Shown: one piece after another, positions 1 to 64,000 of the stretch
How the letters are laid out: every line of letters begins with the position of its first letter
Position numbering within the stretch: position 1 is the first letter of the stretch
Origin: Lentibacillus jeotgali
GTDB taxonomy: Bacteria > Bacillota > Bacilli > Bacillales > Amphibacillaceae
Direction of reading: 5' to 3'
DNA length: 64,000 bases
NCBI RefSeq assembly: GCF_000224785.1
Contig: NZ_AGAV01000005.1
Coordinates: forward strand, 1-64,000
Made by a program: the position numbers and the translations under genes
The notes under the pieces: model-generated
What the model was told of the DNA's origin: nothing
Databases searched by the model: none
Seen by the model: only the letters and a program-made list of their open reading frames with translations

Positions 1-15
1 TGACAATGGGGTCCA
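1..15. mobile_element. Terminus of a neighbouring IS3-family copy
   Basis: These 15 bases are the exact reverse complement of the left terminus of the complete IS3-type element at 6516-6530. They therefore mark the outer edge of a second copy, in opposite orientation, that lies mostly left of the window. The next five bases (16-20, CCTTA) also match the complement of the bases flanking the other copy (6511-6515), so either the terminus is longer than I draw it or the flanks were duplicated. Confidence 0.7.
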
Positions 16-64
16 CCTTATAATTTCATCATATTACAATCGACTGTTTATGGAATTATGAGTA

Positions 65-226
65 TTACTTGGCAAACAAGTTACGTCCACAAATTATTTC
101 ATCAGTTGAAGCCAAAGTTGCCTCATAGATCATTTTGTTACGCTTATTCATCAAGGACTTCCCCAATAACATCGGTTGAATACTCTAATTGTAACCCAAG
201 GCTTCACTAATCGCTAAATCACTATC
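65..226 (-). pseudogene. Decayed coding remnant, unidentified
   Basis: The 350 bases between the IS end and cidR hold no intact gene. On the minus strand one frame reads about 50 residues, including SIQPMLLGKSLMNKRNK and ending ICGRNLFAK before a stop, interrupted by one in-frame stop. The composition looks protein-like (a GntR/UTRA-type effector domain is one possibility), but I do not recognise the family. It is probably debris left when the insertion sequences rearranged this region. Confidence 0.2.
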
Positions 227-368
227 GTATCACCAGAGTGTAAAATTGGAAGTCTCCTAGCGCCACTAATTTAGATGACCTAAATTATAGGGATTTACCA
301 TGCCATTCATAACCTGTTTACTTTATGATAATATCTTCATTAAGCATCTGAAACACAGGAGGAATAAT

Positions 369-1253
369 ATGGATATACAACACATGGTCTATTTTGTTGA
401 AGTTGTAAAACAAGGAAGTATGACTAAAGCATCGGAAAAACTATTTATCGCCCAACCTACTATCAGTAAAACGATTAAAAACTTAGAGGATGAATTGCAA
501 TTAATTTTATTTGATCGAAGCAAAAAAAGTTTAAAACTAACAGATGCAGGTAAAATCTTTTTTGAACAATGTAATGAAATTGTAAATTTATACAAAGACT
601 TACCAGTTGTGATGGATAATTTACTTGGGGTTAAAACTGGACATCTCAAAATTGGTCTTTCTCCAATTATGAATGTTAAGAAACTCATAAAAATTTTAGC
701 CGATTTTCATAATTGCTATCCCAATATCACTTATGAGCTTATCGAAAATGGTGGAAAAACAATAGAGCAAAGTATTCAAATTGATGAACTCGATGTTGGA
801 ATTACTGCTTTACCTGTTGATGATCGTCTTTTTCAATCCTTTCCATTTTACGAAGAAGAATTAAAACTTGTTGTAAATAAAAATCACCCTTTAGCAGATA
901 AAGAAAAAGTGTCTTTAATACAACTAGAAAATGAAGGCTTTATATTATTTAACGAAAATTTTTATCTGAACGACATAATAACTGACTCTTGTAAACGCGC
1001 GGGCTTTATACCTCATATTGTTTCGAAAATTTCTCAGTGGAATTCTATTGAACAAATGATTATTGCACAAATTGGTATTGGTATCCTTCCTAAAAGTATT
1101 ATTGAAATGCTAAGTGACGATGTTCGAAGCGTTAGTATCGAGTCGCCATCTATTGTATGGCAACTTGGTGTGATATGGAAAAACAATAAATACATGAATT
1201 TTGTCACTAAAGAATGGCTTCACTTTATGCAAAAACAGCTGGATTCAAAATAG
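369..1253 (+). CDS. cidR: LysR-family regulator CidR
   Basis: LysR-type transcriptional regulator of about 294 residues. The N-terminal winged helix (residues 1-60) carries the family pattern KASEKLFIAQPTISKTIKNLE, followed by a periplasmic-binding-like effector domain to the end. I chose the ATG at 369 because AGGAGG lies 7-8 bases upstream; an upstream in-frame ATG at 300 has no binding site. The gene reads the same way as cidA, cidB and cidC, which start 155 bases downstream. In Staphylococcus and Bacillus, CidR responds to acetate or pyruvate overflow and activates cidABC, and the context fits that role. The assignment as CidR rather than another LysR protein rests on the neighbours. Confidence 0.8.
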   Translation: MDIQHMVYFVEVVKQGSMTKASEKLFIAQPTISKTIKNLEDELQLILFDRSKKSLKLTDAGKIFFEQCNEIVNLYKDLPVVMDNLLGVKTGHLKIGLSPIMNVKKLIKILADFHNCYPNITYELIENGGKTIEQSIQIDELDVGITALPVDDRLFQSFPFYEEELKLVVNKNHPLADKEKVSLIQLENEGFILFNENFYLNDIITDSCKRAGFIPHIVSKISQWNSIEQMIIAQIGIGILPKSIIEMLSDDVRSVSIESPSIVWQLGVIWKNNKYMNFVTKEWLHFMQKQLDSK

Positions 1254-1305
1254 AAGATATCGCTTACATAGATAAACGTAATATCTATTATGACAAACCA
1301 CTATT

Positions 1306-1333
1306 TTTGTAATAACATGTTCCGTCTTATAAT
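1306..1333 (+). promoter_or_regulatory. Possible cidABC promoter
   Basis: TTTGTA at 1306-1311 and a perfect TATAAT at 1328-1333 are separated by 16 bases in the cidR-cidA gap. The -35 is weak, as expected for an activator-dependent LysR target. No clear T-N11-A box could be singled out. Confidence 0.35.
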
Positions 1334-1407
1334 GAGTATGTAAACAAAACGAGGGAGGAAGAATTAAGGATTTTTTAGAAGCAAAAGACAATAAGGAATG
1401 AAGCCGA

Positions 1408-1794
1408 ATGTTATTTAAGTTTTTTAGAATTCTGTCACAGATTTCCATAATATTTTTAATCACCGCGTTAGGTAATAAGATACAAAGTGTGTTACACATA
1501 CCAATTGCCGGAAGTATTGTAGGGTTAGCGACTTTCTTTTTATTACTTCAATTCAAAGTGATACCTGAAAGATGGGTTCAAGAAGGGGCTAATATATTAT
1601 TAGGTACAATGGTTCTCTTTTTCATTCCCTCTATAGTTGGAGGTATGAACATCATTGAACAAATCAACCTTAATTACTTAATATTTATCGCTTTAATCAT
1701 ATTAGGTACATGTATTGTTGCGTTAGCATCTGGTTATTTGGCCGAAAAAATGGTGCAAAAATGGACACCTAACGAAAAGCATGATTCACCATGA
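1408..1794 (+). CDS. cidA: Holin-like protein CidA
   Basis: A 128-residue integral membrane protein of the CidA/LrgA family (PF03788) with four predicted hydrophobic segments and the conserved stretch [11 protein letters not shown] near residues 30-40. CidA forms oligomers in the membrane. It was first described as a holin-like modulator of murein hydrolase activity and later linked to pyruvate overflow metabolism. Its 3' end overlaps cidB by four bases, so the two are translationally coupled. Length is close to the usual 130 residues. LrgA is the alternative name; I prefer CidA because a pyruvate oxidase gene follows. Confidence 0.85.
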
Positions 1795-2474
1795 TTTTAA
1801 CGGGCTTTATGATGGTTATTTTAACAATATGTATGTATGTCATTGCACGCTATATCCAGAACAAATTCAACTATTCCATACTGAACCCGGCACTGATTGC
1901 ATCACTGGCAATCATCTTCATTTTAATTATATGCGGCCTTGATTATAAAGATTATATGATTGGCGGCCAATGGATTTCCAAATTTTTAGACTGTACCGTT
2001 GTATGTCTAGCTTACCCATTATATAAATATCGACATATGATAATGCGTAATCTTAAAGTCATAATGACCAGTGTGGTATTTGGTATTTTACTTAATTTTA
2101 TCATTATCTATTTCGTTATGAATTTATTTGGATTTTCAAAACAAATGATTGTTACATTGCTGCCGCGTTCCATTACGACAGCAGTTGGAATTCAAGTATC
2201 CCACCAAATGGGAGGATTAGAAACACTTAGCATTATCTTTATTATAGCAACCGGATTAATAGGGAGCATATTAGGTTCTTCTTTAATAAAGATAGGTAAC
2301 TTCCAAAGCTCAATTGCCAAAGGATTAACTTATGGTAATGCATCCCACGCCTTTGGTACCGCAAAAGCACTTGAACTGGATTTAGAGTCTGGTGCTTTTA
2401 GTTCAATTGGTATGATACTCACTGCCGTTTTAAGCTCAATATTTTTGCCTTTTATCATCACATTATTCTATTAA
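1791..2474 (+). CDS. cidB: LrgB/CidB family membrane protein
   Basis: A 227-residue protein of the LrgB/CidB family (PF04172) with six or more hydrophobic helices. The characteristic block around [15 protein letters not shown] and the C-terminal [14 protein letters not shown] are both present. It starts inside the last codons of cidA (4-base overlap). The pair is thought to act together, either as antiholin/holin-type modulators or as a pyruvate or short-chain acid conduit. The gap of 112 bases before cidC contains no terminator, so cidA, cidB and cidC are probably cotranscribed. Confidence 0.85.
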
Positions 2475-2586
2475 TTCCTTGTTGAAGTAATTTTAAATAA
2501 CGGTAGTGCACGTTAATCCCTTGATGCATAATTGAATACGCAAATTGGCACACTAAATCAAGAAAAATAAAGGAGTAAATGTATGT

Positions 2587-4329
2587 ATGCCTAAAAAAAT
2601 CAAAGCAAATCACGCATTAATCTCAGCCTTGAAAGCATGGGATATTGATCATGTATACGGAATTCCAGGAGATTCCATTGATGCGGTCGTTGATGGATTA
2701 AAAGTTGTAGAAGATGAAATTGATTTTTATCATGTTAGACATGAAGAAGTAGCAAGTCTGGCCGCCTCCAGTTTCACAAAACTGACTGGTAAAATCGGTG
2801 TGGCATTAAGTATCGGGGGCCCTGGAGCTATCCACTTAATAAATGGAATGTATGATGCAAAACTGGACAACATCCCTCAATTAATATTAGCTGGTCAATC
2901 TGACAGTGATGTTCTCGGTACAAAAGCATTTCAAGAAACAAATCTTACGGAATTGTTCAAAGATGTTGCTGTCTATAATAAACAGATTAAGGAACCGGAA
3001 ACTATCTTTGAAACAGTAAATGAAGCAATTCGTACTGCATATGCCAAAAAGGGTGTAGCTGTGCTTGTATTACCAAATGATTTATTAACTCAAAAAATTG
3101 ACGACCATACAGATAAAAAAATAGATAAGGAGCCACCTGCACCAAAGAAACCATCAGTTGAGTCTATTCAAGATGCAGCAAAACTGATTGAAAATAGTAA
3201 AAAACCTGTTATGTTAATTGGTTTAGGTACCAAACATGCAAAAAAAGAATTACGCATATTTATTGAAAAAGCAAAAATCCCATCGATTATTACCTTGCCT
3301 TCGAAGGGAATTTTACCGGATGATCATCCTTATAATCTAGGAAACCTTGGTAAGATAGGCACAAAACCTTCCTATCAAGCCATGCAAGATGCTGACTTGC
3401 TCATTCTTGCAGGAACCAATTATCCGTACGTCTATTATCTACCTGAGAAGGATATTAACTGTATTCAAATTGATAACGACCCTGATCTTATTGGTCACCG
3501 TTTCAATGTTGACGTCGGTGTCATTGGTGATAGTAAATTAGCATTAACTGCTTTAAATGAAACGATCAAACCAATTGAGGAACGCCCATTTTTACAAGAA
3601 ATGCTAAAAAATAAAGAAAAATGGGATGGATGGATGAAAAAAGACAGGGAAAGTAACGATAGTCCCATTCGTCCAGAACGGTTAATGGACGCGATTAATA
3701 AAACAACTAATGATAAAACAATATTCTCTATAGATGTAGGAACCTCAACAGTATGGTCGACACGTTATTTAAACATTGGAGTGGATAATAAATTCTTTTT
3801 ATCCAGTTGGTTAGGAACCATGGGATGTGCATTACCTGGGGCTATCGCTGGGAAAATTGCTTATCCCAATCGTCAAGTTGTCGGAATCACTGGTGATGGT
3901 GCCTTTGAAATGGTCATGCAAGATTTCGCAACAGCTGTACAATATCAATTGCCTATAACCATATTCGTATTAAATAATCAACAGTTATCTTTTATTAAAT
4001 ATGAACAGCAAGCCGCCGGAGAATTAGAATATGGGATTGACTTTAGTGATATAGATCTCGCCAAATTCGCTGAGAGCTGTGGTGGTATAGGATATACATT
4101 AAAAGATCCTAAAGATATTGATACAGTCGTCCAAACTGCAATGCAACAAACGAAACCAACCGTCGTTAATGTATACGTTGATCCAAATGCTGCGCCATTA
4201 CCAGGTAAAATCGTACCTGAAGAAGCGAAGAACTATGCTAAATGGGCTTATCGTTCGGTAACAGAGGATAAGAAATTAGACTTTGACGAAATACCCCCAA
4301 TATCTACAGCGATTAAACGTTTCTTATAA
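2587..4329 (+). CDS. cidC: Pyruvate oxidase CidC
   Basis: Thiamine-diphosphate and FAD-dependent pyruvate oxidase, 580 residues, which converts pyruvate to acetate and CO2 and passes electrons to menaquinone at the membrane. The N-terminal TPP-binding domain has the pyrimidine-site glutamate region (VRHEEVASLAA). The central domain (about 185-320) binds FAD. The C-terminal PP domain shows GDG...NN in ITGDGAFEMVMQD and LNNQQLSF. Three overlapping ATGs lie near the start, but only 2587 is in frame, with AAGGAG 12 bases upstream. Its place after cidAB matches the staphylococcal cid operon. An acetolactate-synthase-like paralogue is the main alternative, made unlikely by the context. Confidence 0.88.
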   Translation: MPKKIKANHALISALKAWDIDHVYGIPGDSIDAVVDGLKVVEDEIDFYHVRHEEVASLAASSFTKLTGKIGVALSIGGPGAIHLINGMYDAKLDNIPQLILAGQSDSDVLGTKAFQETNLTELFKDVAVYNKQIKEPETIFETVNEAIRTAYAKKGVAVLVLPNDLLTQKIDDHTDKKIDKEPPAPKKPSVESIQDAAKLIENSKKPVMLIGLGTKHAKKELRIFIEKAKIPSIITLPSKGILPDDHPYNLGNLGKIGTKPSYQAMQDADLLILAGTNYPYVYYLPEKDINCIQIDNDPDLIGHRFNVDVGVIGDSKLALTALNETIKPIEERPFLQEMLKNKEKWDGWMKKDRESNDSPIRPERLMDAINKTTNDKTIFSIDVGTSTVWSTRYLNIGVDNKFFLSSWLGTMGCALPGAIAGKIAYPNRQVVGITGDGAFEMVMQDFATAVQYQLPITIFVLNNQQLSFIKYEQQAAGELEYGIDFSDIDLAKFAESCGGIGYTLKDPKDIDTVVQTAMQQTKPTVVNVYVDPNAAPLPGKIVPEEAKNYAKWAYRSVTEDKKLDFDEIPPISTAIKRFL

Positions 4330-4427
4330 TAATAAAAAGCTAGTATCATTAAGATGGTATGTAATATTCTAATGCATTAAATGGCAGACTATATTTATCA
4401 GTTAATCATATAAGAAGGATGAGAACA

Positions 4428-5930
4428 ATGAACAACAGACAAAATACAACAGAAGTAATCCTAGTTGGTGCTGGAATCATGAGTGCAACTTTGGGAACAC
4501 TTCTGAAAAAATTAGAACCGGACTGGCATATTACAATGTTTGAGAAGCTCGACAAGGCAGGAAAAGAAAGTTCCAATGAATGGAATAATGCGGGTACAGG
4601 ACACGCAGCCCTATGTGAACTGAACTATACGACCGAAAAACAGGATGGATCTATGGATATAAGCAAGGCGGTCGAAATTAATGAACAATTCCAGGTTTCA
4701 AAGCAATTTTGGTCTCATCTGGTGGATGGAAATGTAATTCGTAATCCACAGGAGTTTATTCAGCCATTGCCCCATATGAGTTTTGTCCATGGGGAAGATA
4801 ATGTAAAACTTTTAGAGAAACGATTTGAAGCACTTTCCAACCATCCATTGTTTCAAGAGATGGAGTTTTCTGACGACCCAGAAAGAATAAAAGAATGGAT
4901 TCCTTTGATAATGGAAGGCCGTGCACCAGAAGAGTATATAGCAGCAACAAAAGTCGCTTCTGGAACAGATGTTAATTTTGGAGCACTGACACGCAAATTG
5001 TTCGACAACTTAGAGAATCAAAATAATGTGGATATCCATTATAATCATTCAGTAGATGATATCAAACGTATGGAAAACGGGTCATGGGAAGTGAAAGTGC
5101 ACAATTTCGAAGACGATATGCTTGAATACCATACTGCGAATTTCGTTTTTATCGGCGCTGGTGGAGGTGCCTTACCTTTACTGCAAAAAACGGAGATTCC
5201 CGAAAGCAAGCATATCGGCGGATTCCCGATAAGTGGTGAATTCTTGGTTTGTAGCAATCCGGAGGTTGTAGATCAACATCATGTAAAAGTATACGGCAAA
5301 GAACCTGTGGGCACTCCGCCTATGACTGTGCCGCATATTGATCGACGATACATCCAAGGCAAAAAAACATTACTATTCGGACCGTTTGCTGGTTTTTCGC
5401 CTAAATTTCTAAAGACCGGCTCATATATGGATTTATTGGGCTCTATTAAACCAAATAATGTCATCACCATGCTGGCAGCAGGCGCTAAGAATATTCCATT
5501 GACCAAATATCTCGTCCAACAGCTGATGTTGTCAAAAGAACAACGTATTGAAGCGTTGCGAGATTTTGTTCCGAATGCTAAAAGTGAAGACTGGGATCTC
5601 GTGGTAGCTGGACAACGCGTACAGGTGATTAAGGATACGGAGGCTGATGGCAAAGGTACAGTTCAATTTGGTACGGAAGTGATCCATTCAAAAGACGGTT
5701 CAATGGCTGCATTGTTGGGCGCTTCGCCAGGTGCATCGACTTCCGTTTCGATTATGTTGGATGCCATCAAAAAATGTTTCCCACAATATTTAAAAGAGTG
5801 GGAGCCGAAAATTAAAGAAATGATTCCTTCTTACGGTGAGTCACTGGCGGAGAATCCAGAACTACTTCATGCGGTTTATGCTTCAAGCTCACTAACACTT
5901 GGTTTAGTGGATAAGAAGAATGAAAAGTAA
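4428..5930 (+). CDS. mqo: Malate:quinone oxidoreductase
   Basis: FAD-dependent malate:quinone oxidoreductase of 500 residues, a peripheral membrane enzyme that oxidises malate to oxaloacetate and reduces menaquinone. It opens with the dinucleotide-binding motif [14 protein letters not shown] and the Mqo-typical [19 protein letters not shown], and has [12 protein letters not shown] near the C-terminus. I chose the ATG at 4428 because AGAAGGATG sits just upstream; the ATG at 4419 overlaps that site. It follows cidC by about 100 bases with no terminator and is closed by the hairpin at 5961. Two quinone-reducing overflow enzymes side by side suggest one regulated unit feeding the respiratory chain. 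Confidence 0.92.
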
Positions 5931-5960
5931 CCACTGTATAATTGAAAAACTTGTATGTAA

Positions 5961-6008
5961 AAGAAAGCACAATTTGCCTTTTTGACAGATTTATGCTTTC
6001 TTACTTTT
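5961..6008 (+). terminator. Terminator after mqo
   Basis: A nine-base perfect inverted repeat (AAGAAAGCA at 5961-5969 and TGCTTTCTT at 5994-6002) encloses a 24-base loop and is followed by a short T-rich run. It lies 30 bases after the mqo stop. Confidence 0.6.
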
Positions 6009-6225
6009 TCTGCTGGGAAAGTCCTGTTATTTCCCTGGATTCCTTTACTGTGCCAACGTAGCTTAGTTTATATGCACCTTTCATTCTAATTATGCGAGCA
6101 TTTACCATTGTTCCTTAACTAGCTGAAAGAATCTATTCCACGAACTGGTTCGGATTTGGAACTGCCACACTACTACTTTGCCAACTTAATTATATCAGAT
6201 ATTTCATAAACCATCTGACCTCACT

Positions 6226-6515
6226 TTATTTATCAAACTTCGTTCCTTTTAATAAATCTGCAAATGGGTTATTAATTGGTTCAGCTTCTTTATCTTTTTG
6301 CTCTGTTTCAACAGATGCAACAACACCTTGCTCATGCCCTTGAATATTGTGTTTATCCAATATTTCTTGCACCGTTTCTTTTGAATCATCTTTGACGTTC
6401 GCTTTGCCTTTATAACTTCCCTTTTCGGATGAAAATGTCGCTTCAACCTCATAAAAAGGTTTAGAAACAAAGTTTTCAATCTCTTTTTGACGCTGATAAA
6501 TTAGGTAAACTAAGG
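6226..6515 (-). pseudogene. topB: DNA topoisomerase III (TopB) fragment
   Basis: About 95 codons on the minus strand match the interior of type IA topoisomerase III: RQKEIENFVSKPFYEVEATF, then YKGKANV, then a helix ending VVASVETEQKDKEAEP, which in intact proteins leads into PLLYDLTSLQ. Here the 5' side is cut exactly at the IS end (6516), and the first 20 residues of the open frame come from IS sequence. The 3' side switches after EAEP to an unrelated tail ending KGTKFDK. It is therefore truncated on both sides and non-functional. TopB copies of this kind are common on plasmids and integrative elements, so this fragment suggests the region was built from mobile DNA. Confidence 0.7.
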
Positions 6516-6621
6516 TGGACCCCATTGTCAAGACACATATTTTATAAAAATAAGGTGGGGGGTGAGTTATCATTGTTTTCCCTTTCCCATCTTACTAACT
6601 AGCTCTTTCTTGTGTCAGGTT

Positions 6622-6649
6622 CTGTCAAGGGCGTATTTTCCCTTGACAG
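6622..6649. repeat. Palindrome inside the IS, after orfB
   Basis: A perfect ten-base inverted repeat (CTGTCAAGGG and its complement) surrounds an eight-base spacer between the orfB stop and the left IS end. The core CAGGTTCTG also occurs twice as a direct repeat around it. It has no U-tract, so it is not a textbook terminator. It may block read-through into the element. Confidence 0.5.
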
Positions 6650-6701
6650 GTTCTGGCACAGGAAAGATAATTGCCCAAGATGGAAAGGATAACGGTACGG
6701 G

Positions 6702-7514
6702 CTACCCGAAATAAATAGATGCCGGTGTTTGATAATCTAATGATTGATGAGGCCGTTCATGATTATAAAGGTTCATATAATCCCTTATATTGCTTCTTGC
6801 CGCTCTTGGTGACCCATAGTCCTTTAAATAGACTTCTTCGTACTTAAGGCTTCTCCAAAAGCGTTCAATCATGATATTATCCAATGCCCGCCCCCTTGAG
6901 TCCATACTAATTTGTACGGATGGATGCTCTTTTAAAAGATTAATGTATTTTGGGCTGGTAAAATGACTGCCTTGATCACTGTTAAATATTTCAGGTGTAC
7001 CGTGCGTGAATGCGTGTTGTACGGCATCCAGGACAAAGTCAATTGCCAACGTCTGATCCAGTTCCCAACTGATAATGTAACGGGAATACCAGTCGATAAT
7101 GGCCGTTAGATACATCCAGCTATTATGCAAGCGAATGTATGTAATATCAATGCTCCAAACCTGGTTGGGCCGAGTAATATTCACTCCTTTCAGCAGATAT
7201 GGATAAATACGGTGCTGTAGATTGCGTTTACTCAAATTAGGACCCGGATAAATGGCTTGTATACCCATTTCACGCATGTGACGCCGCACTCTTTTACGGT
7301 TGATATTCACTCCTTTTTTCTTTAGTATTTCAGCAATCCTGCGTGAACCAAAATACGGATATTTGGTATAAATCTCATCAATCCAATGTTTCATGGCAAC
7401 CTCTTCCGGTGACGGTTGAACAGGCTTATAGTAAAGGCTTGAACGATTGATTCCGAGTAGTTTAGCCTGCTGGGAGATAGGCAGTTCCGGATCTACCCAG
7501 TCCACCATCTCCAT
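6702..7514 (-). CDS. IS3-family transposase OrfB (DDE integrase)
   Basis: A 270-residue integrase-like catalytic subunit. The N-terminal HTH_21 region (GINRSSLYYKP, then YGSRRIAEILKKKG) is followed by the rve core, with the DDE triad visible as D in WSIDITYI, D in FNSDQGSHFTS, and E in NIMIERFWRSLKYEEVY. It lies downstream of orfA on the same strand. Its codon phase is +1 relative to orfA (equivalent to -2), not the -1 usual in this family; see orfA. The full conserved length suggests the protein itself is intact. Confidence 0.88.
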   Translation of the reverse strand: MEMVDWVDPELPISQQAKLLGINRSSLYYKPVQPSPEEVAMKHWIDEIYTKYPYFGSRRIAEILKKKGVNINRKRVRRHMREMGIQAIYPGPNLSKRNLQHRIYPYLLKGVNITRPNQVWSIDITYIRLHNSWMYLTAIIDWYSRYIISWELDQTLAIDFVLDAVQHAFTHGTPEIFNSDQGSHFTSPKYINLLKEHPSVQISMDSRGRALDNIMIERFWRSLKYEEVYLKDYGSPRAARSNIRDYMNLYNHERPHQSLDYQTPASIYFG

Positions 7515-7524
7515 CCGTTCCCGT

Positions 7525-7821
7525 CTAGTCGTGGTATATGCCAGATTTTTTTTTGATCCACGACAATTGCGTGGTTAACTTTCCGACTTCTGCATAGAGA
7601 TTTTCAAGCTTTTCTTCATAGTCGGCTTTCATTTTTTCCTGGTCCTCATTCTGCTTGTTAAAGAGCTTCGGCATTTCTTGCAGGAATTGTGTTTTCCACT
7701 TATGAAGTTGGTTCACATGGATTCCGTTTTCCGAAGCAATTTGGCTCATTGGTTTTTCTTCCTTCAAGATTTCCAACACGATTTGTGATTTGAATTCTGG
7801 TGTATATCTTTTGCGTTTCAT
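7525..7821 (-). CDS. IS3-family transposase OrfA
   Basis: A 98-residue DNA-binding subunit with an HTH_Tnp_1 domain (KRYTPEFKSQIVLEILKEEKPMSQIASENGIHVNQLHKWK), followed by a leucine/glutamate-rich coiled coil (about residues 55-85) and the tail SWIKKKSGIYHD. The KKK codons form a run of nine A residues, the likely recoding site for an OrfAB fusion. With nine A's orfB is in the +1 phase. A transcript with eight A's would fuse orfA and orfB in one frame, and one with ten would place orfB at -1. Either slippage makes the fusion here or this copy has lost it. Confidence 0.85.
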   Translation of the reverse strand: MKRKRYTPEFKSQIVLEILKEEKPMSQIASENGIHVNQLHKWKTQFLQEMPKLFNKQNEDQEKMKADYEEKLENLYAEVGKLTTQLSWIKKKSGIYHD

Positions 7822-7874
7822 ATACCTACCTTAACATCTCCTTTTTTCGTGTCTAAAATCTTGGGTCCATTATA

Positions 7875-9422
7875 ATGAATTTCTTAATTGAGGGCGATAA
7901 CCTAGCTTCTTTAGAAATATTAAAAAAAACTCATCGTGAAAAAATAGACTTAATTTATATAGATCCACCATACAATACAGGTAATAAGGATTTTACTTAT
8001 GATGATGATATAGTTGATAAAGATGATGGTTTTAAGCATAGTAAATGGATCTCATTTATGGAAAGACGACTAAAAATAGCTAATAACTTAATTTCGAAAG
8101 ATGGCGTAATGGTTATAAGTATTGGATATCAAGAGGTACATAATTTAGTACTTTTGTGTGAAGAAGTTTTTAGAGATAAACAAGTAGTAAGTGTAACTGT
8201 TCAGACTTCTGGTGGGAAACCTTCAGGAGGGTTTAATTATCTTCAAGAGTATCTGATTTTTGTCACTCCAGTAGATTTTGAACCAAATCCCGTTAAATTT
8301 GCAGGAGGAAATGATAGGAGCCCTTTTGAAGGATTAACATTAAGCACTTTTGATAAAACCCAACGACCAAATCAAACATATCCCATATTTATAGATGAAC
8401 AAACACATAACATAGTAGGAACCGGCCTTTCTCTTGCAGAAAGAGTGAAAAATGGTAGTTTTACTGAGGAATTAAAAGATTTTTCCTTCGATTACAGTGA
8501 AGCTCCTCCTGGAACAGTAGCTTTATGGCCGGTCAGTAGTAAAGGTGCGGAATGTGTATGGAGGCTAATTTCTGATCGCCTAATGGAAGATTGGCAAAAA
8601 GGATATATTAAAGTTAGTAAAAATAGAGTAAAAAAACATCCTAATAAATTCAGTGTTCAATATTTACCCGATGGTGTAATTAACAAAATTGAGAACGGTT
8701 CATTAGAAGTTATAGGAACTGAAAAAGAGGCACCTACATTGATATTCGGAGAAAATAAAACAGTTGGATCTGGTATTCCTACAATATGGTTAGAAAAAGA
8801 CTTCTTTACTAACAGGGGAACAAATTACTTAAAAGAAATATTTGGAGACAAACGATTTACTTATCCAAAACCTCTAGAATTCATCATAGAAGTGTTAAGA
8901 GCAACCTCTAACCCAAACAGCACAATTTTAGATTTCTTTGCCGGCTCAGGTACTACTGGACAAGCAGTTATGGAATTAAATAAAACTGATGAAGGGGGAA
9001 GGAATTTTATTCTTTGTACAAATAACCAGAACAATATTTGTAAAGAGGTTACTTATGAAAGATTAAAGAAAGTGAATGAAATCAATAAATACAACATGAG
9101 TCTTAAATACTTTGAGGTAAATTTCCTCCCAGTCAGGAATAGGTTTTACTATGAATACGCGCATGAACTTCTTAATAGTATTCGCGAATTGGTAGAGTTA
9201 GAGAATGCTATAAATTTCAGTGATGATAAGGAAAATTCTATTATCTTAACAGATAAAGAATTAGATGAATTTATTAAGGAAAGTGAATTATTAAAATTAA
9301 CTAAAACAATTTACCTTGGAAATGATGTTTTACCAGATCGTGAGCAAGAAGATATCTTAAAGCAAAATGATGTTGCGGTAAACATAATTCCAGACTATTA
9401 TTATAAGGATAACTGGGGGTAA
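7875..9422 (+). CDS. mod: Type III modification methyltransferase (Mod), 5' end at IS
   Basis: N6-adenine or N4-cytosine methyltransferase of the beta class, 515 residues: catalytic motif DPPYNTGN at about 33-40 comes first, and the SAM-binding FFAGSGTTGQAV block lies near residue 355. Together with the Res gene six bases downstream it forms a type III restriction-modification system that methylates host DNA. The ATG is only five bases from the IS end, with no ribosome binding site before it, and the protein begins directly at the conserved FLIEGDNL block. Many Mod proteins have extra N-terminal residues, so the 5' end and promoter were probably removed by the IS. Expression may depend on an IS promoter or be lost. 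Confidence 0.8.
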   Translation: MNFLIEGDNLASLEILKKTHREKIDLIYIDPPYNTGNKDFTYDDDIVDKDDGFKHSKWISFMERRLKIANNLISKDGVMVISIGYQEVHNLVLLCEEVFRDKQVVSVTVQTSGGKPSGGFNYLQEYLIFVTPVDFEPNPVKFAGGNDRSPFEGLTLSTFDKTQRPNQTYPIFIDEQTHNIVGTGLSLAERVKNGSFTEELKDFSFDYSEAPPGTVALWPVSSKGAECVWRLISDRLMEDWQKGYIKVSKNRVKKHPNKFSVQYLPDGVINKIENGSLEVIGTEKEAPTLIFGENKTVGSGIPTIWLEKDFFTNRGTNYLKEIFGDKRFTYPKPLEFIIEVLRATSNPNSTILDFFAGSGTTGQAVMELNKTDEGGRNFILCTNNQNNICKEVTYERLKKVNEINKYNMSLKYFEVNFLPVRNRFYYEYAHELLNSIRELVELENAINFSDDKENSIILTDKELDEFIKESELLKLTKTIYLGNDVLPDREQEDILKQNDVAVNIIPDYYYKDNWG

Positions 9423-9428
9423 GAGAGA

Positions 9429-11624
9429 ATGTTGGTTAGTTTTCAACTTAAGGCAGTTGGTGAATTGATGGAAAGTATAGAAGATGAAAGCAAAGAAGTT
9501 ATTTTTAAGAGTCCGACTGGATCTGGCAAGACGATAATGCTTTCACACTTTATGAGCGAATTTGGAAAGGGTAATTTTGGAAATGTCTTTGTATGGCTAA
9601 CTCCAGGTCGAGGCAATCTTGAAGAACAAAGTAAAGAGAAAATGGATAAGTATATTCCTAACAGTCAAACTAAGCTTTTGAGTGATGTAATGGCAGATGG
9701 ATTTAAAGAGAATGATTCTTGCTTTATTAATTGGGAAAAATTAACCAAAACAGGTAATACAGCATTAAGAGAAGGTGAAAAAGCGAACTTTCAAGAACAT
9801 ATAAATCGAGCACATAGTGATGGCCTTGAATTTATAATAATTGTTGATGAGTCACATCAAAACAACACCGTAAAAGCTAATGATATTTTAGAACTGTTTA
9901 ATCCTAAGAAGATTATCCGTACCTCTGCTACTCCAAATAAAACTACTAAATCAACGGTTGTTGAAGTTAGTGAAGAGGATGTAATTGCAGAAGGCTTAAT
10001 AAAGAAAATGCTTATAATCAATGAAGGTTTTGGTCGTTCAGTTAACATAGATAGTCAAGTTAATTATCTTCTTGATAGGGCGTTAGACAAACAAAAAGAA
10101 CTAAAATCTGCTCTTCAAGAAGAAGGGTCTATAGTTAATCCCCTGATCATTGTTCAACTTCCAAATAATAGCGAATGGATGCAGGGTGAAGTAGAACGAT
10201 ACTTATCAACAAAAGATATAACCTACGAAAATGGTTTGCTAGGTGTTTGGTTAAGTGAACGGAAACAAAATCTTGAAAACATCGAAAGGCTTGATGCTCA
10301 ACCTATTATAGTAATTATTAAGCAAGCAATAGCAACTGGCTGGGACTGTCCTAGATCGCAGATATTAGTAAAGTTAAGAGAAAATACTAGTGAGACATTT
10401 GAAATACAAACTATAGGAAGAATAAGAAGAATGCCTGAATTAAAGCATTATGGTAGTGATATTTTAGATTCCTGTTACCTATATACTTTCGATGAAAAAT
10501 TCACAGAAGGTGTTAAGTTCCATTTTGGAAAAGGTGCGTTAGATGCAGTTAGACTATTTTTGAAAAAGGATTATCGGAAAGTGAGTTTGACGAGTGAACA
10601 AAAGTCGGTTCTGGGAATTTCAACAGACCCTAAACAAGCTCTTGACACAATGGCTCTTTATTATCAAAAGGCATATGGAGCATCTACTAGAAAACAAGAA
10701 AACCAAACTCGATTACGGACACGGGGATACGCCTTTTCAAATAATATTGTTAAAAAAACGTATACCGGAGAAGTACATACTTTAACAGCAAAGGAATTTG
10801 AAAAATTGGATAGTGTGGATATGATTGAACAACTAAATACACACAAGCATGGGCGAGAGTATCATAATAGAGTAGGGTCTTTGGGGGTTAAATTGAGTTT
10901 ACCTTACGAGCATATGAATACTATTATACGACGACTGTTCGATAAAAATGTGAATTATCAACATAAAATACTGAACTTAGATACTAGGGATGTTTACGCT
11001 TTTGTTATAAATAACTTTAACAAATTAAAAGAGGATTTTCGCATTGCTATGTCAAGTCCGGAATATCAAAACCACCTTTCTTTACCAACGATTGCTGAGA
11101 AAGAGTTTCGTCTACCAAGAGAAATTCTATTTACTTATGATGGGAGCAATAGGTTACAGCAAGAATATGAAAGTAATGTTTATAAAGGTTACTTATCTTC
11201 AGCTGAATTCCGATCAGATTCAGAAAAATCGTTCGAAAAGTACTGTGAGGATTCAAATAATGTTGACTGGATTTATAAAAATGGGGATAAAGGAAATGAG
11301 TATTTTTCCATTGTGTATTTAGATAACTCTGGAAACCAAAGGACGTTTTACCCTGATTATGTTATTTCATCAAACGGAGAAATGTGGGTAATAGAAACCA
11401 AAGGTGGATTTAATAGAAGTGGTGAATCGGAAGATATAGATCAGTTTTCTCCTAAAAAATTTGAAATTTTGAAGAGATATTTGAATAAACATGATTTAAA
11501 AGGTGGTTTTGTAAGAAAAGACAAAAGTAATAATGAGTTATTTATTTGTATGGACAGTTACCATGACGATATCTCAAGTGAAGAATGGATGTTGTTAGAT
11601 GAAGCCTTGGAAAAACACTCTTGA
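9429..11624 (+). CDS. res: Type III restriction endonuclease subunit (Res)
   Basis: A 731-residue superfamily 2 helicase-nuclease. Walker A is FKSPTGSGKTIML at about 26-38, the DEAD-like box reads VDESHQ, a SAT-type motif appears as RTSATPNKT, and motif VI lies around QTIGRIRRMPE. The C-terminal PD-(D/E)xK nuclease shows YPDYVIS followed by MWVIETKGG near residues 640-660. The product cuts DNA when two unmethylated sites are found, in complex with Mod. It follows mod by six bases, so the two are one operon. It is shorter than the roughly 970-residue EcoP15I subunit but has all the domain landmarks. Confidence 0.85.
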   Translation: MLVSFQLKAVGELMESIEDESKEVIFKSPTGSGKTIMLSHFMSEFGKGNFGNVFVWLTPGRGNLEEQSKEKMDKYIPNSQTKLLSDVMADGFKENDSCFINWEKLTKTGNTALREGEKANFQEHINRAHSDGLEFIIIVDESHQNNTVKANDILELFNPKKIIRTSATPNKTTKSTVVEVSEEDVIAEGLIKKMLIINEGFGRSVNIDSQVNYLLDRALDKQKELKSALQEEGSIVNPLIIVQLPNNSEWMQGEVERYLSTKDITYENGLLGVWLSERKQNLENIERLDAQPIIVIIKQAIATGWDCPRSQILVKLRENTSETFEIQTIGRIRRMPELKHYGSDILDSCYLYTFDEKFTEGVKFHFGKGALDAVRLFLKKDYRKVSLTSEQKSVLGISTDPKQALDTMALYYQKAYGASTRKQENQTRLRTRGYAFSNNIVKKTYTGEVHTLTAKEFEKLDSVDMIEQLNTHKHGREYHNRVGSLGVKLSLPYEHMNTIIRRLFDKNVNYQHKILNLDTRDVYAFVINNFNKLKEDFRIAMSSPEYQNHLSLPTIAEKEFRLPREILFTYDGSNRLQQEYESNVYKGYLSSAEFRSDSEKSFEKYCEDSNNVDWIYKNGDKGNEYFSIVYLDNSGNQRTFYPDYVISSNGEMWVIETKGGFNRSGESEDIDQFSPKKFEILKRYLNKHDLKGGFVRKDKSNNELFICMDSYHDDISSEEWMLLDEALEKHS

Positions 11625-12053
11625 TACATTGGAAGATATGAAAAACGCTAATTAGCTAAAGATATACTTGAAAGTTAATCTTAAGTTCGTAAAATAGTTT
11701 TAACTGCTCTAAAGTGCATATTGATCGTTACACATTACACATTTCAAAACCAGCATCTGGAAGTACATATGTTCTAATTATAGAAGCGATTGCAGTATCA
11801 CCCAGAAAAGGACAATGCTGATGATTACGGGGCTGGAAGTACATGAATGGCATGATGTAAGAGCTGTCATAAACCCATTATAGATAAAGGATTTGGCTCT
11901 TATATATGTCTGAATCCAAAAAGCCTCTAATTGGTTCACTAAAACTTATGGGAGTTTTATTCTGCCATAAACATTTTATAGTAAATACAAAAAGCTATTT
12001 TATTAACCTTTTAATGAAACTTTAATATTTATTAGTAAAAAGGAGCATTCATA
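11625..12053. other. Intergenic gap between the two defence systems
   Basis: This stretch of 429 bases is AT-rich and has no supported gene. Short frames are present, none with a binding site. AAGGAG at 12041-12046 serves the next gene. I see no clear terminator for res. Confidence 0.4.
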
Positions 12054-13943
12054 ATGAGATTAAAATCTGTGAGTATCCAAAATTATAGAACATTTGAGAA
12101 TGTCACAATTAACTTTTCTGATTATGGTGTCATGGTTGGTGCCAATAATTCGGGTAAAACTAGTGTTTTTTCTCTACTAGATAAAATTTTAAATCCCTTT
12201 AAAAGTCTTTATTATAGTGATTTTGAAGTCAGTGACTTCAGGAATTTAGACGAATCATTAGTAGTAGATATGGTATTTGATTATTTAAGTGAGGCACATT
12301 TAAGCGAGTTTAAATTTTACCTTAAACGAATTGAACTTGAAGAATCTCAGCCAGAAGAGGAAGGTATACAAATTCATTTAAGGTATATGTGTAAATATGA
12401 TACATCAACTGAGAGTTTTTCAAAAAAAATATTCATCATGGCAGAAGATGAAGAAATCCGTCTCAGCGAAAAACAAAGGAAACTATTTCCTTTTATATAT
12501 AGGGGAGCCCAAAAAGACAATAGAACAGAATTAAAAATGGGAAGAAATACTTTTCTTAATCGTTTGGTAGGCACTATAGATATAGATAGTAAAGCCAAGG
12601 AATCAATTCAAAAATTAATTGAAAAAGCTTCAGATATACTTTCTGATGAATTAAAGGAGGTTTCTAAATTAATAGAAAAAAATTCAAAGCATGTTATAGA
12701 TTATCCTGTGAACAATGAGGGAGAGGAAGAGGAAGAGGAAGAGGAAGAGGAAGAGCACAATATACGTTTTAATCTTTTGAATTTAGAATCAGATAAGCTT
12801 TTAAGTAATCTCGAAATATATATATTTGAAGCTTTTAAATCAGATTTCGAAGCTCTTACCAAACAGGGCTTAGGATATCAAAATGCCATTGTACTTGCAA
12901 TTTTTAAGAGCTTTGCAACATCTGCAATAAAAGGGAATACGATTTTAGCATTAGAAGAACCAGAATTGTTTCTTCCACCTCATTCACAGCGAGCATTGGC
13001 TAGAGATTTTAAGCATTTATCTGTAGATAACCAGATACTTATAGCTACACATTCCCCTTCTTTCATGTTGAATACAAACCCTAGGGATATTATTATTTTG
13101 AGAAAGTCATTTAGTGGTAGTACAACAGTATCTCAATTTAATCAAGATGCTACACCAAAGGAGCTAGAATGGTTTAGCAAGAGAGTGAATGCTATAAATG
13201 GAGAGGCATTTTTTTCAAATGTAGTATGTTTGGTAGAGGGTGAAACTGAAGAAGGGGCTCTAAATGAGTTATCTTATAAATTGGATACAGAAAACTCTAG
13301 TTTTTCATTTGATAAATATGGGGTTACTGTTTTAAATTGTGGAGGAAAAACTAAAATAAAAGAATTTAATCGCCTTGTAAAATATTTTTCATTACCAACT
13401 GTAGCTTTGATAGATTTTGATGCTGATAAAAATAACTCCGAATTTGATAGGGATGAAGGCGAAATAGATACTTTAAAAGGAATGGTTGACGAATTAATTC
13501 AATTTCCCAGGGAACCAGAGTGGGGTGATTTTGAAGGGGTTCTAACTAAAAAAGCTCCTATTATAAATTTGTTAAGAATATTAGACGATCTAGAAATAAA
13601 AAAGCTTTTCTGTGGACAGCTGGTGAAATTAAACAAAGTCTTAAGTTTTGGAGAAGACACTAGTTTTATAAGACAGGTATCATCACAGGAAAACATTAAT
13701 ATATATGATCTTGTAGAAGTTAAAGAACATATTAAAGGTATAGACCCGTCTTATGTAATGACATGGTTTCGAGCTGCGATTAAAGAAACCTTGAAAAAGG
13801 AAAAATCAGCAATTACAGGTAAAGTAGTTGCCTCTAATTTAAGTGGAGCTGATATTCCAGATGATTTTGCTAGGGTAATAAGAACTTGTATTTATATATC
13901 TAAGAATCGCCTTAAGCAGGAACAGGAGAATATCAATGAATGA
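12054..13943 (+). CDS. gajA: Gabija-like GajA: OLD-family ATPase/TOPRIM nuclease
   Basis: A 629-residue class 2 OLD-type protein. The N-terminal ABC-type ATPase has Walker A in VGANNSGKTS (29-37), Walker B in LALEEPELFLPP (about 300), and the H-loop in IATHSP (about 325). The C-terminal TOPRIM domain shows CLVEGETEEGAL near 394 (catalytic Glu) and LIDFDADKN near 452 (the DxD). GajA of Gabija is a sequence-specific nicking nuclease that is held off by nucleotides and released during phage replication. The gene overlaps a UvrD-like helicase by eight bases, the arrangement that defines Gabija. A run of eleven glutamates (residues 224-234) interrupts the ATPase. It is somewhat longer than the 578-residue B. 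cereus protein. An unrelated OLD-UvrD pair is possible. Confidence 0.8.
   Translation: MRLKSVSIQNYRTFENVTINFSDYGVMVGANNSGKTSVFSLLDKILNPFKSLYYSDFEVSDFRNLDESLVVDMVFDYLSEAHLSEFKFYLKRIELEESQPEEEGIQIHLRYMCKYDTSTESFSKKIFIMAEDEEIRLSEKQRKLFPFIYRGAQKDNRTELKMGRNTFLNRLVGTIDIDSKAKESIQKLIEKASDILSDELKEVSKLIEKNSKHVIDYPVNNEGEEEEEEEEEEEHNIRFNLLNLESDKLLSNLEIYIFEAFKSDFEALTKQGLGYQNAIVLAIFKSFATSAIKGNTILALEEPELFLPPHSQRALARDFKHLSVDNQILIATHSPSFMLNTNPRDIIILRKSFSGSTTVSQFNQDATPKELEWFSKRVNAINGEAFFSNVVCLVEGETEEGALNELSYKLDTENSSFSFDKYGVTVLNCGGKTKIKEFNRLVKYFSLPTVALIDFDADKNNSEFDRDEGEIDTLKGMVDELIQFPREPEWGDFEGVLTKKAPIINLLRILDDLEIKKLFCGQLVKLNKVLSFGEDTSFIRQVSSQENINIYDLVEVKEHIKGIDPSYVMTWFRAAIKETLKKEKSAITGKVVASNLSGADIPDDFARVIRTCIYISKNRLKQEQENINE
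12723..12752 (+). repeat. GAGGAA hexanucleotide repeat in gajA
   Basis: Five perfect tandem GAGGAA units plus one further GAG encode an uninterrupted run of eleven glutamates. Unit gain or loss would lengthen or shorten the acidic loop by two residues without changing frame. Confidence 0.9.
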
Positions 13944-15765
13944 CTTGAAAATTCAAGAAATCCTTGATTGGGAGTCTTCAGCAATGGTTTCAGCTGGTCC
14001 CGGAACAGGAAAAACTAAATTACTAATTAGAAAACTTGAAAAGTTTGAACAGGAAGGAAGACTTGACCCTTACGGTCAAAAAGTATTAGTTTTAACATTT
14101 AATAAAAAGGCTTCTTTAGAATTACAAACACGGATAGAGATGGCTGACATTGATGATCCAAGTTTTATTGAAGTTTTTACTTATCATGGGCTAGGACATA
14201 GGATTTTAAGTACTTATGGTCCTTTAATTGGTTTACCAAGTTCCTTAGTATTATTTCCACCTGATGAGAACAAAACAATAATCAAGGATTTAGAGACATA
14301 TTATGAAGCCTATTCATTTAATTTATTCTATCAAAAATACGTTTCGATTTACGAAGAGGAAGAAAAAGAACGCTTTGTACAAAAACACGCACCTGGGTAT
14401 GGAAAAGCTTTAGATATTTATTTACAACATAAAGTTGATAACGGTTACATAAATTATTCTGATTTAATATCAAAATGTATTGATTTATTGAAAAACAAAG
14501 AATGGTTAAGGAGAATTTTCCAAAACGCATATCCATTTATTTTAGTGGACGAATTTCAGGACACTGATCAAGTACAGTTCGAACTGCTTTCTTTAATTGG
14601 GAAAGGATCTAACGTACTTTCTGTAGCTGATGAAGATCAGGTTATTTATGAATTTAGAGGAGCGGAAGATCAAAATATTCAAAGGTTTATCGATGTATTT
14701 AATGCTAAAACATTTAATCTCTCTTATAACTATAGATCCACAAATAATATTGTCCAAGTTGCTAACTCATTAATAAGTTATAATGAGAATAGAAAGTCTA
14801 AAACCCCAATGCATACAAACAATAATGATGGCGAAAAAATTAAACTATACTTGAGTGAGGATGTTGATGAAGAAGTAAAAAAAATAAAAAGCTTGGTTTT
14901 ACATTGGATTGAAGAAGGGGAAGGTAATTCTGCAGTTCTTCTAAGAGAAAGAGCCAACATGTGTAGTCAGATTATCTCTCGCGTTTCAAAATCCCTAGAG
15001 GAAGCTAATATTCAATATTATAGATTAAAACAAAATATGATAATTAATGATAAAGTTGTTAAGTGGGTTATTTCAGCATTATCTTTCAAAGAAGATCCTA
15101 GTCTATATTCGCTTGCAGGTTTTGTTATATATCTACCTGGTATAGGTGAAAAAAGTGTACAAAAAATATATGATTATATTGAAACTCACGGAGATAACTC
15201 ATATAAGGATGTGGATATCTCAATATTTTTCACTAGGAAACAGTCGAATACTGTTAATAAAATATTAGATAAACTATTTGATTTAGAGGATATATTAGAC
15301 GTATTTGATTATGATTGCGAAAAAGTTTATGAAGGTAAAGAAAGTGATTTCAAAAATAAAAAGAGCTTTTATAGAAATATACGTTCACTATTATGGAAAG
15401 AATCAAAGGGATCTTCTAAAGCATTGGTAAGAAATTATGAGTATATGCTTGATATCAGTAATTTATTAAAATTAGCCAAAAATGAAGTGTTTATTGGCAC
15501 AATACACCAAGTTAAAGGATTACAATTTGATAACGTCATTATTGCGGGGGTAGCTGGTGGTTACTTTCCTAAAATAGGAAGAGGGTTAGAGAATTCAATT
15601 CAAGAAGAGCGACGTTTGTTTTATGTAGGCATTACTCGTGCACAAAAAAACTTATGTATTGCAGCGTCAAGGCAATGGTATAATCCTATTGAACAGAATG
15701 CTGAGAGGTTGAGTATATCTCCCTTTTTACGTGAACTTGACAAAGAACATGTAACTATCGAATAA
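13936..15765 (+). CDS. gajB: Gabija-like GajB: UvrD/Rep-family helicase
   Basis: A 609-residue superfamily 1 helicase with all main motifs: Walker A in SAGPGTGKTKLL (17-28), motif Ia around VLTFNKKAS, Walker B in VDEFQDTDQVQ, motif III in ADEDQVIYEFRGA, motif IV in NYRSTNNIV, motif V in HQVKGLQFDNVI, and motif VI in LFYVGITRAQKNL. In Gabija, GajB pairs with GajA in a large complex and is thought to sense DNA ends or consume nucleotides. Its start overlaps the gajA stop by eight bases, so the two are translationally coupled. It is longer than the 494-residue reference GajB. A hairpin at 15927 closes the operon. Confidence 0.82.
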   Translation: MNDLKIQEILDWESSAMVSAGPGTGKTKLLIRKLEKFEQEGRLDPYGQKVLVLTFNKKASLELQTRIEMADIDDPSFIEVFTYHGLGHRILSTYGPLIGLPSSLVLFPPDENKTIIKDLETYYEAYSFNLFYQKYVSIYEEEEKERFVQKHAPGYGKALDIYLQHKVDNGYINYSDLISKCIDLLKNKEWLRRIFQNAYPFILVDEFQDTDQVQFELLSLIGKGSNVLSVADEDQVIYEFRGAEDQNIQRFIDVFNAKTFNLSYNYRSTNNIVQVANSLISYNENRKSKTPMHTNNNDGEKIKLYLSEDVDEEVKKIKSLVLHWIEEGEGNSAVLLRERANMCSQIISRVSKSLEEANIQYYRLKQNMIINDKVVKWVISALSFKEDPSLYSLAGFVIYLPGIGEKSVQKIYDYIETHGDNSYKDVDISIFFTRKQSNTVNKILDKLFDLEDILDVFDYDCEKVYEGKESDFKNKKSFYRNIRSLLWKESKGSSKALVRNYEYMLDISNLLKLAKNEVFIGTIHQVKGLQFDNVIIAGVAGGYFPKIGRGLENSIQEERRLFYVGITRAQKNLCIAASRQWYNPIEQNAERLSISPFLRELDKEHVTIE

Positions 15766-15877
15766 CATTTTGCTTAGATACTTCAATTAACATGTATTAC
15801 TTTAATACAACATCCATGAATTATTCGACCACCACCTTAACAAAAGGAAGCACTGGAAGATCTTCTTATATTAAAAA

Positions 15878-15911
15878 GGTTTATGTGAGGTTTTAAAACC
15901 TCACATAAACC
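15878..15911. repeat. 34-bp perfect palindrome downstream of gajB
   Basis: Seventeen bases starting GGTTTATGTGAGG (15878-15894) are followed with no spacer by their exact reverse complement (15895-15911). There is no U-tract after it. It could be a protein-binding operator, a recombination or integration relic, or part of a processed RNA end. Confidence 0.85.
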
Positions 15912-15926
15912 TCACAAATTTCAATG

Positions 15927-15963
15927 AAAACACGAAAATGAGCGAAGACAAGTTCGTGTTTTT
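15927..15963 (+). terminator. Terminator of the Gabija operon
   Basis: AAACACGAA (15928-15936) pairs with TTCGTGTTT (15953-15961) and leads into a short T-run, 160 bases after gajB. The rest of the stretch from 15766 to 16146 shows no gene. Confidence 0.55.
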
Positions 15964-16146
15964 GGGTTTCTAATAATACATAGGGATAAAAATAATGTAT
16001 TAACGAAACGCTAAATAAACTTATCAAGTACGGGCGGCATGATGTAACCATGCTTTAGCGTCCATTAATGTAATGATTATTGCTGCTTTCACGGCTTGAA
16101 ACTTAAATCTTTACAGAGTCTGCATAATATATGCATTGCAAATGAA

Positions 16147-16184
16147 AAAGAAAGCCAATCAGGTGGGGTGGATTGGCTTTCTTT
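16147..16184 (-). terminator. Terminator of the SGNH hydrolase gene
   Basis: A perfect 14-base stem (AAAGAAAGCCAATC and complement) with a ten-base loop lies nine bases after the stop of the minus-strand gene. On that strand the stem is followed by further T residues. Confidence 0.8.
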
Positions 16185-16192
16185 CATGTAAT

Positions 16193-17554
16193 TCATCTGT
16201 TCATGGAATCATTCATCGTTGGCAATTTAATAGTTTGATTCGGATATATTAAATTTGGGTTCTGAATCTGATCTCGGTTAGCTTGGTATATAGCTCGTAC
16301 CTCCTCTGTAATCTGCTTATTGGTTTGTTCCCCGGAGTAATTTTCTTTTGAGATGGTCCATAGGTTGTCACCTGCTTTTACTGTATACGACGATTCTTTC
16401 GGTTTACCTCGGTTTTTCACCAGCTCAGTGGTAATTTCTAAAGCCTTGCCGGTGTCAATACTGCTATCGCCAAAAGTGTAGACTGTGGTGTATTCTGACG
16501 GAATAGTACCATCAGTAATCGCTTTAGCAAAATTACTAACTTCACCGTTATAGACCTTCTCGAAAACACCATCGTCTGTCGTAATGTTGGAATTTAATAG
16601 ATACGTAGCCATATGTTTTTGGCTTCTGTTGGATAAATGGTATTCGTCATAAGTATAGAAATCATCAGGGTTCCAGCCCGCTGCTTTAGGGTTATAATAT
16701 TTGCTGTTGGTTGAGTAATTGCCATAACCACCATAGATGTCTTCTGCATTGTTCGTAGGGAAAATATTGCTGTTGTCTTCAGAGACTAAGGCATAACCAT
16801 AGGCTGGTACCCAGTCGGAAATCATATAAAAGCCCATGCTTTTATATCCGAATTTTTCAAAGCCCTGTTCTTCAATGTTGGCACGCAATCGCTGATTATG
16901 TCCGTAAATAACCTCTACATCGTTAGGAGTGGTATCCAAAGCAAGATAATCTTCAATCTTTTGAACAACCTGTTGGTTTCTTATGTCATTAAAACTTGTC
17001 AAATCAGTACGCTGATCTACAAAGCGATTCGGTAGCAATATATATTTGGCGCCAGCTTCTACAAGATTCTGGACCATTTTAAGGGCAAAGTCACTAGATA
17101 ATTTTGCCGCACGTTCAGCCCCTAGTTCTTCAACGGCATAAGTATCGTTCCCGCCGACGCTAATAATATAGAGTGCTTCAGGATCTGCTTTTTCATTCAT
17201 ATCCTCTAGAAATCTTTCGGTTTGTTGTACGCCGCCCCATCCTTTTAGCCAAGAGGACCAATTGGAACGTTCATCCGCAGCACCTTTAGTACCGGTCATG
17301 ACACCAGTAAAAGCTCCACCGACTGCATAATTTGTCAAATTATCATAATCACCAGCCAACTCATTCGCAATGTACTCAGAGAAGACCCGGCCGTTAGAAT
17401 AGCGACCTTTCCAGTAGTGCTCAGTGTCAGCTTTTATATACATTTTATCAGCAGGATTAAAGCCTTCTGCTGGCTGTGCTGCCATTACTTCTGGGGGTAT
17501 GGCCATAATAGAAAAAAGTGTAAAAATTAAGGTCAATAAAGACATTTTCTTCAT
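16193..17554 (-). CDS. Secreted SGNH/GDSL hydrolase with LysM, circularly permuted order
   Basis: A 453-residue exported esterase/lipase-like protein. A signal peptide (1-26, ending MAA) is followed by an SGNH fold whose blocks are out of order. The stretch that normally comes after the nucleophile is at the N-terminus (GRYSNGRVFSEY, 51-61; block II NYAVGGA, 75-81). Block III SVGGND is at 132-137 and block V DEYH at 303-306. Block I, with the nucleophile serine, VYTFGDSSIDTG, comes last at 358-369. A LysM domain (about 389-448, SYTVKAGDNLWTI to YPNQTIKLP) should anchor the enzyme to peptidoglycan. The start has GGAGG seven bases upstream. The gene is monocistronic. The substrate is unknown; thermolabile-hemolysin-type lipases share the NGRV/WVEY pattern. 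Confidence 0.8.
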   Translation of the reverse strand: MKKMSLLTLIFTLFSIMAIPPEVMAAQPAEGFNPADKMYIKADTEHYWKGRYSNGRVFSEYIANELAGDYDNLTNYAVGGAFTGVMTGTKGAADERSNWSSWLKGWGGVQQTERFLEDMNEKADPEALYIISVGGNDTYAVEELGAERAAKLSSDFALKMVQNLVEAGAKYILLPNRFVDQRTDLTSFNDIRNQQVVQKIEDYLALDTTPNDVEVIYGHNQRLRANIEEQGFEKFGYKSMGFYMISDWVPAYGYALVSEDNSNIFPTNNAEDIYGGYGNYSTNSKYYNPKAAGWNPDDFYTYDEYHLSNRSQKHMATYLLNSNITTDDGVFEKVYNGEVSNFAKAITDGTIPSEYTTVYTFGDSSIDTGKALEITTELVKNRGKPKESSYTVKAGDNLWTISKENYSGEQTNKQITEEVRAIYQANRDQIQNPNLIYPNQTIKLPTMNDSMNR

Positions 17555-17791
17555 TATTTTTCCTCCTATTTGTTATTTAAGATTAGTAATTAATAGCTTT
17601 GAATGTTTGTGCTTTGCTCCCATCTTATTCAATGTATTGTTATATGAATCTTTTCTATGCCCTTTTCAATCACATCCTTTCGACACCTAAACATCCAGAA
17701 TATTAACATAACATACAAAGTAAAATGTCCAAAATCGAGTATTTTCAAGCATTATTGATATAGTTCTAGAGATTTTGAGTAAAATCAGTAT

Positions 17792-17832
17792 AAACATTAT
17801 ACAATATATAATTTTGATATTGTATAATGTTT
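17792..17832. repeat. 16-bp inverted repeat upstream of the hydrolase gene
   Basis: AAACATTATACAATAT (17792-17807) is repeated perfectly inverted at 17817-17832 around a nine-base loop. It lies about 240 bases upstream of the hydrolase start in an AT-rich gap (17555-18092) that otherwise holds no gene. It could be an operator or a terminator. Confidence 0.6.
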
Positions 17833-18092
17833 GTTATTCATGAGATGTTGTGACTTCTTGTTCTCCGCGCAGGTGATTAGGTCCGTTGTATTAACCCGTT
17901 ATTGCTAGTCTCATAATGTTTTGCATAAACAGCCCCTACGCTAATTGGTGATAAATATACTCAAAACCTTTATTCCTACTCTGCCGGAAGAAACATTAAT
18001 TCATAAGTGGTATAAAAGATGGGAGAGGAATGGGCGGCTTTTATTGGAATTGTTTTATCTCGTGTGGAATTAATGAAAGGAGTAACACAGTC

Positions 18093-18194
18093 ATGCAATA
18101 TGAAGAGGATGTCAAAAACCGTGTAAAACGTATTGAAGGACAAGTCAGAGGGCTTAACCGTATCAGTAGTATGACATGGCACTGCCACAATTAA
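18093..18194 (+). pseudogene. Truncated CstR/CsoR-family regulator remnant
   Basis: The first 21 codons encode nearly the same residues as the intact CstR gene at 53174 (MQYEEDVKNRVKRIEGQVRG). Even the upstream bases, including ATGAAAGGAGT, are similar. After residue 21 the frame runs into unrelated residues and stops at 18194, so the cysteines and most of the helical bundle are gone. This is the decayed 5' end of a second CstR gene. Confidence 0.75.
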
Positions 18195-18276
18195 TTAAAA
18201 TGGAGAAGAAACAGGACATCAATATAATTGCCTGCCTGTACGATGACGATGGATTTATTGGGATTCCAGAAGAAAG

Positions 18277-18414
18277 ATGCTGCTGCTTGTGCTGAAAATA
18301 CGAACACGGATGTTGATAGCTTCCTCGATGGCTATTATATTCATTTCATCGATTGGTTCAACTGCAGGTAAATCATGACTGAAAAGGTGCTGTTTGTTCC
18401 AGCCGTTATAGCCG
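18277..18414 (+). pseudogene. TauE/SafE permease remnant
   Basis: The codons from 18277 read MLLLVLKIRTRMLIASS and then [13 protein letters not shown]. This closely matches the interior of the intact TauE protein at 55745-56527 ([20 protein letters not shown]). A frameshift at about 18375 then continues [13 protein letters not shown], matching the next residues of the intact protein. Only about 45 codons survive. Together with the CstR remnant 80 bases upstream it shows a second, degraded copy of a sulfur locus. Confidence 0.75.
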
Positions 18415-18427
18415 TAAATGAATTCAC

Positions 18428-18457
18428 AAGCACCGCCACTATTTTGTGGCGGTGCTT
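18428..18457 (-). terminator. Terminator after the histidine kinase gene
   Basis: A perfect 12-base GC-rich stem (AAGCACCGCCAC and complement) with a six-base loop lies 15 bases beyond the kinase stop. The U-tract is poor on both strands. Confidence 0.6.
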
Positions 18458-18472
18458 TGTACAGCATTTCTT

Positions 18473-19558
18473 TTATGGAATAGGCAGTTCAAACCAGAAG
18501 GTATTTATGTTTGCCTCTGTATTAAGTCCGATTTTACCATTGTGCTGTTCGATAATCTCCTTAGCAATAGCAAGTCCCAAGCCACTGCCGCCCGTTTCAC
18601 GACTTCTTGAAGTATCGAGCCGATAAAAACGTTCGAAAATACCGTGTTGTTCCTCTTTGGGAATTTTTTCGCTTGGCCCGCTGACAGAAACACGATAGAA
18701 GCGATCTCCAAGTTTACCTTTCACGCTGATACTGCCTTCACCCTGATAATAATGAATGGCATTTTCAATCAGGTTGGTGATAACTTGCTGTATACCCTCA
18801 GGATGGAGGGAAAGAGTACAGGGATCAGTTTTGACGCTAATTTTAAGATGTTCTTGCTTTAGTTTCCATTGGAACATGGCAATACATTGTTCAATAAGAT
18901 TTGCCATATCGGCTTCATCGTGGTCAGAGTATGGACGAGAAGACACATCACCCCACTCTTTTAGCAACTCAATCTGTTCGATTATATCCGTGAGACGTTT
19001 TGATTCTTTATGTAATGCGTGATACAAGTCTGTGTTGCCTTTGATGTCCCCGTTTTCCAATGCTTGTAAATACCCATTTAAGTTGGTCAGTGGTGTACGA
19101 AGCTCATGCGATATGTCCGATACCAGTTTCTGACGGCCTTCATCATTGGCCTTGAGCTGACTGATTAAACCATTAAAATGGGCGGTGAGCTCGCCTACTT
19201 CTCCTTGTGCTGTATTTTTGACAGGTTCAGGATATTCGCCTTTTTTTAATTGTTTGGCTGATTCGATCAGGTTTCGGATTGGTTTTGTTAGTTTCTTTGT
19301 CAGATAAAAATGAAGCAGACTGCCCGACACAATGGTTGTAACGGCAAAAATCAGTAAGTAATTAAATAGAATAGAGTTAAACTGTCTTTGCTGCTGATCA
19401 TTCAAATATCCCATCGCATCTACAAGAAAGCATGCGGTATTATAAATGGCCAAACCGGACAATATGATAGCTGATGCAACAATAACTATATTCAGCGCAG
19501 ATAACTGCCATAAGAAACCTTTAGGGAAGACTGATTTTATCCATTTATGAAGCGGCAA
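18473..19558 (-). CDS. Sensor histidine kinase
   Basis: A membrane sensor kinase of about 361 residues. Two transmembrane helices (about 15-38 and 66-88) flank a short extracellular loop. They are followed by HAMP, a HisKA domain with the phosphoacceptor in SDISHELRTPLTNL, and an HATPase with the N box NLIENAIHYY and G box GGSGLGLAIAKEI. I place the start at the TTG at 19558, which overlaps the stop of the upstream response regulator; longer in-frame starts would lie deep inside that gene. It pairs with the OmpR-type regulator. The signal is unknown, but the neighbouring ResA-like gene suggests envelope thiol or redox stress. Confidence 0.85.
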   Translation of the reverse strand: MPLHKWIKSVFPKGFLWQLSALNIVIVASAIILSGLAIYNTACFLVDAMGYLNDQQQRQFNSILFNYLLIFAVTTIVSGSLLHFYLTKKLTKPIRNLIESAKQLKKGEYPEPVKNTAQGEVGELTAHFNGLISQLKANDEGRQKLVSDISHELRTPLTNLNGYLQALENGDIKGNTDLYHALHKESKRLTDIIEQIELLKEWGDVSSRPYSDHDEADMANLIEQCIAMFQWKLKQEHLKISVKTDPCTLSLHPEGIQQVITNLIENAIHYYQGEGSISVKGKLGDRFYRVSVSGPSEKIPKEEQHGIFERFYRLDTSRSRETGGSGLGLAIAKEIIEQHNGKIGLNTEANINTFWFELPIP

Positions 19559-20228
19559 ATTTATACCCCATTCCCCGGACTGTTTGAATACGCTCTGGTT
19601 TGGATGAGTCTGCTTCGATTTTTTCCCGCAGCTTTTTAATATGCGCATCGATTGTTCGATCGAGTACTTGATGTTCAGCATATGGATAAAGCTGGTCAAT
19701 CAGCTGCTCACGGTCATGCACAACATTTGGATGCTGCATGAAATAATAGAGCAGATTAAACTCGTGTTTGGTCAAAGGTATAGACTTGTCATAAAGCTGC
19801 ACTTCACCTTGTCGCGGTTTGATACATAAACCGTCATGGACAATCTTTTGACAATATTGACCCGTTCGGCGCAAAACAGCTTCCACATGGGCTATAAGTT
19901 CATCAGGTTCAAACGGTTTCGTGATATAATCGTCAGCCCCCATTTTTAAACCTGCAATCTTATCATCCACCCGGGATTTTGCTGACAGCATAATGACAGA
20001 CACTTCATTCCGCTCCTGATTACGTACCCATTCACAAAATGCCTCCCCACTTAATTTGGGCAGCATCAAATCAAGAATAACCAGGCAGGGATGACTGTTT
20101 AAGAATACATCTTTTGCTGTCTGACCGTCACCAGCTTCCACCACATCATAATGATTCTTTTCAAGATTTATTCTGACTAGATGACGGATCATCTCATCAT
20201 CTTCAACGACTAAAATGGTCTGTTTCAT
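19545..20228 (-). CDS. OmpR-family response regulator
   Basis: A 227-residue two-component regulator. The receiver domain (1-120) has the acidic pocket VVEDDEM, the phosphoacceptor aspartate in VILDLMLPKLSG, and the lysine in YITKPFEPDEL. The C-terminal winged helix ends RTVRGMGYKFAAS. I start at the ATG at 20228, six bases after GAGGTG; the GTG at 20237 lies inside that binding site. It overlaps the kinase gene by 14 bases. A related regulator begins at 63863 beside the paralogous ResA/CcdA genes, so both probably control thiol-redox genes. The repeated TTCAT motif upstream of the neighbouring membrane gene is a candidate binding site. Confidence 0.9.
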   Translation of the reverse strand: MKQTILVVEDDEMIRHLVRINLEKNHYDVVEAGDGQTAKDVFLNSHPCLVILDLMLPKLSGEAFCEWVRNQERNEVSVIMLSAKSRVDDKIAGLKMGADDYITKPFEPDELIAHVEAVLRRTGQYCQKIVHDGLCIKPRQGEVQLYDKSIPLTKHEFNLLYYFMQHPNVVHDREQLIDQLYPYAEHQVLDRTIDAHIKKLREKIEADSSKPERIQTVRGMGYKFAAS

Positions 20229-20267
20229 CCCGAACACCTCAATGTCATTCTATAACAAAAAGATTGC

Positions 20268-20858
20268 TTATTCCATTTTTGACAGCTCTTCCACCATAAG
20301 ATCATAATTCATTGCCCCCATTGCAAAGAATTGTATACGGCCATTTGAATCAATCATATAAGAAGTCGGATATGCCTGAACCTGATAAGTCGTTGCAACG
20401 TCAGAGTTTGCGTCCATTGGCACCGGGAAGGTCATCTCAAATTCATTTACAAAGTTTCTGACCCCTTCTTCACCCTCTTCTGTTGCAGTTAAATTCACTG
20501 CTAAAATTTCAACATCTTTTTCATTATAAAGCTTTTGGAAATCCGGTATTTCCGCTCTGCATGGCGGACACCAGGTTGCCCAAAAGTTAACAATGACACG
20601 CTCCCCTCTATAGTCAGACAGTCGTACAGTTTCCCCCTCAAGTGTGGTCAGTTCAAAGTCAGGGGCTATTTGACCAACAGAAAGTCCGACTTCATTAGAT
20701 TCCTCTGCTCCACCTTCGTCGTTATCGGGCGGTGGCGACGTAATCTTATTTCCGCCCGTATCTTCTTCAACAGACGTTTCATCGGATGAGCTAGTAAAGT
20801 CGTATACGGCCCAACCGAACATTACTGTTACCAACACAATAAGTATTGCCTTTTTCAT
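20268..20858 (-). CDS. ResA/TlpA-like thiol-disulfide oxidoreductase
   Basis: A 196-residue membrane-anchored thioredoxin-fold protein. It has an N-terminal signal anchor (about 4-20), a low-complexity acidic and proline linker (25-55), then an AhpC-TSA/Redoxin domain starting VGQIAPDFELTTLEG with the active site NFWATWCPPC and the cis-proline region YPTSYMID. It acts outside the cytoplasmic membrane, reducing disulfides, for example in apocytochromes c. A paralogue of about 75-80 percent visual identity lies at 61675. The gene sits between a broken membrane/CcdA locus and the response regulator. Confidence 0.85.
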   Translation of the reverse strand: MKKAILIVLVTVMFGWAVYDFTSSSDETSVEEDTGGNKITSPPPDNDEGGAEESNEVGLSVGQIAPDFELTTLEGETVRLSDYRGERVIVNFWATWCPPCRAEIPDFQKLYNEKDVEILAVNLTATEEGEEGVRNFVNEFEMTFPVPMDANSDVATTYQVQAYPTSYMIDSNGRIQFFAMGAMNYDLMVEELSKME

Positions 20859-20874
20859 TGATTATCCCTCCGTA

Positions 20875-21017
20875 TTATCCCAATTTTGATAACCATGTAT
20901 CTTGTACCAATTCAAGCAGAAATCCTGTGATGCGCGACATGAAACCGAAAAACAAGACTAATCCCATAATTATCATAATCGCCCCGCCTATTTTCATGAT
21001 GACTTGGCTGTGCAATT
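20875..21017 (-). pseudogene. CcdA 3' remnant
   Basis: On the minus strand, the frame ending at 20875 reads HSQVIMKIGGAIMIIMG and continues to LVQDTWLSKLG. This matches the last 47 residues of the intact CcdA at 63047-63805 almost position by position. The rest of the gene is missing: a deletion joined this tail to the upstream membrane-protein gene at about 21010-21017. Confidence 0.8.
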
Positions 21018-21559
21018 GACTGAGTAAATGCTATTAAAATCATTCCGAAAGACCATACGGTTAACATGACAATAATCAGTAAACTTGTGGTTATCCGCTC
21101 ATGTATGACGAGAAATAAGACTAGCAGAATACATGATAAAACTAAATAGCCAAAAGCGTATGTATTATCGTTCCAAACAAGTTGAATAAACTCATATATT
21201 AATGATGCTGTTAAAAATACTGACAAAAAAGATTCGGTGAATGCGGGCACATCTATTTGTCTCCGTGTAGACTTGTACAAAATTACTATGGCGCTAAATA
21301 ATACTGCCAGGTAAAATGCATCCGAATTACTTGGATAGGCCAATATTGCTAAAGGATCTTGTATGAATACAGAGAAATTCAATATAATTTTTCCGAGCCA
21401 AATAAAGATAATGAAATTAATAAGCTGTGAAGTCAAATTCTCGACTTGTTTTTTCTTTTGCTGCTTCGGCAGATTACTCATTATATAGAAAGAAATAAAT
21501 CCAATAGTTAGACTTAATACAATTATGCTAACTGAGAACAATTTGCTTGTTATCACCAT
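20912..21559 (-). pseudogene. Multi-pass membrane protein fused by deletion to CcdA tail
   Basis: The first 185 or so residues are a paralogue of the 215-residue membrane protein at 62400-63047: same start MVITSKL, same YPSNSDAFYLAV block, same WNDNTYAFGYL. From about residue 186 the reading frame enters CcdA sequence out of frame and ends in a meaningless tail (SHHENRRGDYDNYG...). The last transmembrane helix is therefore lost together with most of ccdA. Before the break the protein had about six hydrophobic helices. Its family is unknown to me. It is probably inactive, though a truncated product could still be made. Confidence 0.75.
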
Positions 21560-21607
21560 TAAATGTTTCCTCCAACTTCAATGTTTCCTAACATATATAA
21601 TACAGAT

Positions 21608-21628
21608 TCAATGTGAAAATTTGATGAA
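21608..21628 (-). promoter_or_regulatory. Conserved TTCAT direct-repeat motif
   Basis: Read on the minus strand, two TTCA(T/C) units start 11 bases apart (TTCATCAAATT then TTCACATTG). This lies about 50 bases upstream of the membrane-protein start. The same motif with one or two changes stands at 61504 and 62337. An 11-base period is typical for OmpR/PhoP-family regulators. Confidence 0.5.
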
Positions 21629-21849
21629 AGGAACCTTATATTCTGTTATTGGGTATGTTTATCCAAAGGGGCTTTTTGTGTTTTTAGAAATGAAATGATT
21701 ATTCAAGAATTGGCCAGATAACGGAATATAGGGGAGACGAAAATCGGGAAATGGTGCTTCCTACTTTTCAAATAGATGGAAAACGGATTATGATAAATAC
21801 TTGTCATAATAAAAGTATCTTTTTTACAGAAAGAATGAGGTGGGTAGGA

Positions 21850-23274
21850 ATGACATCACAAGTTTATAATAGAAATACAATTGTTGCCTTGTTACTGACC
21901 GGGGCATTTATTTCGATTTTAAATCAGACGACAATGATTACAGCAATCCCGCCGATTATGAACGAAATGCATGTCAGTGCCAATACTGCCCAGTGGCTAA
22001 CAACCGTGTTTATGCTTGTCAATGGCGTGATGATTCCCGTTACAGCATTCTTAATTGAACGATTTACAACACGGCAGCTCTTTATTTCAGCAATGACTAT
22101 TTTTGCCTTTGGAACATTGATTGCCGGGATTGCTCCGAACTTTAGCGTTCTTTTACTTGGCCGGGTTATTCAGTCGGCGGGTGCAGGGATTATGATGCCG
22201 TTGATGCAAACGGTCTTTCTGTTAATTTATCCGGTTCATAAGCGTGGTGCGGCGATGGGGCTGGTGGGCCTGGTTATCCAATTTGCTCCAGCTATCGGAC
22301 CTACCTTGTCTGGTTGGTTGATCAATGCTTATTCCTGGCGTGTTATGTTCTTTGTCATTTTGCCTATTGCCCTTTTTCTTATTGCCATTGCTGCGCGTGC
22401 CATGCAAAATGTTACAGAACTGACCCGGCCGAAAGTGGATATTTTATCTATCATTCTATCTTCGTTTGGTTTTGGTGGATTGCTTTATGGTTTCACAAGT
22501 GCAGGAAATCTCGGCTGGGGACATATCACAACCGTTATCACCTTAGGCATTGGTGTGCTTGCTTTGTTTCTGTTTATAATAAGGCAACTGCGGATGGCCC
22601 ATCCAATGCTTGAGTTTCGGGTATTTAAATATGCTATTTTCACATTGACGACCGGTATTGGAATGCTCGCATTTATGGGTCTCATTGGAATCGAAACATT
22701 GCTCCCGCTTTATATGCAAAATATGCGGGACTTTACAGCGATGGAGTCGGGACTAGCCATTTTACCCGGGGCGCTTATCATGGGGTTGATGTCACCGATC
22801 ACTGGACGTATTTTTGATAAAATTGGCGCCAAGTGGTTGTCGATTACGGGATTAAGCATCATGGCTCTCACGACAGTGCCATTTGCAACCCTAACGGATT
22901 CTACTTCATTTGCATATCTCACTATCTATTATGCTATTCGGATGTTTGGATTGTCGATGGTGATGATGCCCGTGACAACGGCCGGATTGAATCAATTGCC
23001 GAAGCGGTTAATCGCACATGGGACAGCGATGAATAATACCATGCGCCAGGTTTCTGCTTCGATTGGAACGGCGATTCTTGTGACGGTTATGACCACGACA
23101 GGAGAAGGGGCAACGCAAGATCCAGCGATTGCAAATCCGATGATCCATGGTGTGAATGTCGCCTTTATAGTGATCACTGTGCTTTCCATTATTGGGGTCA
23201 TTTTGGCATTTTTTATAAAGAAAACCTATCCACCGGAGGGAGCAAGCGAATCTGTGAGCGTAAAAAACCGGTAA
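21850..23274 (+). CDS. DHA2-family MFS multidrug exporter
   Basis: A 474-residue major facilitator of the 14-helix drug:H+ antiporter-2 type (EmrB/LmrB-like). Conserved stretches include LNQTTMITAIPPIMNEM in helix 1, WLTTVFMLVNGVMIPVTAFL, the motif-A loop RFTTRQLF, and the motif-C region GRVIQSAGAGIMMPLMQTV with GPTLSGWL. I start at the ATG at 21850, preceded by GAGGTGGGTAGGA. An upstream in-frame start at 21751 would add 33 non-hydrophobic residues. It is a single gene with no obvious regulator next to it, and its substrate is unknown. Confidence 0.87.
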   Translation: MTSQVYNRNTIVALLLTGAFISILNQTTMITAIPPIMNEMHVSANTAQWLTTVFMLVNGVMIPVTAFLIERFTTRQLFISAMTIFAFGTLIAGIAPNFSVLLLGRVIQSAGAGIMMPLMQTVFLLIYPVHKRGAAMGLVGLVIQFAPAIGPTLSGWLINAYSWRVMFFVILPIALFLIAIAARAMQNVTELTRPKVDILSIILSSFGFGGLLYGFTSAGNLGWGHITTVITLGIGVLALFLFIIRQLRMAHPMLEFRVFKYAIFTLTTGIGMLAFMGLIGIETLLPLYMQNMRDFTAMESGLAILPGALIMGLMSPITGRIFDKIGAKWLSITGLSIMALTTVPFATLTDSTSFAYLTIYYAIRMFGLSMVMMPVTTAGLNQLPKRLIAHGTAMNNTMRQVSASIGTAILVTVMTTTGEGATQDPAIANPMIHGVNVAFIVITVLSIIGVILAFFIKKTYPPEGASESVSVKNR

Positions 23275-23826
23275 AAAGTTAAATTTCACTCAATTTTTTC
23301 AAGGATGTATGCTTCACTGTGAATAGAAATAGTCAGTAAGGAATGGAGATGACGTAGTAAATTTTCATTGAACCAATACGATTCCTTGAGATCCTTTGCC
23401 AAATTAAAATATGCCTTTGGTCAGGGCTCTTTGTACCTTTTTTGTAAGGTAAGAAATATAGATTTCGGATGAGGTTTTCAATTCTAAAACCCGCCTTAAG
23501 ACCGGCTATAAACAGTCTCCCTCACCCCTATAATCGAAACGAACTTTGAAAAAGTGGCATCTTTCGTCCAAAAAGATATTTTTGATTTTCATGCCCCCAA
23601 TGCTATAAATGTTTCGATTATAGTTATGAAGAGGCGTCTATTAAACTTTGATTCAGATACGGTTTGAAACGGTTGCATTTTGCTCCGCTTTGGCCCTGAT
23701 CTGTTTTCTGACTGCACACAGATGGCACTTCGGCGTAATGACCCGGACAGAAGGAAAATGATATAAATTGAATGCATCAAAAAGTGTTTTCATATGCAGG
23801 TTTAAGAGCCCCAGGCGATTTTTATG
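23275..23826. other. Intergenic stretch with possible gene debris
   Basis: These 550 bases hold no intact gene. On the minus strand a cysteine-bearing fragment (CHLCAVRKQIRAKA) and a short frame starting MKIKNIFLDERCHFF may be remnants of a transposase or small zinc protein, but I could not identify them. Confidence 0.25.
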
Positions 23827-24240
23827 TTAATCAAAAACGGTGCTTCCTATTTTATTTTCTTTATGAACATCTTCTGTTCCTGCATCCAGTGCTATCTTGT
23901 AATAATTGCATTTATGCTCAATGAGATCCATTGTCTTTTGTAGTTCCGCCATTTGTTTTTCTACAGCAGCTTTTCGCTCGATGAACATGTCATAGCGTTG
24001 CTGTAAAGTCGAATCCCCCTCAGAAAGCCATTCAATGAAATCCCTGATATCCTTAATCGACATGCCACTCGATTTCAAACATTCAATGACATTTAACAAT
24101 TCGACATCGGTTTCTTTAAATACTCTTTTTCCGCCAGCTGTGCGTTCCACAAAAGGCATCAGTCCTTCCTTGTCGTAGTAACGCAACGTATATACAGTAA
24201 GATTCAATTTACTTGCGACTTCGCTGATCGAATAAGTCAT
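23827..24240 (-). CDS. MerR-family regulator, AdhR-like
   Basis: A 137-residue MerR-type regulator. The N-terminal winged helix reads YSISEVASKLNLTVYTLRYYDKEGL with the wing TAGGKRVFKETDVELL, followed by a long dimerisation coiled coil (about 80-120). There is no metal-binding cysteine cluster. It diverges from a zinc alcohol dehydrogenase, as adhR does from adhA in B. subtilis, where the protein responds to formaldehyde and methylglyoxal. I start at the ATG at 24240, eight bases after GGGAG; the ATG at 24246 is too close. The AdhR role is inferred from context. Confidence 0.85.
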   Translation of the reverse strand: MTYSISEVASKLNLTVYTLRYYDKEGLMPFVERTAGGKRVFKETDVELLNVIECLKSSGMSIKDIRDFIEWLSEGDSTLQQRYDMFIERKAAVEKQMAELQKTMDLIEHKCNYYKIALDAGTEDVHKENKIGSTVFD

Positions 24241-24298
24241 TTCCATTTCTCCCTTATCCTAAATATGTAGACCTTGAGTTAACTCTATAATTTTAAAA

Positions 24299-24327
24299 AT
24301 TCTATCACAGCTTTTGTGAGGTGTCAA
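24299..24327 (-). promoter_or_regulatory. Promoter of the MerR gene
   Basis: On the minus strand TTGACA (24327-24322) and TAGAAT (24304-24299) are 17 bases apart, a good sigma-A promoter for the regulator. A ten-base palindrome, GAGTTAACTC (24276-24285), lies downstream of it before the start codon and resembles half of the operator in the divergent promoter. Autoregulation is likely. Confidence 0.65.
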
Positions 24328-24376
24328 AGTCGATAAAATGATATGGTATTTTTCTAAAAAAATATAAATTAACGAC

Positions 24377-24407
24377 TTGACCTCGAGTGAACTATAGGGG
24401 ATAAGAT
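24377..24407 (+). promoter_or_regulatory. MerR-type promoter with 19-bp spacer for adh
   Basis: TTGACC (24377-24382) and TAAGAT (24402-24407) are separated by 19 bases, the over-long spacer that MerR-family activators twist into register. The spacer contains TCGAGTGAACT, related to the palindrome in front of the regulator. Confidence 0.75.
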
Positions 24408-24507
24408 GATTTGCAAGATAGAAATGAATGACAAGTAAACCTAAGTCATTCATGATATCTGGTGCAAGTACCTTATTTAAAAAATACCATTATGGGAGGC
24501 TTTATCT

Positions 24508-25548
24508 ATGATAACAGCTAAAGCACGAGCAGTGGACGGTCCGGACAAATCGTTTCGAGCTGCTGAAATTGAAAGACGGGACCTTGATACACATGATGTG
24601 CTGATTGAAATTAAATATGCAGGCATTTGCCATTCGGACATCCATATTGCACATGGCGAATGGGGACCCGTGAACTATCCCCTTGTACCTGGACACGAAA
24701 TTGCAGGTATAGTAACAGATGTTGGATCCGAGGTAACAAAGTTTAAAGTTGGTGACCGGGCAGGGGTCGGCTGTATGGTTGATTCCTGTGGCGAATGTGA
24801 GAACTGCCGTAAAGGAGAAGAGCAATACTGCCTAAATGGAAAAGTTGACACCTATGCAGCCGTTGACAAGTATGGCGAATATACGCAAGGCGGCTATTCT
24901 ACCCATATTGTCGTAACGGAAGATTTCGTACTGAAAATACCTGACAACATTGAACTTGCCGCTGCAGCACCATTACTTTGTGCAGGAATTACAACCTATT
25001 CGCCACTAAATCATTGGGGAGCCGCTCCCGGAAAGAAAATAGCGGTTGTTGGCATGGGCGGCCTTGGCCATATGGCTGTTAAGATTGCACACGCCATGGG
25101 TGCAGAAGTTACCGTTCTGTCACAAACATTGAATAAAAAGGAAGACGGCTTGGCGTTCGGTGCAAAAGACTACTATGCAACCAGCGATCCAGAAACATTT
25201 GGAAAACTTGGCGGATCCTTTGACTTAATTATTAACACGGTAAGTGCAAAGATCGACATGGATGCTTATCTTTCCCTGTTAACGCTGGATGGTACGATAG
25301 TAAATGTTGGTGCGCCCGCAGAACCATTGTCATTAAGTGTGTTCTCACTCAGCGGTCTCAGGCGCTCATTCGCAGCTTCGATGATTGGCGGCATCCGTGA
25401 GACGCAGGAAATGCTGGATTTCTGTGCAGAACATGACATTGCACCTAGAATTGAAGTGATTTCGGCCGATCAAATTGACGAAGCATATGAACGGGTTTTA
25501 AATTCAGATGTAAAATATCGATTCGTGATCGATGTTAGTACCTTGTGA
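24508..25548 (+). CDS. adhA: Zinc-dependent alcohol dehydrogenase (AdhA/CAD type)
   Basis: A 346-residue medium-chain dehydrogenase of the cinnamyl-alcohol/aldehyde reductase branch. The catalytic zinc site is visible in [10 protein letters not shown] and PGHEIAGIV, the structural zinc cysteines in [17 protein letters not shown], and the NAD(P) fold in [15 protein letters not shown]. It would interconvert alcohols and aldehydes in the cytosol. In B. subtilis the orthologous AdhA is induced by reactive aldehydes through AdhR, and here a MerR regulator and 19-bp-spacer promoter are divergent. GGGAGG lies upstream of the ATG. A hairpin at 25581 ends the transcript. Confidence 0.88.
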
Positions 25549-25580
25549 GTTGATTAATAAATTACCATTGGCTGTTTCGA

Positions 25581-25614
25581 GGATGTACCAAAAAGCAACT
25601 TTTGGGCATCCTTT
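25581..25614 (+). terminator. Terminator after adhA
   Basis: GGATGTACCAAAA and TTTTGGGCATCC form a near-perfect stem around a short loop, followed by TTTCC, 33 bases after the adhA stop. Confidence 0.65.
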
Positions 25615-25661
25615 CCATTATCTGCTTTAAGAACTAGCCGTATTTAGGTTATTTATCAGGA

Positions 25662-26765
25662 GTGATGGTTGGTGAAAAAATTTTGATGGGTCCCTGCCTG
25701 CTGGGCATTCTTTTCCTTGTCGGGTGTTCTGCAAATGATCAGCAAAATTCTTCCAATGAGCAGGAGAATACACAGCAGGAAAAGTTATCATTGCCTGTTG
25801 AAAGTATTGAAGTTATTGCGGAAAATCTTGAGGTGCCATGGTCCATCGAAAAACTTAATAACACATTCTATTTGACAGAAAGATCTGGCTCAATCGCAGA
25901 AATTGAAAATGGGGAAGTGGAACGGCAAACTGTAGAGCTTGAGCAAGAGGTATCCACAGGTTCGGAAGCAGGTCTACTCGGATTTGTTCTTGCTCCCGAC
26001 TTTTCCGAATCAAACCTAGCTTACGCCTATTATACGTATGAAGACGGCGACGACCAATTTAATCGCATCATCACACTCCGTTTGGAAGATAATGTGTGGA
26101 GAGAAGAGAGTCTGCTACTCGATCAAATCCCCAGTGGCGCTTACCATCATGGAGGCAGAATTAAAATAGGTCCGGATGGATATCTTTATGCAACAGCCGG
26201 AGATGCTTCTGACAGTGAGATAGCACAGGATCCTGATTCGTTAGGCGGAAAAATTCTAAGAATGAATCTGGACGGATCGATACCAAGTGATAACCCATTT
26301 CCGGATTCCTATGTCTATAGCTATGGGCATCGAAATCCTCAAGGTCTTACCTGGACGTCTGATGGAACGCTATATGCCAGTGAACATGGCAACGATGCAA
26401 ATGATGAAATTAATCGAATTGAAGCCGGCCAAAATTACGGCTGGCCGGTTATTGAAGGCAATGAAGAACAAGAAGGGATGGTTACGCCGCGATTCACCTC
26501 TGGAGATGATTCAACTTGGGCACCATCCGGCATGGATTATGATGATGATAAATTGTACGTTGCAGCATTAAGAGGCTCTGCTGTTATAGAATTTGATCTC
26601 GAAACAGGTGAACATCGCGAAGTCATCACCGGTCTTGGAAGAATCCGGGATGTGCTGGTTGACGATAGCTATCTTTATTTTATAAGTAATAATAGAGATG
26701 GACGTGGTACGCCAGAGGAAAGTGATGACAGGCTGTACAGAATATCACTTTCTGAATTGGATTAA
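25662..26765 (+). CDS. PQQ-type sugar dehydrogenase-like lipoprotein
   Basis: A roughly 366-residue six-bladed beta-propeller of the soluble glucose/aldose dehydrogenase family (GSDH, YliI-like). Hallmarks are GSEAGLLGFVLAPDF, HHGGRIKIGPDGYLYATAGD, GKILRMNLDGSIPSDNPF, YGHRNPQGL and GQNYGWPVI. A lipobox (LVGC) lies near residue 22, so it should be an exported lipoprotein. The start is odd. AGGAG is well placed for the GTG at 25672, but that frame (V-K-K-F-stop) dies after four codons. One extra T in the T-run would give the typical lipoprotein start MKKFLMGPCLLGILFLVGC. As written, translation must begin at 25662/25665 or 25686 with poor signals. Whether it uses PQQ is unknown. Confidence 0.78.
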   Translation: MMVGEKILMGPCLLGILFLVGCSANDQQNSSNEQENTQQEKLSLPVESIEVIAENLEVPWSIEKLNNTFYLTERSGSIAEIENGEVERQTVELEQEVSTGSEAGLLGFVLAPDFSESNLAYAYYTYEDGDDQFNRIITLRLEDNVWREESLLLDQIPSGAYHHGGRIKIGPDGYLYATAGDASDSEIAQDPDSLGGKILRMNLDGSIPSDNPFPDSYVYSYGHRNPQGLTWTSDGTLYASEHGNDANDEINRIEAGQNYGWPVIEGNEEQEGMVTPRFTSGDDSTWAPSGMDYDDDKLYVAALRGSAVIEFDLETGEHREVITGLGRIRDVLVDDSYLYFISNNRDGRGTPEESDDRLYRISLSELD

Positions 26766-26861
26766 CTAGAAGGGTAAGCTGTCATATCGAATATGATAAA
26801 AACGGTAGAAAGAATAATTGTGACGCTTGGACACGGGGTTTTTGAAAAGCTAATGTATTTC

Positions 26862-26917
26862 GAAAAAACATCAACCCTTATCTCTAAAAGAAGTTTAATA
26901 TGGGTTGATGTTTTTTC
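26862..26917. terminator. Bidirectional terminator
   Basis: A perfect 16-base inverted repeat (GAAAAAACATCAACCC and complement) around a 24-base loop separates two convergent genes. T-runs are present on both strands. Confidence 0.85.
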
Positions 26918-26931
26918 GCTATTGTTCACCA

Positions 26932-28122
26932 TTATTTATATAATCTGCGCAATTCCTGACGGGAAGCCTCTGAAAGTGACCCGCCAATATCCATTAATTC
27001 AACAATGTCTTTAAAGGCTCTTTCGGGAATTGCTAAATCGGCTAGTTCTTCTGGAGAAAAACTTAAGTTAATCTCATCTTCCAAACCTTCTTTTAATTTG
27101 GTAACAAAGTCAGGTTCGGTAACGAAAGGTGTAGACGCACCGATCATATCAGAGAATTGGAAGGCTTCCAGTGCTTTTTCTGGTGAGTTGATACCGCCAG
27201 TGGCCATAACTGGAATACGACCAGCAATATGTTCGTAAACAACTTGATTCATGAATTCATCTTTAAATTTACCTTGACGAATCGTTTGTTGATAAATATT
27301 CTTGCCCCAACTTGCAGTAGCTAAATATTGGATCTTTGACACTTCCATGATTCTATCCATGAAATAAAGGAATTCTTCTATACTGTATCCAATCTTATTG
27401 CCACGTGTTTCTTCTGGCGTACCGCGAAAACCGAGAATAAAGTCAGCGGGTGCTTCTTCATCAATAACATTCTGAACGGCCCTCATCACTTCAATCCCAA
27501 AACGTGCACGGTTTTCAATCGTTTGAGCACCGTATTCATCATCACGCTTATTTGAAAAAGTGGATAAGAACGTCTGAATGAGTAAGCGCTGAGCACTTGA
27601 AATTTCAACGCCATCAAAACCGGCTTTAATGGCACGACGGGTTGCATCAGCGTATTGGGCAATGACATGTCCGATTTTGCGTTTGGTCATCGGTAAGACG
27701 GTATGTTCAACAGGCGTTTTCAAGTTCATTCTACTTGGACCGTAAACAACACCAAAGTCCTTAAGCGATATTTTGGAGAAACGGCCGGCATGCGTTAATT
27801 GAACAATTGCCTTAGCGCCGTCTTTTTTCATTGCCTGGGCAAGTTGCTTAAGTCCTTGGATGCTGCGATCATCGTCGATACTAAAGCCATATTCAAATAA
27901 TTGCCCATATTCCTCGATGTACGCCGCACCTGTAATTTGCAGAGGGGCTGAATAAGCACGCCTTTTCGCATAAGCCAAATCTTCTTGCGTTACATACCCT
28001 TCAATGGTTGAAGAATTGGTGATCATCGGGGATAGGACAAAGCGATTATCTAATTCAATACCATTTGGCAAGGTGATCGTTTCAAATAAAGGTCTGTATC
28101 GTTCTGTTGTTTTAATATCCAA
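26932..28122 (-). CDS. Old-yellow-enzyme-like NADH:flavin oxidoreductase
   Basis: A 396-residue FMN-dependent TIM-barrel oxidoreductase of the OYE/2,4-dienoyl-CoA reductase group. It shows NRFVLSPMITNSS near the N-terminus, AIVQLTHAGRF, the GFDGVEISSAQRLLIQTFLS block and VMATGGINSPEKAL. It lacks the C-terminal FeS and FAD domains of the long form. The likely start is the TTG at 28122, with GGAGG just upstream. It diverges from the GcvH-like/macrodomain/SirTM/LplA2 cluster. An oxidoreductase of this family is a known partner of that cluster in staphylococci and streptococci, so a role with lipoylated GcvH-L is plausible. Confidence 0.85.
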   Translation of the reverse strand: MDIKTTERYRPLFETITLPNGIELDNRFVLSPMITNSSTIEGYVTQEDLAYAKRRAYSAPLQITGAAYIEEYGQLFEYGFSIDDDRSIQGLKQLAQAMKKDGAKAIVQLTHAGRFSKISLKDFGVVYGPSRMNLKTPVEHTVLPMTKRKIGHVIAQYADATRRAIKAGFDGVEISSAQRLLIQTFLSTFSNKRDDEYGAQTIENRARFGIEVMRAVQNVIDEEAPADFILGFRGTPEETRGNKIGYSIEEFLYFMDRIMEVSKIQYLATASWGKNIYQQTIRQGKFKDEFMNQVVYEHIAGRIPVMATGGINSPEKALEAFQFSDMIGASTPFVTEPDFVTKLKEGLEDEINLSFSPEELADLAIPERAFKDIVELMDIGGSLSEASRQELRRLYK

Positions 28123-28337
28123 TTCCCTCCATCATGCTGTATTTGCTGTTCATTTAACGCTACCACCAATGCCAGATGGTGTCAATTTAACAAAAATTTT
28201 CTTTAAGTGGATTTGATAAAGATAAATGCATCACATAATATCAAAATTTTGGCAAACCAAGCGGTTCCGTTGGAGGTATTACGTATTCATGATAAACTGA
28301 CATATATTAGAAAATTATTAAAGAGAGAGGGTTTATA

Positions 28338-28670
28338 ATGACAAAACGAGCAAATTTCTTATTTATAGAAAAAAATGATGACGTTTATACGATAAGTATG
28401 ACACCGGAATTACAAGATGATATTGGAACAATTGGATTTGTAGAATACACAAATGGGGATACGCTTAACGTAGATGATGCCATTTTAAATCTAGAAGCTT
28501 CTAAGACTGTTTTTGAAATGGCGTCTCCATTAGCTGGCAAAGTGGTTGAGCGCAATGAAGCAGCGATTAGTGAACCTACCCTTTTAAACTCAGCCAAAAC
28601 GGAAGAAAATTGGGTAGTGAAATTAAAAGAGGTGGACGAAGAAGCATTTAACCAATTAGAAGAAGCTTAA
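28338..28670 (+). CDS. GcvH-like lipoyl carrier protein (GcvH-L)
   Basis: A 110-residue glycine-cleavage-H-like lipoyl domain. The lipoylated lysine is K56 in [18 protein letters not shown]. It lacks the longer C-terminus of canonical GcvH, and no gcvT or gcvP is nearby. In the staphylococcal and streptococcal system this protein must be lipoylated by LplA2 before SirTM can ADP-ribosylate it, and MacroD removes the modification. All those partners follow downstream on the same strand. The start has AGAGAGAGGG upstream. Confidence 0.88.
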
Positions 28671-28686
28671 TGAATAAATGCTTGAC

Positions 28687-28742
28687 AGACCTATTCCACT
28701 TTTAATCAGATAGCTGGTTAACCGTTGTAATAGGTCTATTTT
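28687..28742 (+). terminator. Possible attenuator between gcvH-L and macroD
   Basis: AGACCTATT (28687-28695) pairs with AATAGGTCT (28729-28737) around a 33-base loop and runs into ATTTTTATA. It could lower expression of the downstream ADP-ribosylation genes relative to the carrier protein. Confidence 0.4.
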
Positions 28743-28762
28743 TATAAGGGGAGGAGCAGGAT

Positions 28763-29557
28763 ATGGATCAAGATGCTAGATTGAATTATCTGAATGATTA
28801 TTTAGGGAGTGAGAATCCAAACGCTGCCGAACAATTGATTCGAGATAAAGCGGATACTGCTGAAGATAAAATAGCGTTGTTTCGGGGATTGTGTAATATC
28901 CGACAACCTGAATCAGTGTCAGAACAATTTCTTCAGGTTCAAGATGCTTTCTTAACTCAGTGGAATAACGAACGAAATGTAACCTCATTGCCTGATCTAG
29001 AAGCTGTTCAGCCGCAACTTTATTTATGGCAAGGTGATATGACGCGTCTGGCAGTTGATGCAATTGTGAATGCAGCCAATAGTGAATTGCTCGGTTGCAC
29101 GCAAGCCAACCATCATTGTATCGACAATATCATACATACCCGAGCGGGCGTGCAATTGCGGTTAGCTTGTGATGAGCTGATAAAGGCACAAGGCCGCAAA
29201 GAACCGATGGGGAAAGCGAAAATGACGAAAGCTTACAACCTGCCTTCAAATTATGTTATACATACTGTTGGACCATTTATCGATGAACGTGGTGTCTCCC
29301 CGTTAAAAGAACACTTACTGGCTTCGTCTTATTATTCGTGTTTAGCATTAGCGGATGCGTATCAATTAAACAGCATGGCATTTTGCTGCATTTCAACAGG
29401 TGAATTTAATTTCCCAAATCAGCGCGCGGCTGAAATTGCGATTCAGACGGTGAAACAATATATAAGAAACACTGGGACAAAGCTTCAAGTTATTTTTAAT
29501 GTGTTTAAAGATGAGGATTTACAAATCTATCAGTCATTATTAGCGCGGAAAGAATAG
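28763..29557 (+). CDS. Zinc-containing macrodomain protein (MacroD type)
   Basis: A 264-residue ADP-ribosyl hydrolase. An N-terminal helical extension (1-75) precedes the macrodomain, which shows LYLWQGDMTRLAVDAIVNAANSELLG, the zinc-binding pattern GCTQANHHCIDN, and AYNLPSNYVIHTVGP. Zn-dependent macrodomains of this operon remove the mono-ADP-ribose that SirTM attaches to lipoylated GcvH-L. GGGGAGGAG precedes the ATG. The gene runs almost directly into the sirtuin gene, so the two opposing enzymes are made together. Confidence 0.87.
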   Translation: MDQDARLNYLNDYLGSENPNAAEQLIRDKADTAEDKIALFRGLCNIRQPESVSEQFLQVQDAFLTQWNNERNVTSLPDLEAVQPQLYLWQGDMTRLAVDAIVNAANSELLGCTQANHHCIDNIIHTRAGVQLRLACDELIKAQGRKEPMGKAKMTKAYNLPSNYVIHTVGPFIDERGVSPLKEHLLASSYYSCLALADAYQLNSMAFCCISTGEFNFPNQRAAEIAIQTVKQYIRNTGTKLQVIFNVFKDEDLQIYQSLLARKE

Positions 29558-29566
29558 GTGATTGTG

Positions 29567-30451
29567 ATGCAGCAGCTTGATGGACCTTGGCAGACATTAA
29601 CGATGAAGTCATCTTTGTCACAAGCCGACTTATTACATCAATTAATAGATGAAGCCGAGGCAATTGTCATTGGGGTCGGTGCAGGATTATCTGCAGCGGC
29701 TGGGTTTACCTATGCAGGAAGGCGATTTACGGATGCCTTTCCTGATTTTATAGCGAAGTATCGCTTCTTAGATATGTTACAGGCCAGTCTTTTTAATTTT
29801 GAAGATGAACAGGAATATTGGGCGTTCCAAAGTCGCTTCAGTTTGTTGAATTTTTTTGACCAGCCTGTAGGACAGGCCTATATTGATTTACGGAACTTAA
29901 TGTCGGGGAAAAACTACCATATTATTACAACGAATGCTGATAATGCGTTTTACGCAGCGAAGTTCGATATGGACAACGTATTTCGCATTCAAGGAGAATA
30001 CGGATTGTGGCAGTGTTCAGAACATTGTCACCAAGAAACGTATCACGATGAAGCCTTAATCCGCCAAATGGTTAGGGAACAATCGAATATGAAGATACCC
30101 GAAAGTCTCGTTCCGCATTGTCCGAAATGTGGTGCCGGTTTAGAAATTAACAAACGCAATGAGGAAAAAGGCATGGTCGAAGATGCTCATTTCCATGAAC
30201 AGAAAGAACGCTATGAACAATTCTTAAAAGAAAATGAGGATAAGAAAGTACTCTTTTTGGAAATTGGTGTGGGACATACAACGCCGCAATTTATTAAACA
30301 TCCTTTTCAGCAAATGACACAGGAAAATACGAAAGCGCTGTTTGTGACCATGAATCAAAGAGATTATTTCATACCACGAGCGATTCGTCCGCAAACAGTG
30401 CGGATTGATGAAGATATTGCTGACGTGTTACATACCATGGCAGATGAATAG
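29567..30451 (+). CDS. Class M sirtuin (SirTM) protein ADP-ribosyltransferase
   Basis: A roughly 294-residue sirtuin-fold enzyme that uses NAD+ to mono-ADP-ribosylate GcvH-L. The NAD-binding motif is [19 protein letters not shown]. The NAD-binding TTNADN block replaces the usual TQNID. Around the catalytic position it reads RIQGEYG, with Q where deacetylase sirtuins have H, a class M feature that explains the lack of deacylase activity. A zinc site is seen in CSEHC and CPKCG. I prefer the ATG at 29567, seven bases after AGGTG; an in-frame GTG lies at 29558. It abuts the macrodomain gene and is followed 12 bases later by lplA2. Confidence 0.87.
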
Positions 30452-30463
30452 GGAGGGCAGCAA

Positions 30464-31495
30464 ATGTATTTAATTGAATCGAAGCGTAATGGGGAATGGA
30501 TCTATGACCCGGGAATGGTAATGGCTTTGCAGGAATATGTGAAAGATCATGTTTTCCTGGATGGGGATGTTCTGTTTCCATATTTGATGGATCCGGCCGT
30601 TCAAATTGGCAAATTTCAGAATGCATATGAAGAAGTCAACCAGCCTTACATGGATGAACATGATATTAAAATCATCCGTCGGGAATCAGGAGGCGGCGCC
30701 GTTTACCTTGATGATCGCAATATGAGTTTTTGCTTCTTATTTGATGGCAATAGCGATATTTATGGGAATTATGCACGTTTGTATGAACCGGCCGTTAAAG
30801 CACTTGAAAAGTTGGGTGTAGATAATCTGGAATATCAAGGCCGCAATGATTTGGTTTTAGATGGGAAGAAAGTTTCCGGTGCGGCGATGACCCTGCAGCA
30901 AGGCCGTGTTTACGCCGGGTATTCGTTACTGTTGGATCCTGATTATGAAGCAATGGCGACTGTCTTGAATCCAAACCACAAGAAGATTCAATCACACGGC
31001 ATTCAGTCCGTCCGCAGCCGGGTGGGGGCAATCCGTCCCCATTTAGCCCCTGAATATCATGATATGACAGTTTGGGATTTTACGGATTATATGATATGCC
31101 AATTACTTGAAGTCAATGATATAAGTGAAGCCAAGCGGTATGAATTAACGCCGGAAGATTGGGCCGGTGTTGATAAGATTGCTGCTGAGAAATATCATAA
31201 TTGGGACTGGAACTATGGCCGCTTTAATCAGTTCGAATATCGTTTAACAGAACGTTTTTCAATTGGAACGATTAGCGTTGGCTTAACGATTGAGCATGCT
31301 AAAATCGCTGCCATCCAGATTACAGGTGACTTCTTTGGGACAAAAGATATAAAAGACATTGAAGGAGCTATAGTCAGGGTACGGTTAAGAAAAGAGGACT
31401 TATTAAACGCGTTGGAACCTTTTGATTTAGCTGATTATTTCGGAAATGTAACAAAAGAAGAATTTGTTAGCTTTATCTTAAGTGAAAATGCATAA
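30464..31495 (+). CDS. Lipoate-protein ligase (LplA2 type)
   Basis: A 343-residue lipoate-protein ligase A. The catalytic domain shows RRESGGGAVYLDDRNMSFCFLF, the lysine-containing GRNDLVLDGKKVSGAAM and LLLDPDYEAMATVLNP, and is followed by a C-terminal accessory domain. It would attach lipoate to K56 of the GcvH-L encoded at the start of this cluster. AGGGAGG lies before the ATG, and the gap to the sirtuin gene is 12 bases, so it is the last gene of the operon, ended by the hairpin at 31552. Confidence 0.88.
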   Translation: MYLIESKRNGEWIYDPGMVMALQEYVKDHVFLDGDVLFPYLMDPAVQIGKFQNAYEEVNQPYMDEHDIKIIRRESGGGAVYLDDRNMSFCFLFDGNSDIYGNYARLYEPAVKALEKLGVDNLEYQGRNDLVLDGKKVSGAAMTLQQGRVYAGYSLLLDPDYEAMATVLNPNHKKIQSHGIQSVRSRVGAIRPHLAPEYHDMTVWDFTDYMICQLLEVNDISEAKRYELTPEDWAGVDKIAAEKYHNWDWNYGRFNQFEYRLTERFSIGTISVGLTIEHAKIAAIQITGDFFGTKDIKDIEGAIVRVRLRKEDLLNALEPFDLADYFGNVTKEEFVSFILSENA

Positions 31496-31551
31496 GCGTT
31501 ATGAACATAGAGAAAAGGATGGAATTGAAAAATATCTATAGAAATAGGAGA

Positions 31552-31593
31552 ACCTCGCAACTGTTCATGCATGAATAGCTGTGAGGCTTTTTA
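31552..31593 (+). terminator. Terminator of the SirTM/LplA2 operon
   Basis: A long imperfect stem, CCTCGCAACTGTTCAT against ATGAATAGCTGTGAGG, is followed by CTTTTTATC. Confidence 0.75.
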
Positions 31594-31647
31594 TCAAACG
31601 GAGCTTTTAAATCTATTGTTTTGGATTTTATAGAGGTGAGTAATGGT

Positions 31648-33093
31648 ATGTTTAGTGGTGATGAACGAATTATATTAGCAGTCATTGTCTTTGTTTACTT
31701 TATTTTTCTGTTTGCTTTGGCTTTGTATATGAACCGGAAAACGAAAACGTATGAAGATTATAATGTTGCCGGCAGATCTGTGACGCTTTTTCCTATAATT
31801 TTAACATTTATTGGAACTGGCGTTGGCGGATCAACATTATTAGGTTATATGGAGAATGGTTACAGATTAGGAATGGGAGAGCAGTGGATTAATATTACGA
31901 TGCTCTTTTCCGTCATTATTTTTGCATTATTTTTGCTCAAGCGGATCAGACGCCTGGGGGAAAATCATAACATGGTCACGGTGGGTGACTATACTTCCTT
32001 GCGTTATGGTAAACAGGCGCGTATTCCGACTGTCATTAGTATTTTATTTTCATACTGTGCCATGACCGGTATGCAGTTTGTTGCGATTGCCACGATACTG
32101 AATTTGACGATCGGGTTAAATGTGACTCTAGGAATTTTTATCGGGTGGGCATTGTTAACATTAAAAACTTATTTTGGTGGACTGAAGGCTGTTATTTGGC
32201 AAGATGTTATTCACGGGACAATTCAAACATTGGGCATCATCCTCATGTTTTTAATAGTGCTGATAGCCGCTGGAAACTGGGGTGACATTTCTGGATATGC
32301 CAGCTCTGTTAACCAGGAAAATATGATGAGCATTATGAATATTAAACCAAGTGAGATATTCATATATCTTTTGACGTTGGGCGTTTATCAATTTATTAGA
32401 CAAGATCTTTGGCAGCGTGTTTGGGCAGCTAAAAATGTCAAGACAGCGAAAAATGGCTATTGGATTTCCATGATCATTGCTATTTTAACAGCTGCGTTTG
32501 TTGTTGCAATCGGTGTATTCAGCCGATACGGTTTAAGATTGGAAAATATTGATCCGGCACTCATTTATTATGGTGTTATTGAAGATGTCTTCCCATTCTC
32601 TATCGTTGTTGTGATGATTGTTGTGCTATTGGCAACCGTTATATCAAGTGCAGACTCCTTCTTTATAGCAGGTTCATCCTCTATAGTAAACGATATCATC
32701 AGACCGAACTTTAAACAGTTTGATAATCAAAAAATGCTGTTTTATAGTAAGATTTCCGTTTTGGCCGTATCTATTGTTGCGCTTGTGGCAGCCCTGACAA
32801 TTCCGGAATTGGTTAATTTGATGGTTACTGGAACTGCGATGTCTGTCTCAGGTCTACTAGCACCAGTAATGTTTGGCTTATTTTGGAAAAAGGTGACGAA
32901 TGTCGCTGGTGTTGCTTCAATGTGGGGCGGTTTGATCACAGCCGTCATTTGGCAGATTTCAGGTCATCCTTTTGGGATACATCCTATTTTTATCGGTTTA
33001 CCATTATCGATAGCAATACTACTGTTTGTAACACTTTTAACAAAACAAAATAATCAAAACGAAGTGTTAAATATGAAAATGAAAGTAAAATAA
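31648..33093 (+). CDS. Sodium:solute symporter (SSS family)
   Basis: A 481-residue transporter of the SLC5-like sodium:solute symporter family with 12-13 hydrophobic helices. Conserved landmarks are DYNVAGRSVTLFPIILTFIGTGVGGSTLLGY near the start, RYGKQARIPTVISI, GGLKAVIWQDVIHG and ISSADSFFIAGSSSIVNDI. I start at the ATG at 31648, nine bases after GAGGTG; an in-frame TTG at 31621 has no binding site. The substrate cannot be read from the sequence (proline, pantothenate and organic acid carriers all share the pattern). It is a single gene. Confidence 0.85.
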   Translation: MFSGDERIILAVIVFVYFIFLFALALYMNRKTKTYEDYNVAGRSVTLFPIILTFIGTGVGGSTLLGYMENGYRLGMGEQWINITMLFSVIIFALFLLKRIRRLGENHNMVTVGDYTSLRYGKQARIPTVISILFSYCAMTGMQFVAIATILNLTIGLNVTLGIFIGWALLTLKTYFGGLKAVIWQDVIHGTIQTLGIILMFLIVLIAAGNWGDISGYASSVNQENMMSIMNIKPSEIFIYLLTLGVYQFIRQDLWQRVWAAKNVKTAKNGYWISMIIAILTAAFVVAIGVFSRYGLRLENIDPALIYYGVIEDVFPFSIVVVMIVVLLATVISSADSFFIAGSSSIVNDIIRPNFKQFDNQKMLFYSKISVLAVSIVALVAALTIPELVNLMVTGTAMSVSGLLAPVMFGLFWKKVTNVAGVASMWGGLITAVIWQISGHPFGIHPIFIGLPLSIAILLFVTLLTKQNNQNEVLNMKMKVK

Positions 33094-33117
33094 GATAAAT
33101 AGTCGACAACAGGAACG

Positions 33118-33237
33118 ACCCCAAAAAGTGCGTTAATGATATTTGATCGGCATCCAGAATATAAGAAAATGGGAAATAGACACTGGGCAAGAGGGTATTA
33201 TGTGGATACAATTTGCTTAAACGACCACCTGCTTTAG
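33118..33237 (+). pseudogene. IS200/IS605 TnpA transposase remnant
   Basis: Thirty-nine codons read SALMIFDRHPEYKKMG then NRHWARGYYVDTI, the C-terminal part of a Y1 (HUH) TnpA transposase. In intact proteins this is followed by more residues; here the frame ends in the hairpin at 33217. The catalytic tyrosine and HUH part are gone. Confidence 0.75.
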
Positions 33238-33252
33238 CAGATGGTCGTTTAA
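33217..33252 (+). terminator. Hairpin at the end of the IS200 remnant
   Basis: TTAAACGACCACCTGC and its complement (one mismatch) enclose a four-base loop. It may be the original subterminal hairpin of the IS200-type element or the terminator of the symporter gene. Confidence 0.65.
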
Positions 33253-33541
33253 AGCTACACGTGTCATTTTTACCGGATTTTTTTGAACAACCACTATTAG
33301 ACTTAAGTTCAATGTGAAATAATGCTTACTCACCATAAAGCAAGAGGCTTTTTCTTGGTAGGTTGGGTTAATGAGCTGCTTTCACATTATTGACCACATG
33401 AATAGAATTACTGGATTGTGGTATAGCAATCGTTTGCCCATTTCTACATCAAATCCCAGTAATGGTATGGTTACTTTAATCGTATCCATTTTGCATTTGT
33501 CCTCTATCTATAACTAGTTAAAGCGACAGTATTTGTTATAA

Positions 33542-34120
33542 TTATTTTATTTTATCCTCTAAATTTGCTATAAATCTTGCGGGATTACCGCCGACAATGG
33601 TATTGGGTTCGACATCTTTGGTTACGACGGATCCAGCTGCAACAACTGAATTTTCGCCAACTGTAACACCCGGAAGAATGGTTGTATTAGAGCCGATCCA
33701 GGTTCTCTCCTTCAATACAATTGGTTTAAGATGCATGGTTCCTCTATTTAATGGATGATAATCATGATTGATCGTTGCCAAAACCACATTATGACCGATT
33801 AAACTTTGATCCCCGATGATGATTTGACCTTGATCTTGAAATCGGCATCCAGAATTAATGAATACGTTTTTCCCTATTTTAATGTTTTTCCCGAAATCTG
33901 TGGTAAATGGTAAAAACAACGAAAAATCTTCATCGAATTCCTGACCGACAATTTGCGAAACCTGCTGCCTGATTTGCTCATTTGTGTAAACGCCAGTATT
34001 CAATTGAGCACATAAGCGTCTCGCTTCCTCTGATACTGCAGTCATTGCTTCATTGACTTCTGAACCACCATGAATCACACCATCCGTTGCCATTTTGGAT
34101 AAAAGTTTTTCTAATTCCAT
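33542..34120 (-). CDS. Hexapeptide-repeat sugar O-acetyltransferase
   Basis: A 192-residue acetyltransferase of the LacA/Maa/NodL type. A helical N-terminal cap precedes a left-handed beta-helix with repeats such as IKIGKNVFINSGCRF and IIIGDQSLIGHNV. The catalytic histidine lies in ATINHDYHPLNRGT, and the C-terminal GVTVGENSVVAAGSVVTKDV and GGNPARFI are typical. It transfers acetyl from acetyl-CoA to a hydroxyl of a sugar; the acceptor cannot be told. It is a single minus-strand gene. Confidence 0.87.
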   Translation of the reverse strand: MELEKLLSKMATDGVIHGGSEVNEAMTAVSEEARRLCAQLNTGVYTNEQIRQQVSQIVGQEFDEDFSLFLPFTTDFGKNIKIGKNVFINSGCRFQDQGQIIIGDQSLIGHNVVLATINHDYHPLNRGTMHLKPIVLKERTWIGSNTTILPGVTVGENSVVAAGSVVTKDVEPNTIVGGNPARFIANLEDKIK

Positions 34121-34279
34121 TTTATACGTTCCCTTCCAGGCAGTAGTTTTTCACTTAAATGAGTGCTCGCCACTCTCTGATGGGAATGTCGCCGAATCGA
34201 CGATAATTCCCCTCTATTTATTCACTTAATCGCCAATTATGCTTCGAGCGGTGTGACTTTCACTGTCACATTTTCTTGA

Positions 34280-34471
34280 TTACCAAGGTTGTGTTGTTGG
34301 CCCAATCGTAAACTCGTTTACATTGGTATCCCCTGGCTGATCGATCGCAAATGCGACAACATTGGCAACCGGTCTGGCCCGATTTGATATTGGTTGTACA
34401 TCGCATTTGCCCCCTCTGCGGTTTCTTTATCCGTGATTGTTTCCAGTAATTCCGTTTTGATGGCAGCTGGA
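34280..34471 (-). pseudogene. Short-chain dehydrogenase C-terminal remnant
   Basis: On the minus strand the bases encode PAAIKTELLETITDK and MYNQYQIGPDR. After a frameshift they read VANVVAFAIDQPGDTN and NEFTIGPTTQPW-stop, the standard C-terminus of an SDR-family oxidoreductase. The N-terminal two thirds are absent. The 490-base gap between the acetyltransferase and lysR genes contains nothing else that I recognise. Confidence 0.7.
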
Positions 34472-34609
34472 TAACTGGTTATCTTCAACCTTTGTAACCT
34501 TTTTAAAACTTTTCAATAACATTATAAGATGATAGTATGAAAAATAACAAATACCTATATTAAATAATTAGTTATGCCTGTTTGTTATATCTGTTATTAG
34601 GAGGCTACC

Positions 34610-35485
34610 ATGGAAATCCGGGTTTTACGTTATTTTATGACGGTAGCAAATCAAGAAAGTATCTCGGCAGCGGCAAGCTATTTACATCTATCGCAACCTA
34701 CGTTATCAAGACAATTAAATGATCTTGAAAAGGAACTGGGAACGACTTTATTTATAAGAGGAAGCCGAAAAATCTCGTTGACAGATGAAGGCGTATTCCT
34801 ATTAGAAAAGGCAAAAGAAATTGTTGAATTAGTTGATAAAACCGAAGCAAATTTTAATCAGCCTGCAGACATTATTAGTGGGGAAATATATATTGGCGGC
34901 GGAGAAACGGAAGGTATGCAAATTATTGCCAAAACATTAAACGAAGTTCTCACTGATCATCCCAGTATTAAATTTCATGTATATAGCGGTAACGCAGATG
35001 ATGTTACTGCTAAGATAGACAGCGGATTATTAGACTTTGGGGTTGTTATCGAACCATTGGATAAACAAAAATATGACTACATAAAATTACCGGCTACAGA
35101 CATATGGGGTGTACTCATGCTAAGAACAAGCCCGCTGGCAGATAAGCCTTTCATTCAGCCGGAAGATTTAATCGATAAACCGCTTATTACGTCACGCCAA
35201 ACTGCAGTCAGTAATGAATTAGCGGGATGGTTTGGTCAAGAGATGGAAAACCTGACGATTACAGGCAGTTATAACTTACTTTATAATGCGTCATTAATGG
35301 TGAAAGAAGACATTGGATATGCCCTATGTATTGATAGAATTATTAATACATCAGGAGATAGTGACCTTTGCTTTCGCCGCCTGAGCCCTAAACTCGAAGC
35401 TGGATTAAATATTATATGGAAAAAACATCAAGTATTTTCAAGTGCAGCAAACAAGTTTTTAAGTCAACTTCGAAATAATTTATAA
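34610..35485 (+). CDS. LysR-family transcriptional regulator
   Basis: A 291-residue LysR regulator. The winged helix is ISAAASYLHLSQPTLSRQLNDLEKELGTTLF with SLTDEGVFLLEKA, followed by an effector-binding domain (about 90-291). AGGAGG precedes the ATG. The divergent minus-strand neighbour is an SDR remnant, which may be its former target. The next gene downstream on the same strand is another SDR. The effector is unknown. Confidence 0.88.
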   Translation: MEIRVLRYFMTVANQESISAAASYLHLSQPTLSRQLNDLEKELGTTLFIRGSRKISLTDEGVFLLEKAKEIVELVDKTEANFNQPADIISGEIYIGGGETEGMQIIAKTLNEVLTDHPSIKFHVYSGNADDVTAKIDSGLLDFGVVIEPLDKQKYDYIKLPATDIWGVLMLRTSPLADKPFIQPEDLIDKPLITSRQTAVSNELAGWFGQEMENLTITGSYNLLYNASLMVKEDIGYALCIDRIINTSGDSDLCFRRLSPKLEAGLNIIWKKHQVFSSAANKFLSQLRNNL

Positions 35486-35747
35486 TGACGTTTTTTAGAT
35501 TAAAAACCACCCTTCCCCAAGGTCGGAATGGTGTTGACTTATGGTATTTAGCCTGAGGACTCATTGACTTAGTGTTCATGTCAACAAGTGAAATGTCCAA
35601 ACGTTATGTTTCGTTTATGTCGATAAAGGTGACAATGGAGAGCTGTTACATAATTATTGTTTTATTGAACCATGATAACATGAAGCTTATTCTTTAAAGA
35701 TTTACATATAAGCAGTGTTTTGTAATGATAACAGAAGGAGTGTGTGT

Positions 35748-36494
35748 ATGCCGAATTTAAACAATCATGTCATTCTTGTTACTGGGGCTAATCGAGGACA
35801 GGGAAAAGCAATTGCTCAGCACCTTGCCACCTTGGGAGCTATAGTAGGGGTTGGTGCTCGTAACTATGATGAGGCTGAAGAAGTGGCTAAGATGGTTGGT
35901 GAAGAGCATGCCTTCCCGGTTCAGTTAGATGTCACAAAAGAGTTAGAATGGAAATCAGCAGTTGATAAGATTATAAATAAATTTGATAAGCTTGACGTGT
36001 TAGTGAATAATGCTGGAGCTTTTAAACGCAAACCATTTAGAGAGACAACGCTTGAAGATTATCAAGCGTTGATTAATGTCAATCAACTTGGCGTTTTTAT
36101 GGGGATGCAAGCAGTTGTTCCGCAAATGGAGAAGCAACAAAAAGGCTCCATTATAAACAATGTATCGATTTCTGCATTTGCTCCAATTAGCAAATCCTCT
36201 GCTTATGCCGCGACAAAATCATCTGTGGTTGCAATGTCCAAAGCTGCAGCTATAGAATTAGGGCCAACAGGAATTCGAGTGAATATGGTCCATCCAGGTG
36301 GAATCAACACTGAAATGGTCACTCAAAGTAAGGGTGTTCCCGCTTATTACGATTCAGTGCCATTGGGACGTATTGGACAACCAATTGAAATTGCTAGGGT
36401 TGTAGCATTTCTTGCCTCTGATGAAAGCCCTTACTGCACGGGAACAGAAATTGTTGTTGATGGTGGAATGACACTTGGCACTGCGGATGAGTAA
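35748..36494 (+). CDS. SDR-family oxidoreductase
   Basis: A 248-residue classical short-chain dehydrogenase. The cofactor motif is VTGANRGQGKAIA (TGxxxGxG), followed by NNAGAF. The catalytic serine lies in NNVSISA, and the YxxxK pair is in SAYAATKSSV. The C-terminus CTGTEIVVDGGMTLG is typical of the 3-alpha/20-beta-HSD and glucose-dehydrogenase-like group. AGAAGGAG lies before the chosen ATG; an upstream in-frame ATG at 35715 lacks a site. The NAD or NADP preference and substrate are unknown. Confidence 0.88.
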   Translation: MPNLNNHVILVTGANRGQGKAIAQHLATLGAIVGVGARNYDEAEEVAKMVGEEHAFPVQLDVTKELEWKSAVDKIINKFDKLDVLVNNAGAFKRKPFRETTLEDYQALINVNQLGVFMGMQAVVPQMEKQQKGSIINNVSISAFAPISKSSAYAATKSSVVAMSKAAAIELGPTGIRVNMVHPGGINTEMVTQSKGVPAYYDSVPLGRIGQPIEIARVVAFLASDESPYCTGTEIVVDGGMTLGTADE

Positions 36495-36545
36495 ATAAAA
36501 TTCCTAGTAGTCAGATTAGAAGTGCATTATTGGAGGTCAAAAAGG

Positions 36546-36965
36546 ATGAGATTATGGCATGAATCATTGATTCCAGCATTGCCACGTTACCAATTACTCG
36601 GGCAGCACCGGGAGTGTTGTGCGCTTAGGGGGAATGGTTGGGGAAAGAATCATGCTACTGTTCAGTATGTGTTTCGATATAGCCCGGAGCGGCTTTTTTT
36701 ATACCATGAGAAGGTTATGGTTGAAATGAGGTCAAGGGGTTATCGAGTTAACCCTTTGTGGGAGGATCCATTTTATCGAGGTAAACAATGTTCTCGGCAT
36801 AATCATCAAAGTTTTTACGGAAACACCACTTTTGTAAAAGAGTCAGGGGAGACAATTTACCCCGAACATGATGAAGCTTATTTGCAAGAGTGCATTGAAA
36901 ATTTACGCGATAAAGGATTTCCATTGTCCGTGGAAGATATACGCTGCGAACAAAATGATTTGTAA
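36546..36965 (+). CDS. TIGR02328 family, endonuclease V-like protein
   Basis: A 139-residue protein that opens MRLWHESLIPALPRYQLLGQHRECCALRGNGWGK. This is the signature of the TIGR02328/pyrimidine-dimer DNA glycosylase (T4 endonuclease V-like) family, with VQYVF and LFLYHEKVMVEMRSRGY following. Whether the bacterial family really repairs thymine dimers is not established to my knowledge. GGAGG lies ten bases before the ATG; an in-frame ATG at 36522 is less well placed. It sits 50 bases after the SDR gene and may share its transcript. Confidence 0.75.
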   Translation: MRLWHESLIPALPRYQLLGQHRECCALRGNGWGKNHATVQYVFRYSPERLFLYHEKVMVEMRSRGYRVNPLWEDPFYRGKQCSRHNHQSFYGNTTFVKESGETIYPEHDEAYLQECIENLRDKGFPLSVEDIRCEQNDL

Positions 36966-37081
36966 AATAATTGTATAATATCAGGCAGTCATTTTAATAA
37001 TAAGATGGAAAGCTCTTCGCTGATAATGTTATTGGCAATTTTTAAAGATGCAAAGAACGACTAAAGTTTGGAGGTGTCATC

Positions 37082-37372
37082 ATGAGAACCATTCAACGTA
37101 TTGCCTTGGTCTTAGTCATCATCGGTGCACTTAATTGGGGTTTAATTGGATTGTTTCAATGGGATTTAGTAGCAACACTTTTTGGTGGACAGGAAGCTGC
37201 TTTGTCTAGAGTTGTATATACACTTGTCGGAGTCGGGGCTTTGTTTTGCCTGCCATTATTATTTGACCCGGTAGATGAAGGCGAGCATGGTAATGAAGGC
37301 GTTAGGGAATCCGGAAATATGAATTACGCGACGGAATTTAGTGAAGAGAACGAGCCGTTTCGTGATAAGTAA
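37082..37372 (+). CDS. DUF378 small membrane protein (YuzA-like)
   Basis: A 96-residue protein with two transmembrane helices (about 5-25 and 42-60) and the DUF378 pattern ALNWGLIGLFQWDLVATLFG. The C-terminal 35 residues are acidic and hydrophilic, longer than the usual 70-residue family members. GGAGGTG precedes the ATG. The function is unknown; homologues in Bacillus are non-essential. Confidence 0.85.
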   Translation: MRTIQRIALVLVIIGALNWGLIGLFQWDLVATLFGGQEAALSRVVYTLVGVGALFCLPLLFDPVDEGEHGNEGVRESGNMNYATEFSEENEPFRDK

Positions 37373-37405
37373 TGACATGTCAATATCACATTTAAATGAA
37401 CATGG

Positions 37406-37443
37406 GACTGTTGCTAACGACAGCAACAGTCTCATTTTTTTTA
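37406..37443 (+). terminator. Terminator after the DUF378 gene
   Basis: GACTGTTGCT and AGCAACAGTC form a perfect ten-base stem with a six-base loop, followed by CATTTTTTTT. Confidence 0.9.
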
Positions 37444-37528
37444 TGTTGAAGTGGCTGTTTAAGATGCTAATTGATACGAAATTAGGTAAAATGTTTGGTA
37501 ATGAAAGGTTTATAAAGGAGTAAGCTTT

Positions 37529-38119
37529 ATGAAAAAATCACGAACGGAAAAAGAGGATTTAGAATGGACGAGAGATCGGATTTTGAAAGTAGCACAGCAG
37601 CTATTCATGGAAAAAGGTTTTCGGGCGGTGACGACCAGAGAGATTGCTGCAAAATGCAAAATCACCCAACCTGCTCTTTATTACCATTTTCCAGACAAGC
37701 AATCACTGTATATTGCAATGCTTGAGTCATTCGTGATGAACATACAGTCAAAAATAGAAGCGATATCTGCAGAGACGATATCTGAGCGCCTGGAAGCCAT
37801 GCTGGAAGTGTTATCGAGGGAACACCCTGCAAGCATTATGACGATGGTTCATGATATTTTCGTTGAATTCAAAGAAGAAAATCGTCGTCACATTTATTTA
37901 TTATGGAAGGAAACGTATCTAGATCCGTTTATTAAGATTTTTGAAGAGATGAAAGAGGATGGTTTATTAAGGGACACGATTTCACCGGAAGAAGCAGCCC
38001 GCTTTTGCTTGTTGACAATGGGACAAACGATGTCTACATTGAAATATCAATCTGAATCGTTAGCGGGTCAGTACACATTACTTGTGGACCTGATTTTGCA
38101 TGGGACGAAAAAGTCTTGA
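37529..38119 (+). CDS. TetR-family repressor of the ABC exporter
   Basis: A 196-residue TetR regulator. The helix-turn-helix reads FRAVTTREIAAKCKITQPALYYHFPDKQSLYIAM (about 33-66), followed by an all-helical ligand domain. AAAGGAG lies before the ATG. Downstream are two matching palindromes (38167 and 38262), a promoter and then an FtsX-type permease and ATPase, so it very probably represses that exporter and perhaps itself. The ligand is unknown. Confidence 0.87.
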   Translation: MKKSRTEKEDLEWTRDRILKVAQQLFMEKGFRAVTTREIAAKCKITQPALYYHFPDKQSLYIAMLESFVMNIQSKIEAISAETISERLEAMLEVLSREHPASIMTMVHDIFVEFKEENRRHIYLLWKETYLDPFIKIFEEMKEDGLLRDTISPEEAARFCLLTMGQTMSTLKYQSESLAGQYTLLVDLILHGTKKS

Positions 38120-38166
38120 TTTCGAGAGGATGGATTTGTTTGCTTGTAACCACTTCTTTTGCATGT

Positions 38167-38186
38167 AATTTATCAATTGATAAATT
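38167..38186. promoter_or_regulatory. TetR operator 1
   Basis: A perfect 20-base palindrome with the core TTATCA-AT-TGATAA. It overlaps the -35 of the promoter at 38177. The same core occurs at 38262. Confidence 0.75.
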
Positions 38187-38206
38187 AGATGGAAATGTGA
38201 TATAAA
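38177..38206 (+). promoter_or_regulatory. Promoter of the ABC exporter
   Basis: TTGATA (38177-38182) and TATAAA (38201-38206) are 18 bases apart. Operator 1 covers the -35, and operator 2 lies about 60 bases downstream in the leader. Confidence 0.6.
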
Positions 38207-38261
38207 TAAGTTATTCTAGCCAATGATTTATATATATATTTATTATAAAAGATTTATGCAA

Positions 38262-38285
38262 TTAACTTATCAAGTGATAAGTTAA
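38262..38285. promoter_or_regulatory. TetR operator 2
   Basis: Eleven-base arms (TTAACTTATCA and complement) flank a two-base centre. The core TTATCA-AG-TGATAA matches operator 1. It stands 38 bases before the permease start. Confidence 0.75.
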
Positions 38286-38322
38286 TTTAAAATATAAGGT
38301 GTTACTCATGAGGAGGAATGCA

Positions 38323-39390
38323 ATGTTTTTAGCATGGAAGGAAATCAAATATAATAAACTGCGCTATACACTGATAACAGGAGTGCTTGTTCTTGTCTCA
38401 TATCTTGTGTTTTTCTTGTCTGGATTAGCTAATGGATTGGAACAATTAAATCGGGAAGCAGTTGATAAGTGGAATGCGGATGGTATCATCCTGACAGAAG
38501 AATCTGACATAAACCTACCCCGTTCCAATATGAAGGTAGACGATTTTAATGGTAATGGGGTAGAAGCTTATGCGGCATTAGGCCAATTAAATGCAATTGC
38601 CAGTGTCGGAGAACGCCAGTCCAATGTATCAATCTTTGGAATCAAAGCAGATGAATTTATTATGCCTGACGTGATTGAGGGCGAACCATTTTCAGAAGAA
38701 GGAGAAGTCATTGCGGATGATACCTTGAAGGAAGAAGGATTTGAAATTGGGGATGAACTTGAGATATCGTCTTCGGATGTGACTTTAACGATTGTAGGTT
38801 TCACAGACAATGCCCAGTTCAATGCTGCTCCTGTTTTATATACGAACCTGGGTACATTACAGCAAGTCCGCTTCGGTGAGGAAGCAGAAAATAATGAAGG
38901 TATGGTTAACGGTTTTGTTGTTCGCGGAGGTAATTTAGCAGATGTCTCTGTTGATAACGGATTACAGGTAGTTGAGACATCAACATTTATCGAAAATCTC
39001 CCCGGCTATACAGCCCAGAATCTGACACTAACCTTTATGATTTATTTCTTGTTTATTATTTCAGCTGTTATCCTGGCCATTTTCCTTTATGTGTTAACCA
39101 TTCAAAAAGTAAGTATGTTCGGAGTTATGAAGGCACAGGGAATCTCCAGCAAGTACTTGGCAAATTCTGTTGTTGCCCAAACTTTTCAATTGGCTGTTGC
39201 CGGTGTTGCAATAGGCTTTCTGTTGACAATTCTGACCGGATTCTTTCTGCCAACTGCCGTTCCAGTTGCATTTGATTATTTGGTAATGCTGTTGTATGGG
39301 CTAGTGTTGATTGCGGTGTCTGTATTAGGCGCATTAATTTCAGTCAGGACGATAGTAAAAATAGATCCGTTAAAAGCGATAGGAGGCTAA
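38323..39390 (+). CDS. ABC transporter permease, FtsX/DevC type
   Basis: A 355-residue permease. One N-terminal transmembrane helix (about 15-38), a roughly 200-residue extracytoplasmic MacB-like domain, and three C-terminal helices with the FtsX signature are seen (MIYFLFIISAVILAIFLYVL, FGVMKAQGISSKYL, and the final IDPLKAIGG). I start at the ATG at 38323, six bases after GAGGAGG. It is followed four bases later by the ATPase gene. The pair is a type VII-like exporter or mechanotransmission system under TetR control; the cargo is unknown. Confidence 0.87.
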   Translation: MFLAWKEIKYNKLRYTLITGVLVLVSYLVFFLSGLANGLEQLNREAVDKWNADGIILTEESDINLPRSNMKVDDFNGNGVEAYAALGQLNAIASVGERQSNVSIFGIKADEFIMPDVIEGEPFSEEGEVIADDTLKEEGFEIGDELEISSSDVTLTIVGFTDNAQFNAAPVLYTNLGTLQQVRFGEEAENNEGMVNGFVVRGGNLADVSVDNGLQVVETSTFIENLPGYTAQNLTLTFMIYFLFIISAVILAIFLYVLTIQKVSMFGVMKAQGISSKYLANSVVAQTFQLAVAGVAIGFLLTILTGFFLPTAVPVAFDYLVMLLYGLVLIAVSVLGALISVRTIVKIDPLKAIGG

Positions 39391-39393
39391 ATC

Positions 39394-40083
39394 ATGCCAG
39401 CACTTGAAATGCAAGACGTCCATAAAGTGTTTGGAGCAGGGCATACAATGGTGGCAGCTCTAAAAAAGACCAATTTCACTGCAGAAAGTGGTGAATTGAT
39501 TGTTGTGGTTGGGCCATCAGGATCCGGTAAGAGTACATTCTTGACGATTGCCGGAGGCCTTCAATCGCCCAGTCGTGGGGAAGTAACGATAAACGGGAAT
39601 AATATAACACAGATGAAGGAAAAGAAACGATCCAACATTCGTTTGCATGAGATTGGATTTATTCTTCAGGCATCCAATCTGGTTCCATTTCTGACAGTGG
39701 ATGAGCAAATGGAACTACTGGATAAAGTAAAAACAAATAATCTCTCCAAAGACGAATTGCAGGATTTATATCAGTCATTGGGTATTGGGCAATTGAGAGA
39801 TAAGTATCCATCTGAGCTTTCCGGCGGTGAGCAGCAACGTGTTGCAATTGCGAAAGGATTATACAGCGATCCCAGTTTCCTCTTGGCAGATGAACCGACT
39901 GCATCACTGGATACTGATCGGGCATTTGAAGTCATGAAGATGCTTAAAGATTTAACCAAAAAGAGAAACAAGACAACAATTGTGGTGACACATGACACAC
40001 GGTTGCTTGACTATTGTGATAAGGTGTATGCCATCACTGACGGTGAAATTCGCTTGCAACAGCAAGGTGCAGGGAATCTCTAA
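39394..40083 (+). CDS. ABC transporter ATPase, MacB/LolD type
   Basis: A 229-residue ATP-binding protein. Walker A is GPSGSGKST (about 41-49), the Q loop is GFILQASNLVPFLTV, the signature is LSGGEQQRVAIAKG, Walker B and D loop are LLADEPTASLD, and the H loop is VVTHDTRL. It partners with the FtsX-type permease four bases upstream. A terminator follows at 40117. Confidence 0.92.
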   Translation: MPALEMQDVHKVFGAGHTMVAALKKTNFTAESGELIVVVGPSGSGKSTFLTIAGGLQSPSRGEVTINGNNITQMKEKKRSNIRLHEIGFILQASNLVPFLTVDEQMELLDKVKTNNLSKDELQDLYQSLGIGQLRDKYPSELSGGEQQRVAIAKGLYSDPSFLLADEPTASLDTDRAFEVMKMLKDLTKKRNKTTIVVTHDTRLLDYCDKVYAITDGEIRLQQQGAGNL

Positions 40084-40116
40084 TAATGAATTACATTTAT
40101 AGTCATAGAATTAATT

Positions 40117-40159
40117 AAACCGCTCGCCCTTACCTTATAGGGTCTCGAGCGGTTTTGTT
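40117..40159 (+). terminator. Terminator after the ABC exporter
   Basis: AAACCGCTCG and CGAGCGGTTT form a ten-base stem with a 19-base loop and a TTGTTTG tail. Its position between convergent genes suggests it serves both. Confidence 0.75.
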
Positions 40160-40189
40160 TGTGGCGATGGTTTTATAATGTTCTCCTTA

Positions 40190-41125
40190 TTAATGAATCA
40201 GGTGTAAAACAATATATAACAATGGAATCGTAAGGACACCTAGCAAACTGGAAATCATCACACCTAAAGAGGCAAAATGTGTGTCAGCTCCAAATTTTTG
40301 CGCATAAAGTGACATTGTTGGAGCGGAAGGCATGCCTGCTGTAAGAACGGCTATCATGAGTAAAGAGAATGGTACTGAAAAAGCTGCAAAAGGAATCAGC
40401 AGCAGTGGAATGATAAGAAGCTTGAGCATTATTGCTTTCCATACATAAACGTTTTTCAACAGAAAGGCAAAGTCTTTGTAGCTTATATTTGCGATTAAAC
40501 TGCCGATCAAAATCATTGAAAGCGGAACAGTCATCTTTCCGACACTTTCAAATGTATCTGTAAATAAACCCGGCCAGCTGATTGGAAGGAACAAAACCAC
40601 CATTCCTGTCAATGTTGAAAGCACGCCAGGGTTTAAAAATATTTTTGTCCACTCTATCTGAGATTTGTCTTTTGTGAATAAGTAAATACCATATGTCCAT
40701 ATGAGAATGAAATAAATCAAGTTAAACATGGTTAAATAAACAATACCCTGCTCTCCAAAAACAGCAAAAATGACTGCGAAGCCAATATACCCCTGATTGC
40801 CAAAGATAATAAGTCCTTCATAAACACTTCTCTGCCTATCTAAAAGTTTTGAGCGCCTCCGCATCCATCCAGCAAGAAAAATGGACAGCAATAGGATATA
40901 AGCAGACATTCCCAAGAGCAAAAGGAATTCTTTAACCAAGGAAAATGAAAAGGGAATATCTAATGAAAATATAATGAGGGCAGGAAGTGTGATATATAAA
41001 ATGAGCTGTGTCAGTACATAATCAGTGTTTTGATTTAAAATGCCTTTTTTCCGTACCATAAATCCAATTAGCGCAATCATATAAAGATGAACCATCTCCT
41101 GCAGAAACGCCCATGCTGAATCCAT
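40190..41125 (-). CDS. AEC-family permease (auxin efflux carrier type)
   Basis: A 311-residue membrane protein with about ten helices in two five-helix halves, typical of the AEC family: GFMVRKKGILNQNTDYVLTQLILYITLPALII near the start, GNQGYIGFAVIFAVFGEQGI in the middle, and TAGMPSAPTMSLYAQKFG in the second half. The start is the ATG at 41125, six bases after CAGGAGTG. Family members export malate or other organic acids, or unknown substrates. It is a single gene. Confidence 0.85.
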   Translation of the reverse strand: MDSAWAFLQEMVHLYMIALIGFMVRKKGILNQNTDYVLTQLILYITLPALIIFSLDIPFSFSLVKEFLLLLGMSAYILLLSIFLAGWMRRRSKLLDRQRSVYEGLIIFGNQGYIGFAVIFAVFGEQGIVYLTMFNLIYFILIWTYGIYLFTKDKSQIEWTKIFLNPGVLSTLTGMVVLFLPISWPGLFTDTFESVGKMTVPLSMILIGSLIANISYKDFAFLLKNVYVWKAIMLKLLIIPLLLIPFAAFSVPFSLLMIAVLTAGMPSAPTMSLYAQKFGADTHFASLGVMISSLLGVLTIPLLYIVLHLIH

Positions 41126-41330
41126 AGTGATCACTCCTGCTGTACTATATGAGCATATACCTTAATTGGTTTATACGAAGGAACGTTTCTTCTGACTTCA
41201 TTGTTAAATAAATTAATCATAATTTTTTTGTATTGCTTTATTTTACAGGTTAATAATACGGATAAATACTTAATCATCACGATGCTTACTTTTGTAAATA
41301 ACTTACTATTGAATAGAAGGAGTGCATCAA

Positions 41331-41753
41331 TTGAGCCAGCAGGAAAGAAAAACGACTATTGAAAAAATTATAGATGACAACGCTGTTGGTACGATGGCGA
41401 CTGTTAAACAGAATAAACCACATTCAAGATATATGACCTTTATCCGAAAAGGTTTAAAGCTTTATACAGCAACAAGCATAGAAACGCATAAATCAGAAGA
41501 AATAAAAGCAAACCCATACACTCATATTTTATTAGGCTATGAAGGGAAAGGGTTTGGTGATGAATATGTGGAGTATGAAGGGAAAGTCGCTATAAACAGT
41601 AGTGTTGAACTAAAACATGAATTGTGGAACTCATACATGGAGTACTGGTTTAATGGACCGGATGATTCAAACTATATTGTGCTGGAGATTACACCAGTTA
41701 CGATAAGAATCATGAACAAAAAGGGTGCTGAGCCGAAAACGGTAGAGTTTTAG
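41331..41753 (+). CDS. Pyridoxamine 5'-phosphate oxidase-like general stress protein
   Basis: A roughly 140-residue split-barrel flavin-binding protein of the general-stress-protein-26 type, with DNAVGTMATVKQNKPHSRYMTFI, a core of short strands and YMEYWFNGPDDSNYIVLEITP. I choose the TTG at 41331, eight bases after AAGGAG; the GTG at 41322 is part of that site. Such proteins bind FMN or FAD and are induced by stress, with unknown substrates. Confidence 0.8.
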   Translation: MSQQERKTTIEKIIDDNAVGTMATVKQNKPHSRYMTFIRKGLKLYTATSIETHKSEEIKANPYTHILLGYEGKGFGDEYVEYEGKVAINSSVELKHELWNSYMEYWFNGPDDSNYIVLEITPVTIRIMNKKGAEPKTVEF

Positions 41754-41875
41754 CAAGGGAGGCCAAATATTTGGATTAGTATTCAAACAGATGTTTTTAG
41801 TATAGATTTCGAGGTATTTTATGCCGTCATTTGGTTAAACTTAATCATGATATCTTATTCGAGGAGTGAAGATAC

Positions 41876-42304
41876 ATGCTAAAACTGGAGACAGAAATTG
41901 AAGGAAGAAAAGCCTATTTTGGTGATGTGTACAGAAAGTTCCGGTCTAATGGATACACTCTTTGTGGGAACTGGGAATATGACCGTGGGAAATTCGATAT
42001 GGTTCTGTGTCGGGAAGGCGGTGAGACAATCTATGTCAGAGTTCCGTTTGACGTCATTGAAGGGGAACTTGACAGTGCTAATGCCTATTTGGAATTCCGG
42101 ACGCCATATGTCATCAAGCATGTCGTAAACACGGGATTGGATTGGGATGAAAACTCATTGCTCACCACAACAGGCTTCAATCAGTTCCAAAAGCCTGTTG
42201 ACAAGGATGGGAACATAACTGATAAAAGCCGTTGGGAAGAAGCTGGTGAAAAGGAAATAGATAGAGTGATCAATACGATTGACGTTCTGAAAAAAACATC
42301 GTAA
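41876..42304 (+). CDS. YugN-like family protein
   Basis: A 142-residue protein of the YugN family (PF08868) seen in Bacillaceae. It carries GDVYRKFRSNGYTLCGNWEYDRGKFD, then VRVPFDVIEGELDSANAYLEFRTPYVIKHVYNTGLD-type sequence (here HVVNTGLD). It has no signal peptide or membrane segment. GAGGAGTG lies upstream. The function is unknown. Confidence 0.85.
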   Translation: MLKLETEIEGRKAYFGDVYRKFRSNGYTLCGNWEYDRGKFDMVLCREGGETIYVRVPFDVIEGELDSANAYLEFRTPYVIKHVVNTGLDWDENSLLTTTGFNQFQKPVDKDGNITDKSRWEEAGEKEIDRVINTIDVLKKTS

Positions 42305-42693
42305 TGTTGTGTATCAGGAACGGCTAGCTGAGAGGTCGGGACAAAAGTATCTTTTTCAAACAAGAACCCGAACAACTAGAATAAATGGTTAGTGCAAATA
42401 ATCCGCTTCGGAAATATACTCCGCTTAATCGTGATATTGTTCGTCTTTAAGTTGATAAATTTAGTTATGACCTCCTCAATATTTATCACAGTAATAATTG
42501 GTTGTAAAAGCCTGATTTCTCGCTTATAACATTGAGAAATTAGGCTTTGTTATATTTTGAGTTCTTTAAGGTTTTTGCAAAATATTGGCGAGACCTTGTA
42601 GATACCCCAGTTTTATTCCTCATTTTCCACTGGGATGGGCGAAAAAAGACATAATGATCATGTGTTGATTCGTCTTTAGAAATATCGTCATTG
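42305..42693. other. Intergenic stretch with dispersed-repeat-like sequence and hairpin
   Basis: No gene is seen. The part near 42335-42430 (GAGGTCGGGACAAAAGTA, then CCGCTTCGGAAATATACTCCGC) resembles the intergenic repeat units of halophilic Bacillaceae, but no second copy is visible here. AAAGCCTGATTTCTC (42507-42521) pairs with GAGAAATTAGGCTTT (42534-42548), one mismatch, and could terminate transcription on either strand. Confidence 0.4.
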
Positions 42694-43290
42694 TTAATCG
42701 TGACCTACTCTTGCGATGGCACATAGTAAAGTATTTAATTGTTCTCCCATTGTTTCAGCCGAATCTGACATGCCATTTTCTATCCAATAATTGATGCTGC
42801 CCAAATGGGCATAAACCATAGAATGAATCAAAAAGGCCTTATCAACCTTTAACCAATCATCATGAATCCTTAGCTTTTTAATCTCCTGACAGAAGTGGTT
42901 TTTAAATATGTCGATAAACCGGTTGTAAAAATAAGTATCACCTTGATATTTAAACATGGCTTCATAAAAGCAAGCATGTTCTTGGAAATGTTTAAAAAAT
43001 TCAACATAAGGTTGTCTTTCTCTCATTTTCTGTTTGTTGAGTGTTTCTTTTTCTTGATTCGATATTTCAATCGTTGCAATAAGCTCATTTAATAATTCAT
43101 CGACATATTTTTCAAAAAGATCGAATTTGTCTTGGTAATGTAAATAGAAAGTTCCGCGGTTAATATCTGCCTTGTCAGCAATATCATAAACACTAATACC
43201 CCTAAATCCTTTCTCGTGCATAAGGTCAATAAATGCCTCTTTTATCAATTGTCTGGATTTTCTTATACGGCGATCCTCTTTTTTGGCCAT
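42694..43290 (-). CDS. TetR-family regulator next to the sulfation operon
   Basis: A 198-residue TetR/AcrR protein. The N-terminal helix-turn-helix is FRGISVYDIADKADINRGTFYLHYQDKFDLFEKY (about 28-61). The C-terminal domain is of the TetR_C_8 type seen in many Firmicutes. It diverges from the sulfotransferase/sat/cysC operon. The 250-base gap between them holds a 12-base inverted repeat overlapping a strong promoter for that operon, so this protein is the probable regulator. The ligand is unknown. Confidence 0.85.
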   Translation of the reverse strand: MAKKEDRRIRKSRQLIKEAFIDLMHEKGFRGISVYDIADKADINRGTFYLHYQDKFDLFEKYVDELLNELIATIEISNQEKETLNKQKMRERQPYVEFFKHFQEHACFYEAMFKYQGDTYFYNRFIDIFKNHFCQEIKKLRIHDDWLKVDKAFLIHSMVYAHLGSINYWIENGMSDSAETMGEQLNTLLCAIARVGHD

Positions 43291-43330
43291 GTAAAAACTC
43301 CTTTTTATGTATCAACATTTTCTTAGTTTT

Positions 43331-43393
43331 GTTCAATAATCAACAAAAGTAAGAAAACTGATTATTGAACCATTTAATAGCCGTTACTATAAT
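43331..43393 (+). promoter_or_regulatory. Promoter with overlapping inverted repeat for the sulfation operon
   Basis: TTGAAC (43365-43370) and TATAAT (43388-43393) with a 17-base spacer make a strong sigma-A promoter. The -35 is the end of the right arm of a perfect 12-base inverted repeat (GTTCAATAATCA at 43331-43342, complement at 43359-43370). A second small dyad, TGTTGATTAATAAACA, follows at about 43407. Confidence 0.7.
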
Positions 43394-43542
43394 TATAATA
43401 TACAAAGTGTTGATTAATAAACAACTAGTTCATAATTATTAGTTCTTAAGTCATACGATGGCAAATGCCATAGGAAGGGAGGTCTATAAACAGGAGGCTT
43501 AGGCATTGATTATGAAAATCTAATTTTTGAGGAGATGGTCTT

Positions 43543-44610
43543 ATGACAAAGCCGGTTTTCATTATTTCAACGGGAAGAAGTGGCTCAACAGCCATTTCAA
43601 ATTGTATTAACTTACATCCAAATATACTTAGTCTTTCGGAATTCTTCTTGTCCATTCACATTAACGATTCTGGTTCTAGTGTGGAAAAAAATCATTGGCC
43701 GGGATTATCCCTGGAAATATGGGATGGAAAACAATTTTGGGACTTTCTTTCCAAAAAGGAACCCATACATTTAGGCCCTTATATCAATAAAGGGATGCAA
43801 GTTAAAGAAATGTTGTATCAAGTTTCTGATACATCACAATTTAATATGGAAACAGGGATACCAGGGATGCTTCTAATGACACTTCCCCATCTAACGGAAT
43901 ATCCAGACCAATTGTTTGAAGAACTGGAATCTGTGGTGACTCAATTTCCGGAAGACCGGCTTGATCGTCAATATCGTCGGTTATTCAATTGGTTACTTAA
44001 CCGATTCGAGCGGGATGTTTGTGTTGAGCGATCTGGGTTATCGGTCAACTTCACGGATCGTTTAGTTCAAATGTTTCCGGATGCAAAATTCATATTTTTA
44101 TATCGAGATGTACGAGAAACCGCAATGGCATTCAACCGCTTTCAGCCTGTTAAGTTAGATAAGGCATTAAAAAAGGCTAGGGAAATCACTGGAGAGGATC
44201 CAGCGAATCCGAATAGCGATATATCCCGTTTGGGCGAGTTCAAATGGTTACACCCGGATTACTTTGAAGTGGAGAAATTGAAACAATTTGAAATGCCGTA
44301 TGATGTTTTGGGTGAAAACTTATCTTCCTCCTTGGTTTCAGCTGCCGAGAATCTTGCGAAACTACCTTCAGAGCAAGTGCTTTATCTTTGTTATGAGACG
44401 CTCATGGAAACACCGCAAGATCAATTAAGGCGTGTCATTCAATTTATACAGCCGGCATCATCTAATCCAGAGGAAAATGAAAGGTGGGTCGAACGAAGTG
44501 CTTCTATGATTCGACCGAAACCAGATACTTGGACCGAATTACCACCGGAAAAGCGAAAGCAGCTTGAAAAGGCGAGTGAGCCGGCATTGAAATTACTGGA
44601 GTATGTCTGA
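43543..44610 (+). CDS. PAPS-dependent sulfotransferase
   Basis: A 355-residue cytosolic sulfotransferase-fold protein. The 5'-phosphosulfate-binding loop is FIISTGRSGSTAISN (residues 6-20). The 3'-phosphate site is likely FIFLYRDVRETAMAF, where R and a following S/T-like residue bind PAPS. It would transfer sulfate from PAPS to a hydroxyl or amine of an unknown acceptor. It is followed by sat, an SLC13 transporter, cysC and cysQ on the same strand, so its donor is made by its own operon. Sulfotransferases are rare in Bacillaceae. The acceptor could be a lipid, glycan or small metabolite. Confidence 0.8.
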   Translation: MTKPVFIISTGRSGSTAISNCINLHPNILSLSEFFLSIHINDSGSSVEKNHWPGLSLEIWDGKQFWDFLSKKEPIHLGPYINKGMQVKEMLYQVSDTSQFNMETGIPGMLLMTLPHLTEYPDQLFEELESVVTQFPEDRLDRQYRRLFNWLLNRFERDVCVERSGLSVNFTDRLVQMFPDAKFIFLYRDVRETAMAFNRFQPVKLDKALKKAREITGEDPANPNSDISRLGEFKWLHPDYFEVEKLKQFEMPYDVLGENLSSSLVSAAENLAKLPSEQVLYLCYETLMETPQDQLRRVIQFIQPASSNPEENERWVERSASMIRPKPDTWTELPPEKRKQLEKASEPALKLLEYV

Positions 44611-44667
44611 TTACTTTGAACTGAATCTAGTGAATCTATTACAAGCTTACTATTAATGGAGGTTTAA

Positions 44668-45849
44668 ATGATGACATCACTAATGCATAAAGGACAAACA
44701 ACCATAACACCGCACGGCGGTGAATTGATTCAACGCGAATTAACAGGAGCGGAACGCGAATCCTACTTAAACAAATTAGAAAATATCCCAGCTCTAACGA
44801 TTTCAAAATGGAGCATTTCCGACGTCGAATTGATCGCGATTGGCGGCTTTAGCCCGTTAACCGGATTTATGGGTGAAAAGGACTATGATAATGTCGTCGA
44901 AAATCTTCATTTGGCGAGTGGCGAGGTTTGGAGTATCCCTATCACTTTACCAGTCACTTCCGACATGGCGAATGGTTTGCAAATCGGACAAGAAGTAGCC
45001 CTTCAAGGTGAAGATGGTGTCACTTACGGTATATTACAACTAGAAGAAAAATATCAGCCTAATAAAGAAAAAGAAGCGAAAAACGTTTATGGAACGACGG
45101 AAGAGAAACATCCGGGTGTCAAACGTTTGTATGACAACGGTGACGTGTATTTGGCTGGGCCAATTTATATGATCAATCGGCCGAACCATAAGCCATTTGA
45201 AAGTTTTTATTATAAACCGACGGAAACTCGGGCCTTATTTGCTGATTTAGGCTGGAACACGGTTGTCGGTTTCCAAACGCGGAATCCAGTACACCGAGCC
45301 CATGAGTATATTCAAAAACTCGCCTTGGAGAGTGTTGACGGCTTACTACTCAATCCATTAGTCGGTGAAACGAAAAGCGATGACATTCCGGCTGATGTCC
45401 GAATGGAGAGTTACCAAGTCCTGCTAGAAAACTATTATCCTAAGGATCGCGTGCGCTTGGCCATTTACCCGGCCGCGATGCGCTATGGCGGCCCTCGAGA
45501 AGCCATTCTTCACGCGCTTGTACGGAAAAACTATGGTTGCACCCACTTTGTCGTTGGCCGTGATCATGCGGGTGTTGGCGATTACTATGGTACGTATGAA
45601 GCGCAAGAGTTAATTAGTCAGTACGAAGAAGAAATGGGGATGCACATCTTTAAGTTTGAGCAGAGCTTCTATTGCCAGAAATGTGACCAAATGGCCTCCA
45701 TGAAGACGTGTCCGCATGACAATGAAGATCGTTTTATTTTAAGTGGCACTAAAGTGCGCGGCTTATTGCGTAATGGTGAATTTCCGCCACCACAGTTCAC
45801 ACGTCCGGAAGTCGCTGAAGTCTTGGTTAGGGGTATGAAAGAAAACTGA
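44668..45849 (+). CDS. sat: Sulfate adenylyltransferase
   Basis: A 393-residue ATP sulfurylase of the single-chain Sat type, catalysing ATP + sulfate to APS + PPi. An N-terminal PUA-like domain (1-170) precedes the catalytic domain, with [15 protein letters not shown] (the QxRN and HxxH motifs) and [29 protein letters not shown] holds the zinc-type cysteines of this branch. GGAGG precedes the ATG. It is the second gene of the operon, 57 bases after the sulfotransferase. Confidence 0.93.
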
Positions 45850-45887
45850 GTAGGTTAATGCATGTTGCAAATAAGGCGTGATAGATT

Positions 45888-47678
45888 GTGACGTGGGAAA
45901 TTGGGTTTGTATTAGTCGTTGTTGTATTAATGCTAGTCGGGCTAATGCTTGAAGTTGCCCGGCCTGATATGATTCTTGTTAGTGTTTTGATAGTGTTCTT
46001 ACTAACGGGGATTTTGTCGCCAGAGGAAGCCCTTCAAGGCTTCTCTAATGAAGGTATGTTGACGATTGCCCTGCTGTTTATTGTCGCCGGAGCAATTCGA
46101 AAAAGCGGTTTTTTTGATAAGTTGATGACACGTGTGCTCAATCCAGATCGGAAGCCGAAGTGGAATTTATTCACTATGATGTTTCCTCTTTCTGGATTAT
46201 CGGCATTTGTGAATAATACACCCATTGTGGCCACTTTTACCCCGATTATCCGAAAGTGGTGTGAGGATCATCACCTGTCCCCTTCAAAGTTCTTGATTCC
46301 ACTGTCTTATTGTACAATTCTAGGCGGTATGATCACTTTAATGGGGACCTCAACCAATTTAGTTATACATGGTTGGCTGACGGATAGCGATTATCAAGGT
46401 TTTTCGTTTTTCCAATTGGCGACTGTTGGAATCCCCGCAGCGATTGTTGGTTTGATCTATATTGCGACTATGGGTTACAAACTGTTACCCAATTACAAAT
46501 CGTTATCAAGGACCTTTGATGATGCTGCTCGGGAATACTTAGCAGAAATGGCTGTTGAGCCTCATTTCGCCTTTATTAATCAATCTATCGAGCGTGCCGG
46601 TTTGCGCAATTTACAGGGGCTGTTTTTGATTGAAATCATCCGGGGGGATGAACGCATCAGTCCAGTTAAATCAACAACAAAAATCCAAGCCGGTGACCGT
46701 CTGATTTTCACAGGCATCGTTTCAACGCTTGCTGAATTACAAAAGATTCAAGGACTGCGCTTGGAGTCAGATTCCGATTTGTCTTTAGATGCATTAGAGA
46801 GTAAACATTCAGAGCTCGTTGAAGCGGTTGTGTCACATCAGTCGTCACTGCTTTACAGTAAGTTAAAGGATACGCAGTTTCGTAGCAAATATGATGCCGC
46901 TGTGATTGCCGTTCATCGTAACAATGAGCGCATCAAAAGTAAAATTGGTGATATTACGTTGAAACCAGGTGACACCCTGCTGCTATTGGCGGGCGCTGAT
47001 TTTAGGAAGCGGCACAGTCAAAACAATGGTTTTTATATCGTTACGCCTTTGGACACAACACTGGTTTCCGAACAAGAGGCTAAAAGCGAGAAGAAAAAAG
47101 GTTGGATCGCTGTTAGCACGCTGTTAGTGATGATTCTTTTAGTCGTTTTTCAAGTGCTATCTATGTTTAAAGCGATGAGTCTCGCAGTGATTATTTTGCT
47201 CGTTACCAAGGTGATTACACCTGAAGAGGCGAAAAAGAACGTACAATTTAATATTTTGCTACTTATAGCGAGTGCCCTCGGAATTGGGGCAGCGCTCGAT
47301 GAAACGGGTGCAGCGAGGTGGGTCGCATCAGGACTTGTCCAAATTGGTCAACCCCTTGGGACCTTTGCGCTTTTAGTGTTCATCTATCTGATAACGAATG
47401 TTTTTACAGAAACCATCACTAATAACGCGGCAGCTGCGATGATGATCCCGATTGCGGTGTCCACCGCCGAGCAAGTGGGTAAAGATCCTACAGCATTTGC
47501 TATCGTCGTGGCCATTGCAGCTTCAGCAGCCTTCATTACACCTATAGGGTATCAAACCAATTTAATTGTCTATGGACCAGGTGGATATAAATTCAAGGAT
47601 TATATCAAAGTAGGAGCCCCCTTAAGTGTCATCGTAATGATGATTGCCGTTACGATTGTCTACTATGGGTGGTTTTAG
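45888..47678 (+). CDS. SLC13/DASS-type anion transporter with TrkA-C domains
   Basis: A 596-residue permease of the divalent anion:sodium symporter group. The N-terminal half shows [35 protein letters not shown], and [21 protein letters not shown] central cytoplasmic part (about 210-390) contains two RCK_C/TrkA-C modules ([10 protein letters not shown] and [11 protein letters not shown]). The C-terminal half repeats the fold with [16 protein letters not shown] and [18 protein letters not shown]. It begins with GTG. Between sat and cysC it is most likely a sulfate importer. Confidence 0.85.
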
Positions 47679-47688
47679 GAGGAATAGA

Positions 47689-48291
47689 ATGAGTGAATCT
47701 AAAAATATTGTATGGCATGATTCAATAGTAACTAAGCAAGATCGACAAGAGATTAAAAAACACAAGAGTGCTGTTTTATGGTTTACTGGACTATCGGGAT
47801 CAGGGAAATCGACGATATCTGTTTCCTTAGAAAAAGAACTCCATGAATTAGGTGTACACACGTATCGCTTAGATGGCGATAATGTCCGTCACGGTTTAAA
47901 CAAGAATTTGGGTTTCAGCCCTGAGGATCGCACAGAGAATATCCGTCGTATTGGGGAAGTAGCGAATCTTATGGTTGATGCTGGATTGGTAACCCTCACA
48001 GCATTTATCTCACCTTACCGTGAGGACCGGGATCGTGTAAGAGCGTTGCTTGAGGATAACGAATTCATTGAAGTCTATGTGAAATGCAGTATAGAAGCTT
48101 GTGAAGAGCGTGACCCTAAAGGATTGTACCAAAAAGCACGTGCTGGTGGCATCCAAGGCTTTACTGGGATTGATGCACCGTATGAAGAACCAGTTAAGCC
48201 GGAAGTAACGGTAGAAACGGATAAGCAATCCTTAGAGGAGTCGGTCCAAGTCATCATCAAGTATTTGAGGGAGAAAGGGTATGTGTCGTAA
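47689..48291 (+). CDS. cysC: Adenylylsulfate kinase
   Basis: A 200-residue APS kinase that phosphorylates APS to PAPS. Walker A is [11 protein letters not shown] (32-42), followed by [30 protein letters not shown] and [13 protein letters not shown], all family hallmarks, and the lid [12 protein letters not shown] start at the ATG at 47689 after AGGAGG; an in-frame ATG at 47644 lies inside the transporter gene. The stop overlaps the next start by one base. With no PAPS reductase present, the PAPS made here probably serves sulfotransfer. Confidence 0.93.
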
Positions 48292-49103
48292 TGAAAGCAG
48301 TTGATTTAACCAAATTATTAGAAACCTCATTAAAAGCCGGTCGTGAGATTTTAGACATCTATGTGCAAGACTTTGAAGTGGAAACGAAGGATGATCATTC
48401 CCCCTTAACTATCGCAGATGAACTTGCGCATCAGGCTATTATGGAGAATCTTAAATCAGAGTATCGGCAAATCCCAGTTTTAAGTGAAGAAGGTGCAGAT
48501 GTATCGTTTGAAGAACGCAAAGATTGGGATACATTCTGGTTAGTAGATCCTCTAGATGGTACCAAGGAATTTATTAAAGGCAATGGTGAATTCACTGTAA
48601 ATATTGCACTGGTTGAAGGTCAATACCCTGTCATAGGCGCCATCTATGCTCCCGTGTCAGATACATTTTATTATGGAAAAAAGGATTTGGGGGCCTACAA
48701 ATTAGAACAAGCATCAGAGAAATCTATAAGCAGTGAACATGATTTAGTCAATAAAAGTATACGCCTTCCAGAAGCGAACGGTTCCGGGACGGTGAAAGTC
48801 GTTGCTAGCCGATCGCATATGTCTGACGATACACAAGCCTTTATTGATCGTTTGAAAGCTGACCATAACCATGTTGACGTTGTCTCGGCTGGAAGCTCGT
48901 TGAAGTTTTGTCTCGTAGCAGAGGGACAAGCGGTTTACTATCCACGTTTTGCACCGACAATGGAATGGGATACCGGAGCAGGTCAAGCCATTGTTGAGGC
49001 AGCAGGTGGTAAAGTATTAAGGCATGAAGACAGGGAACGTTTCTACTACAATCGTGAGAATTTGAGGAACGGTTGGTTTGTAGTGGAGGGCAGACAAGAT
49101 TAA
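48291..49103 (+). CDS. cysQ: 3'(2'),5'-bisphosphate nucleotidase
   Basis: A 270-residue phosphatase of the inositol monophosphatase superfamily. The metal sites are visible in LSEEGADV, WLVDPLDGTKEFIKGNGEFTVNIAL and MEWDTGAGQAIVEAAGG. It hydrolyses PAP, the by-product of sulfotransfer, to AMP and phosphate, which relieves product inhibition of the sulfotransferase at the head of the operon. It starts in the last base of the cysC stop (TAATG), so translation is coupled. A terminator follows at 49194. Confidence 0.92.
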   Translation: MKAVDLTKLLETSLKAGREILDIYVQDFEVETKDDHSPLTIADELAHQAIMENLKSEYRQIPVLSEEGADVSFEERKDWDTFWLVDPLDGTKEFIKGNGEFTVNIALVEGQYPVIGAIYAPVSDTFYYGKKDLGAYKLEQASEKSISSEHDLVNKSIRLPEANGSGTVKVVASRSHMSDDTQAFIDRLKADHNHVDVVSAGSSLKFCLVAEGQAVYYPRFAPTMEWDTGAGQAIVEAAGGKVLRHEDRERFYYNRENLRNGWFVVEGRQD

Positions 49104-49193
49104 TAAAGGATGTGTAACTGCATAGGCAAGTTGCAACAGTATTATGTTGCTCCACCGATAAAGTGAGCGATATTAGTTGAGATAAGAATTTAG

Positions 49194-49238
49194 AGAGGTG
49201 TCCATTGAGTTACTGTACTTTTTGGAGACCTCTTTTTT
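49194..49238 (+). terminator. Terminator of the sulfation operon
   Basis: AGAGGTGTCC pairs with GGAGACCTCT (one mismatch) and is followed by TTTTTTAA. Confidence 0.75.
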
Positions 49239-49345
49239 AATTCAACCTTTTCATAATAATCATATAACCCTACAAGCTTCCCCCAATATAAGCACATCTA
49301 TTCGACTGTAATCGACACTTTTCAACAAAAATCGCTTCATACCCG

Positions 49346-49374
49346 TTGACAAAATAGTCCCCCAAGTATACAAT
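49346..49374 (+). promoter_or_regulatory. Promoter of S-box transcript 1
   Basis: TTGACA (49346-49351) and TACAAT (49369-49374) with a 17-base spacer lie 42 bases upstream of the riboswitch. Confidence 0.75.
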
Positions 49375-49415
49375 TATTCCAACATTAATGTAACTTCAAA
49401 ATTTTATAACTTATG

Positions 49416-49525
49416 CTTATCTAGAGTGACTAAGGGACAGGCCCGATGACGTCCGGCAACCTCCTTATTAGAAGGAAAGGTGCCAATTCCTGCAGAATAA
49501 CAGGTTTTTTATTCTGGGAGATAAG
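49416..49525 (+). ncRNA. SAM-I riboswitch 1
   Basis: An S-box aptamer. P1 is CTTATC (49416) with GATAAG (49520). The conserved core has AGAGTGACTAAGGGACAGGC, CCGATGACGTC, GGCAACC and GGTGCCAATTCCTGCAGA. When SAM is bound, the terminator at 49540 should form and the YfcC-type transporter gene should be off. It differs in the P3/P4 loops from the two near-identical copies downstream. Confidence 0.92.
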
Positions 49526-49539
49526 ACGAATAGATATTT

Positions 49540-49572
49540 AGTCTCTTGCCCATTGAAAGAGGCTATTTTTTT
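49540..49572 (+). terminator. Terminator of SAM-I riboswitch 1
   Basis: AGTCTCTT and AAGAGGCT (one G-T-type mismatch) form the stem, with ATTTTTTT behind it. It lies 14 bases after the aptamer. Confidence 0.85.
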
Positions 49573-49684
49573 ATCCATAGAGTCTGCTAAACAATAAGGG
49601 GGATAACATCACACACAGAAAAAATCAAAACAAAGACTTCGAAAAATTTCAGAAATACCAGTAATACTCGGGTGCAAAGGATGA

Positions 49685-51094
49685 ATGAATATGTATAATG
49701 ATAAGAAAAATAAAAAATTGTTGGATCGCATTCCGCATCCACTGGCATTATTATTTTATATTGTTGTTGCCGCAGCTATTTTGACGTATATTATTCCAGC
49801 CGGATCTTATGAAAGGGAAACCATTGACGGCACAAATCGAACCATTCCTGGGTCATTTGAATATGTAGAGAACAATCCAGTTGGTATTATGGACTTATTC
49901 ACTGCGATTCCTGAAGGGTTCCGGGAAATGGCTGATATCGTTTTTATCACATTTGCTGCAGCAATGATGTTTGGACTGCTGGAAAAAACAGGGATGCTTG
50001 AGAATACGGTTGGCACATTGATTCGTAAAATTGGTATGAAAAGACGTTTCCTTATTGTTGTGATTATGACATTTGTTTATGGATTTTTTGGGATCTTTGT
50101 TGGGCTCGAAAATAATATTGCTCTTATTCCAATTGCTGTGTTATTAAGTGTTTCCATAGGCGGGGATGCAATGCTCGGCGCAGGTATTGGAATAGGCGGA
50201 GTACTTGTAGGATTTGGTCTTTCGCCGTTCAATCCTTATACGGTAGGTGTAGGGCATAAGATAGCGGAAATGCCACTTTTTTCGGGATGGTTCTTCAGAA
50301 GTATCTTAGTAATTCTCGTTTTGTCTGTATTGGCTTATTATAATGTCAGGTATTTTAAAAAGATTTTAAGGGATCAGAAGAATAGCCTGGCCCATGGCAT
50401 TAATACCCAGGACATGCAACTTAGTAAACCACTTGACTCGTATCAAATGAGAAAAAAGGATATTGTGATGTTACTTGTGGTTATTCTAGGGTTTAGTACT
50501 ATGTTAGCCGGCATTTTTACACAGGGTTGGTATATTAATGAAGTTGCTGCGATATTTCTCATGATTGGAATTGTCTGCGGGATTATTGCAGGAATGAATT
50601 CCAGTCAAATCGCTAATGCCTTTTCAAAAGCACTTGAACCCAGTGCACTGGCAGCCATTCTGATTGGTGTAGCAATGGCGGTGCAAGTGGTAATGAACCA
50701 GGGAAATATCAGTGATACGATTGCTCATGGTCTTGTCTCGGTACTGGAGCATTTGCCAACCACGCTGGCTGCTGTATTCATGACGATGTCACAGTCGATT
50801 ATTAATATTCTCATTCCAAGTGGCAGTGGCCAGGCATTAGTTACGTTACCAATTATGATCCCGGTTAGTGATATGCTAGACATTACACGGCAAACGACAA
50901 TCCTGGCGTTTCAAATTGGGGATGGTATTACAAATCTATTTTCACCTACATTAGGTGGGCTAATGGCAATGCTTGGATTATGTAAGGTACCTTATGGAAA
51001 ATGGCTTCGGTATATATTTCCGTTTGTCATTATAGCACTCGCTATATCTTGGGCTGCTTTAGTCATTAGTGTCTTGATTAATTGGGGGATTTAA
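49685..51094 (+). CDS. YfcC-family (DcuC superfamily) transporter under SAM control
   Basis: A 469-residue membrane protein with about 12 helices, from the YfcC/PF03606 group, with PHPLALLFYIVVAAAILTYIIPAGSYER at the N-terminus, GFFGIFVGLENNIALIPIAV, GFGLSPFNPYTVGVGHKIAE and IIPSGSGQA-like INILIPSGSGQALVTLP. It lies directly behind a SAM-I riboswitch and terminator, so it should be made when SAM is low. The likely cargo is methionine, a methionine precursor or another sulfur amino acid. Most family members are annotated only as putative amino-acid or C4-dicarboxylate carriers. Transcription appears to stop before the second riboswitch. Confidence 0.82.
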   Translation: MNMYNDKKNKKLLDRIPHPLALLFYIVVAAAILTYIIPAGSYERETIDGTNRTIPGSFEYVENNPVGIMDLFTAIPEGFREMADIVFITFAAAMMFGLLEKTGMLENTVGTLIRKIGMKRRFLIVVIMTFVYGFFGIFVGLENNIALIPIAVLLSVSIGGDAMLGAGIGIGGVLVGFGLSPFNPYTVGVGHKIAEMPLFSGWFFRSILVILVLSVLAYYNVRYFKKILRDQKNSLAHGINTQDMQLSKPLDSYQMRKKDIVMLLVVILGFSTMLAGIFTQGWYINEVAAIFLMIGIVCGIIAGMNSSQIANAFSKALEPSALAAILIGVAMAVQVVMNQGNISDTIAHGLVSVLEHLPTTLAAVFMTMSQSIINILIPSGSGQALVTLPIMIPVSDMLDITRQTTILAFQIGDGITNLFSPTLGGLMAMLGLCKVPYGKWLRYIFPFVIIALAISWAALVISVLINWGI

Positions 51095-51230
51095 CACTTC
51101 AATTGAACTTTTATAAGCTCAATTCATACTTTGTGGAAGATCCGAGATACATTAAACTTTTATATAAAATTAAATGAAGGTATAAACTTGTCAAATTTAA
51201 AGCGTGGATCCTGTCCTTCGACTTCTTCTC

Positions 51231-51260
51231 TTGACTTTTGTTTTAGGAACACGTTATAGT
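51231..51260 (+). promoter_or_regulatory. Promoter of S-box transcript 2
   Basis: TTGACT (51231-51236) and TATAGT (51255-51260) with an 18-base spacer, 30 bases before the aptamer. Confidence 0.75.
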
Positions 51261-51289
51261 ATGGACTGTAATTAAATACTTGTATTTTC

Positions 51290-51381
51290 CTTATCCAGAG
51301 AGGCGGAGGGACTGGCCCATTGAAACCTCAGCAACAGACATCTGTACTGTGCTAATTCCAGAGGCGTATGCTGAAGATAAG
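51290..51381 (+). ncRNA. SAM-I riboswitch 2
   Basis: An S-box aptamer from CTTATC (51290) to GATAAG (51376-51381). It has CAGAGAGGCGGAGGGACTGG, CCCATTGAAACCTCAGCAAC and GTGCTAATTCCAGAGG in the core. It controls the MetE-like gene through the terminator at 51403. It is nearly identical to the copy at 56670. Confidence 0.93.
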
Positions 51382-51402
51382 AAGAGTGAAACTTACGGCA
51401 TC

Positions 51403-51442
51403 AAGCCCTCTTCTTATTGATTTTAAGAAGAGGGCTTTTTTC
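51403..51442 (+). terminator. Terminator of SAM-I riboswitch 2
   Basis: AAGCCCTCTTCTTA and TAAGAAGAGGGCTT form a perfect 14-base stem followed by TTTTC. The 5' arm can also pair with the aptamer's AAGAAGAG segment, the usual anti-terminator logic. Confidence 0.9.
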
Positions 51443-51473
51443 ATGCCAGGTAAACAAACAAGGGAGGTAAATT

Positions 51474-52589
51474 ATTATCAAACAACAATCACTTCAAGGC
51501 AATAGACCGCCATTTCGTGCTGATCAAGTCGGGAGCTTATTAAGACCTGACAAAATAAAACAGGCTCGTCTGCAAAAAGTGAATGGCGATATCAACGCGG
51601 AACAATTACGTGACATCGAAAATCAGGAAATCAAACGCATCGTCGAAAAACAAAAGGAGTTGGGACTCAATGCTGTAACAGATGGCGAACTACGGCGATC
51701 TTGGTGGCATTTTGACTTTCTTGAAAACCTGGACGGTGTTGAAAGGTTTGAAGCTAATTCAGGCTTACAGTTTCAAAATCAGGAAACGAAAGCCCGCGGC
51801 ATCAAGGTGACAGGCAAACTTGATTTTAGTGATCACCCGATGATTGAAGACTTTAAGTTTCTGAAAAGCATCGCAGGGGAACACTGTGCCAAAATGACGA
51901 TCCCGAGTCCAAGTATGCTTCGGCTTCGAGGGGATATCCAGCAGGGTATTTATAACGATCCGGAGGAATTCATGCATGATTTGGCTAATGCCTATAAAAA
52001 GGCAATTCGAGCTTTCTATGATGCCGGTTGTCACTATTTGCAGCTGGATGATACGGCATGGGCTTTTTTGTCCTCTGAAGAAGAAAGAGAAAGGATGCGA
52101 TCTCAGGGGACGGATCCGGATGAACTGATTGCTTTGTACGCAGACACTATCAACAAAGCCGTAGAAGACCGCCCAGATAACTTAACCATTACCATGCATA
52201 TTTGCCGTGGTAATTTTCGTTCCACATGGATGTACTCCGGTGGTTATGAACCCGTCGCAGAGACTTTGTTTGACGGGATTAACGTTGACGGTTTCTTTTT
52301 AGAATACGACAGTGACCGGGCTGGCGATTTTAATCCGCTTCGATTCGTCAAACGGAAAGATCTGCAGATTGTGCTCGGTCTGGTGACCTCTAAACATTCG
52401 GATTTGGAAAATCCGGAAGAAGTGAAGCAGCGTATTAATGAAGCGGCACATTTTGTAGACTTGAACCAATTATGTCTGAGTCCACAATGCGGGTTTGCAT
52501 CGACAGAAGAAGGTAACATACTGACGGAAGAACAACAGTGGGCAAAGTTACGACACGTAGTTGAAATTGCACAGGATGTTTGGAAATAA
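51474..52589 (+). CDS. MetE-like methionine synthase (YxjG/YxjH type), no canonical start codon
   Basis: A cobalamin-independent methionine synthase homologue containing only the C-terminal catalytic domain, about 371 residues. Conserved features are PPFRADQVGSLLRPDKIKQAR at the N-terminus, AVTDGELRRSWWHFDFL, YLQLDDTAWAFL, ITMHICRGN, LEYDSDRAGDF and LCLSPQCGFAST with the zinc-binding Cys. It would methylate homocysteine. The family-conserved N-terminus is encoded from about 51474, yet no ATG, GTG or TTG exists there. The codons six to nine bases after GGGAGG are ATT and ATC, preceded by an in-frame stop at 51468. Either a rare ATT/ATC start is used or the start was mutated. Starting at 51579 would lose 35 conserved residues. 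Confidence 0.8.
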   Translation: MIKQQSLQGNRPPFRADQVGSLLRPDKIKQARLQKVNGDINAEQLRDIENQEIKRIVEKQKELGLNAVTDGELRRSWWHFDFLENLDGVERFEANSGLQFQNQETKARGIKVTGKLDFSDHPMIEDFKFLKSIAGEHCAKMTIPSPSMLRLRGDIQQGIYNDPEEFMHDLANAYKKAIRAFYDAGCHYLQLDDTAWAFLSSEEERERMRSQGTDPDELIALYADTINKAVEDRPDNLTITMHICRGNFRSTWMYSGGYEPVAETLFDGINVDGFFLEYDSDRAGDFNPLRFVKRKDLQIVLGLVTSKHSDLENPEEVKQRINEAAHFVDLNQLCLSPQCGFASTEEGNILTEEQQWAKLRHVVEIAQDVWK

Positions 52590-52895
52590 TTAGTCAAGTG
52601 CCAAACCTGATTTAAACGCGAACATCCGAAATGCATGTACTGTTGCAAGATACATAATGTGGGGTATCCTCTGAAAAAAAGACAGCATAAATGTTGTTAC
52701 AATGATCAGACTTAAGAAAAGATCGTACTGCGAAGAAAAGTGATACGGAAAAGATCAGATACAGGTGATATTCTGTTTAAACAGCGGGGTATAAAGCGGA
52801 CAGTGCGGGCTATTAGGGTGCAAGGGCGCCTTCTCAATAGCCCCAGGATTCCCCAAGAATTATTTACACATATACATACAAGTGTTTATCCCAGT

Positions 52896-52924
52896 TTGAC
52901 AAATTACCCGCCGGGGTATATACT
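52896..52924 (+). promoter_or_regulatory. Promoter of cstR with CstR-like operator
   Basis: TTGACA (52896-52901) and TATACT (52919-52924) are 17 bases apart. The spacer contains the GC-rich palindrome TACCCGCCGGGGTA, a CsoR/CstR-type operator. It lies 250 bases before cstR; the stretch from 52590 to 53173 holds no other supported gene. Confidence 0.7.
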
Positions 52925-53173
52925 AAGTGTAGTCCTTTTAAAGAAAAGAAATGATGATAGCAAACTTTCATAACCTTATTTGTACAGACTTTTCTATCGC
53001 AAAATTGACCCTGTGTTTGGAACACTGTAAATGAGTTTAAATTCGATATCATATTGAAGCAATGACTTTGTTTGTCAATGTCTAGCGATATATTTGTGAA
53101 TGCCGTCCAATGATATTTAGATTGCGTATATTGTTTCCTCAGATGTGGATATTATGAAAGGAGTGACAATCGA

Positions 53174-53434
53174 ATGCAATACGAAGGAGACGTTAAAAAC
53201 CGTGTTAAACGTATAGAAGGACAAGTCAGAGGGCTAGCGAAAATGATGGAAGAAGAGAAAAATTGCCGTGATGTTGTGACTCAGATGACGGCTGTCCGAA
53301 ATGCACTGGATCGCACGGTTGCGGTAATAGTAAGTCAGAATCTTGAGCAGTGTATCCGTGAAGAGAAACAAAATGGTGAAAACTCTGAGGATCTAGTTAA
53401 AGAGGCAGTTAATTTACTTGTCAAAAGCAGATAA
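53174..53434 (+). CDS. cstR: Persulfide-sensing repressor CstR (YrkD-like)
   Basis: An 86-residue CsoR-family helical repressor: MQYEGDVKNRVKRIEGQVRGLAKMM. Cysteines are at positions 31 (KNCRDVV) and 60 (NLEQCIREE), exactly where CstR senses sulfane sulfur by forming di- or trisulfide links. The third copper-binding ligand of CsoR is absent. AAGGAG precedes the ATG. It heads a cluster of DsrE, rhodanese-persulfide dioxygenase, TusA and TauE genes, and GC-centred palindromes overlap the promoters around it. A truncated second copy is at 18093. Confidence 0.9.
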   Translation: MQYEGDVKNRVKRIEGQVRGLAKMMEEEKNCRDVVTQMTAVRNALDRTVAVIVSQNLEQCIREEKQNGENSEDLVKEAVNLLVKSR

Positions 53435-53517
53435 AATAGCTGACAATTTGATTGCAACTTCTTCTAAACTAAAAAATAGGTTAAGTCACATAAATCGTAC
53501 TAACCTTTTTTTATTGC

Positions 53518-53546
53518 TTGTTTATATACCCATACAGGTATATGTA
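53518..53546 (+). promoter_or_regulatory. Promoter and CstR-like operator upstream of the yrkE-like gene
   Basis: TTGTTT (53518-53523) and TATGTA (53541-53546) flank a 17-base spacer. The palindrome ATATACC-N6-GGTATAT (53524-53543) fills the spacer. CstR binding there would block the polymerase. Confidence 0.6.
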
Positions 53547-53701
53547 TATTAGAAACTTTTGAAAAAGAAAGGGGGTCAAAAAACAACCATTGTTTTATTA
53601 GAGCAGCAATTAGATAAAGATAGCAGCTTATATCATTCCGCACGTTATAACCGCTATGACTTGAAGTCACCATTTTCCATTCAAACCTATTTTTTTAATT
53701 T

Positions 53702-53721
53702 ATATATACCCCTACTGGTAA
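53702..53721 (+). promoter_or_regulatory. Second CstR-like operator in the leader
   Basis: ATATATACCCCTACTGGTAA is an imperfect copy of the operator at 53524, placed 100 bases before the DsrE-type gene. It may be a second binding site or lie in a second promoter. Confidence 0.45.
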
Positions 53722-53820
53722 GTGTAGAAGGTCATAGTTTGTATACGGTAGGGAACAGGGCATGTCTGAATGGGACTGTCCAACTGAAAAATCAAACGAC
53801 TAATTTTGGAGGAATACACA

Positions 53821-54222
53821 ATGGAAAACAACACACGTGTAGCAATTATTGCAGCTAATGGAGGTATGTTTGATGCGTATAAAGTATTTAACATTGCGAC
53901 CGCAGCTGCAGCATCCGATAAAGAAGTGGGCATATTCTTCACATTTGAAGGGCTTAACCTGATTCATAAAGAAGCGTACAAGAATCTGCCGCTGCCGGAA
54001 GGAAAGGAACATTTTCAGGAAGGTTTTGAAAAAGCCAATGTCCCTTCAATCAGTGAACTGCTGGGCATGGCACAGGAAATGGGCGTTAAAATGATTGGGT
54101 GTCAAATGACGATGGATGTCATGAATCTTGAAAAAGATAATTTTGTTGATGGCATTGAGGTTGGCGGAGCGGCATCATTTATTGAATTCGCCAAAGATGC
54201 TGATATATCACTAACATTTTAA
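53821..54222 (+). CDS. DsrE/DsrF-like sulfur-transfer protein (YrkE-like)
   Basis: A 133-residue soluble protein of the DsrE/F/peroxiredoxin-like family, with VAIIAANGGMFDAYKVFNIATAAAASDKEVGIFFTFEG. A conserved cysteine lies in VKMIGCQMTMDVM near residue 100. Such proteins carry sulfur as a persulfide between a rhodanese and TusA, both encoded next door. TTGGAGGAA precedes the chosen ATG. It is the first structural gene of the operon. Confidence 0.85.
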   Translation: MENNTRVAIIAANGGMFDAYKVFNIATAAAASDKEVGIFFTFEGLNLIHKEAYKNLPLPEGKEHFQEGFEKANVPSISELLGMAQEMGVKMIGCQMTMDVMNLEKDNFVDGIEVGGAASFIEFAKDADISLTF

Positions 54223-54243
54223 AACAAAAGGAGGCTATCAGTA

Positions 54244-55374
54244 ATGTCACAAAGTATAACAACAAAGGAACTGGCTCGTCGCGTGGTAAACCGGGAATAC
54301 GCGTTGATTCTCGATGTCCGGAATACGGATGAATTCGATGACTGGAAAATTGAAGGCGACAGTGTTGAGGTTATGAATGAGCCGTATTTTAACCTGCTTG
54401 ATGGCGTTGGTCCTGTTGCTGAAAAGCTGAATAAGGATCAGGAAATCATTGTTGTCTGTGCTAAAGGCAATTCATCTAAAATGATAGCTGAATTGATGGA
54501 AGAAGAAGGCTTTACTAATGTTTACGATTTGGAAGGCGGTATGAAAGCATGGAGTGAACATCTTGAACCAGTTAAACTAGCTGGCTTGGATGGTGGTGGC
54601 AGTCTGTATCAGTTTGTCCGTCTTGGTAAAGGGTGCCTATCCTATATGGTTGTTTCAGGAAATGAAGCTGTAGTTATCGACGCCAACCGGATGACAGACA
54701 TTTATGAACGGTTTGCTGAAGAGAAAGGCGTCACAATTAAGCATACAATCGACACCCATCTTCATGCTGACCATATTTCAGGTGGCCGTCAGCTTGCTGA
54801 AAACACTGTTGGAACGTATCATTTGCCACCGAAAGATGCTGGTGAAGTGACGTTTGATTATGCGCCATTGGAAGAAGGCAGTGATATAACTGTTGGCAAC
54901 ACAACCATAAAGGTGCAGCCGATCTATTCACCGGGACACACCATAGGAAGCACGTCCCTGATTATTGATGATCAATACCTGCTGACCGGTGATATTCTGT
55001 TCGTCAAATCCATCGGCCGTCCGGATTTAGCCGGAAAGGCGGACGATTGGGTGGGCGATCTCCGCGATACACTTTACAACCGTTATAAAGAACTATCTGA
55101 CGACCTCGTTGTGCTGCCCGCACACTATTCATTCGTTGAAGAATTGACTGATGACGGCAGTGTCAAAGCACGTCTGGGGGATCTATATCAGCGTAACTCA
55201 GGCCTACAGGTGGATGATGAACATGAATTCCGGAAAATGGTTACCGAGAACTTACCGCCACAGCCGAATGAATATGAAAATATCCGGCAGACCAATATGG
55301 GTAAAATGAATCCGGAAGACGAAAAACAACGCGAAATGGAAATTGGACCAAATCGCTGTGCAGTGCACGGATAA
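54244..55374 (+). CDS. Rhodanese-persulfide dioxygenase fusion (YrkH/CstB-like)
   Basis: A 376-residue two-domain enzyme. The N-terminal rhodanese (1-108) has the active cysteine C72 in VVCAKGNSS. The C-terminal metallo-beta-lactamase domain (about 120-355) has the iron-binding [11 protein letters not shown] (171-181), [24 protein letters not shown] and LPAHYS of ETHE1-type persulfide dioxygenases. It would oxidise glutathione-free low-molecular-weight persulfides to sulfite or thiosulfate. The domain order is the reverse of PRF-type fusions and unlike three-domain staphylococcal CstB, but fits B. subtilis YrkH. It is 21 bases after the DsrE gene. Confidence 0.88.
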
Positions 55375-55463
55375 TATTCTAAGGCAGGCGCAACCCCTCG
55401 GAAAAACGAAGTATATGATCAACTGTGAGAATAATAAAGTGATAAATTAATAAGGAGGAACTT

Positions 55464-55694
55464 ATGATGGAAGCAGCAAAAGTATTAGATGCAAAAGGTA
55501 TGGCATGTCCAATGCCTGTTGTCAAAACGAAAAAAGCAATTGATGAGATAGAATCAGGTGACATTCTGGAAGTTCATGCAACAGATAAAGGAGCCAAAAG
55601 CGACTTGGCAGCATGGGCGAAATCCGGTGGTCATGAACTAATGGAAGAGGCAGAAGAAGACGACGTCCTGAAATTCTGGATTAAAAAGGCTTAA
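55464..55694 (+). CDS. TusA-family sulfur carrier (YrkI-like)
   Basis: A 76-residue sulfur-carrier protein of the TusA/SirA family. The signature LDAKGMACPMPVVKTKKAIDEIESGD contains the persulfide-carrying cysteine in CPMP. It would shuttle sulfur between the DsrE protein and the rhodanese. AAGGAGG precedes the ATG. A short GC hairpin lies between it and the next gene. Confidence 0.9.
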   Translation: MMEAAKVLDAKGMACPMPVVKTKKAIDEIESGDILEVHATDKGAKSDLAAWAKSGGHELMEEAEEDDVLKFWIKKA

Positions 55695-55700
55695 TGGAGA

Positions 55701-55726
55701 CCCCAGCTACTGGGGCCCCCTTCTTT
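55701..55726 (+). terminator. Short GC hairpin between tusA-like and tauE-like genes
   Basis: CCCCAG and CTGGGG with a three-base loop, followed by CCCCCTTCTTTT. This probably causes partial termination or stabilises the RNA, reducing the downstream permease. Confidence 0.5.
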
Positions 55727-55744
55727 TAGGAGGGAAAGGTTCAT

Positions 55745-56527
55745 ATGGAATATAGTTTCGTTTTTATCGTTGTTCTATTCCTCATTGGATTTGCCGGTTC
55801 ATTTATTTCCGGTATGGTTGGAATTGGCGGATCTATCGTTAAATATCCGGTGCTCTTATACATTCCACCCCTATTAGGGTTATCAGCGTTTACAGCCCAC
55901 GAAGTTTCTGGCATTAGCGCCGTTCAAGTGCTGTTTGCGACGATCGGCGGTGTTTGGGCATACAGAAAAGGCGGTTACTTAAACAAAACATTAATTCTTT
56001 ACATGGGGATTAGCATTCTTGTCGGGAGTTTTATCGGCGGATTTGGGTCCCGTTTCATGACAAATGGCGGTGTCAATTTTGTTTATGGTGTGTTGGCTAC
56101 CATCGCCGCCGTTATGATGTTTGTTCCTAAGAAGCAAATTGATGATATACCGCTTGATCAGGTTACATTTAATAAGTGGCTTGCCGCAATGCTGGCATTT
56201 GTGACAGGGATTGGTGCCGGTATCGTTGGGGCAGCTGGCGCATTTATATTGGTTCCGATTATGCTGCTTGTCCTGAGAATACCGACACGGATGACGATTG
56301 CATCATCACTTGCCATTACGTTTATATCTTCCATTGGATCAACTGCTGGCAAGCTCATGACGGGACAGGTACTCTTTGTTCCGGCTGTTATTATGATTAT
56401 CGCAAGTCTGATTGCATCCCCACTGGGCGCTAATGCCGGAAAGCGCGTCAACACGAAGGTACTGCAAGCTATTTTGGCCGTTCTAATTCTGGGAACTGCG
56501 ATTAAAATTTGGATGGATTTCTTCTAA
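55745..56527 (+). CDS. TauE/SafE sulfite exporter family permease (YrkJ-like)
   Basis: A 260-residue membrane protein with eight helices in two halves, showing [28 protein letters not shown] and [12 protein letters not shown] in the first and [40 protein letters not shown] in the second. As last gene of the cst/yrk operon it probably exports sulfite or thiosulfate made by the dioxygenase. AGGAGGG precedes the ATG. Remnants of paralogues lie at 18277 and perhaps 61223. Confidence 0.9.
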
Positions 56528-56610
56528 ACAACAATGGCTCAGCATCGTAAAAAGCTCTTACCGAGAAAAACGTGACGCAAACCAAACGACGTCCCCCTTG
56601 TTCGTCCGAC

Positions 56611-56639
56611 TTGACGTTTGCTTTAGGCTGATATATTCT
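56611..56639 (+). promoter_or_regulatory. Promoter of S-box transcript 3
   Basis: TTGACG (56611-56616) and TATTCT (56634-56639) with a 17-base spacer. The spacer opens TTTG-TTTAGG like that of transcript 2. Confidence 0.7.
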
Positions 56640-56669
56640 ATGCAATAGTAATTAAATACTTGTATATTT

Positions 56670-56763
56670 CTTATCCAGAGAGGTGGAGGGACTGGCCCGT
56701 TGAAACCTCAGCAACAGACTTTTTTGTACTGTGCTAATTCCAGAGGCGTATGCTGAAGATAAG
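56670..56763 (+). ncRNA. SAM-I riboswitch 3
   Basis: An S-box aptamer from CTTATC (56670) to GATAAG (56758-56763), almost base-for-base the copy at 51290. It differs mainly in one helix loop that gains a TTTTT run. The downstream transporter gene is broken. Confidence 0.93.
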
Positions 56764-56787
56764 AAGAGCGATACTTACGATATCAAG

Positions 56788-56822
56788 CCCTCTTCTTATT
56801 GATTAAAGAAGAGGGTTTTTTC
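56788..56822 (+). terminator. Terminator of SAM-I riboswitch 3
   Basis: CCCTCTTCTT and AAGAAGAGGG form a perfect ten-base stem followed by TTTTTTC. Confidence 0.9.
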
Positions 56823-56852
56823 ATCTGGGTAAACAATATAAGGGGGGGCAGG

Positions 56853-56969
56853 ATGAATCGAAGTTTTAAAGAGAGAATAATAGGCTTTGCATTAATATCC
56901 CCCGTACAGTATGGTGGTAAGATATTTGACCCAAATAATTTATTTAAGAAAGGATTCGACGTTTTATGA
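56853..56969 (+). CDS. Possible 38-residue leader or remnant ORF
   Basis: An ORF reading MNRSFKERIIGFALISPVQ and ending KKGFDVL has AAGGGGGGGCAGG before its ATG. Its stop (ATGA) overlaps the start of the broken MFS gene, so it could couple translation. I recognise no family; it could equally be the start of a deleted gene. Confidence 0.3.
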   Translation: MNRSFKERIIGFALISPVQYGGKIFDPNNLFKKGFDVL

Positions 56970-57612
56970 GTGAAATGAAACAAACAATAGATCAGCAAGA
57001 AACATCAAAACACTTCAATAAAGTATGGATGGTGCTTATATTAGGAGCGTTAACTGCATTTGGTCCATTATCAATGAATATGTATTTACCAGGATTGCCG
57101 GCTGTGACCGATGGTTTCCAAACAACAGCATCACTTGCCCAGTTAAGCATAACCGCAACGTTAATCGGATTATATTTGCTATTAATGGAATAGGCATCAT
57201 TATAGCAGCACAGCTTACAGGTAAATTGTCTTCAAAAATAGAGGAAGCACATTTATTACAATGGGGGGTTACGATCTCCTTTGCCGGCAGTTTGCTGCTG
57301 ATTGCAACTGTCTTGTTTTCCTTGCCAATGTGGGTGTTGCTCCCGGCACTGTTTCTTGTTGTCGCAAGTGTAGGGATGGTGAACACAACAAGTTTTTCTT
57401 TAGGAATGCAACGTCAAGGTAAAATGGCAGGAAGTGCGTCTGCTTTTCTTGGCATCCTTCCGTTTGCTGGAGGCAGTCTTGTTTCGCCACTTGTTGGGAT
57501 TGCTGGCGGTCATACAGCCGTTCCGATGGCTATTATCATCTTCATTAGCAGCATGATGGCGTTCACAATTTATCATGTTCTCGTCAAACGAAACAGCAGT
57601 GAATTGGATTAG
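56966..57612 (+). pseudogene. Bcr/CflA-type MFS transporter, internal deletion
   Basis: The first 75 codons encode the start of a Bcr/CflA drug:H+ antiporter (LTAFGPLSMNMYLPGLPAVT, ASLAQLSITATLIGLYLL) and then hit a stop. In another frame the sequence continues NGIGIIIAAQLTGKLS through to VVASVGMVNTTSFSLGMQ and ends SSELD, which is the C-terminal half. About 200 residues are missing between the two at roughly 57185. The gene is non-functional, although it keeps its SAM riboswitch and terminator upstream. Confidence 0.8.
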
Positions 57613-57692
57613 CTTCTTTCATTCTATCCCGTTTCCGGTGTCGTATGAAATTTTTACATTTGCCTTTTGGGAACATCTCTCAAACAAACTAT

Positions 57693-57721
57693 TTTACATA
57701 ATACCTATACGGGTATATAGT
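57693..57721 (+). promoter_or_regulatory. metK operon promoter with CstR-like operator
   Basis: TTTACA (57693-57698) and TATAGT (57716-57721) are 17 bases apart. The spacer carries ATACC-N6-GGTAT (57701-57716), matching the palindromes in front of the cst genes. It lies 95 bases before the metK start, with no S-box in between. Confidence 0.65.
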
Positions 57722-57815
57722 ATAAGGTTGATAGAGGAATTGTTTCCCATAAATTCAGCAAGTTATGCTATTAAGTAAGAAATGGCTGAACCAAATATGA
57801 TTTAGGAGGGGTTAG

Positions 57816-59015
57816 ATGACACAAAAATATTATCGCAAACTGTTCACTTCGGAGTCTGTAACGGAGGGACATCCAGATAAAATAAGCGATCAGATCTCTG
57901 ATGCTACTCTCGATAAAGTGCTTAAGCATGATCCTAACGCTCGTGTAGCATGTGAGACCGTAGTGAATACTGGCTTAGTTTTGGTTACAGGAGAAATGAC
58001 AACTTCAACATATGTTGATATCCCAAACACGGTTAGGGAAACAATCAGAAGGATAGGCTATAGTCGTGCCAAGTATGGGTTTGATGCGGATACATGTGCT
58101 ATTTTGACATCCATCGATGAGCAGTCTGCGGATATTTCGCAAGGAGTCAATCAGGCATTGGAGGCACGGAAAGGACGTATGTCTGATGACGAAATCGAAG
58201 CGATTGGGGCAGGTGATCAAGGCATCGTGTTTGGATATGCCTCTAATGAAACCCCTGAACTCATGCCGCTGTCTATTTCGTTAGCCCATAAGTTATCCCA
58301 ACGATTGGCGGAAGTTAGAAAAAATAACATCGTAAACTATCTGCGGCCTGATGGCAAAACACAGGTCACCGTCGAGTATGATGAGAATGATCGACCTAAA
58401 CGCTTAGATACCATCGTTATCTCGGCTCAGCACCACCCAGAGGTAACGTTTGAACAAATGACAGATGATATGAAGAAATATGTTATTGATGAGACGGTTC
58501 CAGAAGAACTTATTGACCCTGACACTAAGTATTTGATTAATCCGACGGACAGATTCGTTATCGGAGGTCCGCAGGGTGATGCTGGTTTAACGGGAAGGAA
58601 ACTTGTTGTAGACACTTATGGCGGCTATGCTCGTCATGGCGGTGGCGCATTTTCAGGTAAAGATCCGACAAAAGTGGATCGTTCGGCGGCGTATGCTGCA
58701 AGGTATGTTGCTAAAAATATTGTTGCCGCAGAATTAGCCGATAAATGTGAAATCCAACTGGCTTATGCGATTGGTGTGGCCGGGCCGGTGTCAATTTCCA
58801 TCGATACGTTTGGGACCGGGCGAGTGTCGGAGGAACGTTTGATTGAATTAATACGAGCCCATTTTGACTTGCGTCCGGCTGGTCTTATTAAAATGCTGGA
58901 TTTACGTCGTCCCATCTATCAGAAAACAGCGGCATACGGTCATTTTGGACGCTCAGATGCTGAATTTCCATGGGAAAAAACGGATAAGGCAGACCTTCTT
59001 AAAAAGGATATATAA
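57816..59015 (+). CDS. metK: S-adenosylmethionine synthetase
   Basis: A 399-residue methionine adenosyltransferase that makes SAM from methionine and ATP. Hallmarks are [46 protein letters not shown] and [31 protein letters not shown] precedes the ATG. In Bacillus metK usually stands alone with its own S-box. Here it leads an operon with mtnN, luxS and a methyltransferase, behind a CstR-like operator, so it may be a second, specialised copy. Confidence 0.95.
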
Positions 59016-59077
59016 ACAGAGATTTTAATTAGACTCTTTCTATTTAATGAGAATAAAACAAGAAAGAAGGTTTATTT

Positions 59078-59788
59078 ATGACCAGAATTGGTATTATCGG
59101 AGCTATGGATGAAGAGGTCCAAAACCTCAAAGAACAACTAGGTTCCTATCAAGAAAAGGTTGTTGCCGGGACTCCCTTTTATCAGGGAACAATGGCCGGT
59201 CAAGATGTCGTTTTGCTACAGTCAGGGATTGGCAAAGTAAATGCAGCGCTTGCTACAACGATTTTATTAAGCCATTTCCGGCCTGATGTCGTCATCAATA
59301 CAGGATCAGCAGGCGGGTTTAACAAGAGCTTGGAAGTTGGCGATATTGTGATTTCAACGGAAGTCCGTTATCACGATGTGGATGCCACGGCGTTTGACTA
59401 TGAATATGGCCAGGTTCCAAAGATGCCTGCTGCTTACCAGGCTGATGGACGCTTGATGAACCTTGCTGAAAAGGCAGCGAAGGAAGGGACCAATGCACAC
59501 TATGTCGTTAAAGGTCTGATCGCAACAGGCGATTCATTCATGTCCGATTCAGAACGTGTCGCCTTTGTCATGACCAAGTTCCCGGATCTCGAGGCAGCTG
59601 AGATGGAAGCGGGTGCGATAGCTCAAGTGTGTTATAGGTTCGAAACACCATTTGTAATCATTCGGTCGTTGTCGGACATCGCTGGAAGGGAGGCACCTGC
59701 GAGTTTTAATGAGTTTTTACAAACTGCTGCAACACATTCTGCAGCGCTTATATTAACGATGATCAAGGAGTTGAAGACTAATGAGTAA
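59078..59788 (+). CDS. mtnN: 5'-methylthioadenosine/S-adenosylhomocysteine nucleosidase
   Basis: A 236-residue nucleosidase (Pfs) that splits SAH to S-ribosylhomocysteine and adenine, and MTA to methylthioribose. It shows [49 protein letters not shown] and the catalytic [22 protein letters not shown] lies before the ATG. The 3' end overlaps luxS by eight bases, which couples the two steps of SAH recycling. Confidence 0.93.
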
Positions 59789-60257
59789 AGAATTAGCAAA
59801 CGTCGAAAGTTTTGAATTGGATCATACAGCTGTTAAAGCATCCTATGTTCGTCTTGCAGGAAAAACAAAAGGGTCACACGGTGATATTGTCTACAAATAT
59901 GATATCCGTTTCTGTCAGCCGAATGAATCCCATATGGATATGCCGGGTTTGCATTCCCTTGAACATTTAATGGCAGGTATCATCCGGAATCATTTGGATA
60001 ATGTCATTGACATCGGCCCCATGGGATGTCAGACAGGATTTTATATGTCGGTGTTGAATAATGACAGTTATGATGATGTATTAGTGGCCTTAGAAAAAAC
60101 ATTGAAAGATGTTCTGGAGGCTGACGAAGTTCCCGCATGCAATCCAAAGCAATGCGGATGGGCTGCTAATCATAGTCTTGAGGGTGCCAAAGAAATTGCC
60201 TCCTGGATGCTGGATGGTAAAGAGGAATGGTCTCAAGTGTTTGCAGGTGAACGTTAA
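59781..60257 (+). CDS. luxS: S-ribosylhomocysteine lyase
   Basis: A 158-residue metalloenzyme that cleaves S-ribosylhomocysteine to homocysteine and DPD, the precursor of autoinducer-2. The metal site is HSLEHLMAG with CNPKQCGWA supplying the cysteine, and the catalytic cysteine lies in [11 protein letters not shown]. It overlaps mtnN by eight bases. Homocysteine made here would be remethylated by the MetE-like enzyme encoded at 51474. Confidence 0.95.
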
Positions 60258-60280
60258 TCAAATCGAGGGAGGTAATGATG

Positions 60281-60880
60281 ATGTCAAAAGAACATTGGGA
60301 TAACAGTTTTTCAGATGAAGATTATGTTTATGGTGAAAGGGAAAATGTATTTATACACGATATGAGCGGTATCATTCCGGAACATTCAAAAGTTGGTTGC
60401 TTTGCAGAAGGTGAAGGTCGCAATGCGGTTTATCTGGCCAAATTGGGTCATGACGTAACGTCCTATGATCAATCAACAATTGGCCTTGAGAAAACAAAAA
60501 CATTGGCTGGCCAAAATAATGTTAACGTCGAAGCGGTTGAAATTGATTTGACGAACGAAAAAGTGAAAACCGATCAATTTGATGCTGCTATTATGGTATT
60601 TGGGCACGTTCCGAAACAAGACCAGCCATTCTTAATGGAAAACATGATGGATTCCGTGAAATCTGGGGGTTATGTCATGTTTGAGGTTTACTCTGACGAT
60701 CAGCTTAACTATCGAACAGGCGGCCCGCCAGCTCTTGATATGTTATATAATCCGGCAGATATTCTGGGTTGGATTAAAAATTACAAATGTATTCATTTTT
60801 ATTACGGTGAAGCCAATCGGATGGAAGGGAAAAGACATATAGGGCAGGGTCATGTTATTCAGGCCGTGATAAAGAAATGA
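60281..60880 (+). CDS. SAM-dependent methyltransferase (class I, TehB-like)
   Basis: A roughly 199-residue Rossmann-fold methyltransferase that opens KEHWDNSFSDEDYVYGERENVFI. The SAM motif is degenerate, CFAEGEGRNAVYLAKLGHDVTSYDQS, followed by DAAIMVFGHVPK. The pattern matches the Methyltransf_25/TehB-like proteins (tellurite or selenium detoxification is one proposed role). Three in-frame ATGs stand at 60275, 60278 and 60281; the last has the best distance to GGGAGG. As fourth gene of the metK-mtnN-luxS operon it may be the consumer of SAM. Confidence 0.85.
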   Translation: MSKEHWDNSFSDEDYVYGERENVFIHDMSGIIPEHSKVGCFAEGEGRNAVYLAKLGHDVTSYDQSTIGLEKTKTLAGQNNVNVEAVEIDLTNEKVKTDQFDAAIMVFGHVPKQDQPFLMENMMDSVKSGGYVMFEVYSDDQLNYRTGGPPALDMLYNPADILGWIKNYKCIHFYYGEANRMEGKRHIGQGHVIQAVIKK

Positions 60881-60962
60881 TAAGGATGTTAGGACTCGAT
60901 GAGGGGAGGAACGAAAAGAGATAGTTGAAGCTCACCGAGTATCGGGAGAAGGATGTTACAGT

Positions 60963-61067
60963 ATGAAAGTGAAAGTTAATACGCAAGAACAATTAAATCT
61001 TTTTCTTAATAAAATACTCGATTATGGAAACTATTCTTTGTATCTATCCATACAAGAAATTAAATAA
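60963..61067 (+). CDS. Possible 34-residue small protein
   Basis: An ORF reading MKVKVNTQEQLNLFLNKILD and ending LYLSIQEIK has a weak GAGAAGG upstream. The composition is protein-like (amphipathic), but I recognise no family. It may be the truncated start of a longer gene. The rest of the 790-base gap to the next gene holds the remnant at 61223. Confidence 0.25.
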   Translation: MKVKVNTQEQLNLFLNKILDYGNYSLYLSIQEIK

Positions 61068-61222
61068 TGTGCTTGGTGGAATTTTTAGACTTTAAACCCG
61101 GGATGAAAATTAACTTCTATCGGATTTTTCTTGTTGGAAAAGTGCTTTACAGGCGATACTTCCTCAGAAACGAATTCCATTTCGATGGAAAACACGGGTC
61201 TATTAATTAGCTCTTACTTCTT

Positions 61223-61416
61223 TCTCTTTATTGAAAATACATTCTGACACCAATAACGACCAATGATACGGATAGCATTTACAGCACAATTTTCCGGGGA
61301 GTCGTTGTGACAGGATTACTCCGATGTTTGTGCCAATAATGACACCGGGGCCTCCATAGGCAGCTATCATCCAGTCAATATTATTGTCCTGCGCCAGTTC
61401 TTCACAAAGCTTCTAG
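61223..61416 (-). pseudogene. Possible TauE/SafE-type permease C-terminal remnant
   Basis: On the minus strand the bases read LCEELAQDNNIDWMIAAYG and then GPGVIIGTNIGVILSQRLPGK, which resembles the last two helices of a TauE/SafE permease. A frame change then gives AVNAIRIIGRYW. No start and no N-terminal part are present. The identification rests on the G-x-x-IG-x-x-IG-x-x-LS-x-R-LPGK pattern only. Confidence 0.4.
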
Positions 61417-61503
61417 GATGGAGCTCGCTAATCAGGAAGGTTTCTAAAAACTTCCCTACATTCTTCATTGTTCTTTAAACTTTTTACAATAACAAGTGTT
61501 AAT

Positions 61504-61524
61504 TTCATCAAATTTTCATATTGG
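61504..61524 (+). promoter_or_regulatory. Conserved TTCAT direct-repeat motif
   Basis: Two TTCAT units start at 61504 and 61515, 11 bases apart, within a 21-base block that is identical to the one at 62337. It lies 150 bases before the ResA-like gene. It is a probable response-regulator site. Confidence 0.55.
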
Positions 61525-61674
61525 TGTTGTACGGTGAATAATGAAGGGAAATCATGGTTCTGTAAAATGAGTATTTCAGGTGAAAACGGAGTTGCTTACG
61601 AGGCATCAGGGTTTTCTCTTTAACATCAAGGTTATGTGAATATCAGTATGAGAAAGGTATGAAGGTTACAGACA

Positions 61675-62271
61675 ATGAAAAAAGCGATTCTTGTTCTAGT
61701 TGTCGTAGTCATGTTTGGATGGGCTGTTTATGATTTTTCAAGTTCGACCGATGAAACGTCCGTTGAAGAAAATAATAGTTCGGGCGGTGCCAAAATCACA
61801 TCACCACCGCCTGCCGGGGGAGATAGTCAGGTCGAGGAGTCCGATGAAGTAGGGACTTCTGTTGGGCAAATTGCTCCCGACTTTAAGTTAAGGACACTTG
61901 AAGGGGAAACGGTGCGCTTGTCTGATTATCGTGGTGAACGTGTCATCGTCAACTTTTGGGCTACATGGTGTCCGCCATGCAGAGCTGAAATACCCGACCT
62001 TCAAAAGCTGTATGACAAGAAGGATGTGGAGATTTTAGCAGTTGATTTGACAGATACGGAAGAAAGCATAGAGGATGTCAGGGCGTTTGCGAAAGAATAT
62101 GACATGACATTCCCGGTCCTGATGGATGAAAATTCTGATGTTGCTGATACGTATCAGGTAATGGCATATCCGACTTCCTATATGATTGATTCCAGTGGTC
62201 ATGTACAATACATTGCTATGGGCGCAATGAATTATGACCTTATGGTTCAGGAATTGGAAAAGATGGAATAG
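61675..62271 (+). CDS. ResA/TlpA-like thiol-disulfide oxidoreductase (paralogue 2)
   Basis: A 198-residue signal-anchored thioredoxin-fold protein with the same plan as the one at 20268: anchor (4-20), a linker rich in S, G and P (25-58), then VGQIAPDFKLRTLEGETVRLSDYRG, the active site NFWATWCPPCRAEIP and YPTSYMIDSSG. It reduces disulfides outside the membrane using electrons from CcdA, which is encoded two genes downstream. It has its own upstream motif and a terminator at 62282. Confidence 0.87.
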   Translation: MKKAILVLVVVVMFGWAVYDFSSSTDETSVEENNSSGGAKITSPPPAGGDSQVEESDEVGTSVGQIAPDFKLRTLEGETVRLSDYRGERVIVNFWATWCPPCRAEIPDLQKLYDKKDVEILAVDLTDTEESIEDVRAFAKEYDMTFPVLMDENSDVADTYQVMAYPTSYMIDSSGHVQYIAMGAMNYDLMVQELEKME

Positions 62272-62281
62272 CTTCTGATAA

Positions 62282-62319
62282 GCAATGGAGGGTTTTGCCA
62301 CACCTTCATTGCCTTTTTC
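62282..62319 (+). terminator. Terminator after the ResA-like gene
   Basis: GCAATGGAGG and CCTTCATTGC pair with one G-T and are followed by CTTTTTC. Confidence 0.75.
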
Positions 62320-62336
62320 TATTCAGAGAAAGCATA

Positions 62337-62357
62337 TTCATCAAATTTTCATATTGG
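62337..62357 (+). promoter_or_regulatory. Conserved TTCAT direct-repeat motif
   Basis: TTCAT at 62337 and 62348, 11 bases apart, in the same 21-base block as at 61504. It stands 43 bases before the membrane-protein start, the right distance for an activator site; TATTATAT (62362-62369) could serve as -10. Confidence 0.6.
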
Positions 62358-62399
62358 CAATGTATTATATGGTACGAGTATGAATGGAGGAATCATTTC

Positions 62400-63047
62400 G
62401 TGGTGATAGCAAATAAATTAATGTCAATCGGGATAATGGTATTCAGTATTGGACTCGGGTTTATTATCCTGATTTTTTTGGGTGATTTGTCAAAGGAACA
62501 ACGAAAGGACTACCTGGAAGAAATGATTTCACAGCTCACTAACCTAATTATTTTTGTCTGGGCAGGAAAAATTATATTGAATTTTCCCGTTTTCATGGAG
62601 GACCCACTGTCCATCCTGGCTTATCCCAGTGACTCGGATTCATTTTATCTGGCTGTCGTTTTCAGTGCGGTGTTGTTTTTTTATAAGTCTTCAAAATGGC
62701 AATTGGATACACTGTTGTTCCTGAAATCTTTCCTGCTTGTATTACTGACGGCGTCATTTGCATATGAATTTATTCAATACATATGGAACGATAATCAATT
62801 TGCCTTCGGGTATCTAATTCTACTGACCATTCTCTTATTATTATTTATTTTTATGCAAAATGGTGTTGCATCAAGTACGTCCATCCTTGTTATATTAACT
62901 GTTTGGTTCCTTGGCATTCTATTATTATTGTTTATTCAGCCGTTTGTGACTGTATTTGGCTATATGATCACACCATGGTTTCTGATGCTTGTTTTCGTCG
63001 TCGGTTTTTCATATATTCTATATTTGAAAAGAAAGAGGGGATCGTAA
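62400..63047 (+). CDS. Unidentified multi-pass membrane protein beside ccdA
   Basis: A 215-residue protein with about seven hydrophobic helices, read from the GTG at 62400 (nine bases after GGAGG). The paralogous gene at 21559 also starts M-V-I. Conserved between the two are LIIFVWAGKIILNFPVF, EDPLSILAYPSDSDSFYLA and WNDNQFAFGYL. I recognise no family. Its stop overlaps the ccdA start (TAATG), so the proteins are made together. A membrane partner of CcdA or ResA in moving electrons or assembling the complex is plausible. Confidence 0.8.
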   Translation: MVIANKLMSIGIMVFSIGLGFIILIFLGDLSKEQRKDYLEEMISQLTNLIIFVWAGKIILNFPVFMEDPLSILAYPSDSDSFYLAVVFSAVLFFYKSSKWQLDTLLFLKSFLLVLLTASFAYEFIQYIWNDNQFAFGYLILLTILLLLFIFMQNGVASSTSILVILTVWFLGILLLLFIQPFVTVFGYMITPWFLMLVFVVGFSYILYLKRKRGS

Positions 63048-63805
63048 TGGGTGGAATTGAAGCAGATACAATGTTAGTCGTTGGAATGTTTTTGGCCGTG
63101 GGTGCAGGTGCTTTGTCCTTTCTGTCACCATGCGTGCTGCCGATTTTTCCGGCTTATATGTCGTATATCACCGGTATCAGTGTAAAAGAATTGCAGGGAG
63201 ATCATAATACTAAAATTCGCCGACAGCTGTTAAGTCATTCACTCATCTTTCTGTTGGCGGTTTCCTTGGTATTTATCAGTTTGGGGGCAAGTGCTTCATT
63301 TATAGGCAATTGGGCACAGCAATTGCTCGTTGGGGAATCTGGACTGCTTATTCAGCGTATTGCCGGAATTCTTATTATTGTGATGGGATTATTTGTTGCC
63401 GGTTGGATTACCATTCCGTCATTGATGAAGGAAAAACGGTATCAATTCTCCAAAAGGCCGGCGGGGTATTTCGGGACATTTTTTATCGGACTTGGCTTTG
63501 CGGCAGGATGGACGCCGTGTATTGGACCGATTTTTGGATCAATTTTGCTTCTGGCCGCCAGTAATCCTGGTCAGGGTGTAGTTTACACGATCATGTATGT
63601 GATTGGTTTTTCATTACCGTTTCTTTTGTTGACGTTTTTCCTTGGTTCAACGAAATGGATTGTCAGACACAGCCAGGTGATTATGAAAGTTGGTGCAGTA
63701 ATTATGATTGTTATGGGCCTGGTGTTATTTTTCGGGCTGATGCCGCGTATTTCAGGTTTCTTGCTCGATCTGGTCGAGGGTACATGGTTATCTGAATTGG
63801 GATGA
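63047..63805 (+). CDS. ccdA: Cytochrome c biogenesis/thiol transporter CcdA
   Basis: A 252-residue membrane protein with six or seven helices that carries electrons from cytoplasmic thioredoxin to extracytoplasmic ResA-like proteins. The two redox cysteines are in LSFLSPCVLPIFPAYMSY and GFAAGWTPCIGPIFGS. It starts at the ATG overlapping the stop of the preceding gene, without extra N-terminal residues. A remnant of a paralogue's last 47 residues is at 20875. It is the third gene of the cluster. Confidence 0.92.
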   Translation: MGGIEADTMLVVGMFLAVGAGALSFLSPCVLPIFPAYMSYITGISVKELQGDHNTKIRRQLLSHSLIFLLAVSLVFISLGASASFIGNWAQQLLVGESGLLIQRIAGILIIVMGLFVAGWITIPSLMKEKRYQFSKRPAGYFGTFFIGLGFAAGWTPCIGPIFGSILLLAASNPGQGVVYTIMYVIGFSLPFLLLTFFLGSTKWIVRHSQVIMKVGAVIMIVMGLVLFFGLMPRISGFLLDLVEGTWLSELG

Positions 63806-63862
63806 TAATTCATGAAAGATCAATTTCTACTGTTATAATAGTACAATTAACTTGAGGTGGTC

Positions 63863-64000
63863 ATGGAGAAACAAACCATTCTAGTAGTTGAAGATGACAA
63901 GATGATTCGTGAATTAATAACTATTTATCTGGAAAAAGCGGGGTATGACGTTATTGAGGCTGCAGATGGGAAAAGGCTAAGCAGGCTTTTTTGACGTATC
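63863..64000 (+). pseudogene. OmpR-family response regulator, frameshifted and cut by the window end
   Basis: The start of a receiver domain, TILVVEDDKMIRELITIYLE and YDVIEAADG, is closely related to the regulator at 19545. At the four-base A-run 63971-63974 the frame goes out and meets a stop (TGA) within eight codons. One more A would give DGKKAKQAFLTY, the expected receiver sequence. GAGGTGG precedes the ATG. It is either a true frameshift mutation, a slippage-prone site or an error in the sequence. The rest lies outside the window. Confidence 0.75.

Follow-up and report, generated by a model that had tools for sequence, protein, structure and literature searches.

Natural circular permutations of catalytic folds are uncommon. 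Permuted members have nevertheless been described inside the SGNH/GDSL superfamily (PMC9487903), so that, going by the available part of that source, a non-canonical block order does not bar a protein from SGNH membership. In the available text on the AlgX/AlgJ family, which acts in alginate O-acetylation and is likewise a natural circularly permuted SGNH fold (PMC9487903, PMC4148444), the order is H-S-G-N, a Tyr takes the place of the Asn, and the motifs are GTSYS and DxH. PatB1 of Bacillus cereus, from the DHHW family, is described in the accessible portions of PMC9487903 and PMC5697884 as a permuted SGNH enzyme of a Gram-positive bacterium, acting on wall polysaccharide, with the order H-S-G-N and the motifs KDS and TDHHW. 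Other permutations are the topic of PMC12419801, PMC2848206 and PMC5408684, to the extent that their accessible parts go.

The protein described here comes from a window of 64,000 nucleotides of the Lentibacillus jeotgali contig NZ_AGAV01000005.1, and differs from both groups. Its chain is cut between blocks I and II, whereas that of AlgX/AlgJ is cut between blocks III and V, and it has the order G-N-H-S and a DEYH block V where PatB1 has H-S-G-N and TDHHW. By the family definitions in the available part of PMC9487903, this order and this block V place it outside AlgX/AlgJ and outside DHHW, and neither family was among its Pfam matches up to E 10. We did not come across the G-N-H-S order in full-text searches on permutation together with SGNH/GDSL/LysM, which cover few subscription papers. 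Among PDB entries, the SGNH proteins that matched best in sequence were ChoE from Pseudomonas aeruginosa (6uqv), PlaA (8a24) and the J15 GDSL esterase (5xtu); in ChoE the GDS block lies at chain residues 16-18, before the remaining blocks, whereas in the window protein GDS comes last.

The putatively secreted product is encoded on the minus strand at 16193-17554, as are all parts of it given below, in a frame that is open from ATG to stop (453 aa). It starts with a signal peptide judged by eye (residues 1-26, 17477-17554, cleavage site approximate). The part that lies after block I in conventional relatives begins with GRYSNG (residues 50-55, 17390-17407), followed by NYAVGGA of block II (residues 75-81, 17312-17332), GGND of block III (residues 134-137, 17144-17155) and DEYH of block V (residues 303-306, 16637-16648). 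A stretch of about residues 321-357 (16484-16594), recognised by alignment, may serve as a linker from the old C-terminus to block I, its limits being approximate. The block I segment itself (residues 357-384, 16403-16486) contains TFGDSSID within VYTFGDSSIDTG (residues 358-369), with the codon of the predicted nucleophile S364 at 16463-16465, and a LysM domain (residues 390-445, 16220-16387; Pfam PF01476, 34.5 bits against a curated cut-off of 20.9) closes the chain. The block order is thus II, III, V, I, LysM. The original prediction, which gave no strand, had placed the blocks at these same residues in an open frame, and was right on both counts. Past the stop codon, a terminator-like hairpin with a T-rich 3' side was found on the same strand (16146-16185, fold -19 kcal/mol, z -6.67), which was absent from the list of a pattern scan permitting loops of 3-8.

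Pfam Lipase_GDSL (PF00657) matched residues 46-316 of the window protein, corresponding to profile positions 14-205 of 208, with a score of 31.6 bits (cut-off 23.6). As the match stops at residue 316 and omits block I, the nucleophile would be missing from the SGNH domain reported by a scanner. By alignment, S364, N136, D303 and H306 correspond to ChoE S38, N147, D285 and H288, taking into account an offset of 20 between alignment and mutant numbering, worked out by arithmetic; those ChoE residues are altered in the solved mutants S38A, N147A, D285N and H288N, according to the PDB entry titles. Against ChoE, the whole native protein scored 41.8 bits and the core with block I restored to the front 48.3 bits, the latter match being continuous across block I, and the best single stretch went from 34.7 to 42.1 bits.

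For comparison with conventional relatives, plasmid sequences gave 22 records at E up to 1, nine of which were fetched, eight read and seven used in a profile. Block I was ahead of block II in all eight. The one left out of the profile, a Paraburkholderia frame (L083), has GTS replacing GDS, and a block V could not be located there. The seven profiled SGNH/GDSL proteins (L075-L081), from plasmids of cyanobacteria and proteobacteria, have GR(F/Y/L)(S/T)NG and GxND in common with the window protein, to which they are 24-39% identical over the matched part, and carry block I N-terminally; DxxH is present in six of them, the frame of L078 stopping before it, and the open frame of L076 starts at GDS.

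On the native window core, the seven-relative profile matched in two abutting pieces of swapped order, profile 25-202 with core residues 16-201 and profile 2-24 with core residues 331-353, the split falling at profile 24/25. Placing block I in front resulted in a single continuous match and raised the best-domain score from 85.4 to 100.9 bits (+15.5); in the other 11 distinct cores the gain ranged from 5.3 (L009) to 13.3 bits (L005). None of 500 shuffled segments reached the restored best-domain score in any of the 12 sequences, with a margin of just 0.6 bits in L009 (67.8 against a best shuffle of 67.2), and these tests are not independent because the 12 homologues are related. The C-terminal segment is thus homologous to block I, above chance in every homologue. 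Full-sequence scores rose by 4.3-7.1 bits over the native order in all 12, a smaller rise because both pieces already count towards the score of the native order. In a rotation scan, a cut at core residue 325 was within 0.1 bit of the maximum in 12/12, and with a cut at 346, beyond GDS, the score fell sharply, to no more than 0.2 bits from native. In most sequences the plateau extended back to residue 214-304, with the cut lying before about core residue 331; being flat, it defines where the cut lies on the block I side, but not where the linker starts.

Other profiles agreed in part. Profile-profile comparison gave 163.3 for the native order (template columns 26-259) and 184.7 for the rotated one (columns 2-259). 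Against Pfam Lipase_GDSL the core scored 29.7 bits, the restored core 37.0, one reversed-segment control 29.2 and the whole native protein 31.6. NCBIfam EstP rose from 33.9 bits for the core to 37.3 on restoration, the whole native protein already scoring 37.6, and no gain was obtained with Pfam Lipase_GDSL_2 (21.0 to 20.6), NCBIfam PlaA (44.0 to 43.6) or PlaC (31.0 to 28.9). A short block I profile placed the segment correctly in seven of the eight sequences scanned (6.5-12.6 bits), L009 being below zero bits. The sequence evidence hence supports the permutation originally proposed: the profile splits at one boundary, and scores are raised by rotation and not by shuffled or reversed segments. 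In the SGNH topology, a loop on the side of the active site leads from block I to the helix starting at GRxSNG. From GDS to GRxSNG this stretch is 24 to 34 residues long in the seven conventional relatives, and its variable length makes it a site at which new termini should be tolerated.

The gene was found in 13 genomes from two families, giving 12 distinct cores since two genomes of one genus have an identical core; the other 11 cores are 62-87% identical to that of the window. All 12 keep the G-N-H-S order in place of the canonical S-G-N-H of the superfamily, and S364, G80, N136, D303 and H306 are invariant throughout, so the search for homologues with the same block order that had been proposed at the outset was successful. 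The superfamily blocks I (GDS), II (G), III (N) and V (DxxH) are all present, with GAS for GDS in L009. In the 12 distinct homologues the Lipase_GDSL match begins between profile positions 12 and 18, in no case at 1, and passes the cut-off in 11, L009 falling below it with 22.3 bits. The frame is open in 13/13 genomes, and dN/dS was 0.035-0.127 in eight of the nine pairs examined (out of 66 possible), synonymous change being saturated in the ninth. No GxS occurs in the 21-23 residues preceding GRYSNG in any of the 12 cores, five of which have no serine there at all; a hidden N-terminal nucleophile, named beforehand as a way in which the prediction could fail, is therefore absent.

Taken as a whole, we assign a probability of about 85% to the reading that the gene encodes a wall-anchored, secreted SGNH hydrolase of the Lipase_GDSL kind, with ChoE as its nearest PDB relative, which would have arisen by natural circular permutation. 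A linker of about 35 residues would join the old N- and C-termini, the chain having been reopened between block I and block II. The C-terminal segment is predicted to pack as strand beta-1 and the nucleophile turn of the same domain, so that S364, H306 and D303, together with N136 and G80, would make the usual active site. Low confidence characterised the AlphaFold2 models, both for the full protein with an 8-row alignment (mean pLDDT 46.6) and for the core with a 12-row alignment (mean pLDDT 44.9), with the block I region below 50 in each; a conventional sequence from a viral contig, as a 13th row, was left out of the folding alignment, its C-terminus being misaligned. With the low-pLDDT core model, Foldseek ranked ChoE, the J15 esterase and PlaA first, a weak hint at most, none of them passing E 1e-3, and query-normalised TM values were 0.24-0.27 in the first ten rows (0.24-0.25 for PlaA).

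The G-N-H-S order and a linker of this length would equally permit a domain-swapped oligomer, in which block I at the C-terminus of one chain supplies the missing part of its neighbour's active site, and sequence cannot tell the two arrangements apart. The linker, however, seems long enough for the fold to close within one chain, and we consider a swap improbable. Slightly less credible still is a catalytically dead wall protein that has kept the SGNH shell for binding. L009, with GASGDD as block I and ILND as block III, is the member that fits such a role, against which stand the invariant catalytic S, G, N, D and H of all 12 cores and the low dN/dS values. A decoy GDS motif lying by chance beside LysM, a rearranged pseudogene or an assembly error was dropped as having a negligible probability: a GDS-like motif is short by itself, but the shuffles, the frames open in 13 genomes with cores this similar, the low dN/dS and the lack of a conventional block I upstream all stand against it, in line with the earlier statement that the gene is not a rearranged pseudogene.

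Under the permuted-hydrolase reading, the new C-terminus would bear the wall anchor, LysM or, in one relative, a sortase signal. The LysM cut-off was passed in 10 of the 12 distinct proteins; L042 scored below it (17.1 bits) and L009 had no match. The C-terminus of L009 instead consists of LPATA, a hydrophobic stretch and RKR, matching Gram_pos_anchor just above the cut-off of 20 (20.1 bits), and sortase matches were present in the L009 genome (three) as well as in that of the window (two). The anchor is thus exchangeable, one relative having a sortase anchor in place of LysM. As the cut falls between block I and GRxSNG, a LysM tether could plausibly keep the active site at the wall. The exported, wall-held enzyme would hydrolyse an ester with S364 as nucleophile, and we propose that it is an extracellular esterase or lipase; its similarity to ChoE and PlaA is a faint pointer to an ester of choline or of a lysophospholipid as substrate.

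The gene is patchily distributed. In the window's own genus it was present in 2/12 genomes. In its family, 36/159 genomes gave a match, eight of them across the enzyme and 28 over the C-terminal LysM part only, and a core profile matched 8/156. The order sample yielded 1/397 (E up to 1e-10), the class sample 2/398 and the phylum sample 1/264 genomes, and in the second family the gene was found in 4/200 genomes, with 5/68 in a genus of that family, Sporosarcina; these samples overlap, and each contains the genome on which it is centred. The record of Sporosarcina sp. P13 (L001) holds a locus letter-for-letter identical to that of G1075. Two single-protein scans for wider relatives retrieved none. 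With the full protein, tblastn matched one plasmid record and two phage records, from residue 365 onward only and mainly over LysM, and among viral contigs no relative of the permuted profile was found, one conventional protein being detected there. In Bacilli, a profile built from four conventional proteins revealed no conventional close relative: the 2/299 genomes that matched at E up to 0.001 both carry the permuted gene. A Lipase_GDSL search of 40 relatives also yielded loci that encode other SGNH proteins; of the reading frames in the loci examined, the permuted profile matched copies of the permuted gene only (E up to 10).

Gene neighbourhoods were compared for 11 loci, the window and ten others, with G1043 and G1075 left out. 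Most flanking genes are common to L089, L091 and L096, which belong to one genus, and the two Sporosarcina loci L094 and L095 have two flanking genes on one side in common. Across the 11 neighbourhoods no other gene cluster had more than four members, which gives no indication that the operon is conserved. The patchy distribution and the differing neighbourhoods suggest horizontal spread. Circular permutation usually arises when a gene is duplicated in tandem and the outer parts are then lost, and no such intermediate of the permuted gene was seen.

As to the surroundings, the permuted gene is flanked by a Gabija-like pair (12054-15765, plus strand; best PADLOC scores 151.1 bits for GajA and 224.6 bits for GajB) and, on the opposite side, by genes that read by eye as a two-component system. 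A type III restriction-modification pair (7875-11624, plus strand; methyltransferase 277.6 bits, a weaker restriction subunit 65.2 bits) forms with the Gabija-like pair what looks like a small defence island, bordered by an ORF resembling, by eye, an IS3-type transposase (6702-7514, minus strand). Elsewhere in the window, two genes, one thioredoxin-like (by eye) and one for a membrane protein, are each present twice in opposite orientation (20268-21559, minus; 61675-63047, plus), with protein identities of 77% and 55% between the copies. In L040 (3-1235, minus strand), a long protein with many GYDxxGYN-like repeats is encoded next to the permuted copy of G728 (Sporosarcina).

For the SGNH superfamily, the permuted enzymes described so far share, in the available parts of the sources, a different cut point. 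We somewhat favour the view that the G-N-H-S proteins represent a second, independent SGNH permutation, one that opens the loop on the nucleophile side and whose new terminus takes exchangeable wall anchors, so that the active site would be tethered. With the nucleophile block at the opposite end of the polypeptide to blocks II and III, the question arises whether an SGNH enzyme can fold and catalyse with a serine strand that arrives late, and the permuted protein would be a natural counterpart to the conventional enzymes on which such tolerance may be tested.
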